Part shown: one piece after another, positions 1 through 64,000 of the stretch | Layout of the letters: every line of letters starts with the position of its first letter | Numbering within the stretch: the stretch's first letter is position 1 | DNA from: Bacteroidaceae bacterium HV4-6-C5C | GTDB lineage: Bacteria; Bacteroidota; Bacteroidia; Bacteroidales; Bacteroidaceae | Assembly: GCA_007896885.1 (NCBI GenBank) | Contig: VOIU01000008.1 | Coordinates: forward strand, 62,001 to 126,000 | Length of the DNA: 64,000 bases | Reading direction: 5' to 3' | Made by a program: the position numbers and the translations under genes | Notes under the pieces: model-generated | Database searches by the model: none | What the model was told of the DNA's origin: nothing | What the model saw: only the letters and a program-made list of their open reading frames with translations

Positions 1-35
1 TCACTTGCAAAAAGATCATTTATTCTATTAGTCAT
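1..35 (-). CDS. trpA: Tryptophan synthase alpha subunit, N-terminal start only (partial)
   Basis: The minus strand has an ATG at 33-35 followed by 11 open codons (MTNRINDLFAS) that run off the left edge. The start agrees with TrpA N-termini, where a short helix beginning with N-R-I precedes the barrel. It lies directly downstream of trpF in an otherwise complete trp operon, and trpA is the only trp gene not otherwise present in the window. TrpA cleaves indole-3-glycerol phosphate to indole, which passes to TrpB. Only the start is visible, so the assignment rests on context plus this short match. Confidence 0.8.
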   Translation of the reverse strand, partial: MTNRINDLFAS

Positions 36-180
36 TTTATTTTTTGAAATTAATAGTTGTTGGTGTTACTCATGCACGATAGAATATACTTCCGGGCAGC
101 CTTTTCTTTTGATGTGTTTATCCTTTAAAGCCAATATACCTTTTGCAGAAAAGCCTTTACTTTCTTTTTCTGTAATGATA

Positions 181-795
181 TTATCCTTTTAAGTCTTTAA
201 TAAACCGTTCAATTCTCTCCACGTCTTTAATGCCGGGGGAAGATTCGAATCGACTGTTTATGTCGGTACCTATCATGCGAGAGTGATGATAATCGTGTAA
301 TGCGCGGGCACTATAAGAGTTTATACCTCCACTCAGCAGAAATGGTGTATTGCCATTATAGCGATAGAGGATGTTCCAGTCGAATTGCTTTCCGGAACCT
401 CCATAATTTGTGCTCCGGGTATCAAATAAATAATAGTCACAAATACCCTGATAGTCCGAAACGATGAGTAAGTCTTTGGGATAGAGAATAGAAAATGCTT
501 TGATGATGCGAAGGCCTGAGTTTTTCAGTGTACGGCAGTACTCGGGAGATTCGTTTCCGTGCAGTTGGACATAATCCAATCCGAAGCGATCGACATACAT
601 GTGGATATTCTCTTTTGTCTCGTTGACAAATACACCGACCCGTTTTGCTTTAACCGGTAAGTATTCGGGCATCTGACATATACAACGCGGGGACTTGGGA
701 TAAAAGATGAATCCGATCATATCCACGCCCAGTTCTTCGACAGCACGGATGTTTTCTGCATCCGTCATTCCACATACTTTGATAATTGTATTCAT
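181..795 (-). CDS. trpF: Phosphoribosylanthranilate isomerase
   Basis: A cytoplasmic single-domain (beta/alpha)8 enzyme that converts N-(5-phosphoribosyl)anthranilate to the carboxyphenylamino deoxyribulose phosphate used by TrpC. The 204 residues match the family's usual length. The N-terminal KVCGMT motif carries the catalytic Cys8. The FDTRS segment holds the general acid Asp125, followed by GGSGKQFDW (132-140), and LSGGIN (154-159) is the phosphate-binding loop. The ATG at 793-795 gives an N-terminus starting directly at the first strand. It lies between trpC and trpA on the same strand. The 186-bp gap upstream contains a possible secondary promoter, so trpF-trpA may also be expressed independently of the attenuator; that is inference. 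Confidence 0.96.
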   Translation of the reverse strand: MNTIIKVCGMTDAENIRAVEELGVDMIGFIFYPKSPRCICQMPEYLPVKAKRVGVFVNETKENIHMYVDRFGLDYVQLHGNESPEYCRTLKNSGLRIIKAFSILYPKDLLIVSDYQGICDYYLFDTRSTNYGGSGKQFDWNILYRYNGNTPFLLSGGINSYSARALHDYHHSRMIGTDINSRFESSPGIKDVERIERFIKDLKG

Positions 796-886
796 ATTGA
801 ATCTGTTTGTATTGTAGTTTTATGTTCAAAAGAGTGTGAATGTAATGGCATCTTATTGCACTTTTGCAATTTATTAAGGTTAATCG

Positions 887-894
887 CAAAAATA
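887..894 (-). promoter_or_regulatory. Possible internal -7 element ahead of trpF
   Basis: On the minus strand these bases read TATTTTTG, an exact match to the Bacteroides -7 consensus TAnnTTTG. It lies in the 186-bp trpC-trpF spacer, about 90 bp before the trpF start. I see no TTG at the expected -33 distance and the region is AT-rich, so this is only a candidate. Confidence 0.3.
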
Positions 895-981
895 CATATT
901 TTTATCTATTTATCACTTTTTACGGGTTTAATATGAGTGTTCTGAAAGATTAATAATGGGTTTTTCTAATAAATATTCAGT

Positions 982-1923
982 TTACTTTAGTTTTTTGATG
1001 AAATCACGAAGTGTTGCTTCCGGTTGTTCGGTGTGCATGAATGTTTCGCCAATGAGAAAACCCCTAAACCCTGCCGAACGCAATTTTAGTAAGGTATCCG
1101 GATTGGATAAGCCGCTCTCGGATACTAATAATGGAGTTTCACTGGTTGTTGATCCTGCATATATTCCGTCGACTGTTTGCTTCAATCCTTCGGCGATACG
1201 AAATGAATTCTCTATATCGGTGACGAATGTTCCGAGGTTACGATTGTTCACTCCAACCATGTCCGTATTTTTATCAATATACGATAATTCATGGGGGCTA
1301 TGCACTTCGAGCAGGACTTCGAGTTCGAGCGCATGGGCTTTTTCGGTAAGGTCATGGCATTGATCGGGAGATAGACATGCTGCAATGAGTAATATTGCAT
1401 CGGCTTCTACAATACAGGCTTGAAGCAGTTGGTATTCGTCAATGATAAAGTCTTTACGTAAAATGGGGATGTCAACCAGCGGGCGTGCAACGCGTATATC
1501 ACGCAATGAACCTCCGAAAAAGGTTTCGTCTGTCAGTATGGACAGTACGGAGGCACCTGCCGCCTGATACCCTGGTATGATAATCTCGGGGCTGGCAGAT
1601 TCTTTGATCCAACCTTTTGAGGGTGATTTGCGCTTAAATTCGGCTATGATACCTGTGGAAGATTGCGCAAGCGCTTGTTTCATACTCCGTTTTTTTGTGG
1701 GTATGACAGAATCGGTTAAGTTTGCAGGGGGGACGACTTCCCGGGGCATATTCTGATTATTGCCCGGGATGTTCACAGCAGAGTCTCCTGTGGATGGTTT
1801 CTCTGCACGATGAGCCAGGATGGTTTCGACTTGTTCGCGAAGATGTTCTATTGAGACAGCTTGCTTCTGGAGTAAGATCTCCTGCCGTTTGTTTTCGATA
1901 ATATCAGTAAGAATATCTTTCAT
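982..1923 (-). CDS. trpC: Indole-3-glycerol phosphate synthase with two insertions
   Basis: Catalyses decarboxylative ring closure to indole-3-glycerol phosphate, the substrate of TrpA. Hallmarks of the barrel are present: EFKRKSPSKG (catalytic Lys), LRKDFIID, EVLLEVHS, GVNNRNL and SESGL. At 313 residues it is about 50 longer than typical TrpC. The extra length sits in two places: a polar, proline-rich stretch at about residues 41-80 between the N-terminal helices and the first strand, and about 15 residues before SESGL at about 250-268. No frameshift is apparent because all motifs lie in one frame. The start ATG at 1921-1923 gives the usual MKDILxxIIxxKRxEI beginning. It is separated from trpD by 252 bp containing open-frame remnants. 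Confidence 0.95.
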   Translation of the reverse strand: MKDILTDIIENKRQEILLQKQAVSIEHLREQVETILAHRAEKPSTGDSAVNIPGNNQNMPREVVPPANLTDSVIPTKKRSMKQALAQSSTGIIAEFKRKSPSKGWIKESASPEIIIPGYQAAGASVLSILTDETFFGGSLRDIRVARPLVDIPILRKDFIIDEYQLLQACIVEADAILLIAACLSPDQCHDLTEKAHALELEVLLEVHSPHELSYIDKNTDMVGVNNRNLGTFVTDIENSFRIAEGLKQTVDGIYAGSTTSETPLLVSESGLSNPDTLLKLRSAGFRGFLIGETFMHTEQPEATLRDFIKKLK

Positions 1924-1988
1924 TTTCTATCTTTCTGTTTATGATACTAATCTATGATATATAGCTATTTGTGGCTTATCATAAATAA

Positions 1989-2099
1989 CTACTTTAAATA
2001 AGTGAGATCCGGAAATGTAGAGGTTTCATTTCCTTTAGTAAAGTTTCTAAATTCTGTATCTTCATCATTTGCATCAATATGATTTGATGTTTTTTGCAT
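1989..2099 (-). CDS. Possible 36-residue ORF in the trpD-trpC spacer
   Basis: An ATG-initiated frame of 36 hydrophilic residues, starting MQKTSNHIDANDEDTEF and ending at a TAG at 1989-1991. There is no convincing ribosome-binding site and I recognise no family. It overlaps, in another frame, a 33-codon open stretch that continues in the trpD frame after the trpD stop. Both could be remnants of a decayed gene or chance open frames. Conservation of the amino-acid sequence in related genomes would be needed to accept it. Confidence 0.15.
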   Translation of the reverse strand: MQKTSNHIDANDEDTEFRNFTKGNETSTFPDLTYLK

Positions 2100-2175
2100 A
2101 ATCCGCTACTTTATCAATGTCTTCATCACTAAAGCTATTCTCTTTAAGAATCTCTGTGGCGATGGCAAGAACCCT

Positions 2176-3171
2176 TTAGCTGTTGATCTCGATGAACTTC
2201 TTTAAGGTGGATAATGCACGTCCGCTATCGAGCGATTCGCGTGCAATGGCTATACACTCTTCAATACTCTTGTCGGGCTCCATCACCTGAATGGCAAAGG
2301 CCGCATTGACTATAACACACTGGGTTTGGGCAGGAGTGGCTTGTGAGTTGAGGATATTATCGAATATTTTAGCGGCATCTTCTTTACAAGCTCCACCAAA
2401 AAGCTCTTCGGGACGGGCTGCTTTGAAACCAAGATCTTGTGGACGGTAGATGTGCTCGTAATGGCGGGTCATCACTTTGAATTCATCCGTCAGAGATATT
2501 TCGTCGTAGCTGTCGAGGCTGTTTACTACCGCAAAATCAATACCTAATTTATAGAATACATTGGTGTAAAGACGCATTTGCGCAAGGTCGGCAACGCCCA
2601 GTAACTGGTATGTCGGTTTACATGGGTTGACTAAGGGGCCAAGTAGATTGAAGATGGTGCGTATCTTCAAGGCTTTGCGCACCGGACCGACAAACTTCAT
2701 GGCAGGATTGAACAATTGGGCATGAAGGTAGGCGATGTTGCACTCTTCTATGCTTCGCTTCAATGTGTCCGTGTTGTTGGTGAAACGGACTCCATGCTGC
2801 TCTATCACATTGCTGGCTCCACTTACGGATGTCGCACCGTAATTGCCGTGCTTTGCCACTTTGTAGCCCGCGCCGGCAACGATGAAACAGGCGCATGTGG
2901 AAATGTTGAAGGTGTTTTTTCCATCGCCACCCGTGCCGACAATATCTATGGGGCGATAAGGCGAAAAGTCCACCGGTATACGGGTTGTCATGAGAGCTTC
3001 ACGGAAACCGATAAGTTCGTCTACCGTGATACCTCGCATTTGAAATGCCGTAAGCATAGCGGCGATCTGTGCTTCGGGGTACATCTCTTTGGTGATGTTA
3101 AGGAGGAGGTCTTTAGTTTCCTCCGATGTCAGCTCTTCATGATTGAAGAGTCTGCTTAATATTGCTTTCAT
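2176..3171 (-). CDS. trpD: Anthranilate phosphoribosyltransferase
   Basis: Transfers the phosphoribosyl group of PRPP to anthranilate, step two of the tryptophan branch. The protein has the glycine-rich PRPP loop GTGGDGKNTFNIST (79-92) and the KHGNYGATSVSGASNVIE anthranilate/PRPP motif. I chose the ATG at 3169-3171, which gives 331 residues, the family's usual size, and the typical MKxILxxLF start. The frame is open 70 codons further upstream to 3381, but that stretch is a 22-bp repeat array and encodes no TrpD-like sequence. The gene is a separate polypeptide from trpG here, unlike the TrpG-TrpD fusions of enterics. In-frame reading past the stop stays open for 33 codons. Confidence 0.96.
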   Translation of the reverse strand: MKAILSRLFNHEELTSEETKDLLLNITKEMYPEAQIAAMLTAFQMRGITVDELIGFREALMTTRIPVDFSPYRPIDIVGTGGDGKNTFNISTCACFIVAGAGYKVAKHGNYGATSVSGASNVIEQHGVRFTNNTDTLKRSIEECNIAYLHAQLFNPAMKFVGPVRKALKIRTIFNLLGPLVNPCKPTYQLLGVADLAQMRLYTNVFYKLGIDFAVVNSLDSYDEISLTDEFKVMTRHYEHIYRPQDLGFKAARPEELFGGACKEDAAKIFDNILNSQATPAQTQCVIVNAAFAIQVMEPDKSIEECIAIARESLDSGRALSTLKKFIEINS

Positions 3172-3208
3172 ATTGCATTGTTTTTGTTTTAATCTCGCTT
3201 GGTAAATG

Positions 3209-3406
3209 TCTTTTTCCTTATAAGATATCCGGGTTCCTTTAGTATGGAATCCTAATTTCTTCGGTAAGGAACCGAAATTTCCATAATAGGAAACAGATGA
3301 TCTCTTTGCCGAAAACAGATGGTCTGTTGGACTCAAATACATGGTCTGTTTGCATGAAACAGATAGTCTGTTAGTACCCAACAGATGGTCTGTTGACCGG
3401 AAGTGC
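3209..3406. repeat. 22-bp-period array of imperfect palindromes, array A (trpG-trpD spacer)
   Basis: Five 15-bp units begin at 3292, 3314, 3336, 3358 and 3380, exactly 22 bp apart. Two are identical (AACAGATGGTCTGTT at 3314 and 3380); the others differ at one to three positions (AACAGATGATCTCTT, AATACATGGTCTGTT, AACAGATAGTCTGTT). Each is a pair of 6-bp inverted arms around a 3-bp centre, and the 7-bp spacers are unrelated. Upstream the same 22-bp phase continues in degenerate form to about 3209, where the arms become GGAA/TTCC-like (GGAACCGAAATTTCC at 3268). The array fills almost the whole trpG-trpD spacer and is transcribed within the trp operon. The same unit recurs after carB at 40596-40698. 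Confidence 0.9.
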
Positions 3407-3412
3407 CTTTTC

Positions 3413-3994
3413 TTAATGGAACAGCCAGTTCTGCATGATCAGTTTTCCGTCCGGTGTAAGTACCGATTCCGGATGAAACTGTATGCCATGAATGTCATAT
3501 TCCCGGTGCTTTAAAGCCATGATTTGCCCTTCGGCACTTACGGCGGTAATAGCCAGGCATTGCGGTAGACCGTCGGTGTTGACTACCCAGGAATGATACC
3601 GACCAACCTGAATTTCCGAAGGGAGAGCGTTAAAGATATAGTCGGTCTCCAAATCCCGCGAACCGTTTGCCAAATATGCCGGAGTCTGCACACCATGGAA
3701 TACATCGCTCAAATTAGTCAGCTTGCTTCCGAATGCCTGTCCTATGGCTTGTTCGCCCAAGCAGACTCCAAGCATTGGCTTACGTCCTGCATAGGTGCGT
3801 ATCACGTCCAGTAAGAGTCCGGCTTCTTTAGGAATACCGGGGCCCGGCGAAAGCACAATCTTATCATACACCTCCAGTTCCTCAAGTGAAAACTGGTCGT
3901 TGCGGAGTACATCCACTTCTACACCCAGCTCTTTAATGAGGTGAGCCAGATTGTAAGTGAACGAGTCGTAGTTATCTATAATGACGATTTTCAT
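3413..3994 (-). CDS. trpG: Anthranilate synthase component II (glutamine amidotransferase)
   Basis: Hydrolyses glutamine and channels ammonia to TrpE for anthranilate formation. It is a class I amidotransferase of 193 residues with an LSPGPG oxyanion segment (49-53), the nucleophile Cys78 in GVCLGEQ, and His174/Glu176 in IQFHPES. The full catalytic triad is present, so it should be active. It sits 16 bp downstream of trpE, consistent with a TrpE-TrpG complex. PabA-type activity in folate synthesis is also possible for proteins of this kind, but the operon position makes anthranilate synthase the main role. Confidence 0.96.
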   Translation of the reverse strand: MKIVIIDNYDSFTYNLAHLIKELGVEVDVLRNDQFSLEELEVYDKIVLSPGPGIPKEAGLLLDVIRTYAGRKPMLGVCLGEQAIGQAFGSKLTNLSDVFHGVQTPAYLANGSRDLETDYIFNALPSEIQVGRYHSWVVNTDGLPQCLAITAVSAEGQIMALKHREYDIHGIQFHPESVLTPDGKLIMQNWLFH

Positions 3995-4010
3995 TGTTTA
4001 TTCTTTTTAG

Positions 4011-5411
4011 TTACATCTTTTCTGCCATGACAATAGCTGTTTTTAATGCTCCCAGCTTATTGTTAACTTCTTGAAGTTCGTATTCTTCATTACTCTTTGC
4101 CACAATACCCCCACCGGCTTGAAACCAAAGTACCCCGTTACGGCTGACAAATGTGCGGATAGTAATAGCTTGGTTTAGGTTGCCATTCAATCCGATGAAC
4201 CCTATGCACCCGCCATACGCACCCCGGTTGTGAGGCTCAAGCTCACTGATCAGTTGCATGGCACGGACTTTCGGTGCTCCGCTTAGCGTACCGGCGGGGA
4301 AGGTGTCGATAAAAGCCTTTATGGGATCGGCTTCTTTATTTAACGTACCGCTGACCCGACTTACCAGATGAATGACGTGGCTGTAATATTGCATCTCTTT
4401 ATAAAAGTCCACTTTCACCCCACTACAGTTGCGCGATAAGTCATTACGGGCCAGATCGACCAGCATAACATGTTCTGCATTCTCCTTTGGATCATCATGT
4501 AAGTATTGCGCATTCACTGCATCTTGGGCGGGGTCACCTGTCCGACGAGTGGTTCCTGCGATAGGATCGATATAAGCATGACCACCTTCAATGCGGCAAT
4601 GTGTTTCGGGGGAAGAACCGAAGATGCGGAAACCTCCGAAATCAAAGTAAAATAAGTACGGAGAAGGGTTGATGCTACGCAGTGCGCGGTAAAGCTTGAA
4701 GTCATCACCGACATAGCGTTGTTCAAAACGCCTTGAAAGAACGATCTGGAAAACATCACCCCGCATGCAGTGGGCTATGCCTTTGCGGATATTCTCTTTA
4801 TGCTGTTCATCGGTCAGTGAGGAGGTAGTGTTGCCCACCGCATGAAAATCGTATACGGTGTAGTTGCGGTTATGGATTGCCTTTTGAACCGTATCAAGTC
4901 CACTTGTTTCGCCTTCGCCAAGCATTTCGAGCATCATCATCTCATTTCTGAAATCATTGAAGATAATCAGATAACGGTATAATATATAGAGCATGTCGGG
5001 GGCATCATTGGTGCTTTCGCGACTGTCTTTTACGGGAATGTCTTCGAAATAGCGTACAGCATTGAATGAGGTATATCCATACAATCCGCAATAGTTGGAG
5101 TACTCACCGGTTACATTGAAGCGGGAAAGGAAATCATGTAAGGCATTCTCCACGCGGTATTCAGAAGTAATGGCATGCTCTTCGCGGCTACCGTCGGGCA
5201 AGCTGAATATGGCTGTGCCATGATCGACACTGACACTTGCCACGGGACAAAGACCGATGAATGAACGGTTGTTTTCACTCCCGTGATAGTCCGAGCTCTC
5301 CATGAGGGCACTTTGCGGGAAGATGTCGCGCACTTTCAGATAAGTGCTTACCGGAGTATGGAGATCGCCCAATACTTTGCGACTGATGGTTTGGTAATGA
5401 TATTGTTTCAT
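4011..5411 (-). CDS. trpE: Anthranilate synthase component I
   Basis: Makes anthranilate from chorismate using ammonia supplied by TrpG, the committed and feedback-inhibited step. The 466 residues carry the chorismate-binding features GDVFQIVLSRRF, GSSPETH, PIAGTTRR, ENAEHVMLVDLARND, GTLSGAPKVRAM and the C-terminal GGIVAKS. An N-terminal LMES segment (SALMESSDYHG) corresponds to the LLES motif of the tryptophan inhibitor site, so feedback control is probably retained. It starts 67 bp after the trpB stop. PabB is an alternative family reading, but the LMES motif and operon favour TrpE. Confidence 0.96.
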   Translation of the reverse strand: MKQYHYQTISRKVLGDLHTPVSTYLKVRDIFPQSALMESSDYHGSENNRSFIGLCPVASVSVDHGTAIFSLPDGSREEHAITSEYRVENALHDFLSRFNVTGEYSNYCGLYGYTSFNAVRYFEDIPVKDSRESTNDAPDMLYILYRYLIIFNDFRNEMMMLEMLGEGETSGLDTVQKAIHNRNYTVYDFHAVGNTTSSLTDEQHKENIRKGIAHCMRGDVFQIVLSRRFEQRYVGDDFKLYRALRSINPSPYLFYFDFGGFRIFGSSPETHCRIEGGHAYIDPIAGTTRRTGDPAQDAVNAQYLHDDPKENAEHVMLVDLARNDLSRNCSGVKVDFYKEMQYYSHVIHLVSRVSGTLNKEADPIKAFIDTFPAGTLSGAPKVRAMQLISELEPHNRGAYGGCIGFIGLNGNLNQAITIRTFVSRNGVLWFQAGGGIVAKSNEEYELQEVNNKLGALKTAIVMAEKM

Positions 5412-5478
5412 ATTATTGTAATTATTTTCTGTCTCATTATTTCTCGATACATCTTATCAAGCCAATAACTACCCGGTG

Positions 5479-6675
5479 TTATTCGGTGATAGAATCGGTG
5501 GAGTTGTTTAAATACGTCTCAATATCTTTATCCCCACGCCCGGATACGGTCAGTACTACAATGTCCGTCGGTTTGAACTTCATTTTCTCCAACGCTCCGA
5601 GTGCGTGTGCACTTTCCAGTGCCGGAATGATTCCTTCCAACTTAGTCAGCTCGTAAGCCGCACGTATTGCTTCATCATCATTTACCGCTAATACGATAGC
5701 ACGTTTTTGTGCTGCCAGATTAGCATGCATCGGGCCGATGCCCGGATAGTCCAGTCCGGCGGAAATGGAGTACGGTTCTTCTATCTGTCCGTCTTCATTT
5801 TGGATGACATACGTACGCGCTCCATGTATGATACCCATTTTACCCAATGCGATGGTTGCGGCAGTCATTCCGGTTTCTACTCCTTTGCCACCGGCTTCGG
5901 CGAGTACAATCTGGACGTTCGGATTATCAATATAATGGTATATTGTTCCTGCAGCATTGCTTCCGCCACCTACGCAAGCTATCAGATAGTCGGGGCATTC
6001 GCGACCTTCTTTTTCTAGGAGTTGTTTCTGTATCTCTTCGCTGATGACCGATTGCAAACGTGCCACCATATCAGGGTAGGGATGTGGTCCTACTGTGGAG
6101 CCTATTATATAATAGGTGTCCGCCGGGTGACAACACCAGTCGCGAATAGCTTCGTTTGTAGCATCTTTCAGCGTCATATTGCCTGAGGTAACCGGTATAA
6201 CCGTTGCTCCGAGCATTTTCATTTTTTCCACATTAATGTGTTGGCGTTCCACATCTGTCTTACCCATATACACAATGCATTCCATATTCATTAAAGCACA
6301 GACGGTTGCTGTAGCCACTCCGTGCTGTCCGGCACCGGTCTCGGCGATGATACGTTGTTTCCCCATCCGTCTTGCCAGCAATATTTGTCCGATGGTATTA
6401 TTGATTTTGTGCGCACCGGTATGGTTCAAATCTTCACGTTTCAGATAGATCTTGCAACCGTATTTATCAGAAAGACGGTTAGCCAGATAAAGAGGAGAGG
6501 GACGTCCTACATAATCACGTAGCAGTTGATCATATTCTTGTTTGAAATCATCACTCTGCAAAACTGTCAGGTAAGTGTTCTGCAACTCAATAACACATCG
6601 GTGTAATATCTCGGGGACATACGCTCCGCCAAATTCTCCATAATAACCATTCCGGTCTACCAAATAACTTTCCAT
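5479..6675 (-). CDS. trpB: Tryptophan synthase beta subunit
   Basis: PLP enzyme that condenses indole with serine to give tryptophan. The 398-residue product carries YGEFGGAYVPE near the N-terminus, the PLP lysine in HTGAHKINNT (Lys90), and the phosphate-binding GGGSNA. I use the ATG at 6673-6675; an in-frame GTG ten codons upstream (6703-6705) would also be open, but the ATG gives the normal family length. It is the first structural gene of the operon, unusual relative to enterics, where trpB is near the end. It follows the leader peptide and attenuator hairpin by about 115 bp, so its expression should depend directly on attenuation. Confidence 0.96.
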   Translation of the reverse strand: MESYLVDRNGYYGEFGGAYVPEILHRCVIELQNTYLTVLQSDDFKQEYDQLLRDYVGRPSPLYLANRLSDKYGCKIYLKREDLNHTGAHKINNTIGQILLARRMGKQRIIAETGAGQHGVATATVCALMNMECIVYMGKTDVERQHINVEKMKMLGATVIPVTSGNMTLKDATNEAIRDWCCHPADTYYIIGSTVGPHPYPDMVARLQSVISEEIQKQLLEKEGRECPDYLIACVGGGSNAAGTIYHYIDNPNVQIVLAEAGGKGVETGMTAATIALGKMGIIHGARTYVIQNEDGQIEEPYSISAGLDYPGIGPMHANLAAQKRAIVLAVNDDEAIRAAYELTKLEGIIPALESAHALGALEKMKFKPTDIVVLTVSGRGDKDIETYLNNSTDSITE

Positions 6676-6789
6676 AGTCGTATTTTTATATTCTTTCAAT
6701 TTCACTTAATCTGTCTTCGAATGGCTTTCCCGATTGAAATAATGCGATCGGGAATGCTGCTTTGTTTTTATCTTTTAAAAAGGGATATA

Positions 6790-6829
6790 AAGAAAGAGCC
6801 CTGTCGCAGGTGCGACAGGGCTCTTTCTT
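6790..6829 (-). terminator. trp attenuator terminator hairpin
   Basis: Perfect 19-bp inverted repeat (arms 6790-6808 and 6811-6829) with a GC-rich core reading GAGCCCTGTCGCA on the transcribed strand and ending in a U-rich run. It stands between the trp leader peptide and trpB, where a rho-independent attenuator terminator is expected. The symmetry is exact; its role is inferred from position and the Trp-rich leader. Confidence 0.9.
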
Positions 6830-6904
6830 ATTTTATGTAATCATCTATCTAGTATGTATACACGAGCGCTGCTCCCTTACGACTGTAGGAGTTGTAACGG
6901 CGCC
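6816..6904 (-). promoter_or_regulatory. Alternative base-pairing segments of the trp attenuator
   Basis: On the transcribed strand the Trp codons run straight into GGCGCC (6899-6904). Downstream, CAGCGCTC (6864-6871) can pair partly with that segment (five pairs, one G-U), or with GAGCCCTG (6816-6823 region) of the terminator hairpin at seven of eight positions. Stalling on the Trp codons would cover the first segment and free the second to disrupt the terminator. I paired this by eye; a folding calculation of both states is needed. Confidence 0.5.
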
Positions 6905-6938
6905 ACCACCAATATGTATTTACTAATATAGTTCTCAT
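6849..6938 (-). CDS. trpL: trp operon leader peptide with three tandem Trp codons
   Basis: A 29-codon frame from the ATG at 6936-6938 to a TAG at 6849-6851. Residues 10-12 are Trp-Trp-Trp, encoded by TGG TGG TGG at 6903-6911. A peptide this short with three consecutive codons for the rarest amino acid, between the operon promoter and a strong terminator hairpin, is the signature of ribosome-mediated attenuation. When charged tRNA-Trp is scarce the ribosome would stall here and allow transcription into trpB. The peptide itself probably has no further function. The ATG is preceded by an A-rich stretch, not a strong Shine-Dalgarno, as is common in Bacteroidota. Confidence 0.9.
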   Translation of the reverse strand: MRTILVNTYWWWRRYNSYSRKGAALVYTY

Positions 6939-6961
6939 TTCTATTTTTGTTTTTCTGTGGG

Positions 6962-6992
6962 CAAATGTAAACAGATTGATTGAAACATCCAA
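6962..6992 (-). promoter_or_regulatory. trp operon promoter
   Basis: On the minus strand a -33 TTGG (6989-6992), a 19-bp spacer and the -7 element TACATTTG (6962-6969) match the Bacteroides primary sigma consensus (TTG, TAnnTTTG) in sequence and spacing. Transcription would start near 6955, about 17 bp before the leader peptide ATG. Confidence 0.85.
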
Positions 6993-7093
6993 GGTTTTCT
7001 TACACTTTTTTTCTTGAGAACATTTTTATTTAGAACTTGTTTTATTGAAATAGGTATATTAGTGGTGTATTAAACGATAAGGAGATTTAAGCG

Positions 7094-7207
7094 ATGTTTG
7101 AAAGAATTAATAACAAAGTTGTGATAAGATTAGGTTTTGCTGTTGTATTTGCATTATTTTGCTTATTAGTAGCTGAAGATATTGGTGCATGGATTCATGT
7201 GCATTAA
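7094..7207 (+). CDS. 37-residue single-pass membrane peptide
   Basis: An ATG at 7094 opens 37 codons ending at TAA 7205-7207. AAGGAG lies 10 bp ahead of the start, a strong ribosome-binding site for this phylum. The peptide begins with basic residues (MFERINNKVVIR), followed by one hydrophobic helix at about residues 13-27, then AEDIGAWIHVH. It ends 48 bp before the DUF308 gene on the same strand, so the two are probably co-transcribed. I recognise no family. The RBS, charge pattern and helix suggest a real small membrane protein. Confidence 0.55.
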   Translation: MFERINNKVVIRLGFAVVFALFCLLVAEDIGAWIHVH

Positions 7208-7255
7208 GAACGAAGTTTTGATATATTAATCGGTAATGAGAAACATAGAGAGTTT

Positions 7256-7852
7256 ATGAAAAATATTAATTATTCTTTTTTACGCGCTATTTGTGCGTTG
7301 CTTATCAGTCTTGTGCTGATATTATTTCCTGCTGAAGCTGGAAATTATTTAGTGATAACCATTGGTATTGTTTTCATGGTTCCCTCTATTTTCAGCATTG
7401 TCGGTTATTTCACTCTTCCCATTGGATTTAAACTCCGTTTTCCTGTAGAGGCTGTGGGAGGATTGCTGTTTGGCTTATGGCTTATGATAATGCCTTCCTT
7501 CTTTGCAGATCTGCTTACTTATTTATTAGGATTTATTTTGTTGATGGGCGGGGTTCAACAAATTGCAGCTTTAATGGGCGCACGTCATTGGGTACATGTG
7601 CCGGTTAAATTCTATATCATTCCTGTTCTTATCTTACTCGCCGGCTTTTTTGCTTTGTTCAATCCTACCGGAGTTCGCGATACTGCATTTACTATTATAG
7701 GAATTACAGGATTGGTATATACCATATCCGAGCTTGTCAATTGGTTTGCTTTCACGCGTAAAAAACCTAAAGTAAGTACTGCTCCTGCAATTAAATCGGA
7801 TATTGAGACCAAGCAAGAAGATGGCGTTGATGATGCCGAAATCTTAGAATAG
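7256..7852 (+). CDS. DUF308 (HdeD-like) membrane protein
   Basis: A 198-residue integral membrane protein with about six hydrophobic segments between residues 7 and 165, arranged in pairs typical of the DUF308/HdeD family, and a charged cytoplasmic tail (IKSDIETKQEDGVDDAEILE). HdeD proteins are linked to acid-stress resistance in enterics, but the function in Bacteroidota is not established and I infer only the family. It follows the 37-residue membrane peptide by 48 bp and is transcribed away from the trp operon. In the 321-bp gap after it I find only the glnN terminator; the rest is AT-rich and featureless. Confidence 0.75.
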   Translation: MKNINYSFLRAICALLISLVLILFPAEAGNYLVITIGIVFMVPSIFSIVGYFTLPIGFKLRFPVEAVGGLLFGLWLMIMPSFFADLLTYLLGFILLMGGVQQIAALMGARHWVHVPVKFYIIPVLILLAGFFALFNPTGVRDTAFTIIGITGLVYTISELVNWFAFTRKKPKVSTAPAIKSDIETKQEDGVDDAEILE

Positions 7853-8025
7853 TCATTCTCTGCTTCTTTATTCGTATTACATAAAAATATGTGATGAATA
7901 AATGAGCATGGAGGCTTTAGCAACTCATGCATTGTCTTTATTTTGATATAGAGTAAATGCAAAAGCTACATTATGCCGTATCTTATGTTATTCTGCTTTT
8001 TTATAGAATAGATATAAAAACAAAT

Positions 8026-8059
8026 AGAGGGAAGAGTGCCTCACGGCCTCCTTCCCTCT
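8026..8059 (-). terminator. Terminator downstream of glnN
   Basis: Inverted repeat AGAGGGAAG / CTTCCCTCT (8026-8034 and 8051-8059) with a smaller GCC/GGC stem inside the loop. On the minus strand it is followed by a T-rich run (ATTTGTTTTTATAT), about 115 bp beyond the glnN stop, as expected for a rho-independent terminator. Confidence 0.75.
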
Positions 8060-8173
8060 GCAAACTTAAAACAACCAACAAAAGAAATAGATAATTTCAA
8101 ATAGTGTTTAACGATGTCTGTTGATTCTCCTTTCGGATTGATAACAGATAACTATCGTTATTCACTATCGGCT

Positions 8174-10363
8174 TTATCTAATGAACAAGAGTTCTCTGTA
8201 TTTTGGCAACGTCCACATTTGGTTGTCGACAATGAGCTCAAGTTTATCGATGTGATAACGGATCTCTTCCATCATCGGTACAATGTTGTCGTGATATGCA
8301 ATTGCCTTTTCACGTTCACATTCAATCTTGTTTGCTACCTTACGAGCCTCGATCATAGCATCAACATGCTCTTTGATAAATGCTGTGCGGTCTGCAATTT
8401 CTTCGATAAGTTCAAGATTCTTGGCAGACAGTTTTGCTGATTTTTCAGCAGGGAACAAGTCTTTCATCTTATATACATTGTCAATCAAATCCGTCTGGTA
8501 TTGCGTTGCCACAGGAATGATATGGTTCATCGCCAAGTCTCCCAATACACGGGCCTCAATTTGGATTTTTTTGGTATAGGTTTCCCATTTAACTTCGTTA
8601 CGAGCTTCCAATTCTTTCTTCGACATCACATTTGTTGCTTCGAACATTGCAATGCTTTCGGGTTTCAAATAGTTGTCAAATATAACAGGAACATTGGTCT
8701 CACAGTCTAAGCCACGTTTTTGAGCTTCTTCTTTCCATTCGTCGCTGTAACCGTTTCCATCGAAGTGGATAGGCTTGCAGATCTTAATGTACTTACGGAT
8801 AACTTCAAGAATCGCAGAGATCTTAGGCTCACCTTTTTCAATAAGAGCATCAACGTCTTTCTTGAATGCAACAAGTTGTTCGGCAATAGCAGAGTTCAAT
8901 GCAATCATTGCACTGGCACAGTTTGCTTCAGAACCTACGGCACGGAACTCAAAGCGGTTACCGGTAAAGGCAAACGGGCTTGTACGATTACGGTCTGTAT
9001 TATCAATCATTAATTCCGGGATCTGAGGAATATCCAATTTCAGACCTTGTTTTCCGCTTAAGCTGATCAAATCATCTTTTGTGCTACTCTCGATGTGTTC
9101 CAACACCTGAGACACTTGTTTGCCAAGGAAGCAAGAGATAATTGCGGGAGGTGCTTCGTTTGCACCCAAACGGTGAGCATTTGTTGCACTTGAAATAGAA
9201 GCTTTCAACAAACCATTGTGTTTGTATACAGCCATCAAGGTATTCACAACGAATGTGATAAAACGAAGGTTTTCTTCTGGTAATTTGCCTGGAGCCATCA
9301 ACAAAGCACCTGTGTCAGTACCAAGTGACCAGTTATTGTGTTTACCGGAACCATTGATGCCTTTGAATGGCTTTTCATGCAACAGTACACGGAATCCATG
9401 GCTACGTGCGATGTTGCGCATTAATGCCATGATAAGCATATTGTGGTCTACAGCCAAATTACATTCTTCATATATGGGAGCTAATTCAAATTGGTTCGGT
9501 GCTACTTCGTTATGGCGAGTCTTAACCGGAATACCCAATTTAAGTGCTTCTATTTCCAATTCTTTCATGAAAGCAGCTACACGAGGAGGAATAGCTCCGA
9601 AGTAATGATCTTCCAACTGTTGGTTTTTAGCACTGTCATGTCCTGTTAATGTACGTCCTGTCATTAGCAAGTCCGGACGTGCAGCGTACAAACCTTCGTC
9701 AATCAAGAAATATTCTTGTTCCCAACCTAAGTAAGCAAACACTTTCTTTACTTCAGGATTGAAGTAACGGCAAACTTCTACAGCCGCTTTATCAACAGCA
9801 CGTAGAGCTTTTAATAAAGGAGCTTTATAATCTAAAGATTCACCTGTGTAAGCAATAAATATAGTAGGAATGCAAAGTGTGTCATCTACAATGAATGCTG
9901 GAGATGATGGATCCCATGCTGAATATCCACGAGCTTCAAAAGTATTACGGATGCCACCGTTAGGAAAGCTGGATGCATCCGGTTCCTGTTGAGCTAAAAG
10001 CTTTCCGCTGAATTCTTCCATAACGCCACCTTTGCCATCATGTTCAATGAATGCGTCGTGCTTTTCTGCTGTTCCTTCAGTAAGAGGATGGAACCAGTGA
10101 GTATAGTGTGTTACACCCAGTTCAAGTGCCCATTTCTTCATTCCTGCCGCAACTTCATCGGCAATACTGCGATCTAATGGAGCGCCATTGTCTATAGAGT
10201 CGATAAGTTTAGTATATACCTTGCTGGGTAAATACTTAAACATTTTCTCTTTGTTGAATACATACTTGGCGAAATACTCCGAAGGGCGTTCTGCCGGTAC
10301 TTCCACTGCAGCGGCTTTCTTTTTGAATGCCGTTTCTACTACTCTGAATCTCAATTTTGACAT
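8174..10363 (-). CDS. glnN: Glutamine synthetase type III
   Basis: ATP-dependent synthesis of glutamine from glutamate and ammonium. At 729 residues it matches GSIII, about 250 longer than GSI; this class was first described from Bacteroides fragilis. Recognisable segments include QEYFLIDEG near residue 215, NEVAPNQFELAPIYEE near 284 and the GSIII-specific GINGSGKHNNWSLGTDTG near 336, plus an N-terminal GSIII extension and a long helical C-terminus. No adenylylation-type tyrosine motif of GSI is expected. It is the last gene of an outer-membrane protein-glnB-amtB-glnN cluster, so ammonium uptake, PII sensing and assimilation are transcribed together. A strong hairpin just upstream may reduce read-through from amtB. 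Confidence 0.97.
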   Translation of the reverse strand: MSKLRFRVVETAFKKKAAAVEVPAERPSEYFAKYVFNKEKMFKYLPSKVYTKLIDSIDNGAPLDRSIADEVAAGMKKWALELGVTHYTHWFHPLTEGTAEKHDAFIEHDGKGGVMEEFSGKLLAQQEPDASSFPNGGIRNTFEARGYSAWDPSSPAFIVDDTLCIPTIFIAYTGESLDYKAPLLKALRAVDKAAVEVCRYFNPEVKKVFAYLGWEQEYFLIDEGLYAARPDLLMTGRTLTGHDSAKNQQLEDHYFGAIPPRVAAFMKELEIEALKLGIPVKTRHNEVAPNQFELAPIYEECNLAVDHNMLIMALMRNIARSHGFRVLLHEKPFKGINGSGKHNNWSLGTDTGALLMAPGKLPEENLRFITFVVNTLMAVYKHNGLLKASISSATNAHRLGANEAPPAIISCFLGKQVSQVLEHIESSTKDDLISLSGKQGLKLDIPQIPELMIDNTDRNRTSPFAFTGNRFEFRAVGSEANCASAMIALNSAIAEQLVAFKKDVDALIEKGEPKISAILEVIRKYIKICKPIHFDGNGYSDEWKEEAQKRGLDCETNVPVIFDNYLKPESIAMFEATNVMSKKELEARNEVKWETYTKKIQIEARVLGDLAMNHIIPVATQYQTDLIDNVYKMKDLFPAEKSAKLSAKNLELIEEIADRTAFIKEHVDAMIEARKVANKIECEREKAIAYHDNIVPMMEEIRYHIDKLELIVDNQMWTLPKYRELLFIR

Positions 10364-10420
10364 AATAGCTTGAGTTGAAATTGTTGGTTTAAAAATATAA
10401 GTGAATTATTTTAATTAGTT

Positions 10421-10448
10421 CCCGGTAAGGCGACCAAGCCTTGCCGGG
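10421..10448 (-). terminator. Intercistronic hairpin between amtB and glnN
   Basis: CCCGGTAAGGC (10421-10431) and GCCTTGCCGGG (10438-10448) form an 11-bp GC-rich stem with a 6-nt loop and one G-T pair, 8 bp after the amtB stop. The following bases on the minus strand are not a T-run, so it may be an mRNA-stabilising or partial-termination element, not a full terminator. Confidence 0.55.
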
Positions 10449-10455
10449 ATGTTTA

Positions 10456-11886
10456 TTAGTTGTATGCAGACTCGCCATGTTCGTAAACATCGAGTCCTTC
10501 TTCCTCTACACGTGTACCAACCCTGATGCCAACCAGTTTATTTACTACTTGGAACAAGATATAAGTCATTATTGCGCTGAATACAATTGTTGCTACTGTT
10601 GCTAGAATTTGTATCCACAATTGATGCCAATCACCATATAAAGCGCCTTTAGCTCCATTTTCTCCTGTGATGTATTGTGTTGCAAAGATACCTGTTAGTA
10701 TTGATCCTACAATACCTCCGATGCCATGAACTCCAAATGCATCGAGAGAATCGTCATATTTATATTTAGGCTTAACTACCGCCACCATATAGAAGCATAC
10801 CATAGATGATATTAATCCGATAAAGATGGCACCTAATACGTCTACTGTACCTGCTGCAGGAGTGATCGCTACCATTCCGGCAACAGCTCCCGTACATACG
10901 CCTACTGTAGTCGGTTTCTTGTTATGAATCCAGTCAATTAACATCCATGTCATTGCAGCTACGCAAGTGGCTAAATGAGTTACAAGGAAAGCATTGGCTG
11001 CTATACCATCGGCTGCCAATCCGCTACCTGCATTGAAGCCAAACCATCCTAACCACAAAAATGCTGCTCCCATGAATACGTAAGTAATATTATGCGGGCT
11101 CATTGGTGCACCTATTTTATAATCTTTTCTTCTTCCGAGCATGATGGCCATTACCAATGCGGAAATACCGGCATTAACGTGTACTACTGTACCACCGGCG
11201 AAGTCAATAGCTCCCAACTTTTGAAGCCATCCACCTCCCCAAACCCAGTGAGCCATCGGGATGTATACCAAGATAGCCCAAAGTAGACTAAAAAGTAAAA
11301 AACCGGAAAATTTAATTCTTTCAGCGAAAGCTCCTAGTATAAGGGCGGGAGTAATGACAGCAAACATACACTGGAATAAAACGAATACTATCTCAGGAAT
11401 ATTTCCTATTGTAAGTGAGGCTGGAGTTATTCCATGGAGCATTACTTTGTCGAAACCACCAATGATGGCACCCAATGGATTGCCTGATTCCATAAAACCT
11501 GTTCCGAATACAAAACTGTATCCAAATACTATCCAAACAATACTTATCATTCCTACGCAAAGCAAGCATTGCATAATGATACTTAAGACATTCTTTTGAC
11601 GAACCAAACCTCCGTAGAAGAGTGCTAATCCCGGAATAGTCATCAATAATACAAGGATAGTTGCCACAATAATCCAAGCTGTGTTACCACTGTTAAGGGT
11701 GGGAGTAGTAGCTTCAGCTACTTTTGCTACAACAGCTGTGTCAGCTTTAGCTGTTGTACTGCCAACAGTTACACTGTCAACTATTACAGAATCTTGTGCG
11801 TATGTACTTGTTGCGAAGAAGAATGCCATCATTATGGCGCCAATCATTCCGAGTCGCATAACGGAATGTTTTATATATTTATCCAT
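10456..11886 (-). CDS. amtB: Ammonium channel (Amt/MEP/Rh family)
   Basis: Trimeric inner-membrane ammonium transporter of 476 residues. The N-terminus holds a signal peptide ending in TSTYAQ, as in other Amt proteins with cleaved signals, then a Ser/Thr/Val-rich segment before the first core helix. The family motif GLALFYGGLVRQKNVLS and the two pore histidines in MAHWVWGGGW (near 214) and GVHGIGG (near 387) are present, so conduction should be intact. The ATG at 11884-11886 is used; a TTG three codons upstream is also in frame. It follows glnB by 50 bp, the usual glnK-amtB linkage in which PII blocks the channel in high nitrogen. Confidence 0.96.
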   Translation of the reverse strand: MDKYIKHSVMRLGMIGAIMMAFFFATSTYAQDSVIVDSVTVGSTTAKADTAVVAKVAEATTPTLNSGNTAWIIVATILVLLMTIPGLALFYGGLVRQKNVLSIIMQCLLCVGMISIVWIVFGYSFVFGTGFMESGNPLGAIIGGFDKVMLHGITPASLTIGNIPEIVFVLFQCMFAVITPALILGAFAERIKFSGFLLFSLLWAILVYIPMAHWVWGGGWLQKLGAIDFAGGTVVHVNAGISALVMAIMLGRRKDYKIGAPMSPHNITYVFMGAAFLWLGWFGFNAGSGLAADGIAANAFLVTHLATCVAAMTWMLIDWIHNKKPTTVGVCTGAVAGMVAITPAAGTVDVLGAIFIGLISSMVCFYMVAVVKPKYKYDDSLDAFGVHGIGGIVGSILTGIFATQYITGENGAKGALYGDWHQLWIQILATVATIVFSAIMTYILFQVVNKLVGIRVGTRVEEEGLDVYEHGESAYN

Positions 11887-11936
11887 AAACTGCAATATCT
11901 TAATTGTTATACCTATTTATATTATTCTAATACCCA

Positions 11937-12293
11937 TTACTTTTCCTGCTCTGCATTATACAATGCAATATCTCCTCTTTCACCCGTACGGATGCGGATA
12001 GCATCTTCTATTGGAATTACGAAAATTCTTCCGTCTCCTATATCTCCCGTATGGGCTGATTTGAGGATAGCTTGTACTGCCTTTTCTGCATTCTTGTCAC
12101 GTACAACAATTGAGATAAGTGTTCTTTCTATGGAACTTGTGTCGTAAACTACCCCACGATAGATACGCCCTTGTCTGGCTTTCCCGTTCCCCCTAACGTC
12201 ATAGTAAGAAAACCATTCGATGTCCGCCTCGAGAAGTGCATTCTTCACTTCTTCAAATTTTGTCTTGCGGATAATTGCTTCAATCTTTTTCAT
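11937..12293 (-). CDS. glnB: Nitrogen regulatory protein PII
   Basis: A 118-residue trimeric signalling protein that senses 2-oxoglutarate and ATP/ADP. The start MKKIEAIIRKTKFEEV is typical. The T-loop region reads RGNGKARQGRIYRGVVYD, with both tyrosines corresponding to E. coli Tyr46 and Tyr51, but the usual FxPK after it is replaced by SSIER. The B-loop TGDIGDGRIFV is intact. Linked directly to amtB, so it most likely gates the channel and may also influence GSIII. Whether the divergent T-loop is uridylylated cannot be told; no GlnD is in the window. The name glnK would be equally fair. Confidence 0.93.
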   Translation of the reverse strand: MKKIEAIIRKTKFEEVKNALLEADIEWFSYYDVRGNGKARQGRIYRGVVYDTSSIERTLISIVVRDKNAEKAVQAILKSAHTGDIGDGRIFVIPIEDAIRIRTGERGDIALYNAEQEK

Positions 12294-12335
12294 ACCTTGC
12301 TTTTTTAAGTTTTAGCTTTATATTAATTGCAATTC

Positions 12336-13058
12336 TTAAAAATTAATACCAAATACGAAGTATGCGCCTTCAGTATATGGATTGAACGTTAGCTTTGCAA
12401 AGGTTGGCAAGCTGAACGAGTCTGTGATCTTTATCGCTTTTGATGCTCCTAAACCAATGTTAGTAACATTAAACTTGTCAGCATATGCACCTTTCCAGGG
12501 TGTGAGTCCTACTTCTGCTGTAAAATCCAAATCTCCGATTTTGAACGGCTTTTTAAATTCCACGTATGTAGAGTAAGCCAATTTTCCATTTTCTTTTCTA
12601 TAATCTGCTCCGGCAAAATTTGTATTCCAGCTCATTGCTAAAGGCCCGAAATTGTAGGCCAATGTTCCTTCGAATACATGCTGCGTACTGTGGGCATCAT
12701 ATTGAAAATACTTGTTTTTTGCTTCGGAATATACATCTTTTGAATAATCAAACCAGTAATCTGTAAGCGCTAAGCTCATTCTACCGGTAGAATATCCCAA
12801 AGTAAAATCCAATTCTTTTGTGTCTTTTTTGTCGATGCCAATCGACCCCCAAGCGGTCAATGATAAGCCTTTGTAAGCTACAGTCATGTTTGGTTGGAAA
12901 CTTACCCCCCCGCAGTTGCTACCGCGCCAGATATAACTACTAACCAAATCAGCCCCAACTTTAGCTTCAGCTTTGTCTTGAGCCTTCACTTTTAACGGCA
13001 TAACCCCTGATAATAACGCTATTGCTATTACCCCCAATTTTACGTTTTTTGTTTTCAT
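12336..13058 (-). CDS. Outer-membrane beta-barrel protein, TorF-like putative porin
   Basis: A 240-residue secreted protein. The ATG at 13056-13058 gives a signal peptide MKTKNVKLGVIAIALLSG ending near KVKAQ; an upstream in-frame start at 13127 would bury the signal. The mature part is alternating amphipathic strands rich in Tyr/Trp/Gly (SSYIWRG, LSLTAWGSIG, TDYWFDYS) and ends in FGINF, a C-terminal aromatic typical of outer-membrane barrels. SSYIWRG early in the mature part resembles TorF-family porins. It is the first gene of the glnB-amtB-glnN cluster (42-bp gap), so it may admit ammonium or a nitrogen source through the outer membrane; that is inference. Confidence 0.7.
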   Translation of the reverse strand: MKTKNVKLGVIAIALLSGVMPLKVKAQDKAEAKVGADLVSSYIWRGSNCGGVSFQPNMTVAYKGLSLTAWGSIGIDKKDTKELDFTLGYSTGRMSLALTDYWFDYSKDVYSEAKNKYFQYDAHSTQHVFEGTLAYNFGPLAMSWNTNFAGADYRKENGKLAYSTYVEFKKPFKIGDLDFTAEVGLTPWKGAYADKFNVTNIGLGASKAIKITDSFSLPTFAKLTFNPYTEGAYFVFGINF

Positions 13059-13159
13059 ACTTTTACTTTTAAGTTTAGAAGAATTGCGGATGATCAGTCC
13101 GACGAAACTTATAGTATAGCGCTTCACTATTATAGTAGTTCCTTAATTTCAGGGTCTTC

Positions 13160-13183
13160 ATGTCGGTTTCCTGTCGCCGACAT
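13160..13183 (-). terminator. Weak hairpin after dapL
   Basis: ATGTCGG (13160-13166) pairs with CCGACAT (13177-13183) around a 10-nt loop, 46 bp beyond the dapL stop. There is no clear T-run, so termination is uncertain. It falls between dapL and the start of the nitrogen cluster, where some boundary is expected. Confidence 0.35.
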
Positions 13184-13228
13184 TGCTTTTGTACAATAAA
13201 AGTGTGTTAATAAATTGAATAGTGGGGG

Positions 13229-14464
13229 CTACTTATTCAACCAACTCTTTATGCGTCTCATCGCTTCTACGCAGTCTTCATGGTTACCAAATGCAGTCAA
13301 TCGGATATAACCTTCTCCACTGGGACCGAATCCCACGCCTGGAGTGCCTACCACATTGGCTTCGTAAAGCATTTGTTCAAAAAAGCGCCAAGATCCTATG
13401 CCATCCGGTGTCCTTAGCCAAAGATATGGAGAATTTACACCACCGTAAACCTTCAAGCCAGAAGCTTCAAACCCTTCCTTCATAGTCCGAGCATTATTTA
13501 AATAGTAATTTATTGTATCTTTTACTTGTTTTCTTCCTTCAGCTGAATAAATAGCTTCTGCAGCTCTTTGAGTAATATAAGATGTACCGTTGAACTTTGT
13601 ACATTGACGACGATTCCATAATTTATTCAAAGAAATACGCTCTCCCTTTAAAGTAGCAGCAGTAAGTTCTTTAGGTACAACAGTGTATCCGCAACGTACT
13701 CCGGTAAAGCCTGCTGTTTTTGAGAAACTGCGGAATTCTATCGCACATTTTTTTGCACCTTTTATTTCATATATTGAGTGTGGCACATTTTCTTCTTTTA
13801 TGAAAGCTTCATATGCTGCATCAAATAAAATAAGGGTATCATTTTCAAGTGCATAATCAACCCATTTCTTTAATTGTGACTTTGTTAAAGTGGTTCCTGT
13901 CGGGTTGTTAGGATAACACAAGTATACAATGTCTACTCTTTTTGTAGGGATTTCCGGAACGAAGTCATTTTCATCAGTACAAGGCATATAAGTAATATTA
14001 CTCCACCTGCCATCTTCATTTAGTACTCCTGCACGTCCACCCATCACATTACTGTCTATGTATACCGGATAAATAGGATCGGTTACCCCAACACTATTGT
14101 CGTGACGAAGGATATCACCAATATTGCCTGTGTCACTTTTTGCTCCATCATTTACAAACACTTCCGTAGAGCTGAGTTGAATACCTCTAGGAGTATAGTC
14201 GTGTTTAATGATTGCTTCAATTAGAAAGTCATATCCTTGTTCCGGACCGTATCCACGAAATGTAGCGGCATCTGCCATTTCATCTACAGCCTTGTGCATT
14301 GCTTTTATGCAAGCTGGAATTAACGGACGGGTTACGTCTCCAATTCCTAGTCGGATAATATCCTGACTCGGATTTGTAAGTTTAAAAGTGTTGACTTTTT
14401 TAGCAATGTCCGAAAATAAATAACTTCCTGGTAATTTGAGAAAATGTTCGTTTACTAAAGCCAT
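13229..14464 (-). CDS. dapL: LL-diaminopimelate aminotransferase
   Basis: PLP aminotransferase that makes LL-diaminopimelate directly from tetrahydrodipicolinate, bypassing the succinylase or acetylase branches. The 411 residues begin [17 protein letters not shown], typical of Dap[12 protein letters not shown] (38-48), YPNNPTG (184-190) and the PLP lysine in [10 protein letters not shown] (Lys249) are present, and the C-terminus ends in AMRRIKSW. It follows dapF by 41 bp, so the aminotransferase and the epimerase acting on its product form one operon. The route feeds both lysine and meso-DAP for peptidoglycan. Confidence 0.96.
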
Positions 14465-14505
14465 ATACTCTTGCTTGTTTTAAGTTGTTGATTTCTTTTG
14501 GTTGT

Positions 14506-15360
14506 TTATTCTATTTCACTAATTTCAATTTCTCCGTCAAAAACCCGAGTTGCTCCTCCAGTCATTAATACGTGGTTACTTTTTTCGTCCCATTCGATGG
14601 TCAATGTACCTCCATCCATAATAATACTAGATTTGCGACTGGCTCTGCCTGTGATAAAAGCTGCTACAGCAGTAGCACATGCTCCCGTACCACATGCTTG
14701 TGTAATGCCGGATCCTCTTTCCCAAACTCTCATTCTTATTTCTCCATTTTCTAGTATTTGGGCAAATTCGACATTTATTCGTCCTGGAAAGAAAGAATGA
14801 TTTTCTATTTTGGGGCCTATGACGGGAAGATCTATTTGCGTAATATTATCTACAAAAATTACCACATGTGGATTACCCATAGATATGGCAGTTCCAATGA
14901 AAGATTTATCTTCAACCGGGATTGGTTGTTCTTTCATCGTTTTTAATCCTTGACCGTCAAAGTTGACTAATTCGTCTGTTGGAATACCCATATCCACTGT
15001 TACTGTGTCTACTTTATTGTCTTCAATATGAAGTTTTAATACTTTTATTCCCGATAATGTATCCAGTGTAATCGAAGTTCTGGACGTCAGCCCATATTCA
15101 TAAAGATATTTACCGATGCAGCGGCTGGCATTTCCACACATCTTAGCTTCAGAACCATCTGCGTTGAATATCCGCATACTAAAGTCAGCCTTGTCCGACC
15201 GACCGATGAGTACTAATCCGTCGCTCCCTATTCCTGTGTGAGGAGCGCTCCATAAAACTGAAAGTTCTTCGGGATTGTTGATGAGGTATTTCATAGTGTC
15301 TACGTAAATGTAGTCATTACCTGCACCATGCATCTTTGTAAATCTTACAGTCTTTATCAT
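14506..15360 (-). CDS. dapF: Diaminopimelate epimerase
   Basis: Cofactor-independent epimerase that interconverts LL- and meso-diaminopimelate. The two catalytic cysteines are in [11 protein letters not shown] (Cys75) and [10 protein letters not shown] (Cys223). MHGAGNDY (10-17) is the N-terminal hallmark. I use the ATG at 15358-15360 (284 residues, usual length); a longer in-frame start at 15423 would begin at or upstream of the -7 promoter element at 15410-15417, so it is unlikely to be on the transcript. First gene of the dapF-dapL operon. Confidence 0.96.
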
Positions 15361-15409
15361 TTTGTTCTTTTCGTTGGGATTAATATAATCCTTTTGTTGT
15401 TTCACTTTG

Positions 15410-15417
15410 CAAATATA
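15410..15417 (-). promoter_or_regulatory. -7 element of the dapF-dapL promoter
   Basis: Minus strand TATATTTG fits TAnnTTTG exactly, about 50 bp before the dapF ATG. A good -33 TTG is not visible. Its position supports the shorter dapF start. Confidence 0.55.
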
Positions 15418-15640
15418 CGACATTTTGATTTATTATTTAAATATATGGTATCTTATTTCTATTTAATTTTATTATTCTTTCAATTGGTGAAAAAAAAAGG
15501 GTCTAAACTTATAAATTGAAATTACGATGGTGTAATATCACCTAAAAATGTAACAAATGAATTCAATTTGTATATTCATTCTTTATTATTTATGAGCAAA
15601 AATGATTTGATTACCTTTATTTTTGATCTTACTAAATCAA

Positions 15641-15676
15641 AAATACGTTTCAAATATATCATTTTGAAACGTATTT
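15641..15676 (-). terminator. Terminator after the glycerophosphodiesterase gene
   Basis: Perfect 14-bp inverted repeat AAATACGTTTCAAA / TTTGAAACGTATTT with an 8-nt loop, 23 bp beyond the stop codon of the minus-strand phosphodiesterase, followed by TTGATTT. The stem is AT-rich. The remaining bases between 15424 and 15640 show no other structure. Confidence 0.65.
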
Positions 15677-15699
15677 ATATGTTTTGCTAACTAAATGTC

Positions 15700-16476
15700 T
15701 TAGTCAGTCTTGGCTTTCAAGATTTTCATTAGTTCGATAGGTTCATTGGTGGTAATAAAGTCTACTTTTTGGTCAATTAGCCACCTCATATCTTTTTTAT
15801 CGTTTACAGTCCATACATTTACTTTCAAACCAAGTTCATGGCACTCTTTAATCCATTCTGGATGTTTATAAAACGCACTAATATGGTAGTCCGGTCCTGC
15901 ACATCCCATATCTTTTAATTCTTTTGGAGTGAGATTTGCTTCAAGGTAAAAGACAGGAGTACCTTTAGGAGACTGCCTTATAAACTCTTTCACTGCATTT
16001 ATAGAGAAAGAGATATATTGGGTTCTTTTTTCGAGTCCAGCCTTTTTTATCATACTTATGATTTGCTTAACAGCTTCACTTTCTTGCTCGGGAGTGCTAT
16101 GGGCTTTAAGCTCGAGTATCAAGTTTGTTTTTAATTTCTTGGCTTTGTCCACATATTCCTGTAATGATGGAAGGTGTTCACCATTATTTAGTAGGAGCGA
16201 AGTGCAAGCTTTGAATGTGGAGGTTTCCATTTTTACTCCTTGATATGAGGGATCATGATTGACAACTAGTTTTTTGTCGGAAGTAAGCCAGACATCAAAT
16301 TCTGATCCGTAACAATTTATTGAATCTGCTTTAACCAATGATGCGATACTGTTTTGCGCAGCATCTGGAGTATTCCAGAATCCTCGGTGGGCTATTACTT
16401 TAGTATCTTGTGCTTCTATTATGCTACATGTAGTCAGACATAATGCAATAGAAAATAAAATGTTTTTTGAATTCAT
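15700..16476 (-). CDS. Secreted glycerophosphodiester phosphodiesterase
   Basis: A 258-residue GDPD-family enzyme expected to release glycerol-3-phosphate from deacylated phospholipid head-group diesters. A signal peptide (residues 1-22, ending IIEAQ) directs it to the periplasm. Catalytic and metal residues are present: His30-Arg31 in AHRGFWN, Glu59 and Asp61 in GSEFDVW, His74 in NHDP, and the later EL, W and NVWTVND motifs of the TIM barrel. It is divergent from a small secreted protein, a SusC/SusD pair and a secreted metallophosphoesterase; a shared role in phosphodiester scavenging is plausible but inferred. Confidence 0.9.
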   Translation of the reverse strand: MNSKNILFSIALCLTTCSIIEAQDTKVIAHRGFWNTPDAAQNSIASLVKADSINCYGSEFDVWLTSDKKLVVNHDPSYQGVKMETSTFKACTSLLLNNGEHLPSLQEYVDKAKKLKTNLILELKAHSTPEQESEAVKQIISMIKKAGLEKRTQYISFSINAVKEFIRQSPKGTPVFYLEANLTPKELKDMGCAGPDYHISAFYKHPEWIKECHELGLKVNVWTVNDKKDMRWLIDQKVDFITTNEPIELMKILKAKTD

Positions 16477-16502
16477 TGCTTCTATACTATTAGTTTTGGC
16501 TT

Positions 16503-16510
16503 CAAATATA
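16503..16510 (-). promoter_or_regulatory. -7 element ahead of the glycerophosphodiesterase
   Basis: Minus strand TATATTTG matches TAnnTTTG and lies 27 bp before the ATG. No TTG at the -33 position. Confidence 0.5.
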
Positions 16511-16676
16511 TGCCATAAATTTGGGATGCTTGTAATAAATAGACGGAAAAGTAAAAAGCAAGAGAAAATAGAGTAAAGTATTTGTCTTTTAATTCATTAT
16601 CTTCTAATAAATTCTTAATTATTATATTGACTACAACTCATTTAATTTATAAACAGATACTTATATTGTATAGAAA

Positions 16677-16708
16677 TTGTAATATAGGCGATGCCGATTT
16701 GTAATATA
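16677..16708 (+). repeat. Direct repeat TTGTAATATA spaced 22 bp
   Basis: TTGTAATATA occurs at 16677-16686 and again at 16699-16708, start to start 22 bp, roughly two helical turns. It lies 42 bp before the ATG of the small secreted protein. Paired direct repeats at this spacing are common for dimeric activators such as response regulators, so this is a candidate operator. Confidence 0.5.
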
Positions 16709-16749
16709 ATTAAGAGATTTTTGCAGAGTCATTTAATGAGAGTAAAGTT

Positions 16750-17286
16750 ATGAAAAGAAATCTTATTATTATAAGTCTAGTTGCATTGTTCTGCTTTACG
16801 GCTAATGCTACAAACTTATTTCCTGATGGCGATAAATCTGCTACCAAGAATAACATGGATTCAAACGTTTCCATAAAAAAAACGTGGGAGTTTTATTCGG
16901 CGATAAAGAGACCAACATCAGAAGCTTTGGCTGATGAAAGCAACTACAAGTTTGGACAGGAAGCTGGCTGTTTGCACAATCTGTTTATGAGTATTTATGT
17001 TGTGAGGGAAGAAGTTGTTCCCGGGGACCCGAATCGTCGCACTGTAATTCGCAAACCTATTATTTATAATGCCGTTCGGAATGTTGAAAAGCAGATGAGT
17101 AAAGACCTGAAAGGGCAGAATGCCGATCAAAATAAAATAGAAATGGATTTTGTGCATGTCTTGAAAGTTGCGATTTCAGCTTTTGACTCCGATAGTGCTT
17201 CATTTGAAAATGCACTTCAGGAAAATAAAAAAGATAGCAATGCCCTCCTTGAAGTATTTAGGAGCGTGACGCTAACTGATATCTGA
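16750..17286 (+). CDS. Small secreted protein of unknown function
   Basis: 178 residues with a clear signal peptide (MKRNLIIISLVALFCFTANA). The mature part is hydrophilic, probably helical, with a single cysteine in QEAGCLHNLF and no metal or catalytic motif that I recognise. It is transcribed towards the SusC/SusD locus and is separated from it by a hairpin terminator, so it is probably a separate unit. Its start lies downstream of a 22-bp-spaced direct repeat. I cannot assign a family. Confidence 0.7.
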   Translation: MKRNLIIISLVALFCFTANATNLFPDGDKSATKNNMDSNVSIKKTWEFYSAIKRPTSEALADESNYKFGQEAGCLHNLFMSIYVVREEVVPGDPNRRTVIRKPIIYNAVRNVEKQMSKDLKGQNADQNKIEMDFVHVLKVAISAFDSDSASFENALQENKKDSNALLEVFRSVTLTDI

Positions 17287-17293
17287 TTTTAGT

Positions 17294-17328
17294 AAAAGCT
17301 GCATATTGAAATCTATGCAGATGCTTTT
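17294..17328 (+). terminator. Hairpin after the small secreted protein gene
   Basis: CTGCAT (17299-17304) pairs with ATGCAG (17315-17320), and outer AAAAG/CTTTT extends the stem across a 3-nt bulge. It begins 8 bp after the stop and ends in CTTTTAT, consistent with a modest rho-independent terminator. Confidence 0.5.
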
Positions 17329-17428
17329 ATAGGTATCCAATAATCAAAATTTTTATAACCAGTAATAGGTAGGATGGTCTTCTTACCCTGCATTTGTTAT
17401 GCTTAAATATTTTAATCCATTATCGTTT

Positions 17429-20400
17429 ATGAAGAGTAAAATTTATCTATTTATTTGTACTATGCTTTTGTGTACGATGTCTATTTGTGCACAAACAGTA
17501 AAAGTCACAGGTACAGTGACAGACAAAACCGGAGCTATTGTAGGGGCTACGGTGAAAGTAAAAGATTCTGCAAATGGTGCCATTACCGACACTGACGGGC
17601 ATTACAGCCTTGCAGTGCACAAAGGGGCGACACTTGTCTTCTCATTTATTGGATATGATACGGTAGAGAAAGTTGTAGGAAATACAAATGTCATCAATGT
17701 AGAGCTTTCTGATAATATCCAGCAGATTAATGAAGTTGTCGTAACTGCTATTGGTATAAAGCAGCAAAAGAAAAAAATAGGATACACGACTCAACAAGTC
17801 AATGGGGATATATTGAATGCTACTCCCAGCTTGAATGTCGGTTCGGCACTATCCGGGCAGGTTGCAGGCTTATTAGTTACCAATCCTACGGGACTTTTCC
17901 AGGCTCCAAGTTTTAAACTGCGTGGTAATGCCCCGTTGATTGTATTGGATGGCGTGCCTGTAGAAACAGATTTTTACGATATTTCCAGTGAAAATATAGA
18001 GAGCATCAATGTATTGAAAGGTACAGCTGCTTCCGCATTATATGGTTCGCGCGGAAAGAACGGTGCTATCTTAATTACGAGCAAGTCCGCACAAAAAAAG
18101 GGAGTTGAGATTAATGTCTCGACTAATAATATGATGACCGCCGGATATACAGTTTTGCCTGAAACACAACATCAATATGGAAACGGCTCAAATGGCAAAT
18201 ATGAATTTTGGGATGGAGCAGATGGCGGTATTTCAGATGGTGATATGATCTGGGGACCTAAACTAAATACCGGTCTAAAGATTGCCCAATGGAACAGCCC
18301 TATTCGTGATAAGGTAACCGGTGAGCAAATTCCTTGGTGGGGTGATGTCTCAGGTACTCAATATGATGATAAATCCCGCTACGAACGTGTTCCGATTGAT
18401 TGGGTTTCACATGATAATCTGAAAGATTTTCTTCAAACAGGTTTTGTTACTAATAATAATATCTCTATTGCATACAAAGGAGATAAGGCACGTTTCTTTG
18501 TCTCGGGGCAATATGCTTATCAAAAAGGTCAGGTACCTTCAACTAAGATGCATGCCGGAGGACTTAACTTTAATTCCACTTTCGATCTAGCCAAGAATTT
18601 GCAACTCGACGCAAATTTATCTTATAATAAGGTATTATCTCCCAGTTATCCTCGTTATGGTTATGGTCCGAGAAATCACATGTACACAATTGTGGTATGG
18701 ATGGGTGACGATGTGAACGGTAAAGAATTGAAGGAGCATCAATATGTGCCCGGACAGGAGGGATATCGTCAGGCTAACTATAATTATGCTTGGTATAATA
18801 ACCCGTATTTTGCTGCTGAAGAACTTCAGCAAATAGAAAATCGTGATGTAGTGAACGGACAGCTCCGTCTCAATTATCAATTGATGCCTAATCTTAATAT
18901 ACAAGGTCGTGCAGCTATGCGCCAGCAGACTGCATTGCAAGAAATGAAAGTTCCCAAGACTTATATGAATTATGGTGATTCACGTGCCGGAGATTATAAA
19001 GTGTGGAATAACCGGCAAACGAATGTAGATGCAGACTTACTTGCTACTTATACGCGTGATTTAACCTCTGATATTCTTTTTACACTGAATGCCGGTACTT
19101 CTATGTTTTATAGGAATTACAGACAGGAATATCAATCGACAGACGGATTGATAGTACCTTATGTATACAGCATTAAGAATACACAAGGTCCTTCTATTAC
19201 CGATGCAAACCGTACGGAAAAGTCAATCCGAAGTGTATATGGTTCGGTTAATCTTGATTTCTCTAAATACGCCTACCTTACGTTGACCGGGCGTAACGAC
19301 TGGTCATCGACATTAGCAAAAGGTAACAATTCATATTTCTATCCCTCTGTTGCTCTTAGCACGATGTTGTCGGAGTATATCAAGCTGCCTAAGGCAATAG
19401 ATTATATGAAACTTTACGGGTCATGGGCTGTGGTATCTTCTGATTTGGATCCTTACCAGATTATGTCGACTTACAGTAAAGATGTAAACTATGGTTCGGA
19501 GCCATCCATCTCGTATCCCTCATCATTGGTTAATTATTATATCAAACCTCAAAAGACAACTTCTTGGGAGGCTGGACTTTCTACTGCATTATTGCGTAAC
19601 CGGATATCATTCGATTTAACTTATTATCATACTATTGATGAAAACCAGATTATCAACTTGAATATTTCGAACGCATCCGGTTTTAGTAGTCGAAAGGTGA
19701 ATGGTAACACCTATACAACAAACGGTTGGGAAGTAATGGCAAACGTACAGGCTATCAGAAATAAAGATTTTCAATGGAACTTTACTCTAAATTGGAGTAA
19801 GAGTGTGAAGAAGCTGACTGAGATTTATGACGGTCAGAAGAAATTTGGTGATTTGAAAGAAGGTGATCGTGCTGATGCTTTATATGGGACACAATGGCAG
19901 AAAAGCGCTGACGGTCAACTTATTTTAGATAAAAATGGTATGCCTACTCAAGATGCTTATAAGGGATATTTCGGTCACATGGATCCTGATTTTCGTTTTG
20001 GATTACAAAACACCTTTAAATACAAGGATTTTACGTTGGCTATAGATTTGGACGGAGCATATAAAGGTGTTATTTACTCTGTGTTGAGTCAAAAGCTATG
20101 GTGGGGTGGAAAACATCCCGAATCGGTGGAATATCGCGATGAACAGTATGCTGCTGGGCATCCGGTATATGTGCCCGAAGGTGTTGTGCTGACAGGTGGT
20201 GAATTGAAGCGCGATGTTGATGGCAATGTGATTTCAGATACACGGACTTACCAAAAGAATACAACGGCCGTTGACTGGCAGCAATGGTGTCAGAACTATC
20301 CTTATAGAGCGTATGTTTCGACGAAAGAAAATGAAAAATTTGCCAATGTATATGATCGTACTTATGTAAAGCTGCGCCGTGTGGCTCTTACGTATGATTT

Positions 20401-20584
20401 AGGAAAGTTCCTTCCCAAAGGAGGTTCGGTAAAAGGTCTTACTGCAACAGTATTTGGTAACAACTTAGCTATATGGAAGAAGGTTCCGTTTGTTGATCCC
20501 GATTTCACCGGGAATGATAATGACGGAGGAGCTAATGACCCGACTGCACGCTATATTGGTGTAGGAGTTAACATGAAGTTTTAA
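17429..20584 (+). CDS. SusC/RagA-family TonB-dependent outer-membrane transporter
   Basis: A 1051-residue outer-membrane importer that works with a SusD lipoprotein lid. The signal peptide MKSKIYLFICTMLLCTMSICAQ starts at the ATG 17429; an earlier ATG at 17399 is also in frame. Next come a carboxypeptidase-regulatory-like domain (about 23-105, VTGTVTDKTGAIVGATV), the SusC plug (NEVVVTAIGIKQQKKKIG, then LIVLDGVPVE, GTAASALYGSRGKNGAILI) and a long barrel ending ARYIGVGVNMKF. It is 28 bp ahead of the susD-like gene. The substrate is unknown. No glycoside hydrolase is adjacent; the neighbouring phosphoesterases suggest a phosphate-containing ligand instead of a plain glycan. Confidence 0.95.
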   Translation: MKSKIYLFICTMLLCTMSICAQTVKVTGTVTDKTGAIVGATVKVKDSANGAITDTDGHYSLAVHKGATLVFSFIGYDTVEKVVGNTNVINVELSDNIQQINEVVVTAIGIKQQKKKIGYTTQQVNGDILNATPSLNVGSALSGQVAGLLVTNPTGLFQAPSFKLRGNAPLIVLDGVPVETDFYDISSENIESINVLKGTAASALYGSRGKNGAILITSKSAQKKGVEINVSTNNMMTAGYTVLPETQHQYGNGSNGKYEFWDGADGGISDGDMIWGPKLNTGLKIAQWNSPIRDKVTGEQIPWWGDVSGTQYDDKSRYERVPIDWVSHDNLKDFLQTGFVTNNNISIAYKGDKARFFVSGQYAYQKGQVPSTKMHAGGLNFNSTFDLAKNLQLDANLSYNKVLSPSYPRYGYGPRNHMYTIVVWMGDDVNGKELKEHQYVPGQEGYRQANYNYAWYNNPYFAAEELQQIENRDVVNGQLRLNYQLMPNLNIQGRAAMRQQTALQEMKVPKTYMNYGDSRAGDYKVWNNRQTNVDADLLATYTRDLTSDILFTLNAGTSMFYRNYRQEYQSTDGLIVPYVYSIKNTQGPSITDANRTEKSIRSVYGSVNLDFSKYAYLTLTGRNDWSSTLAKGNNSYFYPSVALSTMLSEYIKLPKAIDYMKLYGSWAVVSSDLDPYQIMSTYSKDVNYGSEPSISYPSSLVNYYIKPQKTTSWEAGLSTALLRNRISFDLTYYHTIDENQIINLNISNASGFSSRKVNGNTYTTNGWEVMANVQAIRNKDFQWNFTLNWSKSVKKLTEIYDGQKKFGDLKEGDRADALYGTQWQKSADGQLILDKNGMPTQDAYKGYFGHMDPDFRFGLQNTFKYKDFTLAIDLDGAYKGVIYSVLSQKLWWGGKHPESVEYRDEQYAAGHPVYVPEGVVLTGGELKRDVDGNVISDTRTYQKNTTAVDWQQWCQNYPYRAYVSTKENEKFANVYDRTYVKLRRVALTYDLGKFLPKGGSVKGLTATVFGNNLAIWKKVPFVDPDFTGNDNDGGANDPTARYIGVGVNMKF

Positions 20585-20612
20585 TTTGATTCAAACTAAA
20601 TAGATTCGAAAA

Positions 20613-22085
20613 ATGAAAAAAATATTACTTATAATATTGCAAGTATGGATTTGTATGTCTTGCGTGAATTTGGAAGAGATGAATGTCGACCCCAATAATA
20701 CAACGCAAACGCACCCTAAACTTCTACTTACTCAAATTTGCATGAATGCTTTTACAAGAGGTACTGATGGAATGTATGCTACTAAGAAAGTGATTCAAGC
20801 GGATGGTGAAAATGCTGACCAATATTACAAATGGACGCGAGGTAGTTACGGTTATTATGACGACTTGCGCAATGTACAGAAGATGGGAGAGGAAGCTGAA
20901 AGAGTAAAGGCTCCTGTATACACTGCTTTATCCAAGTTCTTCAGGGCATACTATTTCTATGAATTGACTTTACGTTTCGGAGATATTCCTTACAGTGAAG
21001 CATTGAAAGGTGAAGAAAGTAGTATATACGCTCCGGTTTACGATGAACAGAAAGATGTCTTTGCCGGAATATTGAATGAGTTGAAAGAAGCAGATGATAT
21101 ATTGGCTTCTGATGGCTCGGTGATAGATGGAGATATTATCTACAATGGAGACGGCAGTAAATGGCGTAAGCTTATCAATTCTTTCCGCTTGAAAGTATTG
21201 ATGACTCTTTCCAATCATGCTACTGTGGGCAATATAAACATCGCTGCCGAATTCAAAGCTATTGCTACCGGGAAACCGTTAATGGCATCGTTGAGTGATA
21301 ACGGACAGTTGGTCTATCTCGATCAACAGGGCAACCGTTATCCTCAATTCAATGCGCAATGGTCGGGATATTATATGGACGATACTTTTATTCAACGTAT
21401 GCGTGAACGTCAAGATCCCAGGCTGTTTATTTTTGCGGCTCAAACCAATAAAGGTAGAACGGAAGGTAAATCTATTGATGACTTTAGTTCTTATGAGGGA
21501 GGAGATCCTGCCGCTCCGTATAGTGATGCCATTGTAAAAGTAAGCCAAGGAACTATTTCTCCCATAAATGACCGTTACCGTACAGACCCCATTGTAGAGC
21601 CAACCATGTTGATGGGATATGCCGAATTGGAGCAGATCTTGGCTGAAGCTGTAGTGAGAGGATGGATGGATGGTAATGCACAACAGTATTATGAGAATGG
21701 AATTCGTGCATCTTTTTCCTTTTTCGAAGCGCATGCTAAAGCTTATTCTCAATATCTCAACTCGAATGCTGTTGACGATTATCTCAAACAATCGTTGGTC
21801 GATTTCACAAAAGCAAGCGATACCGAGGATAAAATAGAACGCATTATAATGCAAAAGTATCTTGTTACTTTCTATCAGGGAAATTGGGATTCATTCTTCG
21901 AACAACTTCGTACGGGTTATCCTGATTTCCGTCGCCCTTCAGGCACTGAGATCCCTAAACGATGGATGTACCCACAAGGAGAATATGATAATAACGGAGA
22001 TAACGTAACAGCTGCCATTACCCGACAATTTGGAGCCGGTAATGATAAAACGAATCAATTAACTTGGTGGTTGAAAAAAAATTAA
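20613..22085 (+). CDS. SusD/RagB-like surface lipoprotein
   Basis: A 490-residue partner of the preceding SusC homologue. The lipoprotein signal MKKILLIILQVWICMSC places the lipidated Cys at 17. The helical TPR-like scaffold follows with characteristic stretches such as LSKFFRAYYFYELTLRFGDIPYSEAL, KWRKLINSFRLKVLMTLSN and LAEAVVRGW, and it ends with the usual RQFG and KTNQLTWWLKKN region. It resembles the SusD-like_2 subgroup more than starch-binding SusD. It should bind the ligand at the cell surface and close over the transporter. Confidence 0.93.
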   Translation: MKKILLIILQVWICMSCVNLEEMNVDPNNTTQTHPKLLLTQICMNAFTRGTDGMYATKKVIQADGENADQYYKWTRGSYGYYDDLRNVQKMGEEAERVKAPVYTALSKFFRAYYFYELTLRFGDIPYSEALKGEESSIYAPVYDEQKDVFAGILNELKEADDILASDGSVIDGDIIYNGDGSKWRKLINSFRLKVLMTLSNHATVGNINIAAEFKAIATGKPLMASLSDNGQLVYLDQQGNRYPQFNAQWSGYYMDDTFIQRMRERQDPRLFIFAAQTNKGRTEGKSIDDFSSYEGGDPAAPYSDAIVKVSQGTISPINDRYRTDPIVEPTMLMGYAELEQILAEAVVRGWMDGNAQQYYENGIRASFSFFEAHAKAYSQYLNSNAVDDYLKQSLVDFTKASDTEDKIERIIMQKYLVTFYQGNWDSFFEQLRTGYPDFRRPSGTEIPKRWMYPQGEYDNNGDNVTAAITRQFGAGNDKTNQLTWWLKKN

Positions 22086-22099
22086 TGAGGGTATAGAAT

Positions 22100-23107
22100 A
22101 TGAAAAAGAATATCATTCTCAGTATTGCTACTATACTTATGAGCCTGTGTATACAGGCTCAAGAAGCTCCGAAAAAGTTGAATTTCGATAAGAATGGAGA
22201 GTTTAAAATAGTGCAATTTACCGATATGCACTTAGGACATGATTTGGAGAAAGATAACATTGTAGGCGATATGATTAAGGAGCTTATCGACTCAGAAAAG
22301 CCTAATTTAGTTGTCTTCACCGGAGACAATACGACAATGGACGAAGTAAAGCAGGCATGGGATGAAATTGCTAAAGAATTGAGTAAACGAAAGATACCTT
22401 GGACAGCTGTCTTGGGAAATCATGACGATGAACATGCGGTGAGCCGTAAAAATATTATTGAAATCATTCGCCAGGAGCCTTATTGCATGATGAGTAATGT
22501 GGAACAAGGTATTAAAGGTGAAGGTAACCATGTGCTTCCGATTTATGGCTCTACAAATAATGCCAAGGCAACAGCTTTACTTTATTGCTTTGATACCAAT
22601 GCTTATTCAAAAGTAAAAGGTGTGAAAGGATACGATTGGTTGGGATTGTCGCAAGTGAATTGGTATACCAGGGAAAGCCGCAAATATACGGAACAAAACA
22701 ATGGGCAACCACTCCCTGCATTAGCTTTTATACATATACCTCTTCCGGAATACACCCAGGCTTGGGAATCTTTAGACAGTAAACGTTATGGCGACCGTAA
22801 TGAGAAAGAATGCAGTCCCAATGTAAATAGTGGAATGTTTGTCAACATGCTCGAATGTGGAGATGTAATGGGGATGTTTGCCGGTCACGATCATGTGAAC
22901 GATTATATTGCCATGCTTTACAACGTTGCATTTGCTTATGGCAGAGCATCCGGTGGTCGAAATACCTATGGTGATAAAACTCCGGGTGGACGTGTTATCG
23001 TTTTGAAAGAAGGTAAACGTGAGTTTGATACATGGATTCGTGAGAAGGGGAATAAGGACCGTATAAATGCTTGTACTTATCCAGGTTCCTTTTTGAAAGA
23101 AAAATAA
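22100..23107 (+). CDS. Secreted calcineurin-like metallophosphoesterase
   Basis: A 335-residue periplasmic phosphoesterase with signal peptide MKKNIILSIATILMSLCIQAQ. The binuclear metal motifs are complete: FTDMHLG (D-x-H), FTGDNTT (G-D-N), LGNHDDE (G-N-H-D), the distal His in FIHIPLPEY and GHDH in FAGHDHVND. It lies 14 bp after the susD-like gene and clearly belongs to the same operon. The arrangement resembles purple-acid-phosphatase-like DUF/Dcr2 proteins, so a secreted phosphomonoesterase or phosphodiesterase acting on the imported or surface substrate is likely. The exact substrate cannot be read from the sequence. Confidence 0.9.
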   Translation: MKKNIILSIATILMSLCIQAQEAPKKLNFDKNGEFKIVQFTDMHLGHDLEKDNIVGDMIKELIDSEKPNLVVFTGDNTTMDEVKQAWDEIAKELSKRKIPWTAVLGNHDDEHAVSRKNIIEIIRQEPYCMMSNVEQGIKGEGNHVLPIYGSTNNAKATALLYCFDTNAYSKVKGVKGYDWLGLSQVNWYTRESRKYTEQNNGQPLPALAFIHIPLPEYTQAWESLDSKRYGDRNEKECSPNVNSGMFVNMLECGDVMGMFAGHDHVNDYIAMLYNVAFAYGRASGGRNTYGDKTPGGRVIVLKEGKREFDTWIREKGNKDRINACTYPGSFLKEK

Positions 23108-23241
23108 AAGATCCTTTAGATCTTGGTGTAAAAACACAAACCTGAAATCATATAAGGTATAGCTTTGAAATAAAACGTTTCTCTTGATTATTCCAGGATT
23201 CCTAAAGAAAGGGATAATCTTCATTGCTGAATTTGGATTTG

Positions 23242-23274
23242 TACCCCAAAAGATCGAGAAAATCTTTTGGGGTA
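23242..23274 (+). terminator. Terminator of the SusC/SusD-phosphoesterase operon
   Basis: Perfect 13-bp inverted repeat TACCCCAAAAGAT / ATCTTTTGGGGTA with a 7-nt loop (23255-23261), followed by TTTTAG, 134 bp after the last stop of the operon. Confidence 0.8.
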
Positions 23275-23344
23275 TTTTAGGTAGTCTTCGCTAAACAGTA
23301 TAAGTGTATTTATCTTCAATAAATAAAAGCTGAAGATTGTGATT

Positions 23345-23532
23345 TAGGCATTGTTATAATGCCATTTGGCTATGGGCTACTATTTATTTATCCATTGGTT
23401 GTTTGCCATCTAGATGCCAGCTAAAGCCTGTTTATCCATTGGCTATTGATCATTTAGCCACTGGCTCCGGCTTGTTTACCCATTGGCTACATTGCATCTA
23501 GCTACCAGCTATTACAGCCTTACCTACCAGCT
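23345..23532. repeat. 22-bp-period array of imperfect palindromes, array C
   Basis: Twelve-base cores recur at 23367, 23389, 23411, 23433, 23455, 23477, 23499 and 23521, always 22 bp apart, with a degenerate extra unit at 23345. Examples are TATCCATTGGCT (23433), TAGCCACTGGCT (23455), TACCCATTGGCT (23477) and TAGCTACCAGCT (23499). Each approximates two 5-bp inverted arms around a 3-bp centre. The arms change together (TAGCC with GGCTA, TAGCT with AGCTA), so the symmetry is kept while the sequence drifts. The array fills much of a 783-bp non-coding region between the SusC/D operon and asnB. Confidence 0.85.
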
Positions 23533-23569
23533 ACAACTAATTTAGTGATTTTAAAAATAATTAAATGGA

Positions 23570-23664
23570 GAATGAACGCTGCTAATAATAATTAGAGTAT
23601 TCTCCGACGAAATGGCAGTATGCCAACTGACACGAATGAACGCTACTCATAAAAATTAGAGTTT
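23570..23664. repeat. Imperfect 30-bp direct repeat beside array C
   Basis: A stretch beginning GAATGAACGCTGCT at 23570 recurs as GAATGAACGCTACT at 23634, each continuing into TAATAATTAGAGT or CATAAAAATTAGAGT. Between them lies TGGCAGTATGCCA (23613-23625), another palindrome with a 3-bp centre. No open frame of note is present. The remaining bases of the 23108-23890 gap contain only the two terminators, array C and AT-rich sequence. Confidence 0.6.
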
Positions 23665-23721
23665 ATTTCAATATTATGAGGGAGGAGTGATATCCGAAAT
23701 AATGAATACTGTCTTCTAAAC

Positions 23722-23770
23722 AAAGAGCAGTAAATAAAAACTTTATAAAAGCCTTTATTTACTGCTCTTT
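23722..23770. terminator. Strong hairpin between the phosphoester locus and asnB
   Basis: Perfect 17-bp inverted repeat AAAGAGCAGTAAATAAA / TTTATTTACTGCTCTTT with a 15-nt loop. It is 121 bp beyond the asnB stop, so it probably terminates asnB on the minus strand (TTTGTTT follows), and it could also stop plus-strand transcription. Confidence 0.75.
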
Positions 23771-23890
23771 ATTGGTTTGTTTGTATATCCAATATAATTA
23801 TTATATAGTTATACGTTACAAGCCGTTAATTAGTCAGTATATCTAAAATTGATATACAATCCTTCAGCAATAGCTTAGGATATTATTTTC

Positions 23891-25561
23891 TTATTTTGTA
23901 TAAGCTTCCTCGTGCACGCCTGCTACAGCACGTCCGCTGGGGTCATTTTTACCTTGGAAAGCAGCATCCCATGCAAGTGCCTCTGCTGTAGAACAAGCTA
24001 CACTTGGTACACTTGGCACACTGCGTGCAGCACTGTCGCTGGGGAAGTGTTCTTCAAAAATACTTCTGTAATAATATTCTTCCTTATTCATTGGCGTATT
24101 GATAGGAAAACGTTCAGCGGCTTGCGCCATTTGCTCGTCACTGACAGCAGCCGAAGTTATCGCTTTTAGCGTATCGATCCAATTGTAGCCTACGCCATCG
24201 GAGAACTGCTCTTTTTGACGCCATGCAACACTTTCCGGCAACATGTCGGCAAATGCTTCGCGTACAATCTTCTTTTCAATTTCTTTTCCCGGGCACATTT
24301 TAGCTGCTGGGTTGAGACTCATAGCCATATCAAGAAATTCTTTATCAAGGAATGGTACACGACCTTCAACTCCCCATGCGGCAAGACTCTTGTTGGCACG
24401 AAGACAGTCGTACATGTGCAACTTGGAAAGTTTACGCACAGTCTCTTCGTGGAATGCTTGTGGGGTGGGAGCTTTATGGAAATAGAGATATCCCCCGAAT
24501 ACTTCGTCAGCTCCTTCACCGCTCAGTACCATCTTTATACCCATTGATTTAATGACACGCGCCAATAAATACATTGGAGTGGATGCACGAACAGTGGTTA
24601 CGTCATACGTTTCGATAAAGTAAATCACATCCCTTAAGGCGTCAAGACCTTCTTGTACGGTATAGTTTATTTCGTGATGTACAGTCCCGATGTATTGGGC
24701 TACTTCCCGGGCTTTTTGTAAGTCGGGAGCATCTTTCAATCCAATAGCAAAAGAGTGCAATTGTGGCCACCATGCTTCAGATTGATTATCTGTCTCAATT
24801 CGTTTACTTGCATATTTTTTTGCAACGGCAGATATGACAGAACTGTCCAAACCTCCTGAAAGTAATACTCCGTATGGTACATCACTCATCAACTGACGTT
24901 GTACGGATGCTTCGAGTGCATCATGAACGTCGCTAACTTTGGCATCGTTATCTTTAACAGCGTCGTATTCCATCCAGTCACGCTTATACCAACGGTGCAT
25001 CTTGCCTTCACGTCCCCAATAATAATGTCCGGGCAGGAATGGCTCATATTCTTCACAAAATCCTTCGAGTGCTTTTAGCTCACTGGCACAATATACTTTA
25101 CCGTCTGCGTCTTTTCCTATATATAAAGGTATAACGCCGATCGGGTCACGTGCGATAAGGAAATCGTCAGTTTCTTCGTCATATAGTGCGAATGCGAAAA
25201 TTCCATTTAGATCTTCAAGAAAGTTAATGCCTTTATCTTTATAAAGAGCTAAAATTACTTCACAGTCACTCCCTGTCTGGAATGCATATTTCCCGGCATA
25301 CTTTGAGCGGATTTCGCGATGATTGTATATTTCACCGTTTACGGCTAATATCTGTTTACGATCGGGTGAATAAAGGGGTTGACCACCACTTTGAGGATCA
25401 ACTATAGAAAGACGTTCGTGAGCCAGGATGGCGGAGCCACCTACAAAGATACCACTCCAGTCTGGACCACGATGGCGAATTTTCTGCGCCATTTTCAATG
25501 CTTTACGACGTAATTCCGGAGTTTGTGATTTTATATTGAAAATTCCTGCAATTCCACACAT
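23891..25561 (-). CDS. asnB: Glutamine-hydrolysing asparagine synthetase
   Basis: Converts aspartate, ATP and glutamine to asparagine. The N-terminal MCGIAGIF exposes Cys2 as class II amidotransferase nucleophile after Met removal. The glutaminase domain spans about 1-190, and the ATP pyrophosphatase motif SGGLDSS lies near residue 237, with the synthetase domain following (LSGEGADEVFGGY, RVPFLDKEF). The 556-residue length matches AsnB. The C-terminal 45 residues after the domain are low-complexity and Ala/Ser/Val-rich. It lies about 100 bp after gltD on the same strand, so it may share the gltB-gltD transcript. Confidence 0.96.
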   Translation of the reverse strand: MCGIAGIFNIKSQTPELRRKALKMAQKIRHRGPDWSGIFVGGSAILAHERLSIVDPQSGGQPLYSPDRKQILAVNGEIYNHREIRSKYAGKYAFQTGSDCEVILALYKDKGINFLEDLNGIFAFALYDEETDDFLIARDPIGVIPLYIGKDADGKVYCASELKALEGFCEEYEPFLPGHYYWGREGKMHRWYKRDWMEYDAVKDNDAKVSDVHDALEASVQRQLMSDVPYGVLLSGGLDSSVISAVAKKYASKRIETDNQSEAWWPQLHSFAIGLKDAPDLQKAREVAQYIGTVHHEINYTVQEGLDALRDVIYFIETYDVTTVRASTPMYLLARVIKSMGIKMVLSGEGADEVFGGYLYFHKAPTPQAFHEETVRKLSKLHMYDCLRANKSLAAWGVEGRVPFLDKEFLDMAMSLNPAAKMCPGKEIEKKIVREAFADMLPESVAWRQKEQFSDGVGYNWIDTLKAITSAAVSDEQMAQAAERFPINTPMNKEEYYYRSIFEEHFPSDSAARSVPSVPSVACSTAEALAWDAAFQGKNDPSGRAVAGVHEEAYTK

Positions 25562-25608
25562 ATATCAATTTGTTATGGGGGTTAATACTCTTTTATATTT
25601 AAGATGAA

Positions 25609-25643
25609 ACACGCAGCTCGTCCTTACAGGGCTCGCTGCGTGT
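25609..25643 (-). terminator. Hairpin between gltD and asnB
   Basis: ACACGCAGC (25609-25617) pairs with GCTGCGTGT (25635-25643) across a 17-nt loop, 22 bp after the gltD stop. The downstream T-run on the minus strand is weak, so it may give partial termination or set an mRNA end between gltBD and asnB. Confidence 0.5.
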
Positions 25644-25664
25644 ATTTATACACCCGTTTGGGCG

Positions 25665-27011
25665 CTATTTATGATTATTCAAATAGGCATCTATTTCCTC
25701 CGCAATTTTTTGTCCGCTTGCCATGGCATGTACCACGAGGCTTGCACCACGCGCAGCATCACCTGCAACGAATACATTCTTTGCAAATTTAGGTTGCTCC
25801 GGTTTGAGGAATCCCATTGCTAATAATACCATATCAGCATCGATTACTTTCTTCTTTCCTGTAGGTTTCATAGTAGAGCGCCCACCGTTTGGATCGGGGA
25901 TCCACTCCACTTCTTCCACTTCCACACCACATACTTTGCCGTTTTTACCAATGAACTGGTTGGAATTTAAACTCCAATGACGTGTACAGCCCTCTTCATG
26001 GCTTGAACTTGTCTTCAGAACAATGGGCCATTGCGGCCATGGAGTAGCAGGATTATGACCCACAGGAGGTTGTGGCATAATTTCTATTTGTGTAACACTA
26101 ACGGCTCCGTGACGTACGCTTGTACCGATACAGTCGGAACCTGTATCTCCACCACCAATAACAAGAACTTTCTTACCTTTTGCATTAACCAACTGGTCTT
26201 TAGGGAATGCTTCTCCATCAAGAATTAGATTTTGCTGAGCCAACATATCCAAGGCCAAATATATTCCTTTTAGTTCACGTCCCGGAATATTCAAATCACG
26301 AGCCGTTGGAGTTCCCGTACAAATGCAATAAGCGTCAAATCCGGCAGGCAATGTGTTTAAATCCACTTCTACACCCATTTCAAATTTAATACCTTCTGCT
26401 TCAAGTATTTCCATGCGGCGGTCGATAACTCCTTTGTCTAATTTGAAGTTTGGTATACCATAGCGGAGAAGTCCACCCGGCATAGGCTTGCTGTCAAAAA
26501 TTGTTATTTCATAACCTTTAAGATTCAGACGATTTGCAACAGTTAGTCCGGCAGGTCCTGCACCAATTATCGCTACTTTCTTGCCATTACGGACAGGTGT
26601 TTTTGGAATAACATAACCTTCGCGGAATGCAGCTTCTGCTATAGCAGCTTCATTTTCACGAATGGTCACAGGTTCGTCACATGATAATTTCAATACGCAA
26701 GATTTCTCGCAGAGTGCAGGACAGATACGACCGGTAAATTCAGGAAAATCATCCGTACTAATGAGTATTTCATAAGCTTCACGCCATTTTCCTTTGAATA
26801 AAGCGTCTTGGTATTCAGGTTGCTTATTGCCGATAGGGCATGCCCAATGGCAGAAGGGTACACCGCAGTCCATACAGCGAGATGCTTGTAATTTGCGGTC
26901 GTGGCTATTCAACGTTTGCTCCACCTGACTGAAGTCGGTGATGCGTTCATGTACAGGGCGGTATCCCGCTTCCTGTCGTGGTATATTTAAAAATGCTTTA
27001 GGATCTCCCAT
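25665..27011 (-). CDS. gltD: Glutamate synthase small subunit
   Basis: NADPH-oxidising subunit of GOGAT that passes electrons to GltB. Cysteine-rich N-terminus (CMDCGVPFCHWACP, CPALCEKSC) for two 4Fe-4S clusters, an FAD loop VAIIGAGPAGLT and an NADPH loop VLVIGGGDTGSDC. The 448 residues are slightly shorter than the usual 470-480. The start MGDPKAFLNIPRQEA is typical. It is 212 bp downstream of gltB; the spacer is filled with short AT-rich repeats. With GltB and GlnN it completes the GS-GOGAT cycle within this window. Confidence 0.96.
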   Translation of the reverse strand: MGDPKAFLNIPRQEAGYRPVHERITDFSQVEQTLNSHDRKLQASRCMDCGVPFCHWACPIGNKQPEYQDALFKGKWREAYEILISTDDFPEFTGRICPALCEKSCVLKLSCDEPVTIRENEAAIAEAAFREGYVIPKTPVRNGKKVAIIGAGPAGLTVANRLNLKGYEITIFDSKPMPGGLLRYGIPNFKLDKGVIDRRMEILEAEGIKFEMGVEVDLNTLPAGFDAYCICTGTPTARDLNIPGRELKGIYLALDMLAQQNLILDGEAFPKDQLVNAKGKKVLVIGGGDTGSDCIGTSVRHGAVSVTQIEIMPQPPVGHNPATPWPQWPIVLKTSSSHEEGCTRHWSLNSNQFIGKNGKVCGVEVEEVEWIPDPNGGRSTMKPTGKKKVIDADMVLLAMGFLKPEQPKFAKNVFVAGDAARGASLVVHAMASGQKIAEEIDAYLNNHK

Positions 27012-27018
27012 TTTAGTG

Positions 27019-27135
27019 TAATTGAAAGTTGAAAATTCACAATCTTATGCAATTGGGAATTGACAATTGAAAGTTGTTAAACAATCGATTATAATTGAGA
27101 ATTAAAGGTTGAAGAGTGAAGCTTAAGAGTTGAAA
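27019..27135. repeat. Short AATTG/CAATT repeats in the gltB-gltD spacer
   Basis: Several overlapping words recur: AATTGAAAGTTG (27020 and 27065), CAATTGGGAATTG (27050), TAATTGAGAATTA (27092) and TTGAAGAGTGAA. Two are perfect palindromes with a 3-bp centre. The spacing is irregular, unlike the 22-bp arrays elsewhere. I recall similar AATTG-rich intergenic sequence from Bacteroides genomes, so I read it as a common interspersed repeat. Confidence 0.6.
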
Positions 27136-27223
27136 ATCGAGGAGTACTTACACCTGTCGGTATACATTGACAATATAGGCGTAACTCTGATTTTTCAATT
27201 CTTAATCTTCAACTATTAAATCC

Positions 27224-30200
27224 TTAATAGTCTCTTTGCATATCTGCAATCTTTTGTTGCAGCTTCTTCATTTGTTCTTCCTGTAATACCTTTTTGTATT
27301 CAATTGGTACTATCTGGATGAATTGATCTACATATCTACTCCAATCATCGAGCATTGTACGGGCCAGTTTTGAACCGGTGTACAGATAATGCTGGCGAAT
27401 GAGCTCATGAAGTTCTTTACGATAAGAAGCTTCTTCAATCAAAGATAATTCCACCATTTCCATGTTGCAAAAATAATCAAAATTATCATCCTTATTCCAT
27501 ACATAAGCTACACCACCGCTCATACCGGCTGCAAAATTTCGTCCGGTTTGTCCAAGAACAACTACGCGTCCTCCTGTCATATACTCACAACAGTGATCTC
27601 CAACTCCTTCAACCACAGCAGTAGCACCGGAGTTACGAACAGCAAAGCGTTCGCCTACGCGTCCATTTATATATACTTCGCCACTTGTGGCACCATAAAG
27701 TATGGTATTACCGGCAATGGTATTCTTTTCTGCTTCAAAATTACTACGCACTGGAGGCAAGACTGCGATTCTACCGCCACTTAAACCTTTTCCTAAGTAG
27801 TCATTAGCTTCACCTTCCAATTTGAAATTCACTCCCGGTACAAGGAAAGCTCCGAAGGACTGTCCGGCAGAACCTTTAAACTTAATATTAAGGGTTTGTT
27901 CAGGTAATCCTTTCTCTCCATATTTAGTTGCAATAGCACCCGATAACATTGCGCCAACAGCCCTATCGGTGTTTGCAATAGTATATTCCAACGAAATTTC
28001 CTTTTGATTTTCTAAAGCTTCGGCAGCTGCGCTAAGAATTTCCACATCTTTTACCTTATCTATTCCATGCTGCTGATTGATGGTGTGACGGATAGCCGCA
28101 TCATTATCTATACGAGTCAGGATATTATCAAAGTTGATAAGGCTGTGCTTTTTAATATTGCTTTGCGGCTTACGGACGATTAAATCGGTTCTTCCTATTA
28201 TATCATCCAATTTCTCAACACCAATTTCAGCAAGATATTCGCGTACTTCTTCGGCAAGGAAGGTGAAGAAGTTCACAAGATATTCGCTGCGTCCGTGGAA
28301 GCGTTTGCGTAATTCCTGATTTTGAGTTGCTACACCAACCGGACATGTGTTCTGATGGCATTTACGCATCATTACGCATCCTAGAACTATTAGAGCAGAA
28401 GTTGCAAATCCGAATTCTTCGGCTCCTAACATTGCCATAATCACAATGTCACGACCGGTCTTCAACTGACCGTCAGTCTGAAGCATCACTTGTCCGCGCA
28501 ACCCGTTTATTACCAATGTTTGCTGAGTTTCGCTTAATCCGATTTCAGGAGAAATACCGGCATAGCGGATAGAAGAGGCCGGTGAAGCACCTGTACCACC
28601 TTCGGCACCTGAGATAACGATAAGATCGGCTTTAGCTTTGGCTACACCCGCTGCAATAGTACCTACGCCAGTTTCAGCAACGAGTTTTACACTAACTTTT
28701 GCTTTTGGATTCACGTTTTTCAAATCGAAGATTAATTGCGCTAAGTCTTCGATAGAATAAATATCATGATGAGGTGGGGGAGAGATAAGAGATATTCCCG
28801 GAATGGAGTGACGTGTTTTTGCAATCACATTATCTACTTTAAATCCGGGAAGTTGTCCGCCTTCTCCTGGTTTTGCACCCTGTGCTATCTTAATTTGAAT
28901 TTCATCGGCATTTACTAAATATTCTGTGGTCACACCGAATCGTCCTGATGCTACCTGCTTAATTGCACTACGCATACTGGAACCATCTGGTAATGGTTTG
29001 AAGCGTTCACTATCTTCACCTCCTTCACCGGTATTGCTACGTCCGTGTATTTTATTCATGGCCAGTGCCATAGCTTCGTGTGCTTCGCGACTGATGGAGC
29101 CATAGCTCATGGCACCGGTTACGAAACGGTGCATGATGTTCTCAACAGGCTCTACTTTATCTATTGAGATAGGATTGCGACGGAAATCAAGAAAATCACG
29201 TAAGAAGATAGGAACATCTTTATTATCTACTAAATTCGTGAATTCTTTAAATTTCTTGTAACTACCTAAACGAGTGGCAAGCTGCAATGTGCTTATCGTC
29301 TCCGGATTCCAAGCATGCTTTTCGCCATCTTTACGGTATGCATATATACCTATATTAGGCAATAATTCACCGTCATGATTAGATGTAAAACCTGCATCGT
29401 GCATAGCAATTGCATCACGGGCTATTTCATCTAAACGGATACCTCCGATTGTTGATTTTAATCCTCCGAAATAAGCACCGCTTAATTCTTCACTCAAACC
29501 GACAGCTTCAAAAATCTTGGCACCTCGGTAAGAACGAATAGTACTTATACCCATCTTACTCATAATTTTAAATAAGCCTTTGCAGATGGATTTAATATAT
29601 TTTTTTTCTGCTGTAGCATAATCAAGTTGTATTTCCTTTTTTGCTACCAACTGGTCGATAATGCCGAATGCCATATAAGGATTGAGGGCGCTCGCACCGA
29701 AGCCAAGTAATAAAGCGGCATGCATTACTTCACGAATTTCACCGCTTTCTACTATCAATGCAGTCTGTACTCTTTTTCCTACAGATATCAAGTGATGGTG
29801 TACTGCACTTACTGCAAGTAATGATGGGATTGCAGCGTGAGTAGCGTCTACTTCACGATCGCTTAGTACGATATAATTCACACCTTCGGTCACTGAATCT
29901 TCCGCTTGTTTGCATAAGTTTGCAATAGCTTCCTGAAGTCCGGAGCGTCCTTTAGAAACTTCGAACAACATGGGAACTTTCACTGTCTTAAATCCTTTAT
30001 AGCGGATATTGCAAAGTATATCCAATTGACCATTGCTTAAAATGGGGTGGTTGAGACTTACCATTTTGCAGTGGCTCGGACTTGGAGTCAGTATATTCAT
30101 GCCTACAGCTCCGATATATTCGGTCAGTGACATAACCAACTCTTCGCGAATAGGATCGATAGGAGGATTGGTTACTTGTGCAAATTGCTGGCGGAAATAG

Positions 30201-31768
30201 CTGAATAATAGTTGTGGTCTGTCAGAAAGAACAGCTAACGGGGTGTCATTACCCATTGAATTTGTGGGCTCTGCTCCATTTAGTGACATTGGAGCAATAA
30301 CACGTTCAATATCTTCTTTCGTATATCCAAATGTACGCAACATACGATCATAGTCTTTTACGCTATGAGGAACTGTACGACCACTTTTTAATTCATCTAG
30401 TTCAATGCGGTTTGTCGTGAGCCAAGTGCGATAAGGTTTTGCTTCTGCAAGTTGTCTTTTCAATTCACCGTCATAATAAATCTGTCCTTTCTCGGTATCG
30501 ATCAATAGTATTTTGCCCGGTTGTAAACGACCTTTTTCTTTAATATCGGCAGGCTCAAAGTCCATAACTCCGACTTCACTTGCAACAACCATCATTCCAT
30601 TGTGTGTAATGAGGTAACGAGCAGGACGAAGCCCATTACGATCGAGCATACCACCGGCGTAACGTCCGTCGCTGAACAATAAAGCTGCTGGACCATCCCA
30701 TGGTTCCATTAATATGGAGTGGTATTCATAGAAAGCCTTCAGGTCTTCACTAATAGGATTTTTTTCATTGAAAGATTCCGGTACAAGCATTGCCATGGCA
30801 TGAGGCAGACTCAAACCGCTCATGACTAAGAATTCCAAAACATTATCCAATGAAGCACTATCACTCATTCCCGGTTGAATAATGGGACGAAAATCCTTAA
30901 TATCACCCAATGAAGGAGACGAAAGGACACTTTCACGGGCTTCCATCCATCCTCTATTTCCACGTATGGTATTTATTTCACCATTGTGAGCTAATAGACG
31001 GAAAGGTTGTGCCAATCCCCATGTCGGAAATGTATTGGTACTAAATCGTGAGTGAACCAAAGCAAGTCCACTGGTAAAGTAGTTATTGGTAAGGTCAGGG
31101 AAGTAATTGCGCAATTGCAATGAAGAGAGCATTCCCTTATAGATTATATTCTTTGTTGACAGTGATACAATATAAAAATCGTCACGTGTGGCTATTTCCG
31201 ATTTACGTACTCTGTTTTCTATTTTTTTTCTTATTAAATAGAGCTTTTTGTCCGCAGTTTCACTCTCGGTAAAGCCTGTGATGAAAATCTGTTTGATATC
31301 CGGTTCTGCTGCAAGTGCCGATTCACCTAAAATTTCAGGGCAGGTAGGCACGTTGCGTAAATGCATTAAAGTTAAGCCGTCTTTTTCTATCTCCTCAATA
31401 ATGATGCTCAGAATGGCAGCTTGATCTTTTTCGTTTTTAGGAAGGAAAAGGAGACCTGTACCATATTTACCCTTTTCAGGAACAGGTATGCCTTGTAAAA
31501 GGATAAATTCATGTGGAATTTGTAGCATAATCCCGGCACCATCGCCAGTCTTATTGTCGGCGCCTTCAGCTCCACGATGGCGCATGTTTTCTAATACCTT
31601 AAGTGCAGATTCTACTAAATCGTGTGATTTGTTGCCATTGATGTTTACCAACATACCGACGCCACAAGCATCGTGCTCATTGGCTGAGTCGTACAAGCCC
31701 AACTGCTTGGGCTGTCGCTGGTAAGGCATTGCTTCTGTTTCGTTGTTAAAAAGTTCTTTTTTCATCAT
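27224..31768 (-). CDS. gltB: Glutamate synthase large subunit
   Basis: Transfers the glutamine amide to 2-oxoglutarate, making two glutamates. The 1514-residue length is standard. A propeptide of 34 residues precedes Cys35 in HDACGVGM, the glutaminase nucleophile exposed by cleavage. The class II amidotransferase domain is followed by a central domain, the FMN-binding synthase domain (GEGGEDSERF, TGASPASSIRYAG), the 3Fe-4S cysteines in CVMMRKCHQNTCPVG near 1131, and the C-terminal glycine-rich beta-helix. Two methionines (31768 and 31765) could serve as start. It heads the gltB-gltD-asnB series. Confidence 0.97.
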   Translation of the reverse strand: MMKKELFNNETEAMPYQRQPKQLGLYDSANEHDACGVGMLVNINGNKSHDLVESALKVLENMRHRGAEGADNKTGDGAGIMLQIPHEFILLQGIPVPEKGKYGTGLLFLPKNEKDQAAILSIIIEEIEKDGLTLMHLRNVPTCPEILGESALAAEPDIKQIFITGFTESETADKKLYLIRKKIENRVRKSEIATRDDFYIVSLSTKNIIYKGMLSSLQLRNYFPDLTNNYFTSGLALVHSRFSTNTFPTWGLAQPFRLLAHNGEINTIRGNRGWMEARESVLSSPSLGDIKDFRPIIQPGMSDSASLDNVLEFLVMSGLSLPHAMAMLVPESFNEKNPISEDLKAFYEYHSILMEPWDGPAALLFSDGRYAGGMLDRNGLRPARYLITHNGMMVVASEVGVMDFEPADIKEKGRLQPGKILLIDTEKGQIYYDGELKRQLAEAKPYRTWLTTNRIELDELKSGRTVPHSVKDYDRMLRTFGYTKEDIERVIAPMSLNGAEPTNSMGNDTPLAVLSDRPQLLFSYFRQQFAQVTNPPIDPIREELVMSLTEYIGAVGMNILTPSPSHCKMVSLNHPILSNGQLDILCNIRYKGFKTVKVPMLFEVSKGRSGLQEAIANLCKQAEDSVTEGVNYIVLSDREVDATHAAIPSLLAVSAVHHHLISVGKRVQTALIVESGEIREVMHAALLLGFGASALNPYMAFGIIDQLVAKKEIQLDYATAEKKYIKSICKGLFKIMSKMGISTIRSYRGAKIFEAVGLSEELSGAYFGGLKSTIGGIRLDEIARDAIAMHDAGFTSNHDGELLPNIGIYAYRKDGEKHAWNPETISTLQLATRLGSYKKFKEFTNLVDNKDVPIFLRDFLDFRRNPISIDKVEPVENIMHRFVTGAMSYGSISREAHEAMALAMNKIHGRSNTGEGGEDSERFKPLPDGSSMRSAIKQVASGRFGVTTEYLVNADEIQIKIAQGAKPGEGGQLPGFKVDNVIAKTRHSIPGISLISPPPHHDIYSIEDLAQLIFDLKNVNPKAKVSVKLVAETGVGTIAAGVAKAKADLIVISGAEGGTGASPASSIRYAGISPEIGLSETQQTLVINGLRGQVMLQTDGQLKTGRDIVIMAMLGAEEFGFATSALIVLGCVMMRKCHQNTCPVGVATQNQELRKRFHGRSEYLVNFFTFLAEEVREYLAEIGVEKLDDIIGRTDLIVRKPQSNIKKHSLINFDNILTRIDNDAAIRHTINQQHGIDKVKDVEILSAAAEALENQKEISLEYTIANTDRAVGAMLSGAIATKYGEKGLPEQTLNIKFKGSAGQSFGAFLVPGVNFKLEGEANDYLGKGLSGGRIAVLPPVRSNFEAEKNTIAGNTILYGATSGEVYINGRVGERFAVRNSGATAVVEGVGDHCCEYMTGGRVVVLGQTGRNFAAGMSGGVAYVWNKDDNFDYFCNMEMVELSLIEEASYRKELHELIRQHYLYTGSKLARTMLDDWSRYVDQFIQIVPIEYKKVLQEEQMKKLQQKIADMQRDY

Positions 31769-31822
31769 TCTAAGTTTACTTTAATGTCAGATTACGACCA
31801 TTAGTCCTGTCAAATTGTTCCG

Positions 31823-31830
31823 CAAATATA
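31823..31830 (-). promoter_or_regulatory. -7 element of the gltB promoter
   Basis: Minus strand TATATTTG matches TAnnTTTG, 55 bp before the gltB start. I found no -33 TTG at the right distance. Between here and glmS (31831-32109) I see no other feature; the stretch is T-rich and divergent. Confidence 0.5.
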
Positions 31831-32109
31831 GTGATTTAACTGCAATATGTTATTGTCTTATTATTGTTTACTTCTAATAAAATATACGTGTGTGTTTTTC
31901 CTGTTTCAAATTCGTTATTTAAATGCTTTTATTTTGATTGATTGTAAGTATTTTGTTTTTATTTGGTTTCAATATGAAAGTTGTGGCATTTTTTTTAAGA
32001 TTGTTCGTTGCTTTTACAGATTTGTGGTAAAGTAATTAATTCTCGATATTTTCTGTTTATTTGATAAATAAAATGAAAGAAAGAATGACTTAATGTTCAT
32101 AAGAATATG

Positions 32110-32117
32110 TATCTTTG
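32110..32117 (+). promoter_or_regulatory. -7 element of the glmS promoter
   Basis: TATCTTTG matches TAnnTTTG, 26 bp ahead of the ATG at 32143. An in-frame ATG at 32107 overlaps this element and so would not be on the transcript, which decides the start. No glmS ribozyme-like sequence fits in the remaining leader of about 20 bases. Confidence 0.55.
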
Positions 32118-32142
32118 CAGCGCAAAATCAAAACTATATATT

Positions 32143-33987
32143 ATGTGTGGAATTGTAGGCTATATAGGTCAAAGGAAAGCCTACCCCATCCTTATCAAAG
32201 GCTTAAAACGGTTAGAGTATCGTGGGTATGATAGTGCGGGGGTAGCATTAATTAATGATAACCGGCAATTAAATGTATATAAGACGAAAGGGAAGGTCTC
32301 CGAACTGGAAACTTTTGTCACTCAAAAAGACATTTCGGGCAATATCGGTATTGCTCATACTCGTTGGGCTACTCATGGAGAGCCCAGTCCCGCAAACGCT
32401 CACCCTCATTATTCCTCTTCCGAAAGACTCGCTCTCATTCACAACGGCATTATTGAAAATTACGCTGTTCTCAAAGATAAACTTCAAGCTAAAGGATATA
32501 AATTCAAAAGTAGTACCGATACCGAAGTATTAGTACAGCTTATAGAATATATTCAGGTGAGTAACAACATTGATTTGCTTACGGCTGTACAGTTGGCTTT
32601 GGGAGAAGTTGTAGGAGCGTATGCGATTGCAATATTGGACAGAAATAATCCGGATGAAATTATAGCGGCACGTAAGAGTAGCCCGCTGGTTGTAGGGATC
32701 GGAAAAAATGAGTATTTTTTGGCTTCGGATGCAACGCCTATAGTTGAATATACCGATAAGGTTGTATATCTCGAAGATGAAGAGATTGCCGTAATTAAAA
32801 GAGGTGAAAAGCTTAAAGTTGTCAATTTGCATAATGTGGAGTGTCCACATGAAGTAAAGACGGTAGCTCTAAATATCGGACAGTTGGAGAAAGGCGGTTA
32901 TCCGCATTTTATGTTGAAGGAGATCTTTGAACAACCTGATTGTATTCATGACTGTATGCGCGGACGTATCAATGTGGAGGGTACCAACGTAGTCCTTTCC
33001 GCTGTCATTGATTATAAAGAGCGGTTGTTGGCAGCCAAGCGTTTTGTCATAGTGGCATGTGGTACTTCATGGCATGCCGCTTTAATAGGGAAACATCTTA
33101 TTGAAAGTTTGTGTCGTATTCCGGTAGAAGTAGAATATGCTTCTGAATTTCGCTATCGTGATCCGGTAATAGACAGTAATGATGTGGTAATTGCAATCTC
33201 ACAAAGTGGTGAGACCGCCGATACATTGGCAGCTGTAGAATTGGCGAAAAGCCGTGGAGCTTTTATATATGGTATATGTAATGCTATTGGTTCGTCTATT
33301 CCAAGAGCAACACATACAGGTTCCTATATTCACGTCGGTCCTGAGATCGGAGTTGCTTCTACCAAAGCCTTTACCGGACAGGTAACCGTATTGACAATGC
33401 TTGCGCTGACACTTGCCAAGGAGAAGAAGACTATTGACGAAGAACAGTTCCTCAATATTGTACACGAACTGAATACCATTCCGGATAAGATGAGGGAGGT
33501 TTTATGCCTGAATGAACGTATTGCCGAATTATCCAAAATATTCACATACGCTCATAACTTCATTTATCTAGGTCGTGGATATAGTTATCCGGTGGCGTTG
33601 GAAGGAGCTTTAAAGTTAAAGGAAATATCATATATTCATGCCGAGGGCTACCCTGCAGCAGAGATGAAACACGGTCCCATTGCACTCGTTGATGCAGAGA
33701 TGCCTGTGGTTGTGATTGCTACACACAACGGATTATATGAGAAAGTTTTAAGCAATATACAAGAAATCAAAGCGCGTAAAGGTAAAGTCATAGCATTGGT
33801 GACTAAAGGTGATTCTGTGATTAGTAAGATTGCGGATACTTGCATTGAACTTCCTGAAACGATTGAATGCCTTGATCCTTTAGTTGCAACGGTTCCTCTG
33901 CAGCTATTGGCTTATCATATTGCAGTATGTAAAGGAATGGATGTAGATCAACCTCGTAATTTGGCCAAATCGGTTACGGTGGAATAA
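32143..33987 (+). CDS. glmS: Glucosamine-6-phosphate synthase (isomerising)
   Basis: Makes glucosamine-6-phosphate from fructose-6-phosphate and glutamine, the entry to UDP-GlcNAc for peptidoglycan and LPS. The product of 614 residues begins MCGIVGYIG with the amidotransferase Cys2; this is why the ATG at 32143 is chosen over one at 32107. HTRWATHGEP and GIIENY belong to the glutaminase domain. Two SIS sugar-isomerase domains follow (ACGTSWHA, SQSGETADT, EVASTKAF-like GVASTKAF), and the end DQPRNLAKSVTVE is diagnostic. It is transcribed divergently from gltB and 59 bp ahead of the PurF-like gene. Confidence 0.97.
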   Translation: MCGIVGYIGQRKAYPILIKGLKRLEYRGYDSAGVALINDNRQLNVYKTKGKVSELETFVTQKDISGNIGIAHTRWATHGEPSPANAHPHYSSSERLALIHNGIIENYAVLKDKLQAKGYKFKSSTDTEVLVQLIEYIQVSNNIDLLTAVQLALGEVVGAYAIAILDRNNPDEIIAARKSSPLVVGIGKNEYFLASDATPIVEYTDKVVYLEDEEIAVIKRGEKLKVVNLHNVECPHEVKTVALNIGQLEKGGYPHFMLKEIFEQPDCIHDCMRGRINVEGTNVVLSAVIDYKERLLAAKRFVIVACGTSWHAALIGKHLIESLCRIPVEVEYASEFRYRDPVIDSNDVVIAISQSGETADTLAAVELAKSRGAFIYGICNAIGSSIPRATHTGSYIHVGPEIGVASTKAFTGQVTVLTMLALTLAKEKKTIDEEQFLNIVHELNTIPDKMREVLCLNERIAELSKIFTYAHNFIYLGRGYSYPVALEGALKLKEISYIHAEGYPAAEMKHGPIALVDAEMPVVVIATHNGLYEKVLSNIQEIKARKGKVIALVTKGDSVISKIADTCIELPETIECLDPLVATVPLQLLAYHIAVCKGMDVDQPRNLAKSVTVE

Positions 33988-34046
33988 TAGTGACATTATA
34001 ATAAGGTATAAACAGATTGATTTACTTGGTATAATTAATATATATA

Positions 34047-35930
34047 ATGGAAGAACTTAAGCACGAATGTGGCGTTGCCATGATACGCTTGTTGAAACCT
34101 TTGTCATACTATGAAGAAAAGTATGGTACGTGGATGTATGGTTTGAATAAGCTTTATCTTTTGATGGAGAAACAGCATAATCGCGGACAAGAAGGAGCTG
34201 GATTAGCTTGTGTGAAATTGGAAGCTAATCCGGGGGAAGAATATATGTTCCGCGAACGTGCTCTCGGTTCGGGAGCTATAACCGAGATATTTGGTTCGGT
34301 ACAAGGCTACTTTAAAGAGTTGACAAAAGAACAATTGCACGATGCCGACTTTGCCAAGCAGAACCTTCCATTTGCCGGAGAGGTTTATATGGGTCATTTG
34401 CGCTATTCCACTACTGGAAAATCGGGAATTTCGTATGTACATCCTTTCTTGCGACGAAATAACTGGCGGGCTAAAAATCTAGCCCTCTGCGGAAATTTCA
34501 ATCTGACTAATGTGGATGAGATCTTTGCCCGAATTACAGCGATAGGACAGCATCCCCGGAAATATGCCGATACTTATATCATGTTGGAACAGGTCGGTCA
34601 CCGGTTGGATCGTGAAGTGGAGCGTGTCTTCAACTTAGCGGAAGCCGAAGGATTGACAGGTATGGACATTACCAACTATATTGAAGAGCATATTGATCTG
34701 GCTAATGTGTTACGCACATCAAGTAAAGAATGGGATGGTGGCTATGTCATGTGCGGATTGACCGGAAGCGGAGAGATGTTTGCTTTGCGTGATCCGTGGG
34801 GTATTCGTCCTGCATTCTGGTATCAAGATGACGAGATAGCCGTCTTGGCTTCCGAACGTCCTGTAATACAAACCGCATTCAACGTTCCTGCTGAATCCGT
34901 GAAAGAGTTATTGCCGGGACAATCTGTTCTGATCAATAAAGCCGGTAAGTTACGGACCGTACAAGTCAATAAAGTTCGTGAAGTACGTCCCTGCTCATTC
35001 GAGAGAATTTATTTCTCACGTGGAAGTGATATTGAAATCTATAAAGAACGAAAATTATTGGGGGAAAAACTCGTTCCTAATATATTGAAGGCCATCAACT
35101 ATGATATTGACCATTCTGTTTTCTCTTTCATCCCAAATACAGCCGAAGTTGCTTTCTACGGTATGTTGCAAGGACTTGACGACTACTTGAATGAAGAGAA
35201 AGTACAGCAAATAGCGGCATTGGGTCATGCTCCCGATCATGAAGAATTGGAGCGTATCTTATCCCGTCGTATTCGTAGCGAAAAGGTAGCCATAAAAGAT
35301 ATAAAGTTACGAACGTTTATTGCCGAAGGAAATAGCCGCAACGACCTTGCTGCCCATGTGTATGATATTACATACGGCAGTCTTGTGCCGGGAGTGGATA
35401 ATCTGGTGATAATAGATGATAGTATTGTTCGTGGTACGACGTTAAAACAGAGTATCATTGGTATTCTCGACCGCCTTGGTCCAAAGAAGATTATTATCGT
35501 TTCTTCATCACCACAGGTTCGTTACCCCGACTACTATGGCATTGATATGGCAAAGATGAGTGAGTTTATTGCGTTCAAAGCTGCCATTGAGTTGTTGAAA
35601 GAACGTGATATGAAAGATATTATAGCAGCTGCCTATCGGAAATCGAAAGATCAGGTTGGCTTGCCTAAAGAGCAGATGGTGAATCACGTGAAAGAGATTT
35701 ATGCACCGTTCACCGATGAAGAAATTTCTGCAAAGATGGTTGAGCTGCTTACCCCAAAAGGTACAAAAGCGAAAGTTAAGATTGTATATCAGCCTTTGCA
35801 AGGTTTGCATGAGGCATGTCCTAAAAATAAGGGTGACTGGTACTTCAGTGGTGATTATCCCACGCCTGGTGGCGTCAGGATGCTGAATACCGCATTCATT
35901 AATTATATTGAGCAAGTATATCAGTTCTGA
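34047..35930 (+). CDS. PurF-like amidophosphoribosyltransferase, long form
   Basis: The N-terminal class II glutaminase (Cys8 in HECGVAM, HLRYSTTG, LRDPWGIRP) and C-terminal phosphoribosyltransferase with the PRPP loop VIIDDSIVRGTT match amidophosphoribosyltransferase, the first step of purine synthesis. At 627 residues it is about 120-150 longer than usual PurF. There is an extra helical stretch near residues 365-410 (QGLDDYLNEEKVQQI), replacing the usual VxPxPxT region with IPNTAEVAF, and a C-terminal extension of about 100 residues. The nucleophile is preceded by seven residues (MEELKHE) that must be removed. It may be a divergent PurF or a paralogue with altered acceptor; I leave the symbol blank. 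Confidence 0.8.
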   Translation: MEELKHECGVAMIRLLKPLSYYEEKYGTWMYGLNKLYLLMEKQHNRGQEGAGLACVKLEANPGEEYMFRERALGSGAITEIFGSVQGYFKELTKEQLHDADFAKQNLPFAGEVYMGHLRYSTTGKSGISYVHPFLRRNNWRAKNLALCGNFNLTNVDEIFARITAIGQHPRKYADTYIMLEQVGHRLDREVERVFNLAEAEGLTGMDITNYIEEHIDLANVLRTSSKEWDGGYVMCGLTGSGEMFALRDPWGIRPAFWYQDDEIAVLASERPVIQTAFNVPAESVKELLPGQSVLINKAGKLRTVQVNKVREVRPCSFERIYFSRGSDIEIYKERKLLGEKLVPNILKAINYDIDHSVFSFIPNTAEVAFYGMLQGLDDYLNEEKVQQIAALGHAPDHEELERILSRRIRSEKVAIKDIKLRTFIAEGNSRNDLAAHVYDITYGSLVPGVDNLVIIDDSIVRGTTLKQSIIGILDRLGPKKIIIVSSSPQVRYPDYYGIDMAKMSEFIAFKAAIELLKERDMKDIIAAAYRKSKDQVGLPKEQMVNHVKEIYAPFTDEEISAKMVELLTPKGTKAKVKIVYQPLQGLHEACPKNKGDWYFSGDYPTPGGVRMLNTAFINYIEQVYQF

Positions 35931-35940
35931 GAACAATGCA

Positions 35941-35976
35941 TACATCCGAAAGTCAGAATTTAATTTTTCGGATGTA
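35941..35976 (+). terminator. Terminator after the PurF-like gene
   Basis: Eleven-bp inverted repeat TACATCCGAAA / TTTCGGATGTA (35941-35951 and 35966-35976) with a T-rich 14-nt loop, starting 11 bp after the stop. The following T-run is short. Confidence 0.6.
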
Positions 35977-35997
35977 TCTTCAGAATTGGGTAGATTG

Positions 35998-36020
35998 ATG
36001 CTTTGAAGCCATCAAAGCAT
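35998..36020 (+). other. Second hairpin before carA
   Basis: ATGCTTTGA and TCAAAGCAT form a perfect 9-bp stem with loop AGCCA, 21 bp after the previous hairpin and 135 bp before carA. It could be a back-up terminator or lie in a carA leader. No clear carA promoter was found. Confidence 0.45.
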
Positions 36021-36154
36021 ACACAGAGTGACTTGCAGGTAGTAGATAGAAATTGTTGTATTATTTAATATGTACAATTCACATAGGTTTTCAGTCCGGT
36101 TTTTAAAGCTTGAATTGAGAACCTTTCTGTGGATAGTAAATGCAAATATAAAGA

Positions 36155-37291
36155 ATGAGAAATGTAACTCTTATCCTTGACGACGGGAGCCGTTTTCACG
36201 GAAAGTCGTTTGGTTATGAAAAACCGGTAGCGGGTGAGGTGGTCTTTAACACAGCCATGACAGGGTATCCCGAGAGTCTGACCGATCCTTCGTATGCCGG
36301 GCAGTTAATGACTTTGACCTATCCGCTGGTAGGCAACTATGGAGTACCGCCTTTTACTATTGAAGCTAACGGGCTGGCTACTCTTATGGAAAGCGAACGT
36401 ATTCATGCCGAAGCAATTATCGTGAGCGACTACAGCGAGAACTACAGTCATTGGAATGCTGTAGAAAGCTTGGGCGAGTGGTTAAAACGTGAGGAAGTAC
36501 CCGGGATAACCGGTATCGACACCCGCGAATTGACAAAAGTACTTCGCGAGCATGGCGTAATGATGGGACGTATTGTCTTTGACGGTGAAGACGAAAGTGT
36601 AAAAACAGAGAGTTACAGTGACATTAACTATGTAGACCGCGTGAGTTGCAAAGAAGTGATTGTCTACTCCGATAAGTCTGTCTCTTCTTATAGCATAGAT
36701 GCCGATAAGGCTTCGATAAATGCTGACCTTGCTGTTTCTCAAAAGAAAAAAGTGGTTTTGGTGGATTGTGGAGTGAAGTCGAATATCATTCGCTGTTTAC
36801 TGAAACGTGGAGTGGAAGTAGTCCGTGTACCTTGGGATTACGACTATAACGGTTTACAGTTTGATGGATTGTTTATCTCCAATGGTCCTGGCGACCCTGA
36901 TACTTGTGATGCTGCGGTGCAAAACATCCGTAAAGCAATGCAAAATGAGAAGTTGCCTATCTTCGGTATATGTATGGGTAATCAGTTGCTTTCAAAAGCA
37001 GGAGGAGCAAAGATCTACAAACTGAAATATGGTCATCGCAGTCACAATCAACCTGTTCGTATGGTGGGTACTGAACGTTGCTTCATTACCTCACAAAATC
37101 ATGGTTATGCCGTTGACAACAACACCCTGACTGAAGCGTGGGAACCATTATTCATCAATATGAATGATGGATCGAATGAAGGAATCAAGCACAAACATAA
37201 CCCATGGTTTTCTGCACAGTTCCATCCGGAAGCAGCAAGTGGTCCTACTGATACGGAGTTCTTGTTTGATGAATTCGTAAAGCTGCTGTGA
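36155..37291 (+). CDS. carA: Carbamoyl phosphate synthetase small (glutaminase) subunit
   Basis: Supplies ammonia from glutamine to CarB for carbamoyl phosphate, used in arginine and pyrimidine synthesis. The N-terminal CarA domain (DDGSRFHGKSFG, FNTAMTGYPESLTDPSYAGQ) is followed by a class I amidotransferase domain with SNGPGDP, the nucleophile Cys273 in GICMGNQ and the His/Glu pair in QFHPEAASGP. Length 378 is normal. It precedes carB by 69 bp on the same strand. Confidence 0.97.
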   Translation: MRNVTLILDDGSRFHGKSFGYEKPVAGEVVFNTAMTGYPESLTDPSYAGQLMTLTYPLVGNYGVPPFTIEANGLATLMESERIHAEAIIVSDYSENYSHWNAVESLGEWLKREEVPGITGIDTRELTKVLREHGVMMGRIVFDGEDESVKTESYSDINYVDRVSCKEVIVYSDKSVSSYSIDADKASINADLAVSQKKKVVLVDCGVKSNIIRCLLKRGVEVVRVPWDYDYNGLQFDGLFISNGPGDPDTCDAAVQNIRKAMQNEKLPIFGICMGNQLLSKAGGAKIYKLKYGHRSHNQPVRMVGTERCFITSQNHGYAVDNNTLTEAWEPLFINMNDGSNEGIKHKHNPWFSAQFHPEAASGPTDTEFLFDEFVKLL

Positions 37292-37360
37292 GAATAGATG
37301 AGAGTGTGTTGAAATAAAACGATAGCTGATAGACTGAATGAATAATTGAATAAATAAGAA

Positions 37361-40300
37361 ATGAAAGAAAACAATATAAAGAAAGTCCTGTTGCTTGGTT
37401 CGGGCGCACTGAAGATCGGTGAAGCCGGTGAGTTCGACTATTCCGGATCGCAGGCACTTAAAGCGTTGAAAGAGGAAGGTATACATACCATACTTATCAA
37501 CCCTAACATTGCTACCGTACAGACTTCAGAGGGAGTTGCCGATCAGATTTATTTTCTTCCGGTTACTCCTTATTTTGTAGAAAAGGTAATAGAGAAAGAA
37601 CGCCCCGAAGGTATCATGTTGGCTTTTGGTGGACAGACTGCTTTAAACTGTGGCGTAGCACTTTACAAAGAAGGCATTCTTGAAAAATACAACTTAAAAG
37701 TTTTGGGTACTCCGGTTCAAGCCATTATCGATACCGAGGATCGTGAGCTTTTTGTGAGAAAGCTAAATGAGATCGATGTCAAAACCATAAAGAGTGAAGC
37801 CGTAGAGAACGCTATTGATGCACGTCGTGCTGCTGCACAGCTGGGCTATCCGGTTATTGTGCGTGCTGCTTATGCATTGGGTGGTCTCGGTTCGGGTTTT
37901 TGTGATAATGAGCAGGAACTTGATGTGCTGGTTGAAAAAGCCTTCTCTTTCTCTCCCCAGGTACTTGTGGAAAAATCATTGCGCGGATGGAAAGAAGTGG
38001 AGTATGAAGTTGTTCGCGACCGATTCGATAATTGCATCACGGTTTGTAATATGGAAAACTTCGACCCGCTGGGTATTCATACTGGAGAGTCAATCGTAAT
38101 AGCACCCAGTCAGACTCTGACTAACACTGATTATCATAAATTGCGCGAGCTTGCCATTCGCATTATCCGTCATATCGGAATTGTTGGTGAATGTAATGTT
38201 CAGTATGCTTATGATCCTGAAAGTGAAGATTATAGAGTGATTGAAGTAAATGCACGCTTGAGCCGATCTTCAGCTCTGGCATCCAAGGCTACAGGTTATC
38301 CGTTGGCATTTGTTGCGGCGAAGTTGGGCTTGGGATATGGTTTGTTTGATCTGAAAAACTCGGTAACAAAAACTACCAGTGCTTTCTTCGAACCGGCGTT
38401 GGACTATGTAGTCTGCAAGATACCTCGTTGGGACTTGGGTAAGTTCCATGGCGTAGATAAAGAACTGGGTTCTTCAATGAAATCCGTTGGTGAAGTTATG
38501 GCTATCGGACGTACATTTGAAGAAGCAATTCAGAAAGGTCTTCGTATGATAGGTCAGGGTATGCACGGCTTCGTTGAGAATAAAGAACTGGTCATTCCCG
38601 ATATTGACAAAGCGCTGCGTGAACCGACTGATAAACGAATTTTTGTGATATCCGAAGCTTTCCGTGCCGGATATACCGTTGATCAGATACATGAGTTGAC
38701 CAAGATTGACCGTTGGTTTCTCGATAAACTGATGAATATTACCAAAACAGCTAAAGAGCTGGAACAATGGGGTAATAATCATAAGCAGATTGTGGATATG
38801 CCTAAAGAGCTTCTAAAAATGGCTAAGGTGCAAGGATATTCCGATTTTCAGATTGCTCGTGCCATCGGTTACGAGGGGGATATAGAAGATGGAATTCTTT
38901 ATGTACGCAACCATCGTAAGAGCGTAGGCATTGTCCCTGTAGTGAAGCAAATAGATACATTGGCTGCCGAATATCCGGCTCAGACCAATTACTTATATCT
39001 GACTTATAGCGGTACATCAAATGATGTGCATTATCTAGGTGACCATCGCTCAATTGTCGTTCTCGGTTCGGGCGCATACCGTATCGGCTCGAGTGTGGAA
39101 TTTGACTGGTGCGGTGTTCAGGCATTGAATACCATACGTAAGGAAGGTTACCGCAGTGTCATGATCAATTATAACCCGGAGACTGTTTCCACCGACTATG
39201 ATATGTGCGACCGTCTTTACTTTGACGAGTTGACTTTTGAACGTGTAATGGATATTCTCGAACTGGAAAATCCTCACGGTGTTATTGTCTCTACTGGTGG
39301 TCAGATACCGAATAATCTAGCTCTTCGTCTTGATGCGCAAGATATTCCTATTCTCGGGACAACGGCCCAAAGTATTGATAATGCTGAAGACCGTGAAAAA
39401 TTCTCGGCTATGCTCGACCGTATCGGAGTGGATCAACCCCGTTGGAGAGAGCTTACATCAATGGAAGATATCAACGGCTTTGTGGAAGAAGTCGGATTCC
39501 CTGTATTGGTTCGTCCTTCTTACGTATTGTCCGGTGCGGCAATGAATGTCTGCTCCAACCAGGAAGAGCTGGAACGCTTCTTGCAGCTTGCAGCTAACGT
39601 ATCCAAAAAACATCCGGTTGTTGTAAGTCAGTTCATCGAACATGCTAAAGAGGTAGAGATGGATGCCGTAGCACAAAACGGTGAAATCGTAGCGTATGCC
39701 ATTTCCGAGCACATCGAGTTTGCCGGGGTACACTCCGGAGACGCTACCATACAGTTCCCACCGCAAAAACTTTATGTGGAAACCGTACGCCGCATTAAAC
39801 GTATCAGTCGTGAAATTGCCCGTGAATTGAACATCTCAGGGCCATTCAATATCCAATATCTGGCTCGTGAAAACGACATCAAGGTAATTGAATGTAATCT
39901 GCGTGCCAGCCGTTCATTCCCCTTTGTCAGCAAGGTGTTGAAGATTAATTTCATCGAATTGGCTACCAAGGTAATGCTTGGTTTGCCAGTGGAACGCCCC
40001 AGCAAGAACTTGTTTGAATTGGATTATGTAGGTATCAAAGCCAGCCAGTTCTCTTTCAATCGTCTGCAGAAGGCCGACCCTGTGCTTGGAGTGGATATGG
40101 CATCTACCGGTGAAGTTGGTTGTATTGCTTCCGATACTTCTGCTGCCATTCTGAAAGCAATGCTTTCTGTCGGTTACCGCATACCGAAGAAGAACATCCT
40201 TCTATCTACCGGTACTCCGAAACAAAAAGTGGATATGCTTGGCGCAGCGCGTATGTTGCAGGAGAAAGGTTATAAACTCTTTGCAACCGGAGGTACTTCA

Positions 40301-40591
40301 AAATTCCTGACCGACAATGGAGTTGAGAATACCCGCGTATACTGGCCTAGTGAGACAGAGCATCCACAAGCTTTGGATATGCTTCACAATAGGGAAATTG
40401 ATATGGTAGTAAACATCCCCAAAAACCTTACGGCAGGGGAGTTGGACAACGGTTATAAGATCCGTCGTGCCGCTATCGACCTCAATGTTCCATTGATTAC
40501 CAACGGACGTTTGGCTAGTGCTTTCATCAATGCATTCTGCACGATGACACTTGATGATTTGGCTATAAAGAGTTGGGAAGAATATAAATAG
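37361..40591 (+). CDS. carB: Carbamoyl phosphate synthetase large subunit
   Basis: The 1076-residue synthetase contains two homologous ATP-grasp halves. The first begins with KVLLLGSGALKIGEAGEFDYSGSQALKAL-type sequence (here read at residues 8-36), and the second begins near 565 with VVLGSGAYRIGSSVEFDWCGV. The C-terminal MGS-like allosteric domain includes KGYKLFATGGTSKFL. In the first half the usual PIVIGQ is LKIGEA, a Bacteroidota-type variation. The TAG stop is at 40589-40591, only 4 bp before a 22-bp repeat array whose last two units form its terminator. Confidence 0.97.
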   Translation: MKENNIKKVLLLGSGALKIGEAGEFDYSGSQALKALKEEGIHTILINPNIATVQTSEGVADQIYFLPVTPYFVEKVIEKERPEGIMLAFGGQTALNCGVALYKEGILEKYNLKVLGTPVQAIIDTEDRELFVRKLNEIDVKTIKSEAVENAIDARRAAAQLGYPVIVRAAYALGGLGSGFCDNEQELDVLVEKAFSFSPQVLVEKSLRGWKEVEYEVVRDRFDNCITVCNMENFDPLGIHTGESIVIAPSQTLTNTDYHKLRELAIRIIRHIGIVGECNVQYAYDPESEDYRVIEVNARLSRSSALASKATGYPLAFVAAKLGLGYGLFDLKNSVTKTTSAFFEPALDYVVCKIPRWDLGKFHGVDKELGSSMKSVGEVMAIGRTFEEAIQKGLRMIGQGMHGFVENKELVIPDIDKALREPTDKRIFVISEAFRAGYTVDQIHELTKIDRWFLDKLMNITKTAKELEQWGNNHKQIVDMPKELLKMAKVQGYSDFQIARAIGYEGDIEDGILYVRNHRKSVGIVPVVKQIDTLAAEYPAQTNYLYLTYSGTSNDVHYLGDHRSIVVLGSGAYRIGSSVEFDWCGVQALNTIRKEGYRSVMINYNPETVSTDYDMCDRLYFDELTFERVMDILELENPHGVIVSTGGQIPNNLALRLDAQDIPILGTTAQSIDNAEDREKFSAMLDRIGVDQPRWRELTSMEDINGFVEEVGFPVLVRPSYVLSGAAMNVCSNQEELERFLQLAANVSKKHPVVVSQFIEHAKEVEMDAVAQNGEIVAYAISEHIEFAGVHSGDATIQFPPQKLYVETVRRIKRISREIARELNISGPFNIQYLARENDIKVIECNLRASRSFPFVSKVLKINFIELATKVMLGLPVERPSKNLFELDYVGIKASQFSFNRLQKADPVLGVDMASTGEVGCIASDTSAAILKAMLSVGYRIPKKNILLSTGTPKQKVDMLGAARMLQEKGYKLFATGGTSKFLTDNGVENTRVYWPSETEHPQALDMLHNREIDMVVNIPKNLTAGELDNGYKIRRAAIDLNVPLITNGRLASAFINAFCTMTLDDLAIKSWEEYK

Positions 40592-40595
40592 TAAA

Positions 40596-40698
40596 AACAG
40601 ATGGTCTGTTGCATGCAAACAGACCATCTGTTCGATATAAAGAGACCATCTGTTGACCCCAAAGAGACTATCTGTTTAGGGACAACAGACGGTCTCTT
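40596..40698. repeat. 22-bp-period array of imperfect palindromes, array B (after carB)
   Basis: Five 15-bp units start at 40596, 40618, 40640, 40662 and 40684, exactly 22 bp apart: AACAGATGGTCTGTT, AACAGACCATCTGTT, AAGAGACCATCTGTT, AAGAGACTATCTGTT and AACAGACGGTCTCTT. The first is identical to units of array A in the trp operon 37 kb away. The 7-bp spacers are unrelated. Unit 2 is the exact reverse complement of unit 1, so the transcript can form a 15-bp hairpin with a 7-nt loop. Units 4 and 5 pair similarly. The array starts 4 bp after the carB stop. Confidence 0.92.
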
Positions 40699-40704
40699 TT
40701 TCTT
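40661..40704 (+). terminator. carAB terminator formed by array B units 4 and 5
   Basis: The arm AAAGAGACTATCTGTT (40661-40676) pairs with AACAGACGGTCTCTTT (40684-40699) with one mismatch and one G-T pair around a 7-nt loop, and is followed by TTCTTTG. This has the form of a rho-independent terminator and ties the repeat array to transcription termination. The rest of the gap to 40933 is AT-rich without recognisable elements. Confidence 0.7.
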
Positions 40705-40933
40705 TGTATGCAAGTCTCTGTATATTAACCTATTAATTCGCTTACCTGATCCGCATTGCTTCTTTATTTACGCTTCCAGAACCATTTTTCATTATTAACC
40801 AGTCCGCTACCTACCTACTTAAGGTGCAATTTCTCTCTATAAAAAGTGAAATTCGATGCATTCCATCCTTTGAAATTCTTTCACGTCAGTTTATTTTTGA
40901 AGGCTAAATTATAGAGCATCCGATAGTTTTCCG

Positions 40934-40941
40934 TACATTTG
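40934..40941 (+). promoter_or_regulatory. -7 element of the penicillin-binding protein gene
   Basis: TACATTTG matches TAnnTTTG, 33 bp before the ATG at 40975. The in-frame ATG at 40939 falls inside it and is therefore unlikely to be the start. Confidence 0.55.
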
Positions 40942-40974
40942 CCCGATTATTGTAGGATTGAATTGACAACCATT

Positions 40975-43305
40975 ATGATAAAACATGTTGTAAAAGGACT
41001 TTGGATTTTTCTGGGAGTCGTCGTATTGACGAGTGTAATTATATTCTTTTCCATTGCAAAGGGGTGGATAGGCTATATGCCTCCTGTTGAAGATTTGGAA
41101 AATCCCAATTATAAATTTGCTACGGAAGTAATGTCCGAAGACGGGCAAGTACTTGGAACCTACTCTTACAGTAAGGAAAACCGTATTTATGTAGGATATA
41201 ACGAACTGTCTCCCAATGTTGTGAATGCGTTGATTGCAACCGAAGACGTACGTTTTAAAAGCCATTCAGGCATTGATGCTATCGCATTGTTCCGTGCAAT
41301 AGTAAAGCGCGGTTTATTCTTCCAAAAGAATGCCGGTGGAGGTAGTACCATTACCCAGCAGCTTTCCAAGCAGCTTTTCTCACCGAGCGCAGACAATATG
41401 ATTGAGCGTTTGTTCCAAAAGCCTATTGAGTGGGTTATTGCTGTAAAATTGGAGCGTTACTATACCAAGGAAGAGATTCTGACGATGTACCTCAATAAGT
41501 TCGACTTCCTCAACAATGCCGTAGGTATAAAAACAGCAGCATTTACCTACTTTGGCTGCGAACCTGGTCAGCTCAAGATAGAAGAGGCAGCGACATTGAT
41601 CGGTATGTGTAAAAACCCTGCATACTTTAATCCTGTACGTTTTAACGAACGTTCCCGCGGACGTCGTAATGTCGTTTTAGATCAGATGCGTAAGGCAGAC
41701 TATATCACTTCTGAAGAATGTGACTCACTTCAAGCACTTCCTTTAACGTTGAATTATCACCGTGTCGATCATAAAGAAGGTTTGGCTACTTACTTCCGCG
41801 AATATCTTCGCAAGGTGCTTACGGCGAAGAAACCGGATCGGGGTGATTACCGTTCATGGCAAATGCAACAATATTACGAAGATTCGCTTGATTGGGAAAC
41901 CAATCCTATGTATGGCTGGTGCGAAAAGAATACCAAAAACGATGGTACCAAATACAATCTTTATACCGATGGTCTGAAAATCTACACCACAATTGACTCA
42001 CGCATGCAGCAATATGCCGAAGAAGCTGTGGAAGAACATTTGAAAGACCTGCAAGGACATTTCTTCCAAGAAAAGAAGGGCAGAAGAACTGCTCCGTTCA
42101 CCAATAAAATCTCCCAGCAACAAATGGATGATATTATGATGCGCGCTATGAAACAGAGCGATCGTTATCATAATATGAAAAATGCCGGTATGTCCGAAAG
42201 CGAAATACAGAAAGCCTTCAATACACCGGAAGAGATGTCCGTATTCAGTTGGAATGGTGAACGTGATACGGTTATGACGCCAATGGATTCCATTCGCTAT
42301 TATAAATACTTCCTGCGTGCCGGATTTATGTCAATGGATCCACGTAACGGACATGTGAAAGCTTATGTCGGTGGTCCTAACTTCCATTACTTCCAGTATG
42401 ACATGGCGATGATGGGACGTCGTCAGGTGGGATCTACTATCAAACCTTATCTTTATACGTTGGCAATGGAGAGCGGTTTCTCTCCATGTGATGAAGCACG
42501 CCACGTACCTTATACATTACTTGATGAGAATAATCAGCCATGGACACCACGTAACACGAATCAAAAGCGGTACGGTGAAATGGTGACTGTGAAATGGGGA
42601 TTGGCAAATTCGGATAACTGGATTACCGCATATCTGATGAGTAAGCTTAATCCTTATGCCTTGAAACGACTGATACAAAGCTTCGGCGTTCGTAATCGCG
42701 ACATACAACCCACCGTTTCACTATGTTTGGGACCTTGTGACATATCTGTCGGAGAGATGGTAAGCGCTTATACCGCTTTCCCGAATAAGGGTATCCGGGT
42801 AGCTCCGTTGTTCGTAACAAAGATAGAAGATAGTGCCGGAAATGTACTGGCTACATTCAACCCCGATATGGAAGAAGTTATCAGTGCCACAAGTGCCTAT
42901 AAAATGTTGGTTATGCTTCGTGCCGTAGTGAATGAAGGGACAGCCGGAAGTGTTCGCCGTTTGGGTGTTAAAGCCGATATGGGAGCTAAAACCGGTACTA
43001 CAAATAACAATTCTGATGGCTGGTTTATCGGATTTACCCCGACATTGGTTTCAGGCTGTTGGGTTGGAGGCGAAGATCGTGATGTTCACTTCGACTCTAT
43101 GGTTTATGGTCAGGGAGCACGTACAGCTCTTCCTATATGGGCCAAATATATGGTGAAAGTATTCGCCGACAAATCTCTGGGATATGACGATAAGGCAACC
43201 TTCCAATTACCTCCGGGATTCGATCCATGTAGTGACGGTACTGCGGTAAGCGATTCTTTGGCTGTCCAGCGACCCAAGCAAGGGTTGGATGATATCTTTG
43301 AATAG
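40975..43305 (+). CDS. Class A penicillin-binding protein (PBP1A-type)
   Basis: Bifunctional peptidoglycan synthase of 776 residues anchored by one N-terminal helix (about 8-30). The GT51 glycosyltransferase domain shows ATEDVRFKSHSGID (catalytic Glu) and GGGSTITQQLSKQL. The transpeptidase has the serine in GSTIKPYLY (S-x-x-K), SDN in ANSDNWI and KTGTTNNNSDGWF. All catalytic motifs are present, so both activities are expected. The short C-terminal tail ends in GLDDIFE. I use the ATG at 40975, giving a basic residue before the helix. The downstream HPPK-like gene starts 5 bp after the stop. Confidence 0.94.
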   Translation: MIKHVVKGLWIFLGVVVLTSVIIFFSIAKGWIGYMPPVEDLENPNYKFATEVMSEDGQVLGTYSYSKENRIYVGYNELSPNVVNALIATEDVRFKSHSGIDAIALFRAIVKRGLFFQKNAGGGSTITQQLSKQLFSPSADNMIERLFQKPIEWVIAVKLERYYTKEEILTMYLNKFDFLNNAVGIKTAAFTYFGCEPGQLKIEEAATLIGMCKNPAYFNPVRFNERSRGRRNVVLDQMRKADYITSEECDSLQALPLTLNYHRVDHKEGLATYFREYLRKVLTAKKPDRGDYRSWQMQQYYEDSLDWETNPMYGWCEKNTKNDGTKYNLYTDGLKIYTTIDSRMQQYAEEAVEEHLKDLQGHFFQEKKGRRTAPFTNKISQQQMDDIMMRAMKQSDRYHNMKNAGMSESEIQKAFNTPEEMSVFSWNGERDTVMTPMDSIRYYKYFLRAGFMSMDPRNGHVKAYVGGPNFHYFQYDMAMMGRRQVGSTIKPYLYTLAMESGFSPCDEARHVPYTLLDENNQPWTPRNTNQKRYGEMVTVKWGLANSDNWITAYLMSKLNPYALKRLIQSFGVRNRDIQPTVSLCLGPCDISVGEMVSAYTAFPNKGIRVAPLFVTKIEDSAGNVLATFNPDMEEVISATSAYKMLVMLRAVVNEGTAGSVRRLGVKADMGAKTGTTNNNSDGWFIGFTPTLVSGCWVGGEDRDVHFDSMVYGQGARTALPIWAKYMVKVFADKSLGYDDKATFQLPPGFDPCSDGTAVSDSLAVQRPKQGLDDIFE

Positions 43306-43309
43306 AACG

Positions 43310-43693
43310 ATGACCTATATTCTTTGTCAAGGCAGCAATGAGCAGAAGAAAGAGAGTCTTCAGTTGGCGCGTGAGCGCCTGCAAAGCATTTTTCCCGATA
43401 TCCATTTTGCCGATGAAGAAGAAACCGAACCGGTCGGCTTTATCCGTAGTGAAAAGTTTCTGAATCAAGTAGGCGTTTTTACATCAGATCTTCCTATGTC
43501 GGAGATTAAATCCACATTGAAGGAAATAGAACGGGAAGCCGGAAGAAAGCCTGAAGATAAGGAAAATGGTATCGTGCTGCTGGATATTGATCTTCTAGCC
43601 GATGAGTCTATGATATACAAACCCGTTGATTGGGATCGTGACTATGTACGGCGTGGAATAGCGCAATTGGCTATACAGCGAAGATGCGATTGA
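43310..43693 (+). CDS. HPPK-like protein, short
   Basis: 127 residues from the ATG at 43310. The MTYILCQGSNEQKKESLQLA start resembles the N-terminus of hydroxymethyldihydropteridine pyrophosphokinase (usually xxYIxLGSN). The later GIVLLDIDLL followed by DWDRDYVRRGIAQL resembles the HPPK DLDI metal motif and the YxxxRxFxLxPL region. It is about 30 residues shorter than FolK and lacks the arginine-rich GPRTxD part, so activity is uncertain. It begins 5 bp after the PBP stop, apparently co-transcribed. A folate-pathway role is inferred from the motifs alone. Confidence 0.55.
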   Translation: MTYILCQGSNEQKKESLQLARERLQSIFPDIHFADEEETEPVGFIRSEKFLNQVGVFTSDLPMSEIKSTLKEIEREAGRKPEDKENGIVLLDIDLLADESMIYKPVDWDRDYVRRGIAQLAIQRRCD

Positions 43694-43732
43694 AAGAATG
43701 ATTTAGAAGTAAGTTTTATAGAAAAATATAAC

Positions 43733-44488
43733 ATGCGATTTTTAGGAATAATTCCTGCTAGATATGCGTCTACACGCTTTCCGGCAAAGCCTTTGGCTAT
43801 ATTGGGTGGAAAGCCTGTCATTCAGAGAGTATACGAGCAAGTAGCCGGCATACTCGACGACGCTTATGTGGCTACAGATGATGAGCGTATTGAGTCGGCC
43901 GTGAAAGCGTTCGGAGGAAAGGTTGTAATGACCTCAACTAAGCATAATAGTGGTACCGATCGTTGCTACGAAGCTTTGACAAAGATAAGCGGACAATTCG
44001 ACGTTGTGGTTAACATCCAAGGAGATGAACCGTTTATCCAACCGTCACAATTGGAAGCACTTAAAGCTTGTTTCGACGATAGCCAGACACAGATTGCCAC
44101 ATTAGTCAAACCCTTTACCGCCGAGGATTCATTTGAAGCATTGCAAAATATAAACTCGCCAAAAGTTGTATTGAATAAGAATCACCATGCAATGTACTTC
44201 AGCAGATCTATCATACCATACCAGCGAAATGCCGAAAAGAATGTATGGCTCGAGAATCATGTCTATTACAAACATATCGGTCTGTATGCATACCGTTCCG
44301 AGGTATTGAAAGAAATCACTGCACTTCCACAATCTTCGCTCGAATTGGCTGAGTCATTAGAACAACTTCGTTGGCTGGAAAACGGCTACAAGATAAAGGT
44401 TGGCATTTCCAATGTGGAAACAATCGGAATAGATACTCCTGAAGATCTGGCGAAGGCTGAAGAATTTCTGAATACATTGAAACATTGA
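43733..44488 (+). CDS. kdsB: 3-deoxy-manno-octulosonate cytidylyltransferase
   Basis: Activates Kdo as CMP-Kdo for lipopolysaccharide inner core. The nucleotide-binding start MRFLGIIPARYASTRFPAKPL is diagnostic. VVNIQGDEPFI holds the metal-binding Asp, and the GLYAYRSEVL and ESLEQLRWLENG segments complete the family pattern. The 251 residues are the normal length. It follows the HPPK-like gene by 39 bp and precedes the M16 homologue by 68 bp on the same strand. Confidence 0.97.
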   Translation: MRFLGIIPARYASTRFPAKPLAILGGKPVIQRVYEQVAGILDDAYVATDDERIESAVKAFGGKVVMTSTKHNSGTDRCYEALTKISGQFDVVVNIQGDEPFIQPSQLEALKACFDDSQTQIATLVKPFTAEDSFEALQNINSPKVVLNKNHHAMYFSRSIIPYQRNAEKNVWLENHVYYKHIGLYAYRSEVLKEITALPQSSLELAESLEQLRWLENGYKIKVGISNVETIGIDTPEDLAKAEEFLNTLKH

Positions 44489-44556
44489 TTTATAAAGGAT
44501 TCTAAAGATACCTTTTTTATGCCCCTACTTATTGTTTATTTATTGAAATATCCCGC

Positions 44557-45846
44557 ATGATAGACCGAAATATCCAGCCGTTGATTCGTGAGCCGCAATT
44601 ATCGACAGTACCTTCTCCCGAAAAGCGTGTGATGCGCAATGGAATTCCAATGTATATACTTTCCGGTGGAGATCATGAGGTGGTGCGTATTGACTTTGTA
44701 ATACGTGCGGGGCGCTGGTTTCAGACGCAACATTTGCAGGCTTTGTTTACTAACCGTATGCTACGTGAAGGTACTCGCAAATATGCCGCATCAGAGATTG
44801 CTGAAAAGCTCGACTATTACGGTGCCTGGCTTGAACTATCTTGTTCTTCGGAGCACTCTTATATAACTTTGTATTCGTTGTGCAAGTATCTTCCCGAGAC
44901 GCTGGATATTCTTGAATCTATCATAAAGGAACCTTTGTTTCCGGATAAAGAGCTACAAATAGTCATCGAGAATAATCTTCAACAATATCATATAAACCGG
45001 ACAAAAGTTGATTTTCTGGCGCATCGTTCATTAATGCAGAGTATCTATGGAGAGCATCACCCATGCGGGCAAGTGACCGAGGAGGGCGATTACCGCACTA
45101 TAACTCCTTTAGTTTTAAATGATTTTTATAAACGTTATTATACTTCGGGTAATTGCAGTATCTACCTTGCCGGGAAGGTAGATGAAGATGTCATAAAGAG
45201 GGTTAGCAGTTTGTTTGGAAATGAAAGCTTTGGATCAGACTTTCAGCCGATAGATGCAAAAAAATACGTAATAGAGACCAATGACGAAAAACGTATCTTT
45301 GTAGAACGTCCCGATGCTATGCAGAGTGCTGTACGTATGGGCATGTCATCTTTGGATATTCTTCATCCCGATTTTCTCAAATTCAGAGTTGTAGTAACTC
45401 TTTTAGGTGGATATTTCGGGAGTCGGTTAATGTCTAATATTCGTGAAGATAAAGGTTATACTTATGGCATTTCATCCTCTATCCAAACTTATCCCGGCAG
45501 TGGTCTGTTTGCCATTGCTACTGAAGCTGCCAATGAGTTTGTTGAGCCTCTGATTAAAGAAGTGTATCATGAAATTACCCGACTACAAAGCGATCTGGTT
45601 CCGGACGAAGAGTTGTCTATGGTGAAAAATTATATGATGGGAGAGATGTGCCGTAACTACGAGTCGGTATTCTCATTGGTCGATGCTTGGATATTCAATC
45701 ACAGTTTCGGCTTACCGGATAGTTATGCGGAAGATTCGGCAAGAGCTATCGAAACCATAACTCCTGCGTATATTCGCGATTTGGCTCAACAATATTTATG
45801 TAAAGATACATTAAAAGAAGTCGTATCTGGCAAAAAAATATTATAA
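44557..45846 (+). CDS. M16 peptidase-family protein lacking the HxxEH zinc motif
   Basis: A 429-residue protein with the two-domain M16 (insulinase/processing peptidase) pattern: VIRAGRWFQ near residue 50 and a C-terminal half with EDKGYTYGISSS (the Arg/Tyr region of subunits that complete the active site). The position normally occupied by HxxEH reads HLQALFTN, so the second His and the Glu are missing and the protein should not hydrolyse peptides alone. No signal peptide is present. In heterodimeric M16 enzymes one subunit is inactive in this way; no active partner is in the window. Confidence 0.8.
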   Translation: MIDRNIQPLIREPQLSTVPSPEKRVMRNGIPMYILSGGDHEVVRIDFVIRAGRWFQTQHLQALFTNRMLREGTRKYAASEIAEKLDYYGAWLELSCSSEHSYITLYSLCKYLPETLDILESIIKEPLFPDKELQIVIENNLQQYHINRTKVDFLAHRSLMQSIYGEHHPCGQVTEEGDYRTITPLVLNDFYKRYYTSGNCSIYLAGKVDEDVIKRVSSLFGNESFGSDFQPIDAKKYVIETNDEKRIFVERPDAMQSAVRMGMSSLDILHPDFLKFRVVVTLLGGYFGSRLMSNIREDKGYTYGISSSIQTYPGSGLFAIATEAANEFVEPLIKEVYHEITRLQSDLVPDEELSMVKNYMMGEMCRNYESVFSLVDAWIFNHSFGLPDSYAEDSARAIETITPAYIRDLAQQYLCKDTLKEVVSGKKIL

Positions 45847-45883
45847 AACCTTTCATGCATCTGTGCTTTTTAACAGATACTAT

Positions 45884-45891
45884 TATCTTTG
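45884..45891 (+). promoter_or_regulatory. -7 element ahead of the MORN-repeat gene
   Basis: TATCTTTG matches TAnnTTTG, 38 bp after the M16 gene stop and about 150 bp before the MORN start. No -33 TTG is visible. The long leader holds no hairpin that I could identify. Confidence 0.4.
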
Positions 45892-46041
45892 TGATATTCG
45901 TAAAGGGAATAGATGTAACAAGTTTGATGCTTTTTGCGTCTCATTAAATGGACGGCATTGTCGACACGTTTCTAAAATATTTGGATATGCCGTATTACAA
46001 TATTAGGATTAAACATTTTTTTATTTAGCACTAAATTCCGA

Positions 46042-47199
46042 ATGAGATATTTATATACCACACTCGCTTTCGTATTTACTTTATCTTGCGGGGTGAAAGC
46101 CCAAGAGAAAGAAGGTTTCTTCAGTAAACTGAAAGATTCGTTTTCTTCGGAAATCGTAATAGGTACCTACACTTTTAAAGATGGATCGGTGTATACCGGT
46201 GAAATGAGTAAGCGTAAGCCTCATGGAAAAGGTAAAACTGTTTTTAAGAACGGTGATGTCTTTGAAGGAGAATATGTCAGAGGGAAACGTGAAGGATATG
46301 GTACCTACACTTTTACCGATGGTGAGAAGTATGAAGGACAATGGTACCAAGACCAGCAACACGGAAAAGGCATTTACTATTTCTTGAATAACAATCGCTA
46401 TGACGGCATGTGGTATCAGGATTACCAGCAAGGTCATGGAATAATGTACTACTACAATGGCGACGTTTATGAAGGCGAATGGGCGAAAGATAAACGCGAA
46501 GGCAAAGGTACTTACGCTTGGAAGAACGGCTCCAAATATACCGGTTCATGGAAAAACGATAAAAAGAATGGAGAGGGTGTTCTTCTTTGGAACGATGGCT
46601 CCAAATATGATGGACAGTGGAAAGAAGATATGCGCGAAGGTAAAGGAACCTTTGAATATGCCAATGGTGACAAATATGTAGGAGATTGGGTTGATGATAT
46701 GCAGCACGGTAAGGGTATTTACTTTTTCCACACAGGCGATCGTTATGAAGGAATGTATATACAAGGTGAACGTACAGGATCGGGCATCTACTACCATGCC
46801 AATGGAAATAAATATGTTGGCGATTTTAAAGACGGGGTACAGGAAGGAAAGGGTACATTCACATGGGTCAACGGTGCCGTATACGAAGGAGATTGGAAAG
46901 ATAATGTCCGTACAGGATACGGCGTATATAAGTGGAATGCCGGGGATTCTTATGAAGGTGAATGGAAAGATAATAACTTTGACGGTCAGGGAACTTTGAC
47001 TCTAACCGATGGTACACGCTATAAAGGACATTTCTCGAATGGACTCGAAGATGGGAGTGGAGTGCAGCAGGATAAAGAGGGAAATCGCTATGAAGGTTTC
47101 TTTAAACAAGGCAAAAAGCATGGTCCCTTTATAGAAACGGATAAAGACGGTAAGGTAATCCGAAAAGGAACCTATAAAATGGGTAAGATTGAGAATTAA
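46042..47199 (+). CDS. Secreted MORN-repeat protein
   Basis: A 385-residue protein with signal peptide MRYLYTTLAFVFTLSCGVKAQ and then about 14 consecutive MORN repeats of 23 residues (pattern GxGxxxxxxGxxYxGxWxxxxxxG; for example NGDVYEGEWAKDKREGK) from about residue 41 to 363, with a partial last repeat. MORN repeats form an extended beta-hairpin rod that binds partners or membranes. The signal peptide places it in the periplasm or at the surface. No catalytic domain is attached, so it is a scaffold of unknown role. It ends just before a bidirectional terminator shared with prs. Confidence 0.93.
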   Translation: MRYLYTTLAFVFTLSCGVKAQEKEGFFSKLKDSFSSEIVIGTYTFKDGSVYTGEMSKRKPHGKGKTVFKNGDVFEGEYVRGKREGYGTYTFTDGEKYEGQWYQDQQHGKGIYYFLNNNRYDGMWYQDYQQGHGIMYYYNGDVYEGEWAKDKREGKGTYAWKNGSKYTGSWKNDKKNGEGVLLWNDGSKYDGQWKEDMREGKGTFEYANGDKYVGDWVDDMQHGKGIYFFHTGDRYEGMYIQGERTGSGIYYHANGNKYVGDFKDGVQEGKGTFTWVNGAVYEGDWKDNVRTGYGVYKWNAGDSYEGEWKDNNFDGQGTLTLTDGTRYKGHFSNGLEDGSGVQQDKEGNRYEGFFKQGKKHGPFIETDKDGKVIRKGTYKMGKIEN

Positions 47200-47200
47200 A

Positions 47201-47241
47201 GATATAAAAAGAGCATCCGATGAAGATGCTCTTTTTATATC
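47201..47241. terminator. Bidirectional terminator between the MORN gene and prs
   Basis: Seventeen-bp perfect inverted repeat (47201-47217 and 47225-47241) with core AAAGAGCATC / GATGCTCTTT and a 7-nt loop. A and T runs flank both sides, so it can terminate both converging genes. It begins 1 bp after the MORN stop and ends 16 bp before the prs stop. Confidence 0.9.
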
Positions 47242-47257
47242 CATAGTTATGAAATAA

Positions 47258-48196
47258 TCAGATAATATATTGTGAACTGATTGACTCGTTGTTCACTACC
47301 CGCTTAATCGTTTCGGCAAACATTGCTGCAATGCTAAGCTGCTTTACTTTCGCACATTTTTTAGAGTAAGGAATACTATCTGTAAATACGATTTCGGTTA
47401 AACCGGATTCCTGTACACGGAACGATGCGGGATCGGACATCACACAGTGACTGGCAATGGCACGTACTGATTTAGCACCGGCTTTCAACATCATATCTCC
47501 AGCTTTGGTGATTGTGCCTGCCGTATCAACAATATCATCCACCAAGACAACATTTTTATTACTTACATCTCCGATGATTTGCATGGAAGCCACTTCGTTG
47601 GCTTTTTCTCGCGACTTGTTACAAAGCACCAAAGGTACATCCAAGTATTTAGAGAAAGTACTTGCACGTTTTGAACCACCCACATCCGGAGTTGCAATAA
47701 CCAAATCTTCCAATCCTAGAGATTGGATGTATGGAAGAAATACTGCCGATGCGTATAAGTGGTCTACCGGAATATTAAAGAAGCCTTGAATTTGGTCAGC
47801 ATGGAGATCCATGGTGATTAAACGGTCAATACCTGCAACTGAAAGAATGTCAGCTACTAATTTTGCTCCGATAGAAACACGTGGCTTGTCTTTTCTGTCT
47901 TGTCTTGCCCAACCGAAATATGGAATAACTGCAATTACGCTCTTTGCCGATGCTCTTTTGGCTGCATCGATCATAAGAAGAAGTTCCATCAAATTGTCCG
48001 AATTCGGAAAAGTAGATTGTACCAGGAAAACATGTGCCCCACGGATAGACTCTTCGTAAGAAACTGCAAACTCACCATCGGCAAAGTGATTGATATTCAT
48101 CTTACCCAAAGGACAGCCCAAACTTGCACAAATTTTTTCTGCAAGGTATCTCGAGTTTGTTCCCGAAAATACCATGAAAGGTGCTTTTTCGCTCAT
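47258..48196 (-). CDS. prs: Ribose-phosphate pyrophosphokinase
   Basis: Makes PRPP from ribose-5-phosphate and ATP, the precursor for purines, pyrimidines, histidine, tryptophan and NAD. The 312 residues include FSGTNSRYLAEKI, the NHFADGE segment, YFGWARQDRK, DLHADQIQGFF and the PRPP loop VVLVDDIVDTAGT. The product is used by the PurF-like protein and TrpD in this window, although it is under its own promoter. Confidence 0.97.
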   Translation of the reverse strand: MSEKAPFMVFSGTNSRYLAEKICASLGCPLGKMNINHFADGEFAVSYEESIRGAHVFLVQSTFPNSDNLMELLLMIDAAKRASAKSVIAVIPYFGWARQDRKDKPRVSIGAKLVADILSVAGIDRLITMDLHADQIQGFFNIPVDHLYASAVFLPYIQSLGLEDLVIATPDVGGSKRASTFSKYLDVPLVLCNKSREKANEVASMQIIGDVSNKNVVLVDDIVDTAGTITKAGDMMLKAGAKSVRAIASHCVMSDPASFRVQESGLTEIVFTDSIPYSKKCAKVKQLSIAAMFAETIKRVVNNESISSQYII

Positions 48197-48229
48197 TGTA
48201 TAATGTTACCTTTTGATTTAATTTGCGTG

Positions 48230-48261
48230 CAAAGGTATGAATTTCCCTCTACATATAACAA
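48230..48261 (-). promoter_or_regulatory. prs promoter
   Basis: Minus strand -7 TACCTTTG (48230-48237) and -33 TTG (48259-48261) with a 21-bp spacer, 34 bp before the prs ATG. Confidence 0.65.
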
Positions 48262-48304
48262 GAGTTATTGTAGAAAAAATATTTTTCTTTCCGGTATTTA
48301 TTTG

Positions 48305-48312
48305 TAGCTTTG
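48305..48312 (+). promoter_or_regulatory. -7 element ahead of the double sensor kinase
   Basis: TAGCTTTG matches TAnnTTTG, 63 bp before the GTG start. It is back to back with the prs promoter; no -33 TTG is seen. Confidence 0.45.
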
Positions 48313-48375
48313 CTCATCATACATTTATTCATAATTATATAGTAAAGTATATCATTTTTACGTTGAAATGAATTT

Positions 48376-51300
48376 GTGAAAAGACTTATCTTTATTCCAT
48401 TCTTAGGCTTATTGGGGGTATGTATGACACTTGTTTCCTGTTTAGGAACGGCTCCCACGAAAGAAGTAGAATTGATTGATTCGCTCAATCAGTTGTCTTA
48501 TGCATTGCGTTACAAAAATTTGGATTCTTCTTATAGCGCTGCGGGTAAAGCTTATCGCCAGGTAAATATGTATAAGCAAGGAAAGGCTGAAGCTGCCAAT
48601 AATTTGGGTTTCTGTGCATTTATGCGTATGGATTTTGAAAAAGCGGAACGTCTGCATAAGGAAGTATATGAGCTTACTAAGAATGAGTTGGAATTGCTGA
48701 TTGCTGATATTGGGTTGATGAAGGTTTATCAGCGCACTTCTATGAATAAAGAATTTTATGATTATCGCAACAGTGCACTGGTGCGAATGAGAAGAATAAA
48801 TGAAGACACCAATCTTTTTGTCGACAGGCACGAACGGGAACGTTTGAATTATGCTAGGTCGGAGTTCAATATTGTCTCTGCGATATATTATTATTATTTG
48901 CAACAGCGTCCCGAGGCCATGGCTTCCATTAATGACATCAAACCGGATGAAGAACTTCAGACCGATACAGCCCAGATTCTTTATTATCATTATATAAAAG
49001 CCTCTGCTTCCCTCTGTGAAGGTGATACTCCGGATGATGAACGTCTAAACGAATTTGATGACCTTTATATGACATGGAAAATGGCTTCTCACGGAGGTTA
49101 CCTATATTTTGAAGGAAACGGTATACAAGGTATTGCCAACTTGATGTCTTCTCCCGATGCTTTTCTTTTTTTTAAGGAGCAACGCTCTTACGCACTCAGT
49201 CAAATGGGATACCCCGTTGATTCATTACTGCCTTTGCATCTCGGACAATTGGCTTTGCAAAAATTTAAAAAGTACAATGACTTATATCAGATATCAGGAA
49301 CTTATGTTTCTATCGGCAAATACTTGAATTTGCACGGTAAATATAGAGAAGCACTGGATACGCTGACGCGCTCGCTCGATTGTGTGAATGAGCATCACCG
49401 ACGGTTTTATAAATGTAATGATAGTCTGGACTGGTTGAGAGCATTTGATTATAGAGATACTATCAGTACAGAAAAAGTATGGATACAACGCAAAATAAAA
49501 ACCGTGCCCGAATGGATATCACGTATACGTGAACAAATGAGCGTGGCATACGCTGGCATGAATATGAAGGTACGGTCCGACTATAATCGTAATATTTACT
49601 TGGATATTCTTGAAGATACACGTCAGGATAAAGAGTGGGAAAGCCGTTACCAAGCTCTTGAAAGTGAAGCCAGGCAATTGAACATTGTGCTCTCTGTTGT
49701 TATAGGTGGTTTTATATTGGTTATGATCTTGTTCGGACTATTGAATAAGACTTCCAAGAAACGTCACAAGAATCATTTGGACAGGTTGCGCAGAATGCTT
49801 GATATCTGTCAGAAGATTACAGCTTCTATTCCTGTGGATGCCCGAAGTGAAGAGGATATTGTGGAGGCTATTCTGCAAACAGTAGGTAGTGAAATAGAAG
49901 AATTGTTTGGAACGGAAAATATAGGAATTGTTGATAAACACTTGGTAATTGGTAAAAAGCTGAATAAAGACGAAAGGGCAATGGTGAAAGTCATTGCTCC
50001 TTATATAACTTGGGCACTTGAAAATGGAATGACTTCTGTGCTGCTTGGCGACGAACGCAGGCGTTTAGAAAAGCAGCGTTACGTATACGAACAACATATT
50101 GCGGAAAACAAACGCCAAAATGTAGTAAAGAAAGCGTGTCTTGCAATAGTTAATGGTATCCATCCGTATATTGATCGTATTATTAACGAGGTGCATAAGT
50201 TAACGGAAAAAGGATATATAAATGATGCGGCTATAAAAATTGAAAAATATCAGTACATTGATGAACTGGTAACCACAATAAATGAATACAATGACATTCT
50301 GGCTTTATGGATCAAGATGAAGCAGGGAACGCTGAATTTGAATATTGAAACATTCCAATTGAATGAACTTTTCGACTTAATACGAAAGGGAGAAAGGGCA
50401 TTTGAGATGAAACATCAACAGTTGGAAGTACTACCGACAGATGCTTATGTAAAAGCTGATAAGGCTTTGACCCTCTTCATGATTAATACACTTGCTGAGA
50501 ACGCCCGCAAATACACTCCACAGGGAGGAAACATTAAAGTATATGCAGAAGTTACCGATACTTACGTTGAAATATCGGTGCAGGATACGGGGTGTGGTTT
50601 GAGCGAGAAAGATGTTACCCGTATTGTAGGGGAAAAACTTTATAATTCCCAAGAGATAGGTATACAAGACGCAATTGACAAGAATGAATTGCTCAAGAAT
50701 AAAGGCAGTGGTTTTGGTTTGATGAACTGCAAGGGCATCATTGAAAAATATCGTAAAACAAATACACTGTTTAGTGTTTGCCTGTTTAATATAGAAAGCG
50801 CGATAGGAAAAGGAAGCCGTTTCTATTTTCGTTTGCCGGTAGGTATACGCAAAACGCTACATTTGTTATTTCTGATTTTGGGGCTGTCTTCCAGCCTCAT
50901 GTCATGTTCTGATCCCGTAGAGAGGACCATGGATCAACCGGATAAAACATTGGTACAGATAGAGCAGGATACACTTTCCCGAAAAGCTGAGATGGAATAC
51001 GAAAAGCTATTAAATAAGGCCTCAAAATATGCTGATGGTGCCTATTACTGCAATGTAGATCATAATTATGAGCGGGCTTTGCTCTATGCGGACTCTGCAA
51101 TATCTTGTCTGAATGCGCATTACAAGAAATATTCCCGTTTCCCACATCGATTTATGAAGCTGAAGGGGGAAGGTGATCCTGCCGAATGGGATTGGTGGAA
51201 TAAGATTTTTAATTCAGACTTTCATGTCATACTTGATGTCCGTAATGAGGCTGCTGTTGCTTTTCTTGCTCTAAAACAATGGGATGGATATACCTATAAT

Positions 51301-52767
51301 AATATGGCCTATACGACCCTCTATAAATTACTTGGCGAGGACCAATCGCTCGAAAAATATTGTAGGCAATTGGAACGTTCCACTAATAATAAAATGGTCG
51401 GGGTAATCCTTTCTGTAATATTGTTAGGGTTGCTAATATTTGGATATTATATCTTGTATATCCGCAAGCGACTGGTTAATAGATGGAATTTGGAACAGGT
51501 CTTTGAAATTAATGAAAATATATTTTCAGCTTCTCTTTCGCAAGCATCCGAATTGGAGGAAATACTTAAGCGTGAAGAGGATACCATAAGATACATTCCC
51601 CGGCAAATTGTGGATAAGGCGTTTGATTCCGTCAATGAGCTTTTGACTATTGATAGGTTTGGCATTGCAGTTTATAATGAGTTTACCAACCAATTGGAAT
51701 ATGCTTCTAACCCGGATCAAGACAATTTAACGGCCTTGGGAGATATGGAGCATAACGAGGCCAGCATGAATGTGGTGCAGCGTTGTTATGATAAGCAGGC
51801 TCACTTGTCGGAAAACAATATCAATGCTTATCCTTTGATGGTTGATACTGTGGAAGAATCGCGCTGCATAGGGGTGTTGTATATAGAGAACAGGGAGAAC
51901 AACAATCAGGAATCGGATTCTTTATTACTTGAGTTGATAGCCCGATACGTGGCCATTGTGGTTTTTAATGCGGTAGTGAAGATAGCGACAAAATACCGGG
52001 ATATTGAATCGGCACATGAAGAGGCTTACCGGGCTTCATGGGAAGACAGTATGCTGCATGTACAAAACATGGTGCTGGACAATTGCCTCTCCACCATTAA
52101 ACATGAGACCATATATTACCCTAATAAGATAAAACAGCTTATTAGTAAGGAACTGTCTGGTAACTTGTCTGAGGCGGAGGAGTTGGAAACGATTTCAGCT
52201 ATAAGTGAATTGGCTGAATACTACAAAGGAATATATACCATACTAAGCTCCTGTGCTTCCCGGCAACTGGAAGAAGTGACTTTTCGTAGGGGAGTGGTTC
52301 AGGTGAATAACTTGTTTGAATGTGCTTCGAAGTATTTCCGCAACTCGATAAAAGGTAAAACGTTTGCGATCAATCTTCATATTGATCCTTCCAATGCAAA
52401 AGTTACGGGCGATTTTATCTTGTTACGTTTCTTATTGGAAAGTTTGATTGACGAGGCGTTGTCTGTACCCCTTGACGGTGAATTGTACCTTGACGCCAAG
52501 CCTGACGGTGAATACATCCGCTTCTCTTTTACTGATAAACGGAGGACGAAAACTTTGGAAGAACTTAATCAGCTATTTTATCCGGAGCTAAACCGAATGA
52601 CAACCAATATAGCGAAAGGAGACTTGAAAGAAACGGAGTACCTCATATGCAAACAAATTATTCGCGACCATGACGAGTTTGCCGGAAGACGTGGCTGTCG
52701 GATTATAGCGGAGCCTGCCGAAGAAGGATTTACGGTCTGCTTTACAGTACCAGTGAGAAATAAATAA
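48376..52767 (+). CDS. Double-module membrane sensor histidine kinase (DUF5112/DUF5113-type)
   Basis: A 1463-residue protein that looks like two membrane sensors joined. Module 1: lipoprotein-like signal (LVSC, Cys22), helical TPR-like periplasmic part, membrane helix about 437-456, possible phospho-His596 (GIHPYID) and an intact HATPase (Asn709 in ENARKYTP, DTGCG 737-741, KGSGFG 776-781). Module 2 begins with a second signal-like hydrophobic stretch at 828-842 ending LMSC (Cys844), then a short TPR-like part, a helix at 1007-1030, a GAF-like region, KHETIYYP (His1243) and a degenerate ATPase without clear N or G boxes. The start is GTG at 48376, because the nearby ATG frame stops after three codons. 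The response regulator gene follows by 12 bp. Confidence 0.85.
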   Translation: MKRLIFIPFLGLLGVCMTLVSCLGTAPTKEVELIDSLNQLSYALRYKNLDSSYSAAGKAYRQVNMYKQGKAEAANNLGFCAFMRMDFEKAERLHKEVYELTKNELELLIADIGLMKVYQRTSMNKEFYDYRNSALVRMRRINEDTNLFVDRHERERLNYARSEFNIVSAIYYYYLQQRPEAMASINDIKPDEELQTDTAQILYYHYIKASASLCEGDTPDDERLNEFDDLYMTWKMASHGGYLYFEGNGIQGIANLMSSPDAFLFFKEQRSYALSQMGYPVDSLLPLHLGQLALQKFKKYNDLYQISGTYVSIGKYLNLHGKYREALDTLTRSLDCVNEHHRRFYKCNDSLDWLRAFDYRDTISTEKVWIQRKIKTVPEWISRIREQMSVAYAGMNMKVRSDYNRNIYLDILEDTRQDKEWESRYQALESEARQLNIVLSVVIGGFILVMILFGLLNKTSKKRHKNHLDRLRRMLDICQKITASIPVDARSEEDIVEAILQTVGSEIEELFGTENIGIVDKHLVIGKKLNKDERAMVKVIAPYITWALENGMTSVLLGDERRRLEKQRYVYEQHIAENKRQNVVKKACLAIVNGIHPYIDRIINEVHKLTEKGYINDAAIKIEKYQYIDELVTTINEYNDILALWIKMKQGTLNLNIETFQLNELFDLIRKGERAFEMKHQQLEVLPTDAYVKADKALTLFMINTLAENARKYTPQGGNIKVYAEVTDTYVEISVQDTGCGLSEKDVTRIVGEKLYNSQEIGIQDAIDKNELLKNKGSGFGLMNCKGIIEKYRKTNTLFSVCLFNIESAIGKGSRFYFRLPVGIRKTLHLLFLILGLSSSLMSCSDPVERTMDQPDKTLVQIEQDTLSRKAEMEYEKLLNKASKYADGAYYCNVDHNYERALLYADSAISCLNAHYKKYSRFPHRFMKLKGEGDPAEWDWWNKIFNSDFHVILDVRNEAAVAFLALKQWDGYTYNNMAYTTLYKLLGEDQSLEKYCRQLERSTNNKMVGVILSVILLGLLIFGYYILYIRKRLVNRWNLEQVFEINENIFSASLSQASELEEILKREEDTIRYIPRQIVDKAFDSVNELLTIDRFGIAVYNEFTNQLEYASNPDQDNLTALGDMEHNEASMNVVQRCYDKQAHLSENNINAYPLMVDTVEESRCIGVLYIENRENNNQESDSLLLELIARYVAIVVFNAVVKIATKYRDIESAHEEAYRASWEDSMLHVQNMVLDNCLSTIKHETIYYPNKIKQLISKELSGNLSEAEELETISAISELAEYYKGIYTILSSCASRQLEEVTFRRGVVQVNNLFECASKYFRNSIKGKTFAINLHIDPSNAKVTGDFILLRFLLESLIDEALSVPLDGELYLDAKPDGEYIRFSFTDKRRTKTLEELNQLFYPELNRMTTNIAKGDLKETEYLICKQIIRDHDEFAGRRGCRIIAEPAEEGFTVCFTVPVRNK

Positions 52768-52779
52768 AGAAATATACTT

Positions 52780-53508
52780 ATGGAAGATAAAAAATTTAAA
52801 GTAATCATCGTTGAAGATGTAAAGCTTGAACTGAAGGGTACGGAAGAAATCTTCCGTCATGAGATCCCCAATGCTGAAGTGATAGGTACTGCCATGACTG
52901 AGCAGGATTTTTGGGTACTCATGGAAAAGGAAATTCCGGAGCTGGTCTTGCTTGATTTGGGTTTAGGAGGTTCTACTACTATTGGGGTGGAAATTTGCCG
53001 CTCCATCTTTAAAAAATATCCGGGAGTACATGTTCTTATCTTTACCGGAGAGATTCTTAATGAAAAGCTTTGGGTAGACGTGTTGAATGCAGGTGCCGAT
53101 GGAATAATTCTTAAGACCGGTGAATTGCTCACCAAAACAGACGTTCAAGCTGTGATGGAAGGGAAAAAACTGGTGTTCAATTATCCTATTCTCGAAAAGA
53201 TTGTGGAACGGTTTAAGCAATCGGTTTATAATGAGACCAAACGGCAGGAAGCTGTGATTAACTATGATATCGATGAATACGATGAGCGCTTTTTGCGCCA
53301 TCTAGCTCTTGGCTATACCAAAGAGATGATTGCTAATTTAAAAGGAATGCCGTTTGGAGTGAAATCTTTGGAAAAGCGGCAAAACGATTTAGTAAATCGT
53401 CTTTTTCCACAAGGAGAGAGGTTAGGGGTGAATGCGACCCGTTTGGTTGTTCGTGCTCTTGAACTTCGTATCCTTGATATCGACAACCTTCAGGAAGATG
53501 AAGAATAA
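52780..53508 (+). CDS. Response regulator with LuxR-like output domain
   Basis: A 242-residue partner of the preceding kinase. The receiver has the acidic pair in VIIVEDVK, phospho-acceptor Asp59 in LVLLDLGLGG, the Thr in IFTGE and Lys in ILKTGE. The C-terminal part from about 165 (DERFLRHLALGYTKEMIANL then VKSLEKRQNDLVNRLF) has the layout of a LuxR/NarL-type helix-turn-helix, although divergent. It should bind DNA after phosphorylation. It starts 12 bp after the kinase, and the AbgT transporter begins 40 bp later, which makes the transporter a likely target or co-regulated gene. Confidence 0.9.
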   Translation: MEDKKFKVIIVEDVKLELKGTEEIFRHEIPNAEVIGTAMTEQDFWVLMEKEIPELVLLDLGLGGSTTIGVEICRSIFKKYPGVHVLIFTGEILNEKLWVDVLNAGADGIILKTGELLTKTDVQAVMEGKKLVFNYPILEKIVERFKQSVYNETKRQEAVINYDIDEYDERFLRHLALGYTKEMIANLKGMPFGVKSLEKRQNDLVNRLFPQGERLGVNATRLVVRALELRILDIDNLQEDEE

Positions 53509-53548
53509 TCTGTAACAGATTCGGCTATTATAAAATTGAACCTTGCAA

Positions 53549-55012
53549 ATGAGGATAGTAAAAACGAAATGGCACCTGCCACATCCGGCTACGATGTTTC
53601 TCTTGCTGACTGTGGCTATTGTAGTTCTTTCATGGATTTTTGATATTTATGGAACGAGCGTATACCAGCCTCATAGCGGTGAATCAATTCGAGTCCAAAG
53701 CCTTCTCAGTCCCGAAGGGATTCGTTGGCTGCTGAGAAATGTTATTACTAATTTTACAGGTTTTGCACCCCTAGGATTGGTTATTGTGGCGATGTTTGGC
53801 ATTGGTGTGGCTCAACATTCGGGTTTTATCGATGCTTGTATTAGGATTACTTCTCGACAACGCCGGAATCCTTGGCATGTGGTGGTATTGGTTATTTTCC
53901 TTGGGCTGATTTCGAATGTTGTTGGTGACGCCGGATACATTATTTTGCTTCCGATAGCTGCTACTTTATATCATTCAGTTGGTTTGCATCCGGTTGGCGG
54001 TATTATTACCGCTTATGTTTCGGTAGCATGTGGTTACAGTGCTAATATTCTTGTGACGACACTTGATGCTATGCTTGCCGTAAAAACCCAAGAAGCAGCT
54101 GATCTTATGCATGTACATTTAGGCAATACTGGACCTTTGTGTAACTATTACTTCATGTTTGTCTCCACTTTCTTATTAGCTTTTATCATCTATCGGATAA
54201 CCCGCCGCAATTTATTGCCTGCCTTGGGCAAGTATGAAGGCAACATTGAGTTTAGTGGCTATAAACAAGTTTCCCGGAAGGAACGCCGTGCATTATTAGC
54301 CGCTCTGGGGACGGGCTTTATATATGCAGGTGTTATTTTATGGGCTACATTTTCCTCGTGGGGTATTTTACGTAGTGTAAATGGCGGCTTAATGCGCTCT
54401 CCTTTTATTGACGGCATTCTATTCATATTGTCTTTTGGAATAGGGTTGACAGGTATGGCATACGGTTTTGCTTCCGGGCGTTATCGTACGGATACGGATG
54501 TGATAAACGGATTGGCCCAACCGATGAAGTTATTAGGGGTGTATTTTGTGATAACCTTCTTTGCAGCTCAAATGTTTGCTTGCCTTGATTATTCACATTT
54601 AAATAAATGTCTTGCGATCATGGGGGCGAATATGCTTTCGTCCATCCACACGAATAGTCTTTGGCTTTTAATTTTATTCATCTTCTTTACGGCTGCCATG
54701 GATCTCATCATGGTTTCGGCATCTGCAAAGTGGACTTTCATGTCTTTCATCTTTATTCCTTTCTTTGCAGAATCTGGTATTAGCCCCGATGTTGTACAGT
54801 GTGCGTATCGTATTGGAGATAGCCCCAATAATGCAATTGCGCCTTTTATGTTTTATCTGCCCCTCATATTGACTTATATGCAGCAATATGATCCACAGGC
54901 TACGTATGGAACTTTGTTGAAGTATACTTGGAGATATTCTGTTTACATACTTTTGGCATGGACTTTATTCTTTATTGTATGGTATGAAGCCAAGCTTCCT
55001 TTGGGACTCTAG
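53549..55012 (+). CDS. AbgT-family transporter
   Basis: A 487-residue inner-membrane protein with about ten or more helices. GFAPLGLVIVAMFGIGVAQ, NVVGDAGYIILLPIAA and the GDSPNNAIAPFMFYLPLI region match the AbgT family (p-aminobenzoyl-glutamate importers; some members act as sulfonamide or antimetabolite exporters). I use the ATG at 53549; a TTG two codons upstream is also in frame. It lies 40 bp after the response regulator. A folate-related role is suggested by the family, not shown here. Confidence 0.9.
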   Translation: MRIVKTKWHLPHPATMFLLLTVAIVVLSWIFDIYGTSVYQPHSGESIRVQSLLSPEGIRWLLRNVITNFTGFAPLGLVIVAMFGIGVAQHSGFIDACIRITSRQRRNPWHVVVLVIFLGLISNVVGDAGYIILLPIAATLYHSVGLHPVGGIITAYVSVACGYSANILVTTLDAMLAVKTQEAADLMHVHLGNTGPLCNYYFMFVSTFLLAFIIYRITRRNLLPALGKYEGNIEFSGYKQVSRKERRALLAALGTGFIYAGVILWATFSSWGILRSVNGGLMRSPFIDGILFILSFGIGLTGMAYGFASGRYRTDTDVINGLAQPMKLLGVYFVITFFAAQMFACLDYSHLNKCLAIMGANMLSSIHTNSLWLLILFIFFTAAMDLIMVSASAKWTFMSFIFIPFFAESGISPDVVQCAYRIGDSPNNAIAPFMFYLPLILTYMQQYDPQATYGTLLKYTWRYSVYILLAWTLFFIVWYEAKLPLGL

Positions 55013-55055
55013 TTGTATGTTTAAGACGATCATAAAAATGCAGGATTAGATGATA

Positions 55056-55147
55056 ACAGTTAGCGAAGATTTGTTTAATTGTTAGCTTGCATAACAATAG
55101 AAGTAATGCCTCATTACAATAGTTGTTAATGAAATATCAACTATTGT
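55056..55147. repeat. Weak 22-bp-period repeat, array D, after the AbgT gene
   Basis: GTTAGC at 55059 recurs at 55081 (22 bp), and ACAATAG at 55094 recurs at 55116 (22 bp); GTTAAT at 55125 continues the phase, and the inverted copy CAACTATTGT begins at 55138, 22 bp after ACAATAGTTG at 55116. The period is the same as arrays A-C but the units are much more degenerate, so this may be coincidence or an eroded array. Confidence 0.45.
55116..55147 (+). terminator. Terminator of the kinase-regulator-AbgT operon
   Basis: ACAATAGTTG (55116-55125) and CAACTATTGT (55138-55147) form a perfect 10-bp stem with a 12-nt loop followed by TTTCC, 104 bp after the AbgT stop. Confidence 0.55.
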
Positions 55148-55175
55148 TTTCCATCAGAAGAATAATGATGAGATA

Positions 55176-55223
55176 ATAAAAGAGTAAAGTGCAGGTAAAT
55201 TTACCTGCACTTTACTCTTTTAT
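55176..55223. terminator. Long palindromic bidirectional terminator
   Basis: A 48-bp perfect palindrome (24-bp arms) centred between 55199 and 55200, with core GAGTAAAGTGCAGG and its complement, flanked by A and T runs. It lies between the convergent AbgT and BamE-like genes, 100 bp from the latter's stop. Nothing else was seen in 55224-55322. Confidence 0.85.
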
Positions 55224-55322
55224 ATAATTCACTCTACCTAATCCTGCTTTAATCAATGTTTTATCTAGACCTGTGTAAGCATGTAGGTGTAAAACGTATA
55301 AGAAGACTGGGGAGAATGTGTT

Positions 55323-55991
55323 TTATCTCTTTGGAATTCCAAATAACTTACGCACCGTTTCTTCACTCGAAATAAAGCTTACGGCACTTATTACATTGTC
55401 ATAGTTTTCTCTGTCGGTGATGCGTGGAATAACTATTTTTGCAACTTCAAGCTTGTCATCGTCAAAAGTATAGATAGACATCAGCCGCACACATTGGGCA
55501 CAAGTAAAGTAATTGCTACCCGCAGCCAATTGTAGAATCTCAAGTTGATCATCTTTAAACGGTTTGCTTTTAATTTTATTGTATAAGGCGGTGAATTCTC
55601 CTTCTCTCATGCTTCTGGAATATGGGTCAGGTCTTTCACGAACAGGACGACCTATAGGGCGATCTGTAACCGGGATGTTTATCACGGGATTAATTTGATT
55701 ATTGTAGCTGTTATCGCTGAATGAGTCCATATTGATGACTACATCATTAGCAAAAGTTATAACAATAACCGTATTACCTCCATTTCCCGCAACACTTTTT
55801 TGATATTCCCATTCCTCATTGCTTCTGTCAAAACGCCGGTAGTTTGGTGCTCCTAATAGAGATGAGACCTCATTTTTACTCATCCCTTTATGCACCTTCA
55901 TTAAAATGTCAGTGTTAGGGTAAAAAATAGCACAACTATTAATTGTTACAGCGAGCATCAGTAAGGTAAGAATCTGTTTTAGTTTTCTCAT
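55323..55991 (-). CDS. Lipoprotein with BamE-like and DUF4476 domains
   Basis: A 222-residue lipoprotein (Cys20 in INSCAIFYP). Residues about 30-95 have the BamE/SmpA pattern (VHKGMSKNEVSSLLGAPNYR, EEWEYQK, VIVITFANDVV). After a Pro/Arg-rich linker, residues about 130-218 (FTALYNKIKSKPFKDDQL, FTCAQCVRLMSIYTFDDDKL, FISSEETVRKLFG) fit DUF4476, a helical domain common in Bacteroidota secreted proteins. The BamE fold suggests association with outer-membrane assembly, but the second domain makes it different from classical BamE. Canonical promoter upstream. Confidence 0.8.
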   Translation of the reverse strand: MRKLKQILTLLMLAVTINSCAIFYPNTDILMKVHKGMSKNEVSSLLGAPNYRRFDRSNEEWEYQKSVAGNGGNTVIVITFANDVVINMDSFSDNSYNNQINPVINIPVTDRPIGRPVRERPDPYSRSMREGEFTALYNKIKSKPFKDDQLEILQLAAGSNYFTCAQCVRLMSIYTFDDDKLEVAKIVIPRITDRENYDNVISAVSFISSEETVRKLFGIPKR

Positions 55992-56017
55992 GTTATTTTA
56001 AGTTTTCTATGTTTCTA

Positions 56018-56049
56018 CAAATATATGTTGAATAAAATAGATAATCAAA
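56018..56049 (-). promoter_or_regulatory. Promoter of the BamE-like lipoprotein gene
   Basis: Minus strand -33 TTTG (56046-56049), 20-bp spacer and -7 TATATTTG (56018-56025) match the Bacteroides consensus, 26 bp before the ATG. Confidence 0.75.
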
Positions 56050-56087
56050 TATTATCAAAAATAAACTGTCTTTCCCAAATAAACTAC

Positions 56088-56095
56088 TATTTTTG
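56088..56095 (+). promoter_or_regulatory. -7 element ahead of the ECF S-component-like gene
   Basis: TATTTTTG matches TAnnTTTG, 62 bp before the ATG. The leader contains a 7-bp hairpin CATAACA / TGTTATG (56103-56122). I could not match it to a known riboswitch. Confidence 0.45.
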
Positions 56096-56157
56096 CAACA
56101 GGCATAACATCAACTTGTTATGTCTTATCCTTCAATGAATCTAAAACTATATGCATA

Positions 56158-56667
56158 ATGGAAAATTCGGCTAAATTTTATTCTTTATCCTTCACAAATA
56201 GCAGGACCTGGTTATTTGCAGGTTTATTCGTAATAGGTAATATCCTTTTTCCGCAACTTTGTCATTTATTGCCTGTCGGTGGTCCTACTTTACTCCCTAT
56301 CTATTTCTTTACACTGATTGCCGGATATAAATTCGGTCTTAAGGTTGGTCTACTTACTGCAATATGTTCGCCGATAATTAATCATATTCTTTTTGGAATG
56401 CCTCCTTCGGCTGTACTACCTGCTATTCTAATCAAGTCACTTGTTTTAGCGGGTATTTCTGCTATTGTGGCTTTACGAATACAAAAAGTTTCTTTTCCTG
56501 CTATTCTGGTAATCGTGTTGACTTATCAAATAGTCGGCACGGCTTTCGAATGGATTATCTCCGGAAGTCTATATGCTGCTGCGCAGGATTTTAGAATTGG
56601 TATTCCCGGCATGCTTATTCAATGGATTGGTGGATATGCGCTCTTAAAATTATTGGCAAAAGCTTAG
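56158..56667 (+). CDS. ECF transporter S-component-like membrane protein
   Basis: A 169-residue protein with about five or six membrane helices and the short, glycine/proline-rich architecture of vitamin or precursor-binding S components (PTLLPIYFFTLIAGYKFGLKVGLLTAICSPIINHILFGMPP). It lacks an ATP-binding or T component nearby, so energy-coupling partners would be elsewhere. The ligand cannot be read from the sequence. It is 90 bp ahead of an orphan phosphoribosyltransferase, which might hint at a base or nucleoside, but that is weak inference. Confidence 0.65.
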   Translation: MENSAKFYSLSFTNSRTWLFAGLFVIGNILFPQLCHLLPVGGPTLLPIYFFTLIAGYKFGLKVGLLTAICSPIINHILFGMPPSAVLPAILIKSLVLAGISAIVALRIQKVSFPAILVIVLTYQIVGTAFEWIISGSLYAAAQDFRIGIPGMLIQWIGGYALLKLLAKA

Positions 56668-56757
56668 AGTAAGTGTCGGCGCTGACATCATTGTCATTTA
56701 AGACAAAACAACAAAAATAAAATAAAGGAATTACTGTTCCATTTTAATTACTTTGAT

Positions 56758-57153
56758 ATGGCTAAAACAATGGAGGAAGTCTTGGATCGCTTCAAGACTA
56801 TTCAATTTCAAGAAGATTTTGATTTGATTGTTGCAATAGCTAATGGGGGTATTGTTCCTGCAGGTATTATAAACCAACGCTTGGAAAAAGATATTCAGTT
56901 GCTTCATATTAATTTGAGGGATAAGTATCAACATCCTAAATATGAGACTCCGCGTTTATTGGGTCCGGTAGACTTTGATTGCAATGGCAAACGAATTCTT
57001 TTGGTTGATGACCGAATAAAGACGGGAGCGACTATCTTGTTTGCAAAAGAGTTGCTAAAGGAGGCCGCTCTTTTAAAAACATTTGCTGTAAACGGGAATG
57101 CAGACTATGCTCTTTTCAATGAAGCTTGCTTTAAATTTCCTTGGATACTATAA
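56758..57153 (+). CDS. Orphan phosphoribosyltransferase
   Basis: A 131-residue type I phosphoribosyltransferase fold. IVAIANGGIVPAGIINQRL is the N-terminal loop and ILLVDDRIKTGAT the PRPP motif with two adjacent Asp. It is shorter than Hpt/Gpt/Apt (150-180) and has a truncated C-terminus, so the acceptor is unclear. Related short proteins are often annotated only as PRTase-domain proteins. It lies between the S-component-like gene and a Tat-exported DUF362 protein on the same strand. Confidence 0.75.
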   Translation: MAKTMEEVLDRFKTIQFQEDFDLIVAIANGGIVPAGIINQRLEKDIQLLHINLRDKYQHPKYETPRLLGPVDFDCNGKRILLVDDRIKTGATILFAKELLKEAALLKTFAVNGNADYALFNEACFKFPWIL

Positions 57154-57203
57154 ACACGAATTAGGTACAATTGAACTGATTTGTATAATTAATAACGAAT
57201 ATT

Positions 57204-58139
57204 ATGGATAGAAGGGATTTTCTGAAAACAGTCGCAGTTACGGGGGCCTTGATGACTATACAACGTTCTGAAGCCATGGATATTTTATCACAGAAGCTGG
57301 TTTCGGCTACTGGTAAAAAAGTCGATTTGGTAGCTGTTATGGGAGGTGAACCGGATGTGATGTTCCGGCGTGCAATAACCGAGATGGGTGGAATTAAAAA
57401 CTTTATCAAACCGGGACAAAAAGTTGTGGTAAAGCCTAATATAGGGTGGGATAAAGCACCGGAATTGGCCAGTAATACAAATCCGAAACTGATTGGTGAG
57501 ATTGTGAAGCAGTGTTTTGCTGCAGGAGCTAAAGAGGTGACTGTATTCGATCATACCTGCGATGACTGGCAAAAATGCTATAAGAACAGTGGAATAGAGG
57601 CTGAAGTTAAAGCTGCCGGAGGTAAACTGGTGCCTGCGCATTTGGAAAGTTACTACCGGCCGGTAAGTTTACCTCATGCAAAGAACATGAAGAATGCTAA
57701 GATACATGAAGCTATAGTAAATTGTGACGTTTGGATTAATGTGCCTGTATTGAAGAATCATGGAGGAGCTAATCTAACCATCTCCATGAAGAATCACATG
57801 GGAATAGTATGGGATCGTGGGTTCTTCCACCAAAACGACTTGCAGCAATGCATTGCCGATATTTGTACGTTACAAAAGAAGCCTGTATTAAATGTCGTTG
57901 ATGCTTATCGCATAATGAAAACAAATGGCCCGCGCGGACGGTCTGCTTCGGATGTAGTATTAACCAAAGGATTGTTTGTCTCGCAGGATATTGTGGCTGT
58001 GGATACTGCTGCTGCAAAGTTCTTTAATCAAGTTCGGGAAATGCCGCTTGATACAGTCGGACATCTCGCTAATGGGCAGGCTCTAAAAATAGGGACCATG
58101 GATTTAGATAAATTGAATATAAAAAGAATCAAGATTTGA
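57204..58139 (+). CDS. Tat-exported DUF362 protein
   Basis: A 311-residue protein that starts MDRRDFLKTVAVTGAL, a twin-arginine signal, so it should be exported folded, probably carrying a cofactor. The DUF362 core follows (VVVKPNIGWD, GAKEVTVFDHTCDDW, INVPVLKNHGGANLTISMKN, RGRSASDVVLTKGLF). No ferredoxin-type cysteines are present, unlike DUF362-4Fe-4S fusions. It is 23 bp ahead of the polyferredoxin gene, so the pair probably forms an electron-transfer unit whose substrate is unknown. Confidence 0.85.
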   Translation: MDRRDFLKTVAVTGALMTIQRSEAMDILSQKLVSATGKKVDLVAVMGGEPDVMFRRAITEMGGIKNFIKPGQKVVVKPNIGWDKAPELASNTNPKLIGEIVKQCFAAGAKEVTVFDHTCDDWQKCYKNSGIEAEVKAAGGKLVPAHLESYYRPVSLPHAKNMKNAKIHEAIVNCDVWINVPVLKNHGGANLTISMKNHMGIVWDRGFFHQNDLQQCIADICTLQKKPVLNVVDAYRIMKTNGPRGRSASDVVLTKGLFVSQDIVAVDTAAAKFFNQVREMPLDTVGHLANGQALKIGTMDLDKLNIKRIKI

Positions 58140-58162
58140 GAGTCTTGGTAATATAAATAGCC

Positions 58163-59677
58163 ATGCTGAAAAAAATACGACTTATTGTTTCTTTGGTTCT
58201 TTTCGGACTAATCACGTTCTATTTTTTAGATTTTACGGGGGTATTCGGCACTCATTCTTGGCTGCAAAGAATACAGTTGGTTCCTGCTTTATTATCGTTG
58301 AGCTTCATCATTATTGCTGTTCTCTTTCTTCTAACATTTCTATTTGGGCGGATTTATTGTTCTTCTATTTGTCCAATGGGCGTTTATCAGGATATTGTAG
58401 GCTGGATTATCCGTAAGATGGCGAAAAGAAAAAAACGTTTTAAATACACTCGTCCCAAGACAATCTTAAGATGGGGAACACTTGGGGTGACAGCAATCGC
58501 TTTTTTTGCGGGATTCACAGTGTTGCTTGGGATACTCGATCCTTACAGTGCATACGGGAAAATGGTTGTAAATGTATTTAAACCTTTATATATGGCTGGA
58601 AACAACTTATTGGCATCTGCTTTTAATCATTTTGATAACTATATGTTTTATAAGGTTGATGCCTCCATATTGAGTATTTCTTCTTTGGTAATCGCTTTGC
58701 TTACACTTTTAATTATCGGTTTTATAGCTTCAAAGTACGGACGTCTATGGTGTAATACGATTTGTCCGGTAGGGACTCTACTTGGATTGGTCGGTCGCTT
58801 CTCTCTATTTAAAGTACGGATTGATGAAATAAAATGCAATCATTGTGGAGTTTGTGCCACAAAATGTAAAGCTTCCTGCATAAACAGTTCGGAACAGTCT
58901 ATCGATTATACACGTTGTGTGGATTGTTTTGATTGTATTGGAGAGTGCCGTCAGCATGCTTTATCTTATAACTTGCGTGTAAAAAAAGTCGATCATTCGA
59001 CGGATTCTTCTAAAAGAAACTTCCTAATAGCCGGAGCTATTACTGCTTCTGTCGTTCCAAAAGTATTTGCAGATGCACAAGCGGTTGTCGCTAATGCTAA
59101 TGGTCTGAAAAGTGATAAAAGAAAGACTCCTATAACTCCTCCGGGTTCGATAAGTCGAGCACACTTTCAAAATAAATGCACTTCCTGTCATTTGTGTGTG
59201 AGTAAATGCCCCTCACATGTACTGAAACCTTCTTTCATGGAATATGGCCTGGAAGGATTTATGCAACCTACTGTATATTTTGAGAAAGGTTTTTGCAATT
59301 TCGATTGTACAGTCTGTAGTGATGTTTGTCCCAACGGTGCAATATTGCCTCTGACAAAGGAAAAAAAACACCTTACCCAAATGGGGCAGGTGGTTTTTAT
59401 CATGGAGAACTGTATTGTATATCGTGAAGATACGAGTTGCGGAGCTTGCTCTGAACATTGTCCAACGCAAGCAATTTCGATGGTTCCTTATAAAGGCGGT
59501 CTGACTATTCCGCATGTGAATACAGCTATTTGTGTAGGATGTGGAGGCTGCGAATATGTATGTCCGGCACGCCCATATCGTGCTGTCCATATCGAAGGAG
59601 ATGTTATTCAACAGAAAGCAAAACCCTTTGTTGAAAAGAAAGAAGAACATATAAAGGTGGACAACTTTGGCTTTTGA
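58163..59677 (+). CDS. Membrane-bound polyferredoxin resembling a NapH-NapG fusion
   Basis: A 504-residue iron-sulfur protein. The N-terminal half (about 1-215) has four or five membrane helices with the NapH/NosR-type cysteine pairs FGRIYCSSICPMG and GRLWCNTICPVG. Two cluster motifs follow (CNHCGVCATKCKASC, CVDCFDCIGEC). Near residue 284 is KRNFLIAGA, a Tat-like signal sequence inside the protein. The C-terminal part has four more clusters (CTSCHLCVSKCP, CTVCSDVCP, CGACSEHCP, CVGCGGCEYVCP), as in NapG. No nitrate reductase is nearby. It likely moves quinol electrons to a periplasmic acceptor, with the adjacent DUF362 protein as partner. Confidence 0.85.
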   Translation: MLKKIRLIVSLVLFGLITFYFLDFTGVFGTHSWLQRIQLVPALLSLSFIIIAVLFLLTFLFGRIYCSSICPMGVYQDIVGWIIRKMAKRKKRFKYTRPKTILRWGTLGVTAIAFFAGFTVLLGILDPYSAYGKMVVNVFKPLYMAGNNLLASAFNHFDNYMFYKVDASILSISSLVIALLTLLIIGFIASKYGRLWCNTICPVGTLLGLVGRFSLFKVRIDEIKCNHCGVCATKCKASCINSSEQSIDYTRCVDCFDCIGECRQHALSYNLRVKKVDHSTDSSKRNFLIAGAITASVVPKVFADAQAVVANANGLKSDKRKTPITPPGSISRAHFQNKCTSCHLCVSKCPSHVLKPSFMEYGLEGFMQPTVYFEKGFCNFDCTVCSDVCPNGAILPLTKEKKHLTQMGQVVFIMENCIVYREDTSCGACSEHCPTQAISMVPYKGGLTIPHVNTAICVGCGGCEYVCPARPYRAVHIEGDVIQQKAKPFVEKKEEHIKVDNFGF

Positions 59678-59790
59678 AAACAGGGCACTCAGGCATTTGT
59701 TATATTCGTGCAATTTTCTGGTTCGTATAGATTTCTGATACAATAATTTGATTAATTTCGTGGCGAAGAATAAATATTGAGAGGATCTAT

Positions 59791-60618
59791 ATGGAAGTGC
59801 AGACGAATAATTGGTTTTCTAAGAAATATAATGTAGGCTTCGCTTTGAGTGGAGGATTTATTAAAGGTTTTGCTCATTTGGGCGTAATGCAGGCTTTATT
59901 GGAGCATGATATCAAACCGGATATTTTGTCCGGTGTCAGTGCCGGAGCTTTAGCCGGCGTATTTTATGCCGATGGGAATGAACCTCATCAAGTACTCGAC
60001 TACTTTTCAGGACATAAATTTCAAGATTTGACAAAGCTGGTTATTCCCAAGGTTGGGTTGTTTGATCTTAAAGAATTTGTAGACTTTCTGAAAACGAATC
60101 TTAAGGCTCAGAAATTGGAGGATTTGCAAGTGCCTCTCATTGTAAGTGCTACAGATCTGGATCATGGCCGTTTAGTACACTTTCACAAAGGGGATATTGC
60201 CGAGCGTATTGCAGCTTCCTGTTGCATGCCTGTATTGTTTGCTCCTGTAAAGATAGATGGTACGCATTATGTTGATGGAGGATTATTTATGAACCTGCCT
60301 GTATCAACAATCCGCCGTATCTGCAACAAAGTTGTTGCTGTAAATGTGAGCCCTTTGATGGCAAATAAATATAAGATGAATATTGTAAGCATTGCGATGC
60401 GCTCTTATAATTTCATGTTTCGTGCCAACACTTTTCCTGAACGTGAAAAAGCTGATCTACTGGTTGAGCCTTATAATCTGGAAGGTTATAGCAATACTGA
60501 ACTGAAAAAGGCAGAAGAAATCTTTATGCAGGGATATAAAACTGCGAACAACTTGCTGGAGCAACTGGCTGTTGAAAAAGGAACGATTTGGAAAGAGAAT
60601 GTTGAAAAAATGCTCTAA
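59791..60618 (+). CDS. Patatin-like phospholipase
   Basis: A 275-residue serine lipid hydrolase. FALSGGFIKGFAHLGV holds the oxyanion glycines, SGVSAGALAG the nucleophile serine (GxSxG) and VDGGLF the catalytic Asp (DGG). The Ser-Asp dyad is complete. No signal peptide, so cytoplasmic (RssA/YchK-like). A purine-rich GAGAGG precedes the ATG. The amylase gene follows by 15 bp, suggesting one operon although the functions look unrelated. Confidence 0.9.
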   Translation: MEVQTNNWFSKKYNVGFALSGGFIKGFAHLGVMQALLEHDIKPDILSGVSAGALAGVFYADGNEPHQVLDYFSGHKFQDLTKLVIPKVGLFDLKEFVDFLKTNLKAQKLEDLQVPLIVSATDLDHGRLVHFHKGDIAERIAASCCMPVLFAPVKIDGTHYVDGGLFMNLPVSTIRRICNKVVAVNVSPLMANKYKMNIVSIAMRSYNFMFRANTFPEREKADLLVEPYNLEGYSNTELKKAEEIFMQGYKTANNLLEQLAVEKGTIWKENVEKML

Positions 60619-60633
60619 TAAAGTGAAGTTGAA

Positions 60634-62331
60634 ATGAGTGCAAAAAATAAAATTATAATATATCAGGTACTTCCTCGTTTATTCGGTAATAATAAATGCC
60701 GTTGCATTTACAATGGTGGTATTGGCGAAAATGGATGTGGGAAGATGTCCGATTTCACCCTTCAGGCTTTGAAGGAAATTAAGAAAATAGGTGCAACGCA
60801 CATTTGGTATACCGGCGTCATTGAGCATGCTACACAGACAGATTATCGTGAATATGGAATTCATCCCGATCATCCTGCTATTGTTAAGGGTAAGGCAGGC
60901 TCTCCTTATGCCATAAAGGATTACTATGACATTGATCCGGATTTAGCTGACAATGTGCCGGATCGGATGAAGGAGTTTGAAGATCTGGTGAAGCGCACGC
61001 ATCGTGCCGGTTTAAAGGTCATTATGGATTTTATACCCAATCATGTTGCCCGACAATATTATTCGGATGCACAGCCTGATGGAACAGTCCAGCTGGGTGC
61101 AAATGATGATACCAACTCTGCTTTCAGTCCTTATAACAACTTTTACTATATTCCCCAATCCGAGTTGTGCGGGCAGTTTGATATGAAAGGGAATGCCACT
61201 GAAGCATATAAAGAGTTTCCGGCTAAAGTTACCGGAAATAACCGTTTCGATGCCTTTCCGAATATCAATGATTGGTATGAAACCGTGAAATTGAATTATG
61301 GTGTTGATTATCAAAATGGAGGAACATGTCATTTCGATCCCGCGCCTGATACATGGACTAAAATGCTTGATATTCTTATGTTTTGGGCTAACAAGGATAT
61401 TGATGGATTCCGGTGTGACATGGCTGAGATGATTCCCGTTGAATTCTGGGAATGGGTGATCCCGCAAGTGAAGGCCCGATATCATGATATTCTTTTTATT
61501 GGTGAGATCTATAATTCGGCGGAATATAACGACTATATATTCAAAGGTAAATTTGATTATTTGTATGATAAGGTGGGACTGTATGACACCTTGAAGGATG
61601 TAATCTGCGGACAAGGTTCCGCTACAGCTATCACCCAATCGTGGCAGAGCTTGGGAGGGCTGGAGAAATATATGCTGAACTTTCTTGAAAATCACGATGA
61701 ACAACGTATAGCTTCAGATTTTTTTGCCGTTAATCCGAGAAAAGCAATTCCGGGTCTGATTGTATCTGCTTGTATGAATACAAATCCTGTGATGATTTAT
61801 TTCGGCCAGGAATTTGGAGAGTTAGGTATGGATACCGAAGGATTTAGCGGAAGGGACGGTCGGACTACAATATTCGATTATTGGAGTGTGGATACGATCA
61901 GACGTTGGAGAAATGAAGGAACTTTTGATGGTAATCTGCTTACAGAGGAACAAAAAAAAATATATCGGATATATCAATGTATATTAACACTATGCAATAA
62001 GGAAAAAGCTATTACTGAAGGCGCTTTCTTCGATTTAATGTATGCCAATATAAATGGATGGCGTTTCAACGAACATAAGCAATATGCATTCTTTAGAAAA
62101 GCTGATAATGAACTTCTGTTAATTGCAGTAAATTTTGAACATATTCCGGTTGAAGTTGCGATCAATATTCCATCCCATGCTTTTGATTTCCTTCAAATTC
62201 CGCAAATGAACTCTTATCAAGCTAAAGACTTATTGACCGGAAAGAAAGAGTTGATAACAATTTTGCCCTATAAGGCGACTGAAATTTCATTGGCGGGATA
62301 TGGCGGTAAGATTCTAAAGATAAATTTATAA
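60634..62331 (+). CDS. Cytoplasmic alpha-amylase family protein (GH13)
   Basis: 565 residues without a signal peptide. The GH13 barrel motifs are present: MDFIPNHV (region I), DGFRCDMAEM (nucleophile Asp), ILFIGEIYN (acid/base Glu) and FLENHDEQR (region IV Asp). A long insertion (ELCGQFDMKGNATEAYKEFP and following) sits between regions I and II, and a beta-sandwich ends the protein. It should act on intracellular alpha-glucans or maltodextrins, which agrees with a branching-enzyme gene a short distance downstream. Confidence 0.93.
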   Translation: MSAKNKIIIYQVLPRLFGNNKCRCIYNGGIGENGCGKMSDFTLQALKEIKKIGATHIWYTGVIEHATQTDYREYGIHPDHPAIVKGKAGSPYAIKDYYDIDPDLADNVPDRMKEFEDLVKRTHRAGLKVIMDFIPNHVARQYYSDAQPDGTVQLGANDDTNSAFSPYNNFYYIPQSELCGQFDMKGNATEAYKEFPAKVTGNNRFDAFPNINDWYETVKLNYGVDYQNGGTCHFDPAPDTWTKMLDILMFWANKDIDGFRCDMAEMIPVEFWEWVIPQVKARYHDILFIGEIYNSAEYNDYIFKGKFDYLYDKVGLYDTLKDVICGQGSATAITQSWQSLGGLEKYMLNFLENHDEQRIASDFFAVNPRKAIPGLIVSACMNTNPVMIYFGQEFGELGMDTEGFSGRDGRTTIFDYWSVDTIRRWRNEGTFDGNLLTEEQKKIYRIYQCILTLCNKEKAITEGAFFDLMYANINGWRFNEHKQYAFFRKADNELLLIAVNFEHIPVEVAINIPSHAFDFLQIPQMNSYQAKDLLTGKKELITILPYKATEISLAGYGGKILKINL

Positions 62332-62537
62332 AAGAAGATATTGTAAAATATTCAGTTGATCGATATTTATGAATAAAGGTCGAATAATTTCGTTTATATA
62401 CGGTTTTTAAATTTTGAGGCATTACTTATTGTCGTATTGCTTGATATTTAAAAACATTTTATCTTATGGAATTGGTATTGTAGTAAAGTAGTCTCAAAAC
62501 TTAAAAATACCGTATATATCATTCAAATATCAATTGG

Positions 62538-62568
62538 GCATCGGTTTATTATGACTGATGCTTTTTTT
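62538..62568 (+). terminator. Rho-independent terminator after the amylase gene
   Basis: GCATCGGT (62538-62545) and ACTGATGC (62554-62561) form an 8-bp stem with one G-T pair, followed by seven T residues. It is 207 bp after the amylase stop. The 62332-62537 stretch is AT-rich with no other recognisable element. Confidence 0.75.
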
Positions 62569-62602
62569 GTATCCGTTTATAGTAAGTTACGAAAATAATG
62601 TG

Positions 62603-62610
62603 TAAGTTTG
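62603..62610 (+). promoter_or_regulatory. -7 element of the DUF2461 gene
   Basis: TAAGTTTG matches TAnnTTTG and is 26 bp before the ATG at 62636. No -33 TTG was found. Confidence 0.5.
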
Positions 62611-62635
62611 TCAGATAATAAGGAAGAATAGTAGT

Positions 62636-63301
62636 ATGAATATCCCTGTTATATTTAACTTTCTAGAAAGTTTAGATGCTAACAATAATCGCGAGTGGTT
62701 TAATTCACATCGTGAACAGTATGAGCAGGCGCGTGAAGAGTTTGAGAAACTACTCACTGCAATAATTTCAAGAATAAGCTTGTTTGATGAGAGTATTCGT
62801 GGTGTTGAGGCTAAAGATTGCACTTATCGAATTTACAGAGATACTCGCTTTTCTCTGGATAAAACCCCTTATAAAACTCATTTTGGCGGGTACATTAATG
62901 CCCGTGGCAAAAAATCCGATCATTGTGGTTATTATGTGCATATAGAACCGGGGAAATGTTTGCTTGCCGGTGGTAGTTACTGTCTGCCTCCAAACATATT
63001 TAAAGCCGTTCGCCAAGCTGTATATGACAATATGGATGAATTTAGGAGCATTGTCGAAGATCCTCAATTCAAGCAATACTTTCCTGTAATTGGTGATTCT
63101 TTCTTAAAAACCGCTCCTAAGGGATTCCCAAAAGATTATGAACACTTGCAGTATTTGAAGTGCAAAGAATACACTTGTTGTTACTATGTTTCCGACGACT
63201 TTTTTAGATCACCGGATTCTCTCAAACATATTAGTGACGTATTTAAGCAACTTAAGCGCTTTGCTGATTTCTTAAATTATACGATTGACGATTTCGAATA
63301 A
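62636..63301 (+). CDS. DUF2461 (TIGR02453) protein
   Basis: 221 residues with the family's diagnostic NNREWFNSHREQYEQAREEFE near the N-terminus, TYRIYRDTRFSLDKTPYKTHFGG and GYYVHIEPGKCLLAGG. The function of this family is unknown. Normal length, no signal peptide. It precedes a YhcH-family gene by 40 bp and glgB beyond. Confidence 0.92.
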   Translation: MNIPVIFNFLESLDANNNREWFNSHREQYEQAREEFEKLLTAIISRISLFDESIRGVEAKDCTYRIYRDTRFSLDKTPYKTHFGGYINARGKKSDHCGYYVHIEPGKCLLAGGSYCLPPNIFKAVRQAVYDNMDEFRSIVEDPQFKQYFPVIGDSFLKTAPKGFPKDYEHLQYLKCKEYTCCYYVSDDFFRSPDSLKHISDVFKQLKRFADFLNYTIDDFE

Positions 63302-63341
63302 ATTTTATATTAAGATTAACTAACTTAAAACATTAGGTATT

Positions 63342-63791
63342 ATGGTAGTAGACCGATTGGAAAATTTGGATAAATACGTTTCTTTAAATCCTTTATTTTC
63401 ACAAGCTGTTGATTTTCTCAAGTCACATGATTTGCAAAACATGGAAATAGGAAAAATAGAGTTAAATGGACAAGATTTGGTTCTGAATGTTGCTCAAACT
63501 AATCCAAAGACCAAAGAAGAAGCTAAATTGGAAACTCACAACGCATTTATTGATATCCAGATACCTCTTTCCGGAGCAGAAATTATGGGATATACTCCAG
63601 GAAAAGACTGCCTACCTGCAAATGCTACATACAATGCAGAGAAAGATATTACTTTCTTTGAAGGACTAGCAGAAAATTATCTGACCATAAAACCTGGAAT
63701 GTTTGCTATATTCTTTCCTCAAGATGGACATGCTCCCGGTATTACTCCTGAAGGAGTAAAGAAAATAATCGTAAAAGTAAAAGCTTTATAA
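63342..63791 (+). CDS. YhcH/YjgK/YiaL-family protein
   Basis: 149 residues forming a cupin-like fold. ETHNAFIDIQIPLSGAEIMG and FAIFFPQDGHAPGI are the conserved segments carrying putative metal ligands (His, Glu/Asp, His). Related proteins (YhcH, EbgC) have been linked to sialic-acid or sugar metabolism, but no such pathway genes are here. The 149-residue length is typical. It is 31 bp before glgB. Confidence 0.9.
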   Translation: MVVDRLENLDKYVSLNPLFSQAVDFLKSHDLQNMEIGKIELNGQDLVLNVAQTNPKTKEEAKLETHNAFIDIQIPLSGAEIMGYTPGKDCLPANATYNAEKDITFFEGLAENYLTIKPGMFAIFFPQDGHAPGITPEGVKKIIVKVKAL

Positions 63792-63822
63792 ACAAGCTAT
63801 TATCTAAATATATTCCTAAGTT

Positions 63823-64000
63823 ATGGAAACATTGAATCTAATCAAAAATGACCCCTGGTTGGAACCTTTTGCTGGTGCCATTAACGGACGTCACCAATAT
63901 GCTTTAAGTAAAGAAGGTGAGTTGATTGCAAATGGAGACAGAAAAACGTTGTCCGACTTTGCCACAGGATATCTCTATTTTGGGTTGCATCGTACGGAAA
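63823..64000 (+). CDS. glgB: 1,4-alpha-glucan branching enzyme, N-terminal part (partial)
   Basis: Open frame from the ATG at 63823 running off the right edge, 59 complete codons. METLNLIKNDPWLEPFAGAI and then LSDFATGYLYFGLHRTE match the N-terminal helical segment of GlgB/eukaryote-type branching enzymes, where the first residues are xDPWLEPY. The catalytic domain is outside the window. Together with the amylase upstream it suggests glycogen metabolism. Confidence 0.8.
   Translation, partial: METLNLIKNDPWLEPFAGAINGRHQYALSKEGELIANGDRKTLSDFATGYLYFGLHRTE

Follow-up and report, generated by a model that had tools for sequence, protein, structure and literature searches.

What is a row of palindromes with an exact 22-bp step doing between trpG and trpD of Bacteroidaceae bacterium HV4-6-C5C, and does it belong to the trp operon at all? 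We addressed this question in a window of 64,000 nucleotides (the whole stretch of DNA analysed), in the rest of its genome and in related genomes.

A palindrome array in the trpG-trpD gap

Array A (3292..3394) consists of five 15-bp palindromic units on a 22-bp step. Units A2 (3314..3328) and A5 (3380..3394) both read AACAGATGGTCTGTT, which is the consensus; A1 (AACAGATGATCTCTT, 3292..3306) carries one arm mismatch, and A3 (AATACATGGTCTGTT, 3336..3350) carries two, with a 5′ arm, AATACA, that fits the class AAYRSA. The unit starts at 3292, 3314, 3336, 3358 and 3380 and their constant phase were exactly as the initial annotation had placed them; the two perfect copies that it recognized are the units at 3314 and 3380, and A4 (AACAGATAGTCTGTT, 3358..3372) turned out to have perfect arms too. 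TRF reported a period of 22 with 4.7 copies. A sequence-blind scan, which summed palindromic pairs over five units at every constant step of 16–40 bp across the whole 64-kb window, gave array A the top score (period 22, start 3292, 27 of 30 pairs), compared with 21 for the best period other than 22 and at most 23 in 40 shuffles at all periods. The autocorrelation test that had been proposed gave 0.66 at 22 bp for the array core, against 0.47 or less in 5000 shuffles. Together, these results confirmed that array A is real and far above chance.

The 22-bp period continued on the trpD side of the array, with an autocorrelation of 0.486 at lag 22 in the stretch 3200–3291 (family-wise p 0.003). This stretch had been described as the same array with drifting arms, extending to about 3209. 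The period held up, but the arms had not drifted: autocorrelation and the palindrome list revealed about four copies of a different palindrome, TTYC..GGAA, with a centre of its own (3204..3291; for example at 3234–3249 and 3278–3293). Elsewhere in the window, a sequence-blind period scan also detected a weak 22-bp periodic stretch at 23390–23500, with CCAYTGG palindromes near 23437, 23459 and 23481.

Array A lies 18 bp from the stop codon of trpG (3413..3994, minus strand; TIGR00566, 188 bits, cut-off 121) and is followed in the operon by trpD (2176..3171, minus strand; TIGR01245, 308 bits, cut-off 199; start set by comparison). The open reading frame reported as fused to trpD is indeed open into that gene, although trpD normally begins at the ATG at 3171, and 22 is not divisible by 3; a coding function was rejected because of this period and of the intergenic placement. 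The suggestion that a series of near-hairpins precedes trpD in the mRNA fared poorly, since the sense RNA of array A folded only 1.6 s.d. better than its shuffles; the RNA of the whole trpG-trpD gap folded 2.8 s.d. better. No T-run was found at array A, nor a terminator hairpin followed by a T-run after the gene. Searching the window with Rfam covariance models returned a single match, the Bacteroid-trp leader RNA (RF01692, 87 bits; 6814..6958, minus strand), which is the known attenuator of the trp operon and is located upstream of trpB, 3.4 kb from the array.

The description of the array as lying inside the trp operon was correct as to the gap, but this location appeared incidental, because array A is one of 20 dispersed arrays in its genome and relatives lack it there: no AAYRSA-NNN-TSYRTT array was detected in the trpG-trpD gap of 80 named relatives and 20 array-bearing genomes, wherever this gap was readable. 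Dispersal, absence from the gap in relatives and the separate position of the known trp leader led us to reject trp-specific regulation. Array A is private to its lineage, sits mid-operon and has no terminator features. It may be a lineage-specific copy that at most mildly tunes trpD-trpC-trpF expression, or a neutral landing.

Geometry, dialects and distribution of the arrays

The HV4-6-C5C genome contains 20 arrays of array A's unit, of which 13 have four units and 7 have five, although a few may be missed by the pattern searches that gathered them. All were exactly on the 22-bp step and all were intergenic. Their spacers were unrelated, and so were their flanks, except for one 450-bp repeat present in three copies. 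The three copies of this repeat (~340–460 bp, 82–87% identical) each carry an array (L071 2757–3094, L072 2638–2978 and L074 2690–3031). The window holds a second array of this family, the five-unit array B (40596..40698), which begins 4 bp after the stop codon of the upstream carB gene (carbamoyl-phosphate synthase large subunit; 37598..40591, plus strand, 3′ part read; TIGR01369, 1411 bits). The RNA of array B was predicted to form a 15-bp hairpin from units 1 and 2 and then a longer hairpin that is closed by pairing of units 3 and 5 and followed by a T-rich tail (folding z −9.9). Array B looks like a gene-end element with a terminator.

Of 95 Bacteroides genomes, almost all of them 90% complete or better, 40 matched degenerate two- and three-unit patterns of the class AAYRSA-NNN-TSYRTT, compared with 3 among 303 genomes that represent 21 further genera of the family; a reversed control pattern gave almost no matches. 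The consensus 13-mer was present in 25/159 genomes of the genus Bacteroides, and there are hundreds of such arrays across the genus. The phase modulo 22 was kept by 467 of 468 units (119 arrays, 16 genomes). Although 22-bp patterns had been used to find these loci, nothing tied the additional units of an array to the step, and they did not depart from it. The spacers were largely uninformative, except that T was favoured at their first position and A at their last. Fixed spacing had originally been taken to argue for selection on spacing or for arm-and-loop duplication. The phase data strengthened the former considerably, whereas duplication fits a few arrays with copied spacers, such as L192, and not the many with unrelated ones. 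Tandem slippage alone was rejected on the same ground of unrelated spacers, even though some arrays have copied ones. L192 (2979–3367) is an 18-unit array in which two alternating spacers represent 44-bp duplications, and its ortholog L178 has two units. In genome G010, a segment several kb long is present three times (L157, L158 and L162) at more than 97% identity, with the same array in each copy.

The centres of the units followed species-specific dialects. CCA/TGG centres prevailed in HV4-6-C5C (64/81 or more units), TCA/TGA centres in G010 and G016, and GGC/GCC-like centres in another group (for example, G004 and G014); the dialects were compared only for genomes collected with open centres, as collection of some loci via the 13-mer is biased to CCA/TGG. 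Orthologous arrays spanned the dialect change: L293, a four-unit array that has GGC/CGC/GGC/GCC centres as well as a T-run, has its counterparts L160, L184 and L189 in three species that use the other dialect, and L301 is orthologous to L199, L223, L231 and L248 across such a change. Beyond close species, an array matched its genome-mates at 12.9 of 15 positions and its ortholog at 12.6 of 15. Orthologous gaps held arrays in up to eight species. The cross-genome comparison suggested in the initial annotation gave a divided answer, in that unit number varied (it was equal in 42% of orthologous pairs) and the period persisted, but arm pairing within units was not kept. Concerted dialects of this kind would be expected from a shared reading factor or from a copying process, and we favour a factor because the spacers are not copied. 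Provirus contigs, several of them ~14 kb long, carry four-unit arrays of the AACAGAGGCTCTGTT dialect (L282–L284, L286, L287 and L290); a viral origin of the arrays was rejected, as one scan of viral contigs turned up nothing but the other dialect, in a few proviruses. An orthologous array was present in the sample for 2 of 21 HV4-6-C5C arrays, as compared to ~35–100% in the other genomes for which at least four arrays were sampled. These mostly private sites suggest that the HV4-6-C5C lineage gained arrays of its own.

Other palindromes were found on the same step. The trpG-trpD gap of several relatives contained a different 22-bp array: B. timonensis and several of the array-bearing genomes had AATGCCACAYYTCATGAGGCCA-like units there, and B. 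clarus and Prevotella had 22-bp arrays of yet other units. For the loci of the 80 named relatives, the TRF period histogram counted 14 rows with a period of 22 and 0 to 3 rows for each of the remaining periods between 19 and 25. Where loci had not been selected for arrays, a period of 22 ranked first in 329 kb from other genera (4 of 9 strict matches) and tied with 23 for first place in 400 kb from Bacteroides (2 of the 5 matches each); 100 kb of E. coli gave no strict match. The sharing of one step by unrelated palindromes is the most surprising part of the analysis, with small numbers behind it. Several individual rows were recorded: unrelated TTAATGCGCATTA and AATCATACGTATGATT palindromes on the 22-bp step in the trpG-trpD gap of the Prevotella group (L102, L117, L118, L133 and L145); a 22-bp row of ACACGAACGTGT palindromes near 4920–5090 in Phocaeicola and B. 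caecigallinarum (L095, L100, L108 and L148); and arrays at L219, L234, L235, L244 and L245 that continue in phase into a TATAGATCG-type repeat, giving two unit types in one 22-bp row, like array A.

Gene ends, terminators and a proposed factor that reads the units

Outside HV4-6-C5C, convergent gaps held 51 of 98 arrays (52%) compared with 28 of the 221 remaining gaps of 50 bp or more at the same loci (13%; p 4e-13). These fractions are approximate, because genes were called simply as ORFs and the classification of a few orthologous loci did not agree. The enrichment was retained with one array per orthologous group (p 2e-7). Divergent gaps accounted for 9 of the 98 arrays and 55 of the 221 other gaps. 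Half of the distances from array to gene 3′ end were 40 bp or less. T-runs were directional: in tandem gaps they occurred on the sense side in 53% and on the other side in 26%, and in convergent gaps they occurred on both sides. A hairpin with a T-run downstream of a gene was found at many array ends in other species, and also at array B. The HV4-6-C5C genome itself showed no convergent enrichment (3 of 20 arrays), had 5 arrays in divergent gaps and few T-runs, and so fits an end-of-gene role poorly.

Base pairing distinguished outer from inner units. At ends with a T-run, the outer pair was complementary at 105 of 118 S positions and formed 13.4 of 15 pairs, compared with 49 of 95 and 11.5 of 15 where the T-run was missing. 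The contrast persisted when each orthologous group contributed a single array (0.82 versus 0.43, p 2e-5). Outer units at T-run ends could form a 15-bp stem with a 7-nt loop, and arrays outside HV4-6-C5C had a mean RNA folding z of −6.6, but the G-U bias expected of RNA stems was weak (74:61 at T-run ends). Judged by sequence, the outer pair with its T-run is a predicted intrinsic terminator. Complementarity at S positions was 136 of 224 for neighbouring inner units and 216 of 358 for the arms within a unit, compared with 0.68 for random units of one genome. Hairpins within units were rejected as a selected feature, their S-position pairing being random, and pairing of neighbouring inner units was likewise rejected as no better than random. 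Pairing is therefore not what keeps the inner units: it does not explain their conservation, the phase of 467/468 units or the concerted dialects of whole arrays.

Taken together, these observations are best explained, with a probability of roughly one half, by a Bacteroides-wide interspersed intergenic family of arrays whose units are read by a putative dimeric factor and mark gene ends, with the outermost pair serving as an intrinsic terminator. Each unit would be the site of one such dimer, and neighbouring units would be bound side by side on one face of the helix, 22 bp being about two DNA turns. Bound arrays would then mark gene ends as boundaries of transcription or topology, and the outermost unit pair would act as an intrinsic terminator, often in both directions. 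The sequences themselves show the rigid spacing, units that are conserved where the spacers are not, dialects that differ between genomes while array positions are kept, a surplus of arrays at 3′ ends and in convergent gaps, and outer-pair stems at T-runs. The existence of other unit families on the 22-bp step, which a single sequence-specific protein does not predict, argues against the factor, and the location of array A within an operon without a T-run, together with the poorly fitting HV4-6-C5C arrays, argues against the gene-end role.

Alternatively, the arrays may be nothing more than intrinsic terminators, in which hairpins in tandem, together with T-runs, stand at the ends of genes and nothing binds the units. 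The 3′-end position, the directional T-runs, the paired outer units at these T-runs and the strong folding of the RNA, including that of array B, are all consistent with this explanation, which we nevertheless consider unlikely: inner units are conserved without pairing, ordinary stems are not one sequence over many loci and do not change dialect jointly, a loop need not be exactly 7 nt each time, and HV4-6-C5C has arrays in divergent and mid-operon gaps. A selfish REP/BIME-like repeat, spread and homogenized by a transposase or by copying, with sites that reflect insertion tolerance near gene ends, is also doubtful. It would account for dispersed intergenic arrays with species-specific dialects, for the mostly private HV4-6-C5C sites, for the copied spacers of some arrays and for the 450-bp repeat that carries an array three times. 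However, spacers are not copied between loci, arrays persist for long at orthologous sites, and the Y1 transposase expected of such elements (the cognate RAYT, PF01797) was absent from HV4-6-C5C and from 14 of 20 other array-bearing genomes in searches with working controls. A RAYT-driven REP was rejected for HV4-6-C5C for lack of this transposase in the genome.

Two further explanations draw on analogy. Sites for an Lrp/AsnC-type octamer, with four to five regular 15-bp semi-palindromes and DNA wrapped round the protein, recall BarR, which binds sites of this kind and appears to wrap DNA around an octamer (PMC10201364), and HV4-6-C5C has three AsnC-type candidate genes; this explanation is quite improbable, since BarR sites are AT-rich at the centre, differently spaced and placed in promoters, while the arrays prefer gene ends. 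Hardly credible is the idea that uptake-signal-like marks were co-opted into terminators, as in Neisseria and Haemophilus. Terminator stems there do share a genome-wide sequence because another function reads it (PMC1852404), but a genome holds ~90 units, compared with the usual 1,000 or more for uptake signals, and rigid 22-bp arrays are foreign to uptake systems.

A broader reading takes account of the unrelated palindromes. It is conceivable, if tentative, that a Bacteroidales-wide system keeps the step fixed and lets the palindrome vary by lineage (AACAGATGGTCTGTT, AACAGAGGCTCTGTT, AATCATACGTATGATT, TTAATGCGCATTA, ACACGAACGTGT and others), a common machine reading or making two-turn palindrome rows whatever their exact sequence and gene-end terminators being one use of them. 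For the favoured reading, a dimeric factor at Bacteroides gene ends, rigid geometry, conserved position and concerted dialects point to a reading factor still to be discovered. The arrays could serve as bait for this factor and, when Bacteroides is engineered genetically, as natural terminators that work in both directions, and they would present a clear case of a factor and its many sites changing together.

Comparison with known systems

No description of these arrays was found in the open literature by searches on repeats, terminators and motif letters; subscription journals fell mostly outside this scope, so that absence there is no proof. Several known systems resemble the arrays in part. 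The arrays differ from CRISPR arrays, in which near-identical repeats of ~21 bp or longer alternate with longer unique spacers beside cas genes, as opposed to 15-bp units with 7-bp spacers at ~20 loci. The BarR operators share the row of four to five regularly spaced 15-bp semipalindromes (PMC10201364), but their spacers are 15–17 bp, their centres AT-rich and their position that of a promoter.

The nearest tandem repeat reported in the order is BrickBuilt, a MITE of Porphyromonas gingivalis, likewise intergenic and built of a short tandem repeat with dyad symmetry (PMC4596501). It differs in step and flanks: its 23-nt bricks sit in a MITE with leader and tail, whereas the arrays have unrelated spacers and mostly no shared flanks, the exceptions being the three copies of the 450-bp repeat and the triplicated G010 segment.

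REP/BIME elements, for which roles in protein binding and transcription termination have been suggested, are also dispersed intergenic palindromic units in regularly spaced clusters of species-specific sequence (PMC2817692), and all 20 HV4-6-C5C arrays are dispersed, intergenic and clustered in this way. The arrays differ in their 15-bp unit, their constant 22-bp step, their four to five units as a rule and their total of ~90 units, not hundreds. The GTAG/GTGG tetranucleotide that marks REP beside the palindrome was not found next to the unit consensus AACAGATGGTCTGTT, where the spacers carry little information. The uptake-sequence terminators of Neisseria and Pasteurellaceae are similar in placing at gene ends a hairpin with a T-run whose stem is two inverted copies of one genome-wide sequence (PMC1852404). 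In the arrays, by comparison, the pair belongs to a longer row of units in phase, the majority of which do not pair, and the sequence is rare in the genome. By the features tested, the arrays would thus work like BIMEs and uptake-sequence terminators but are not members of either class.
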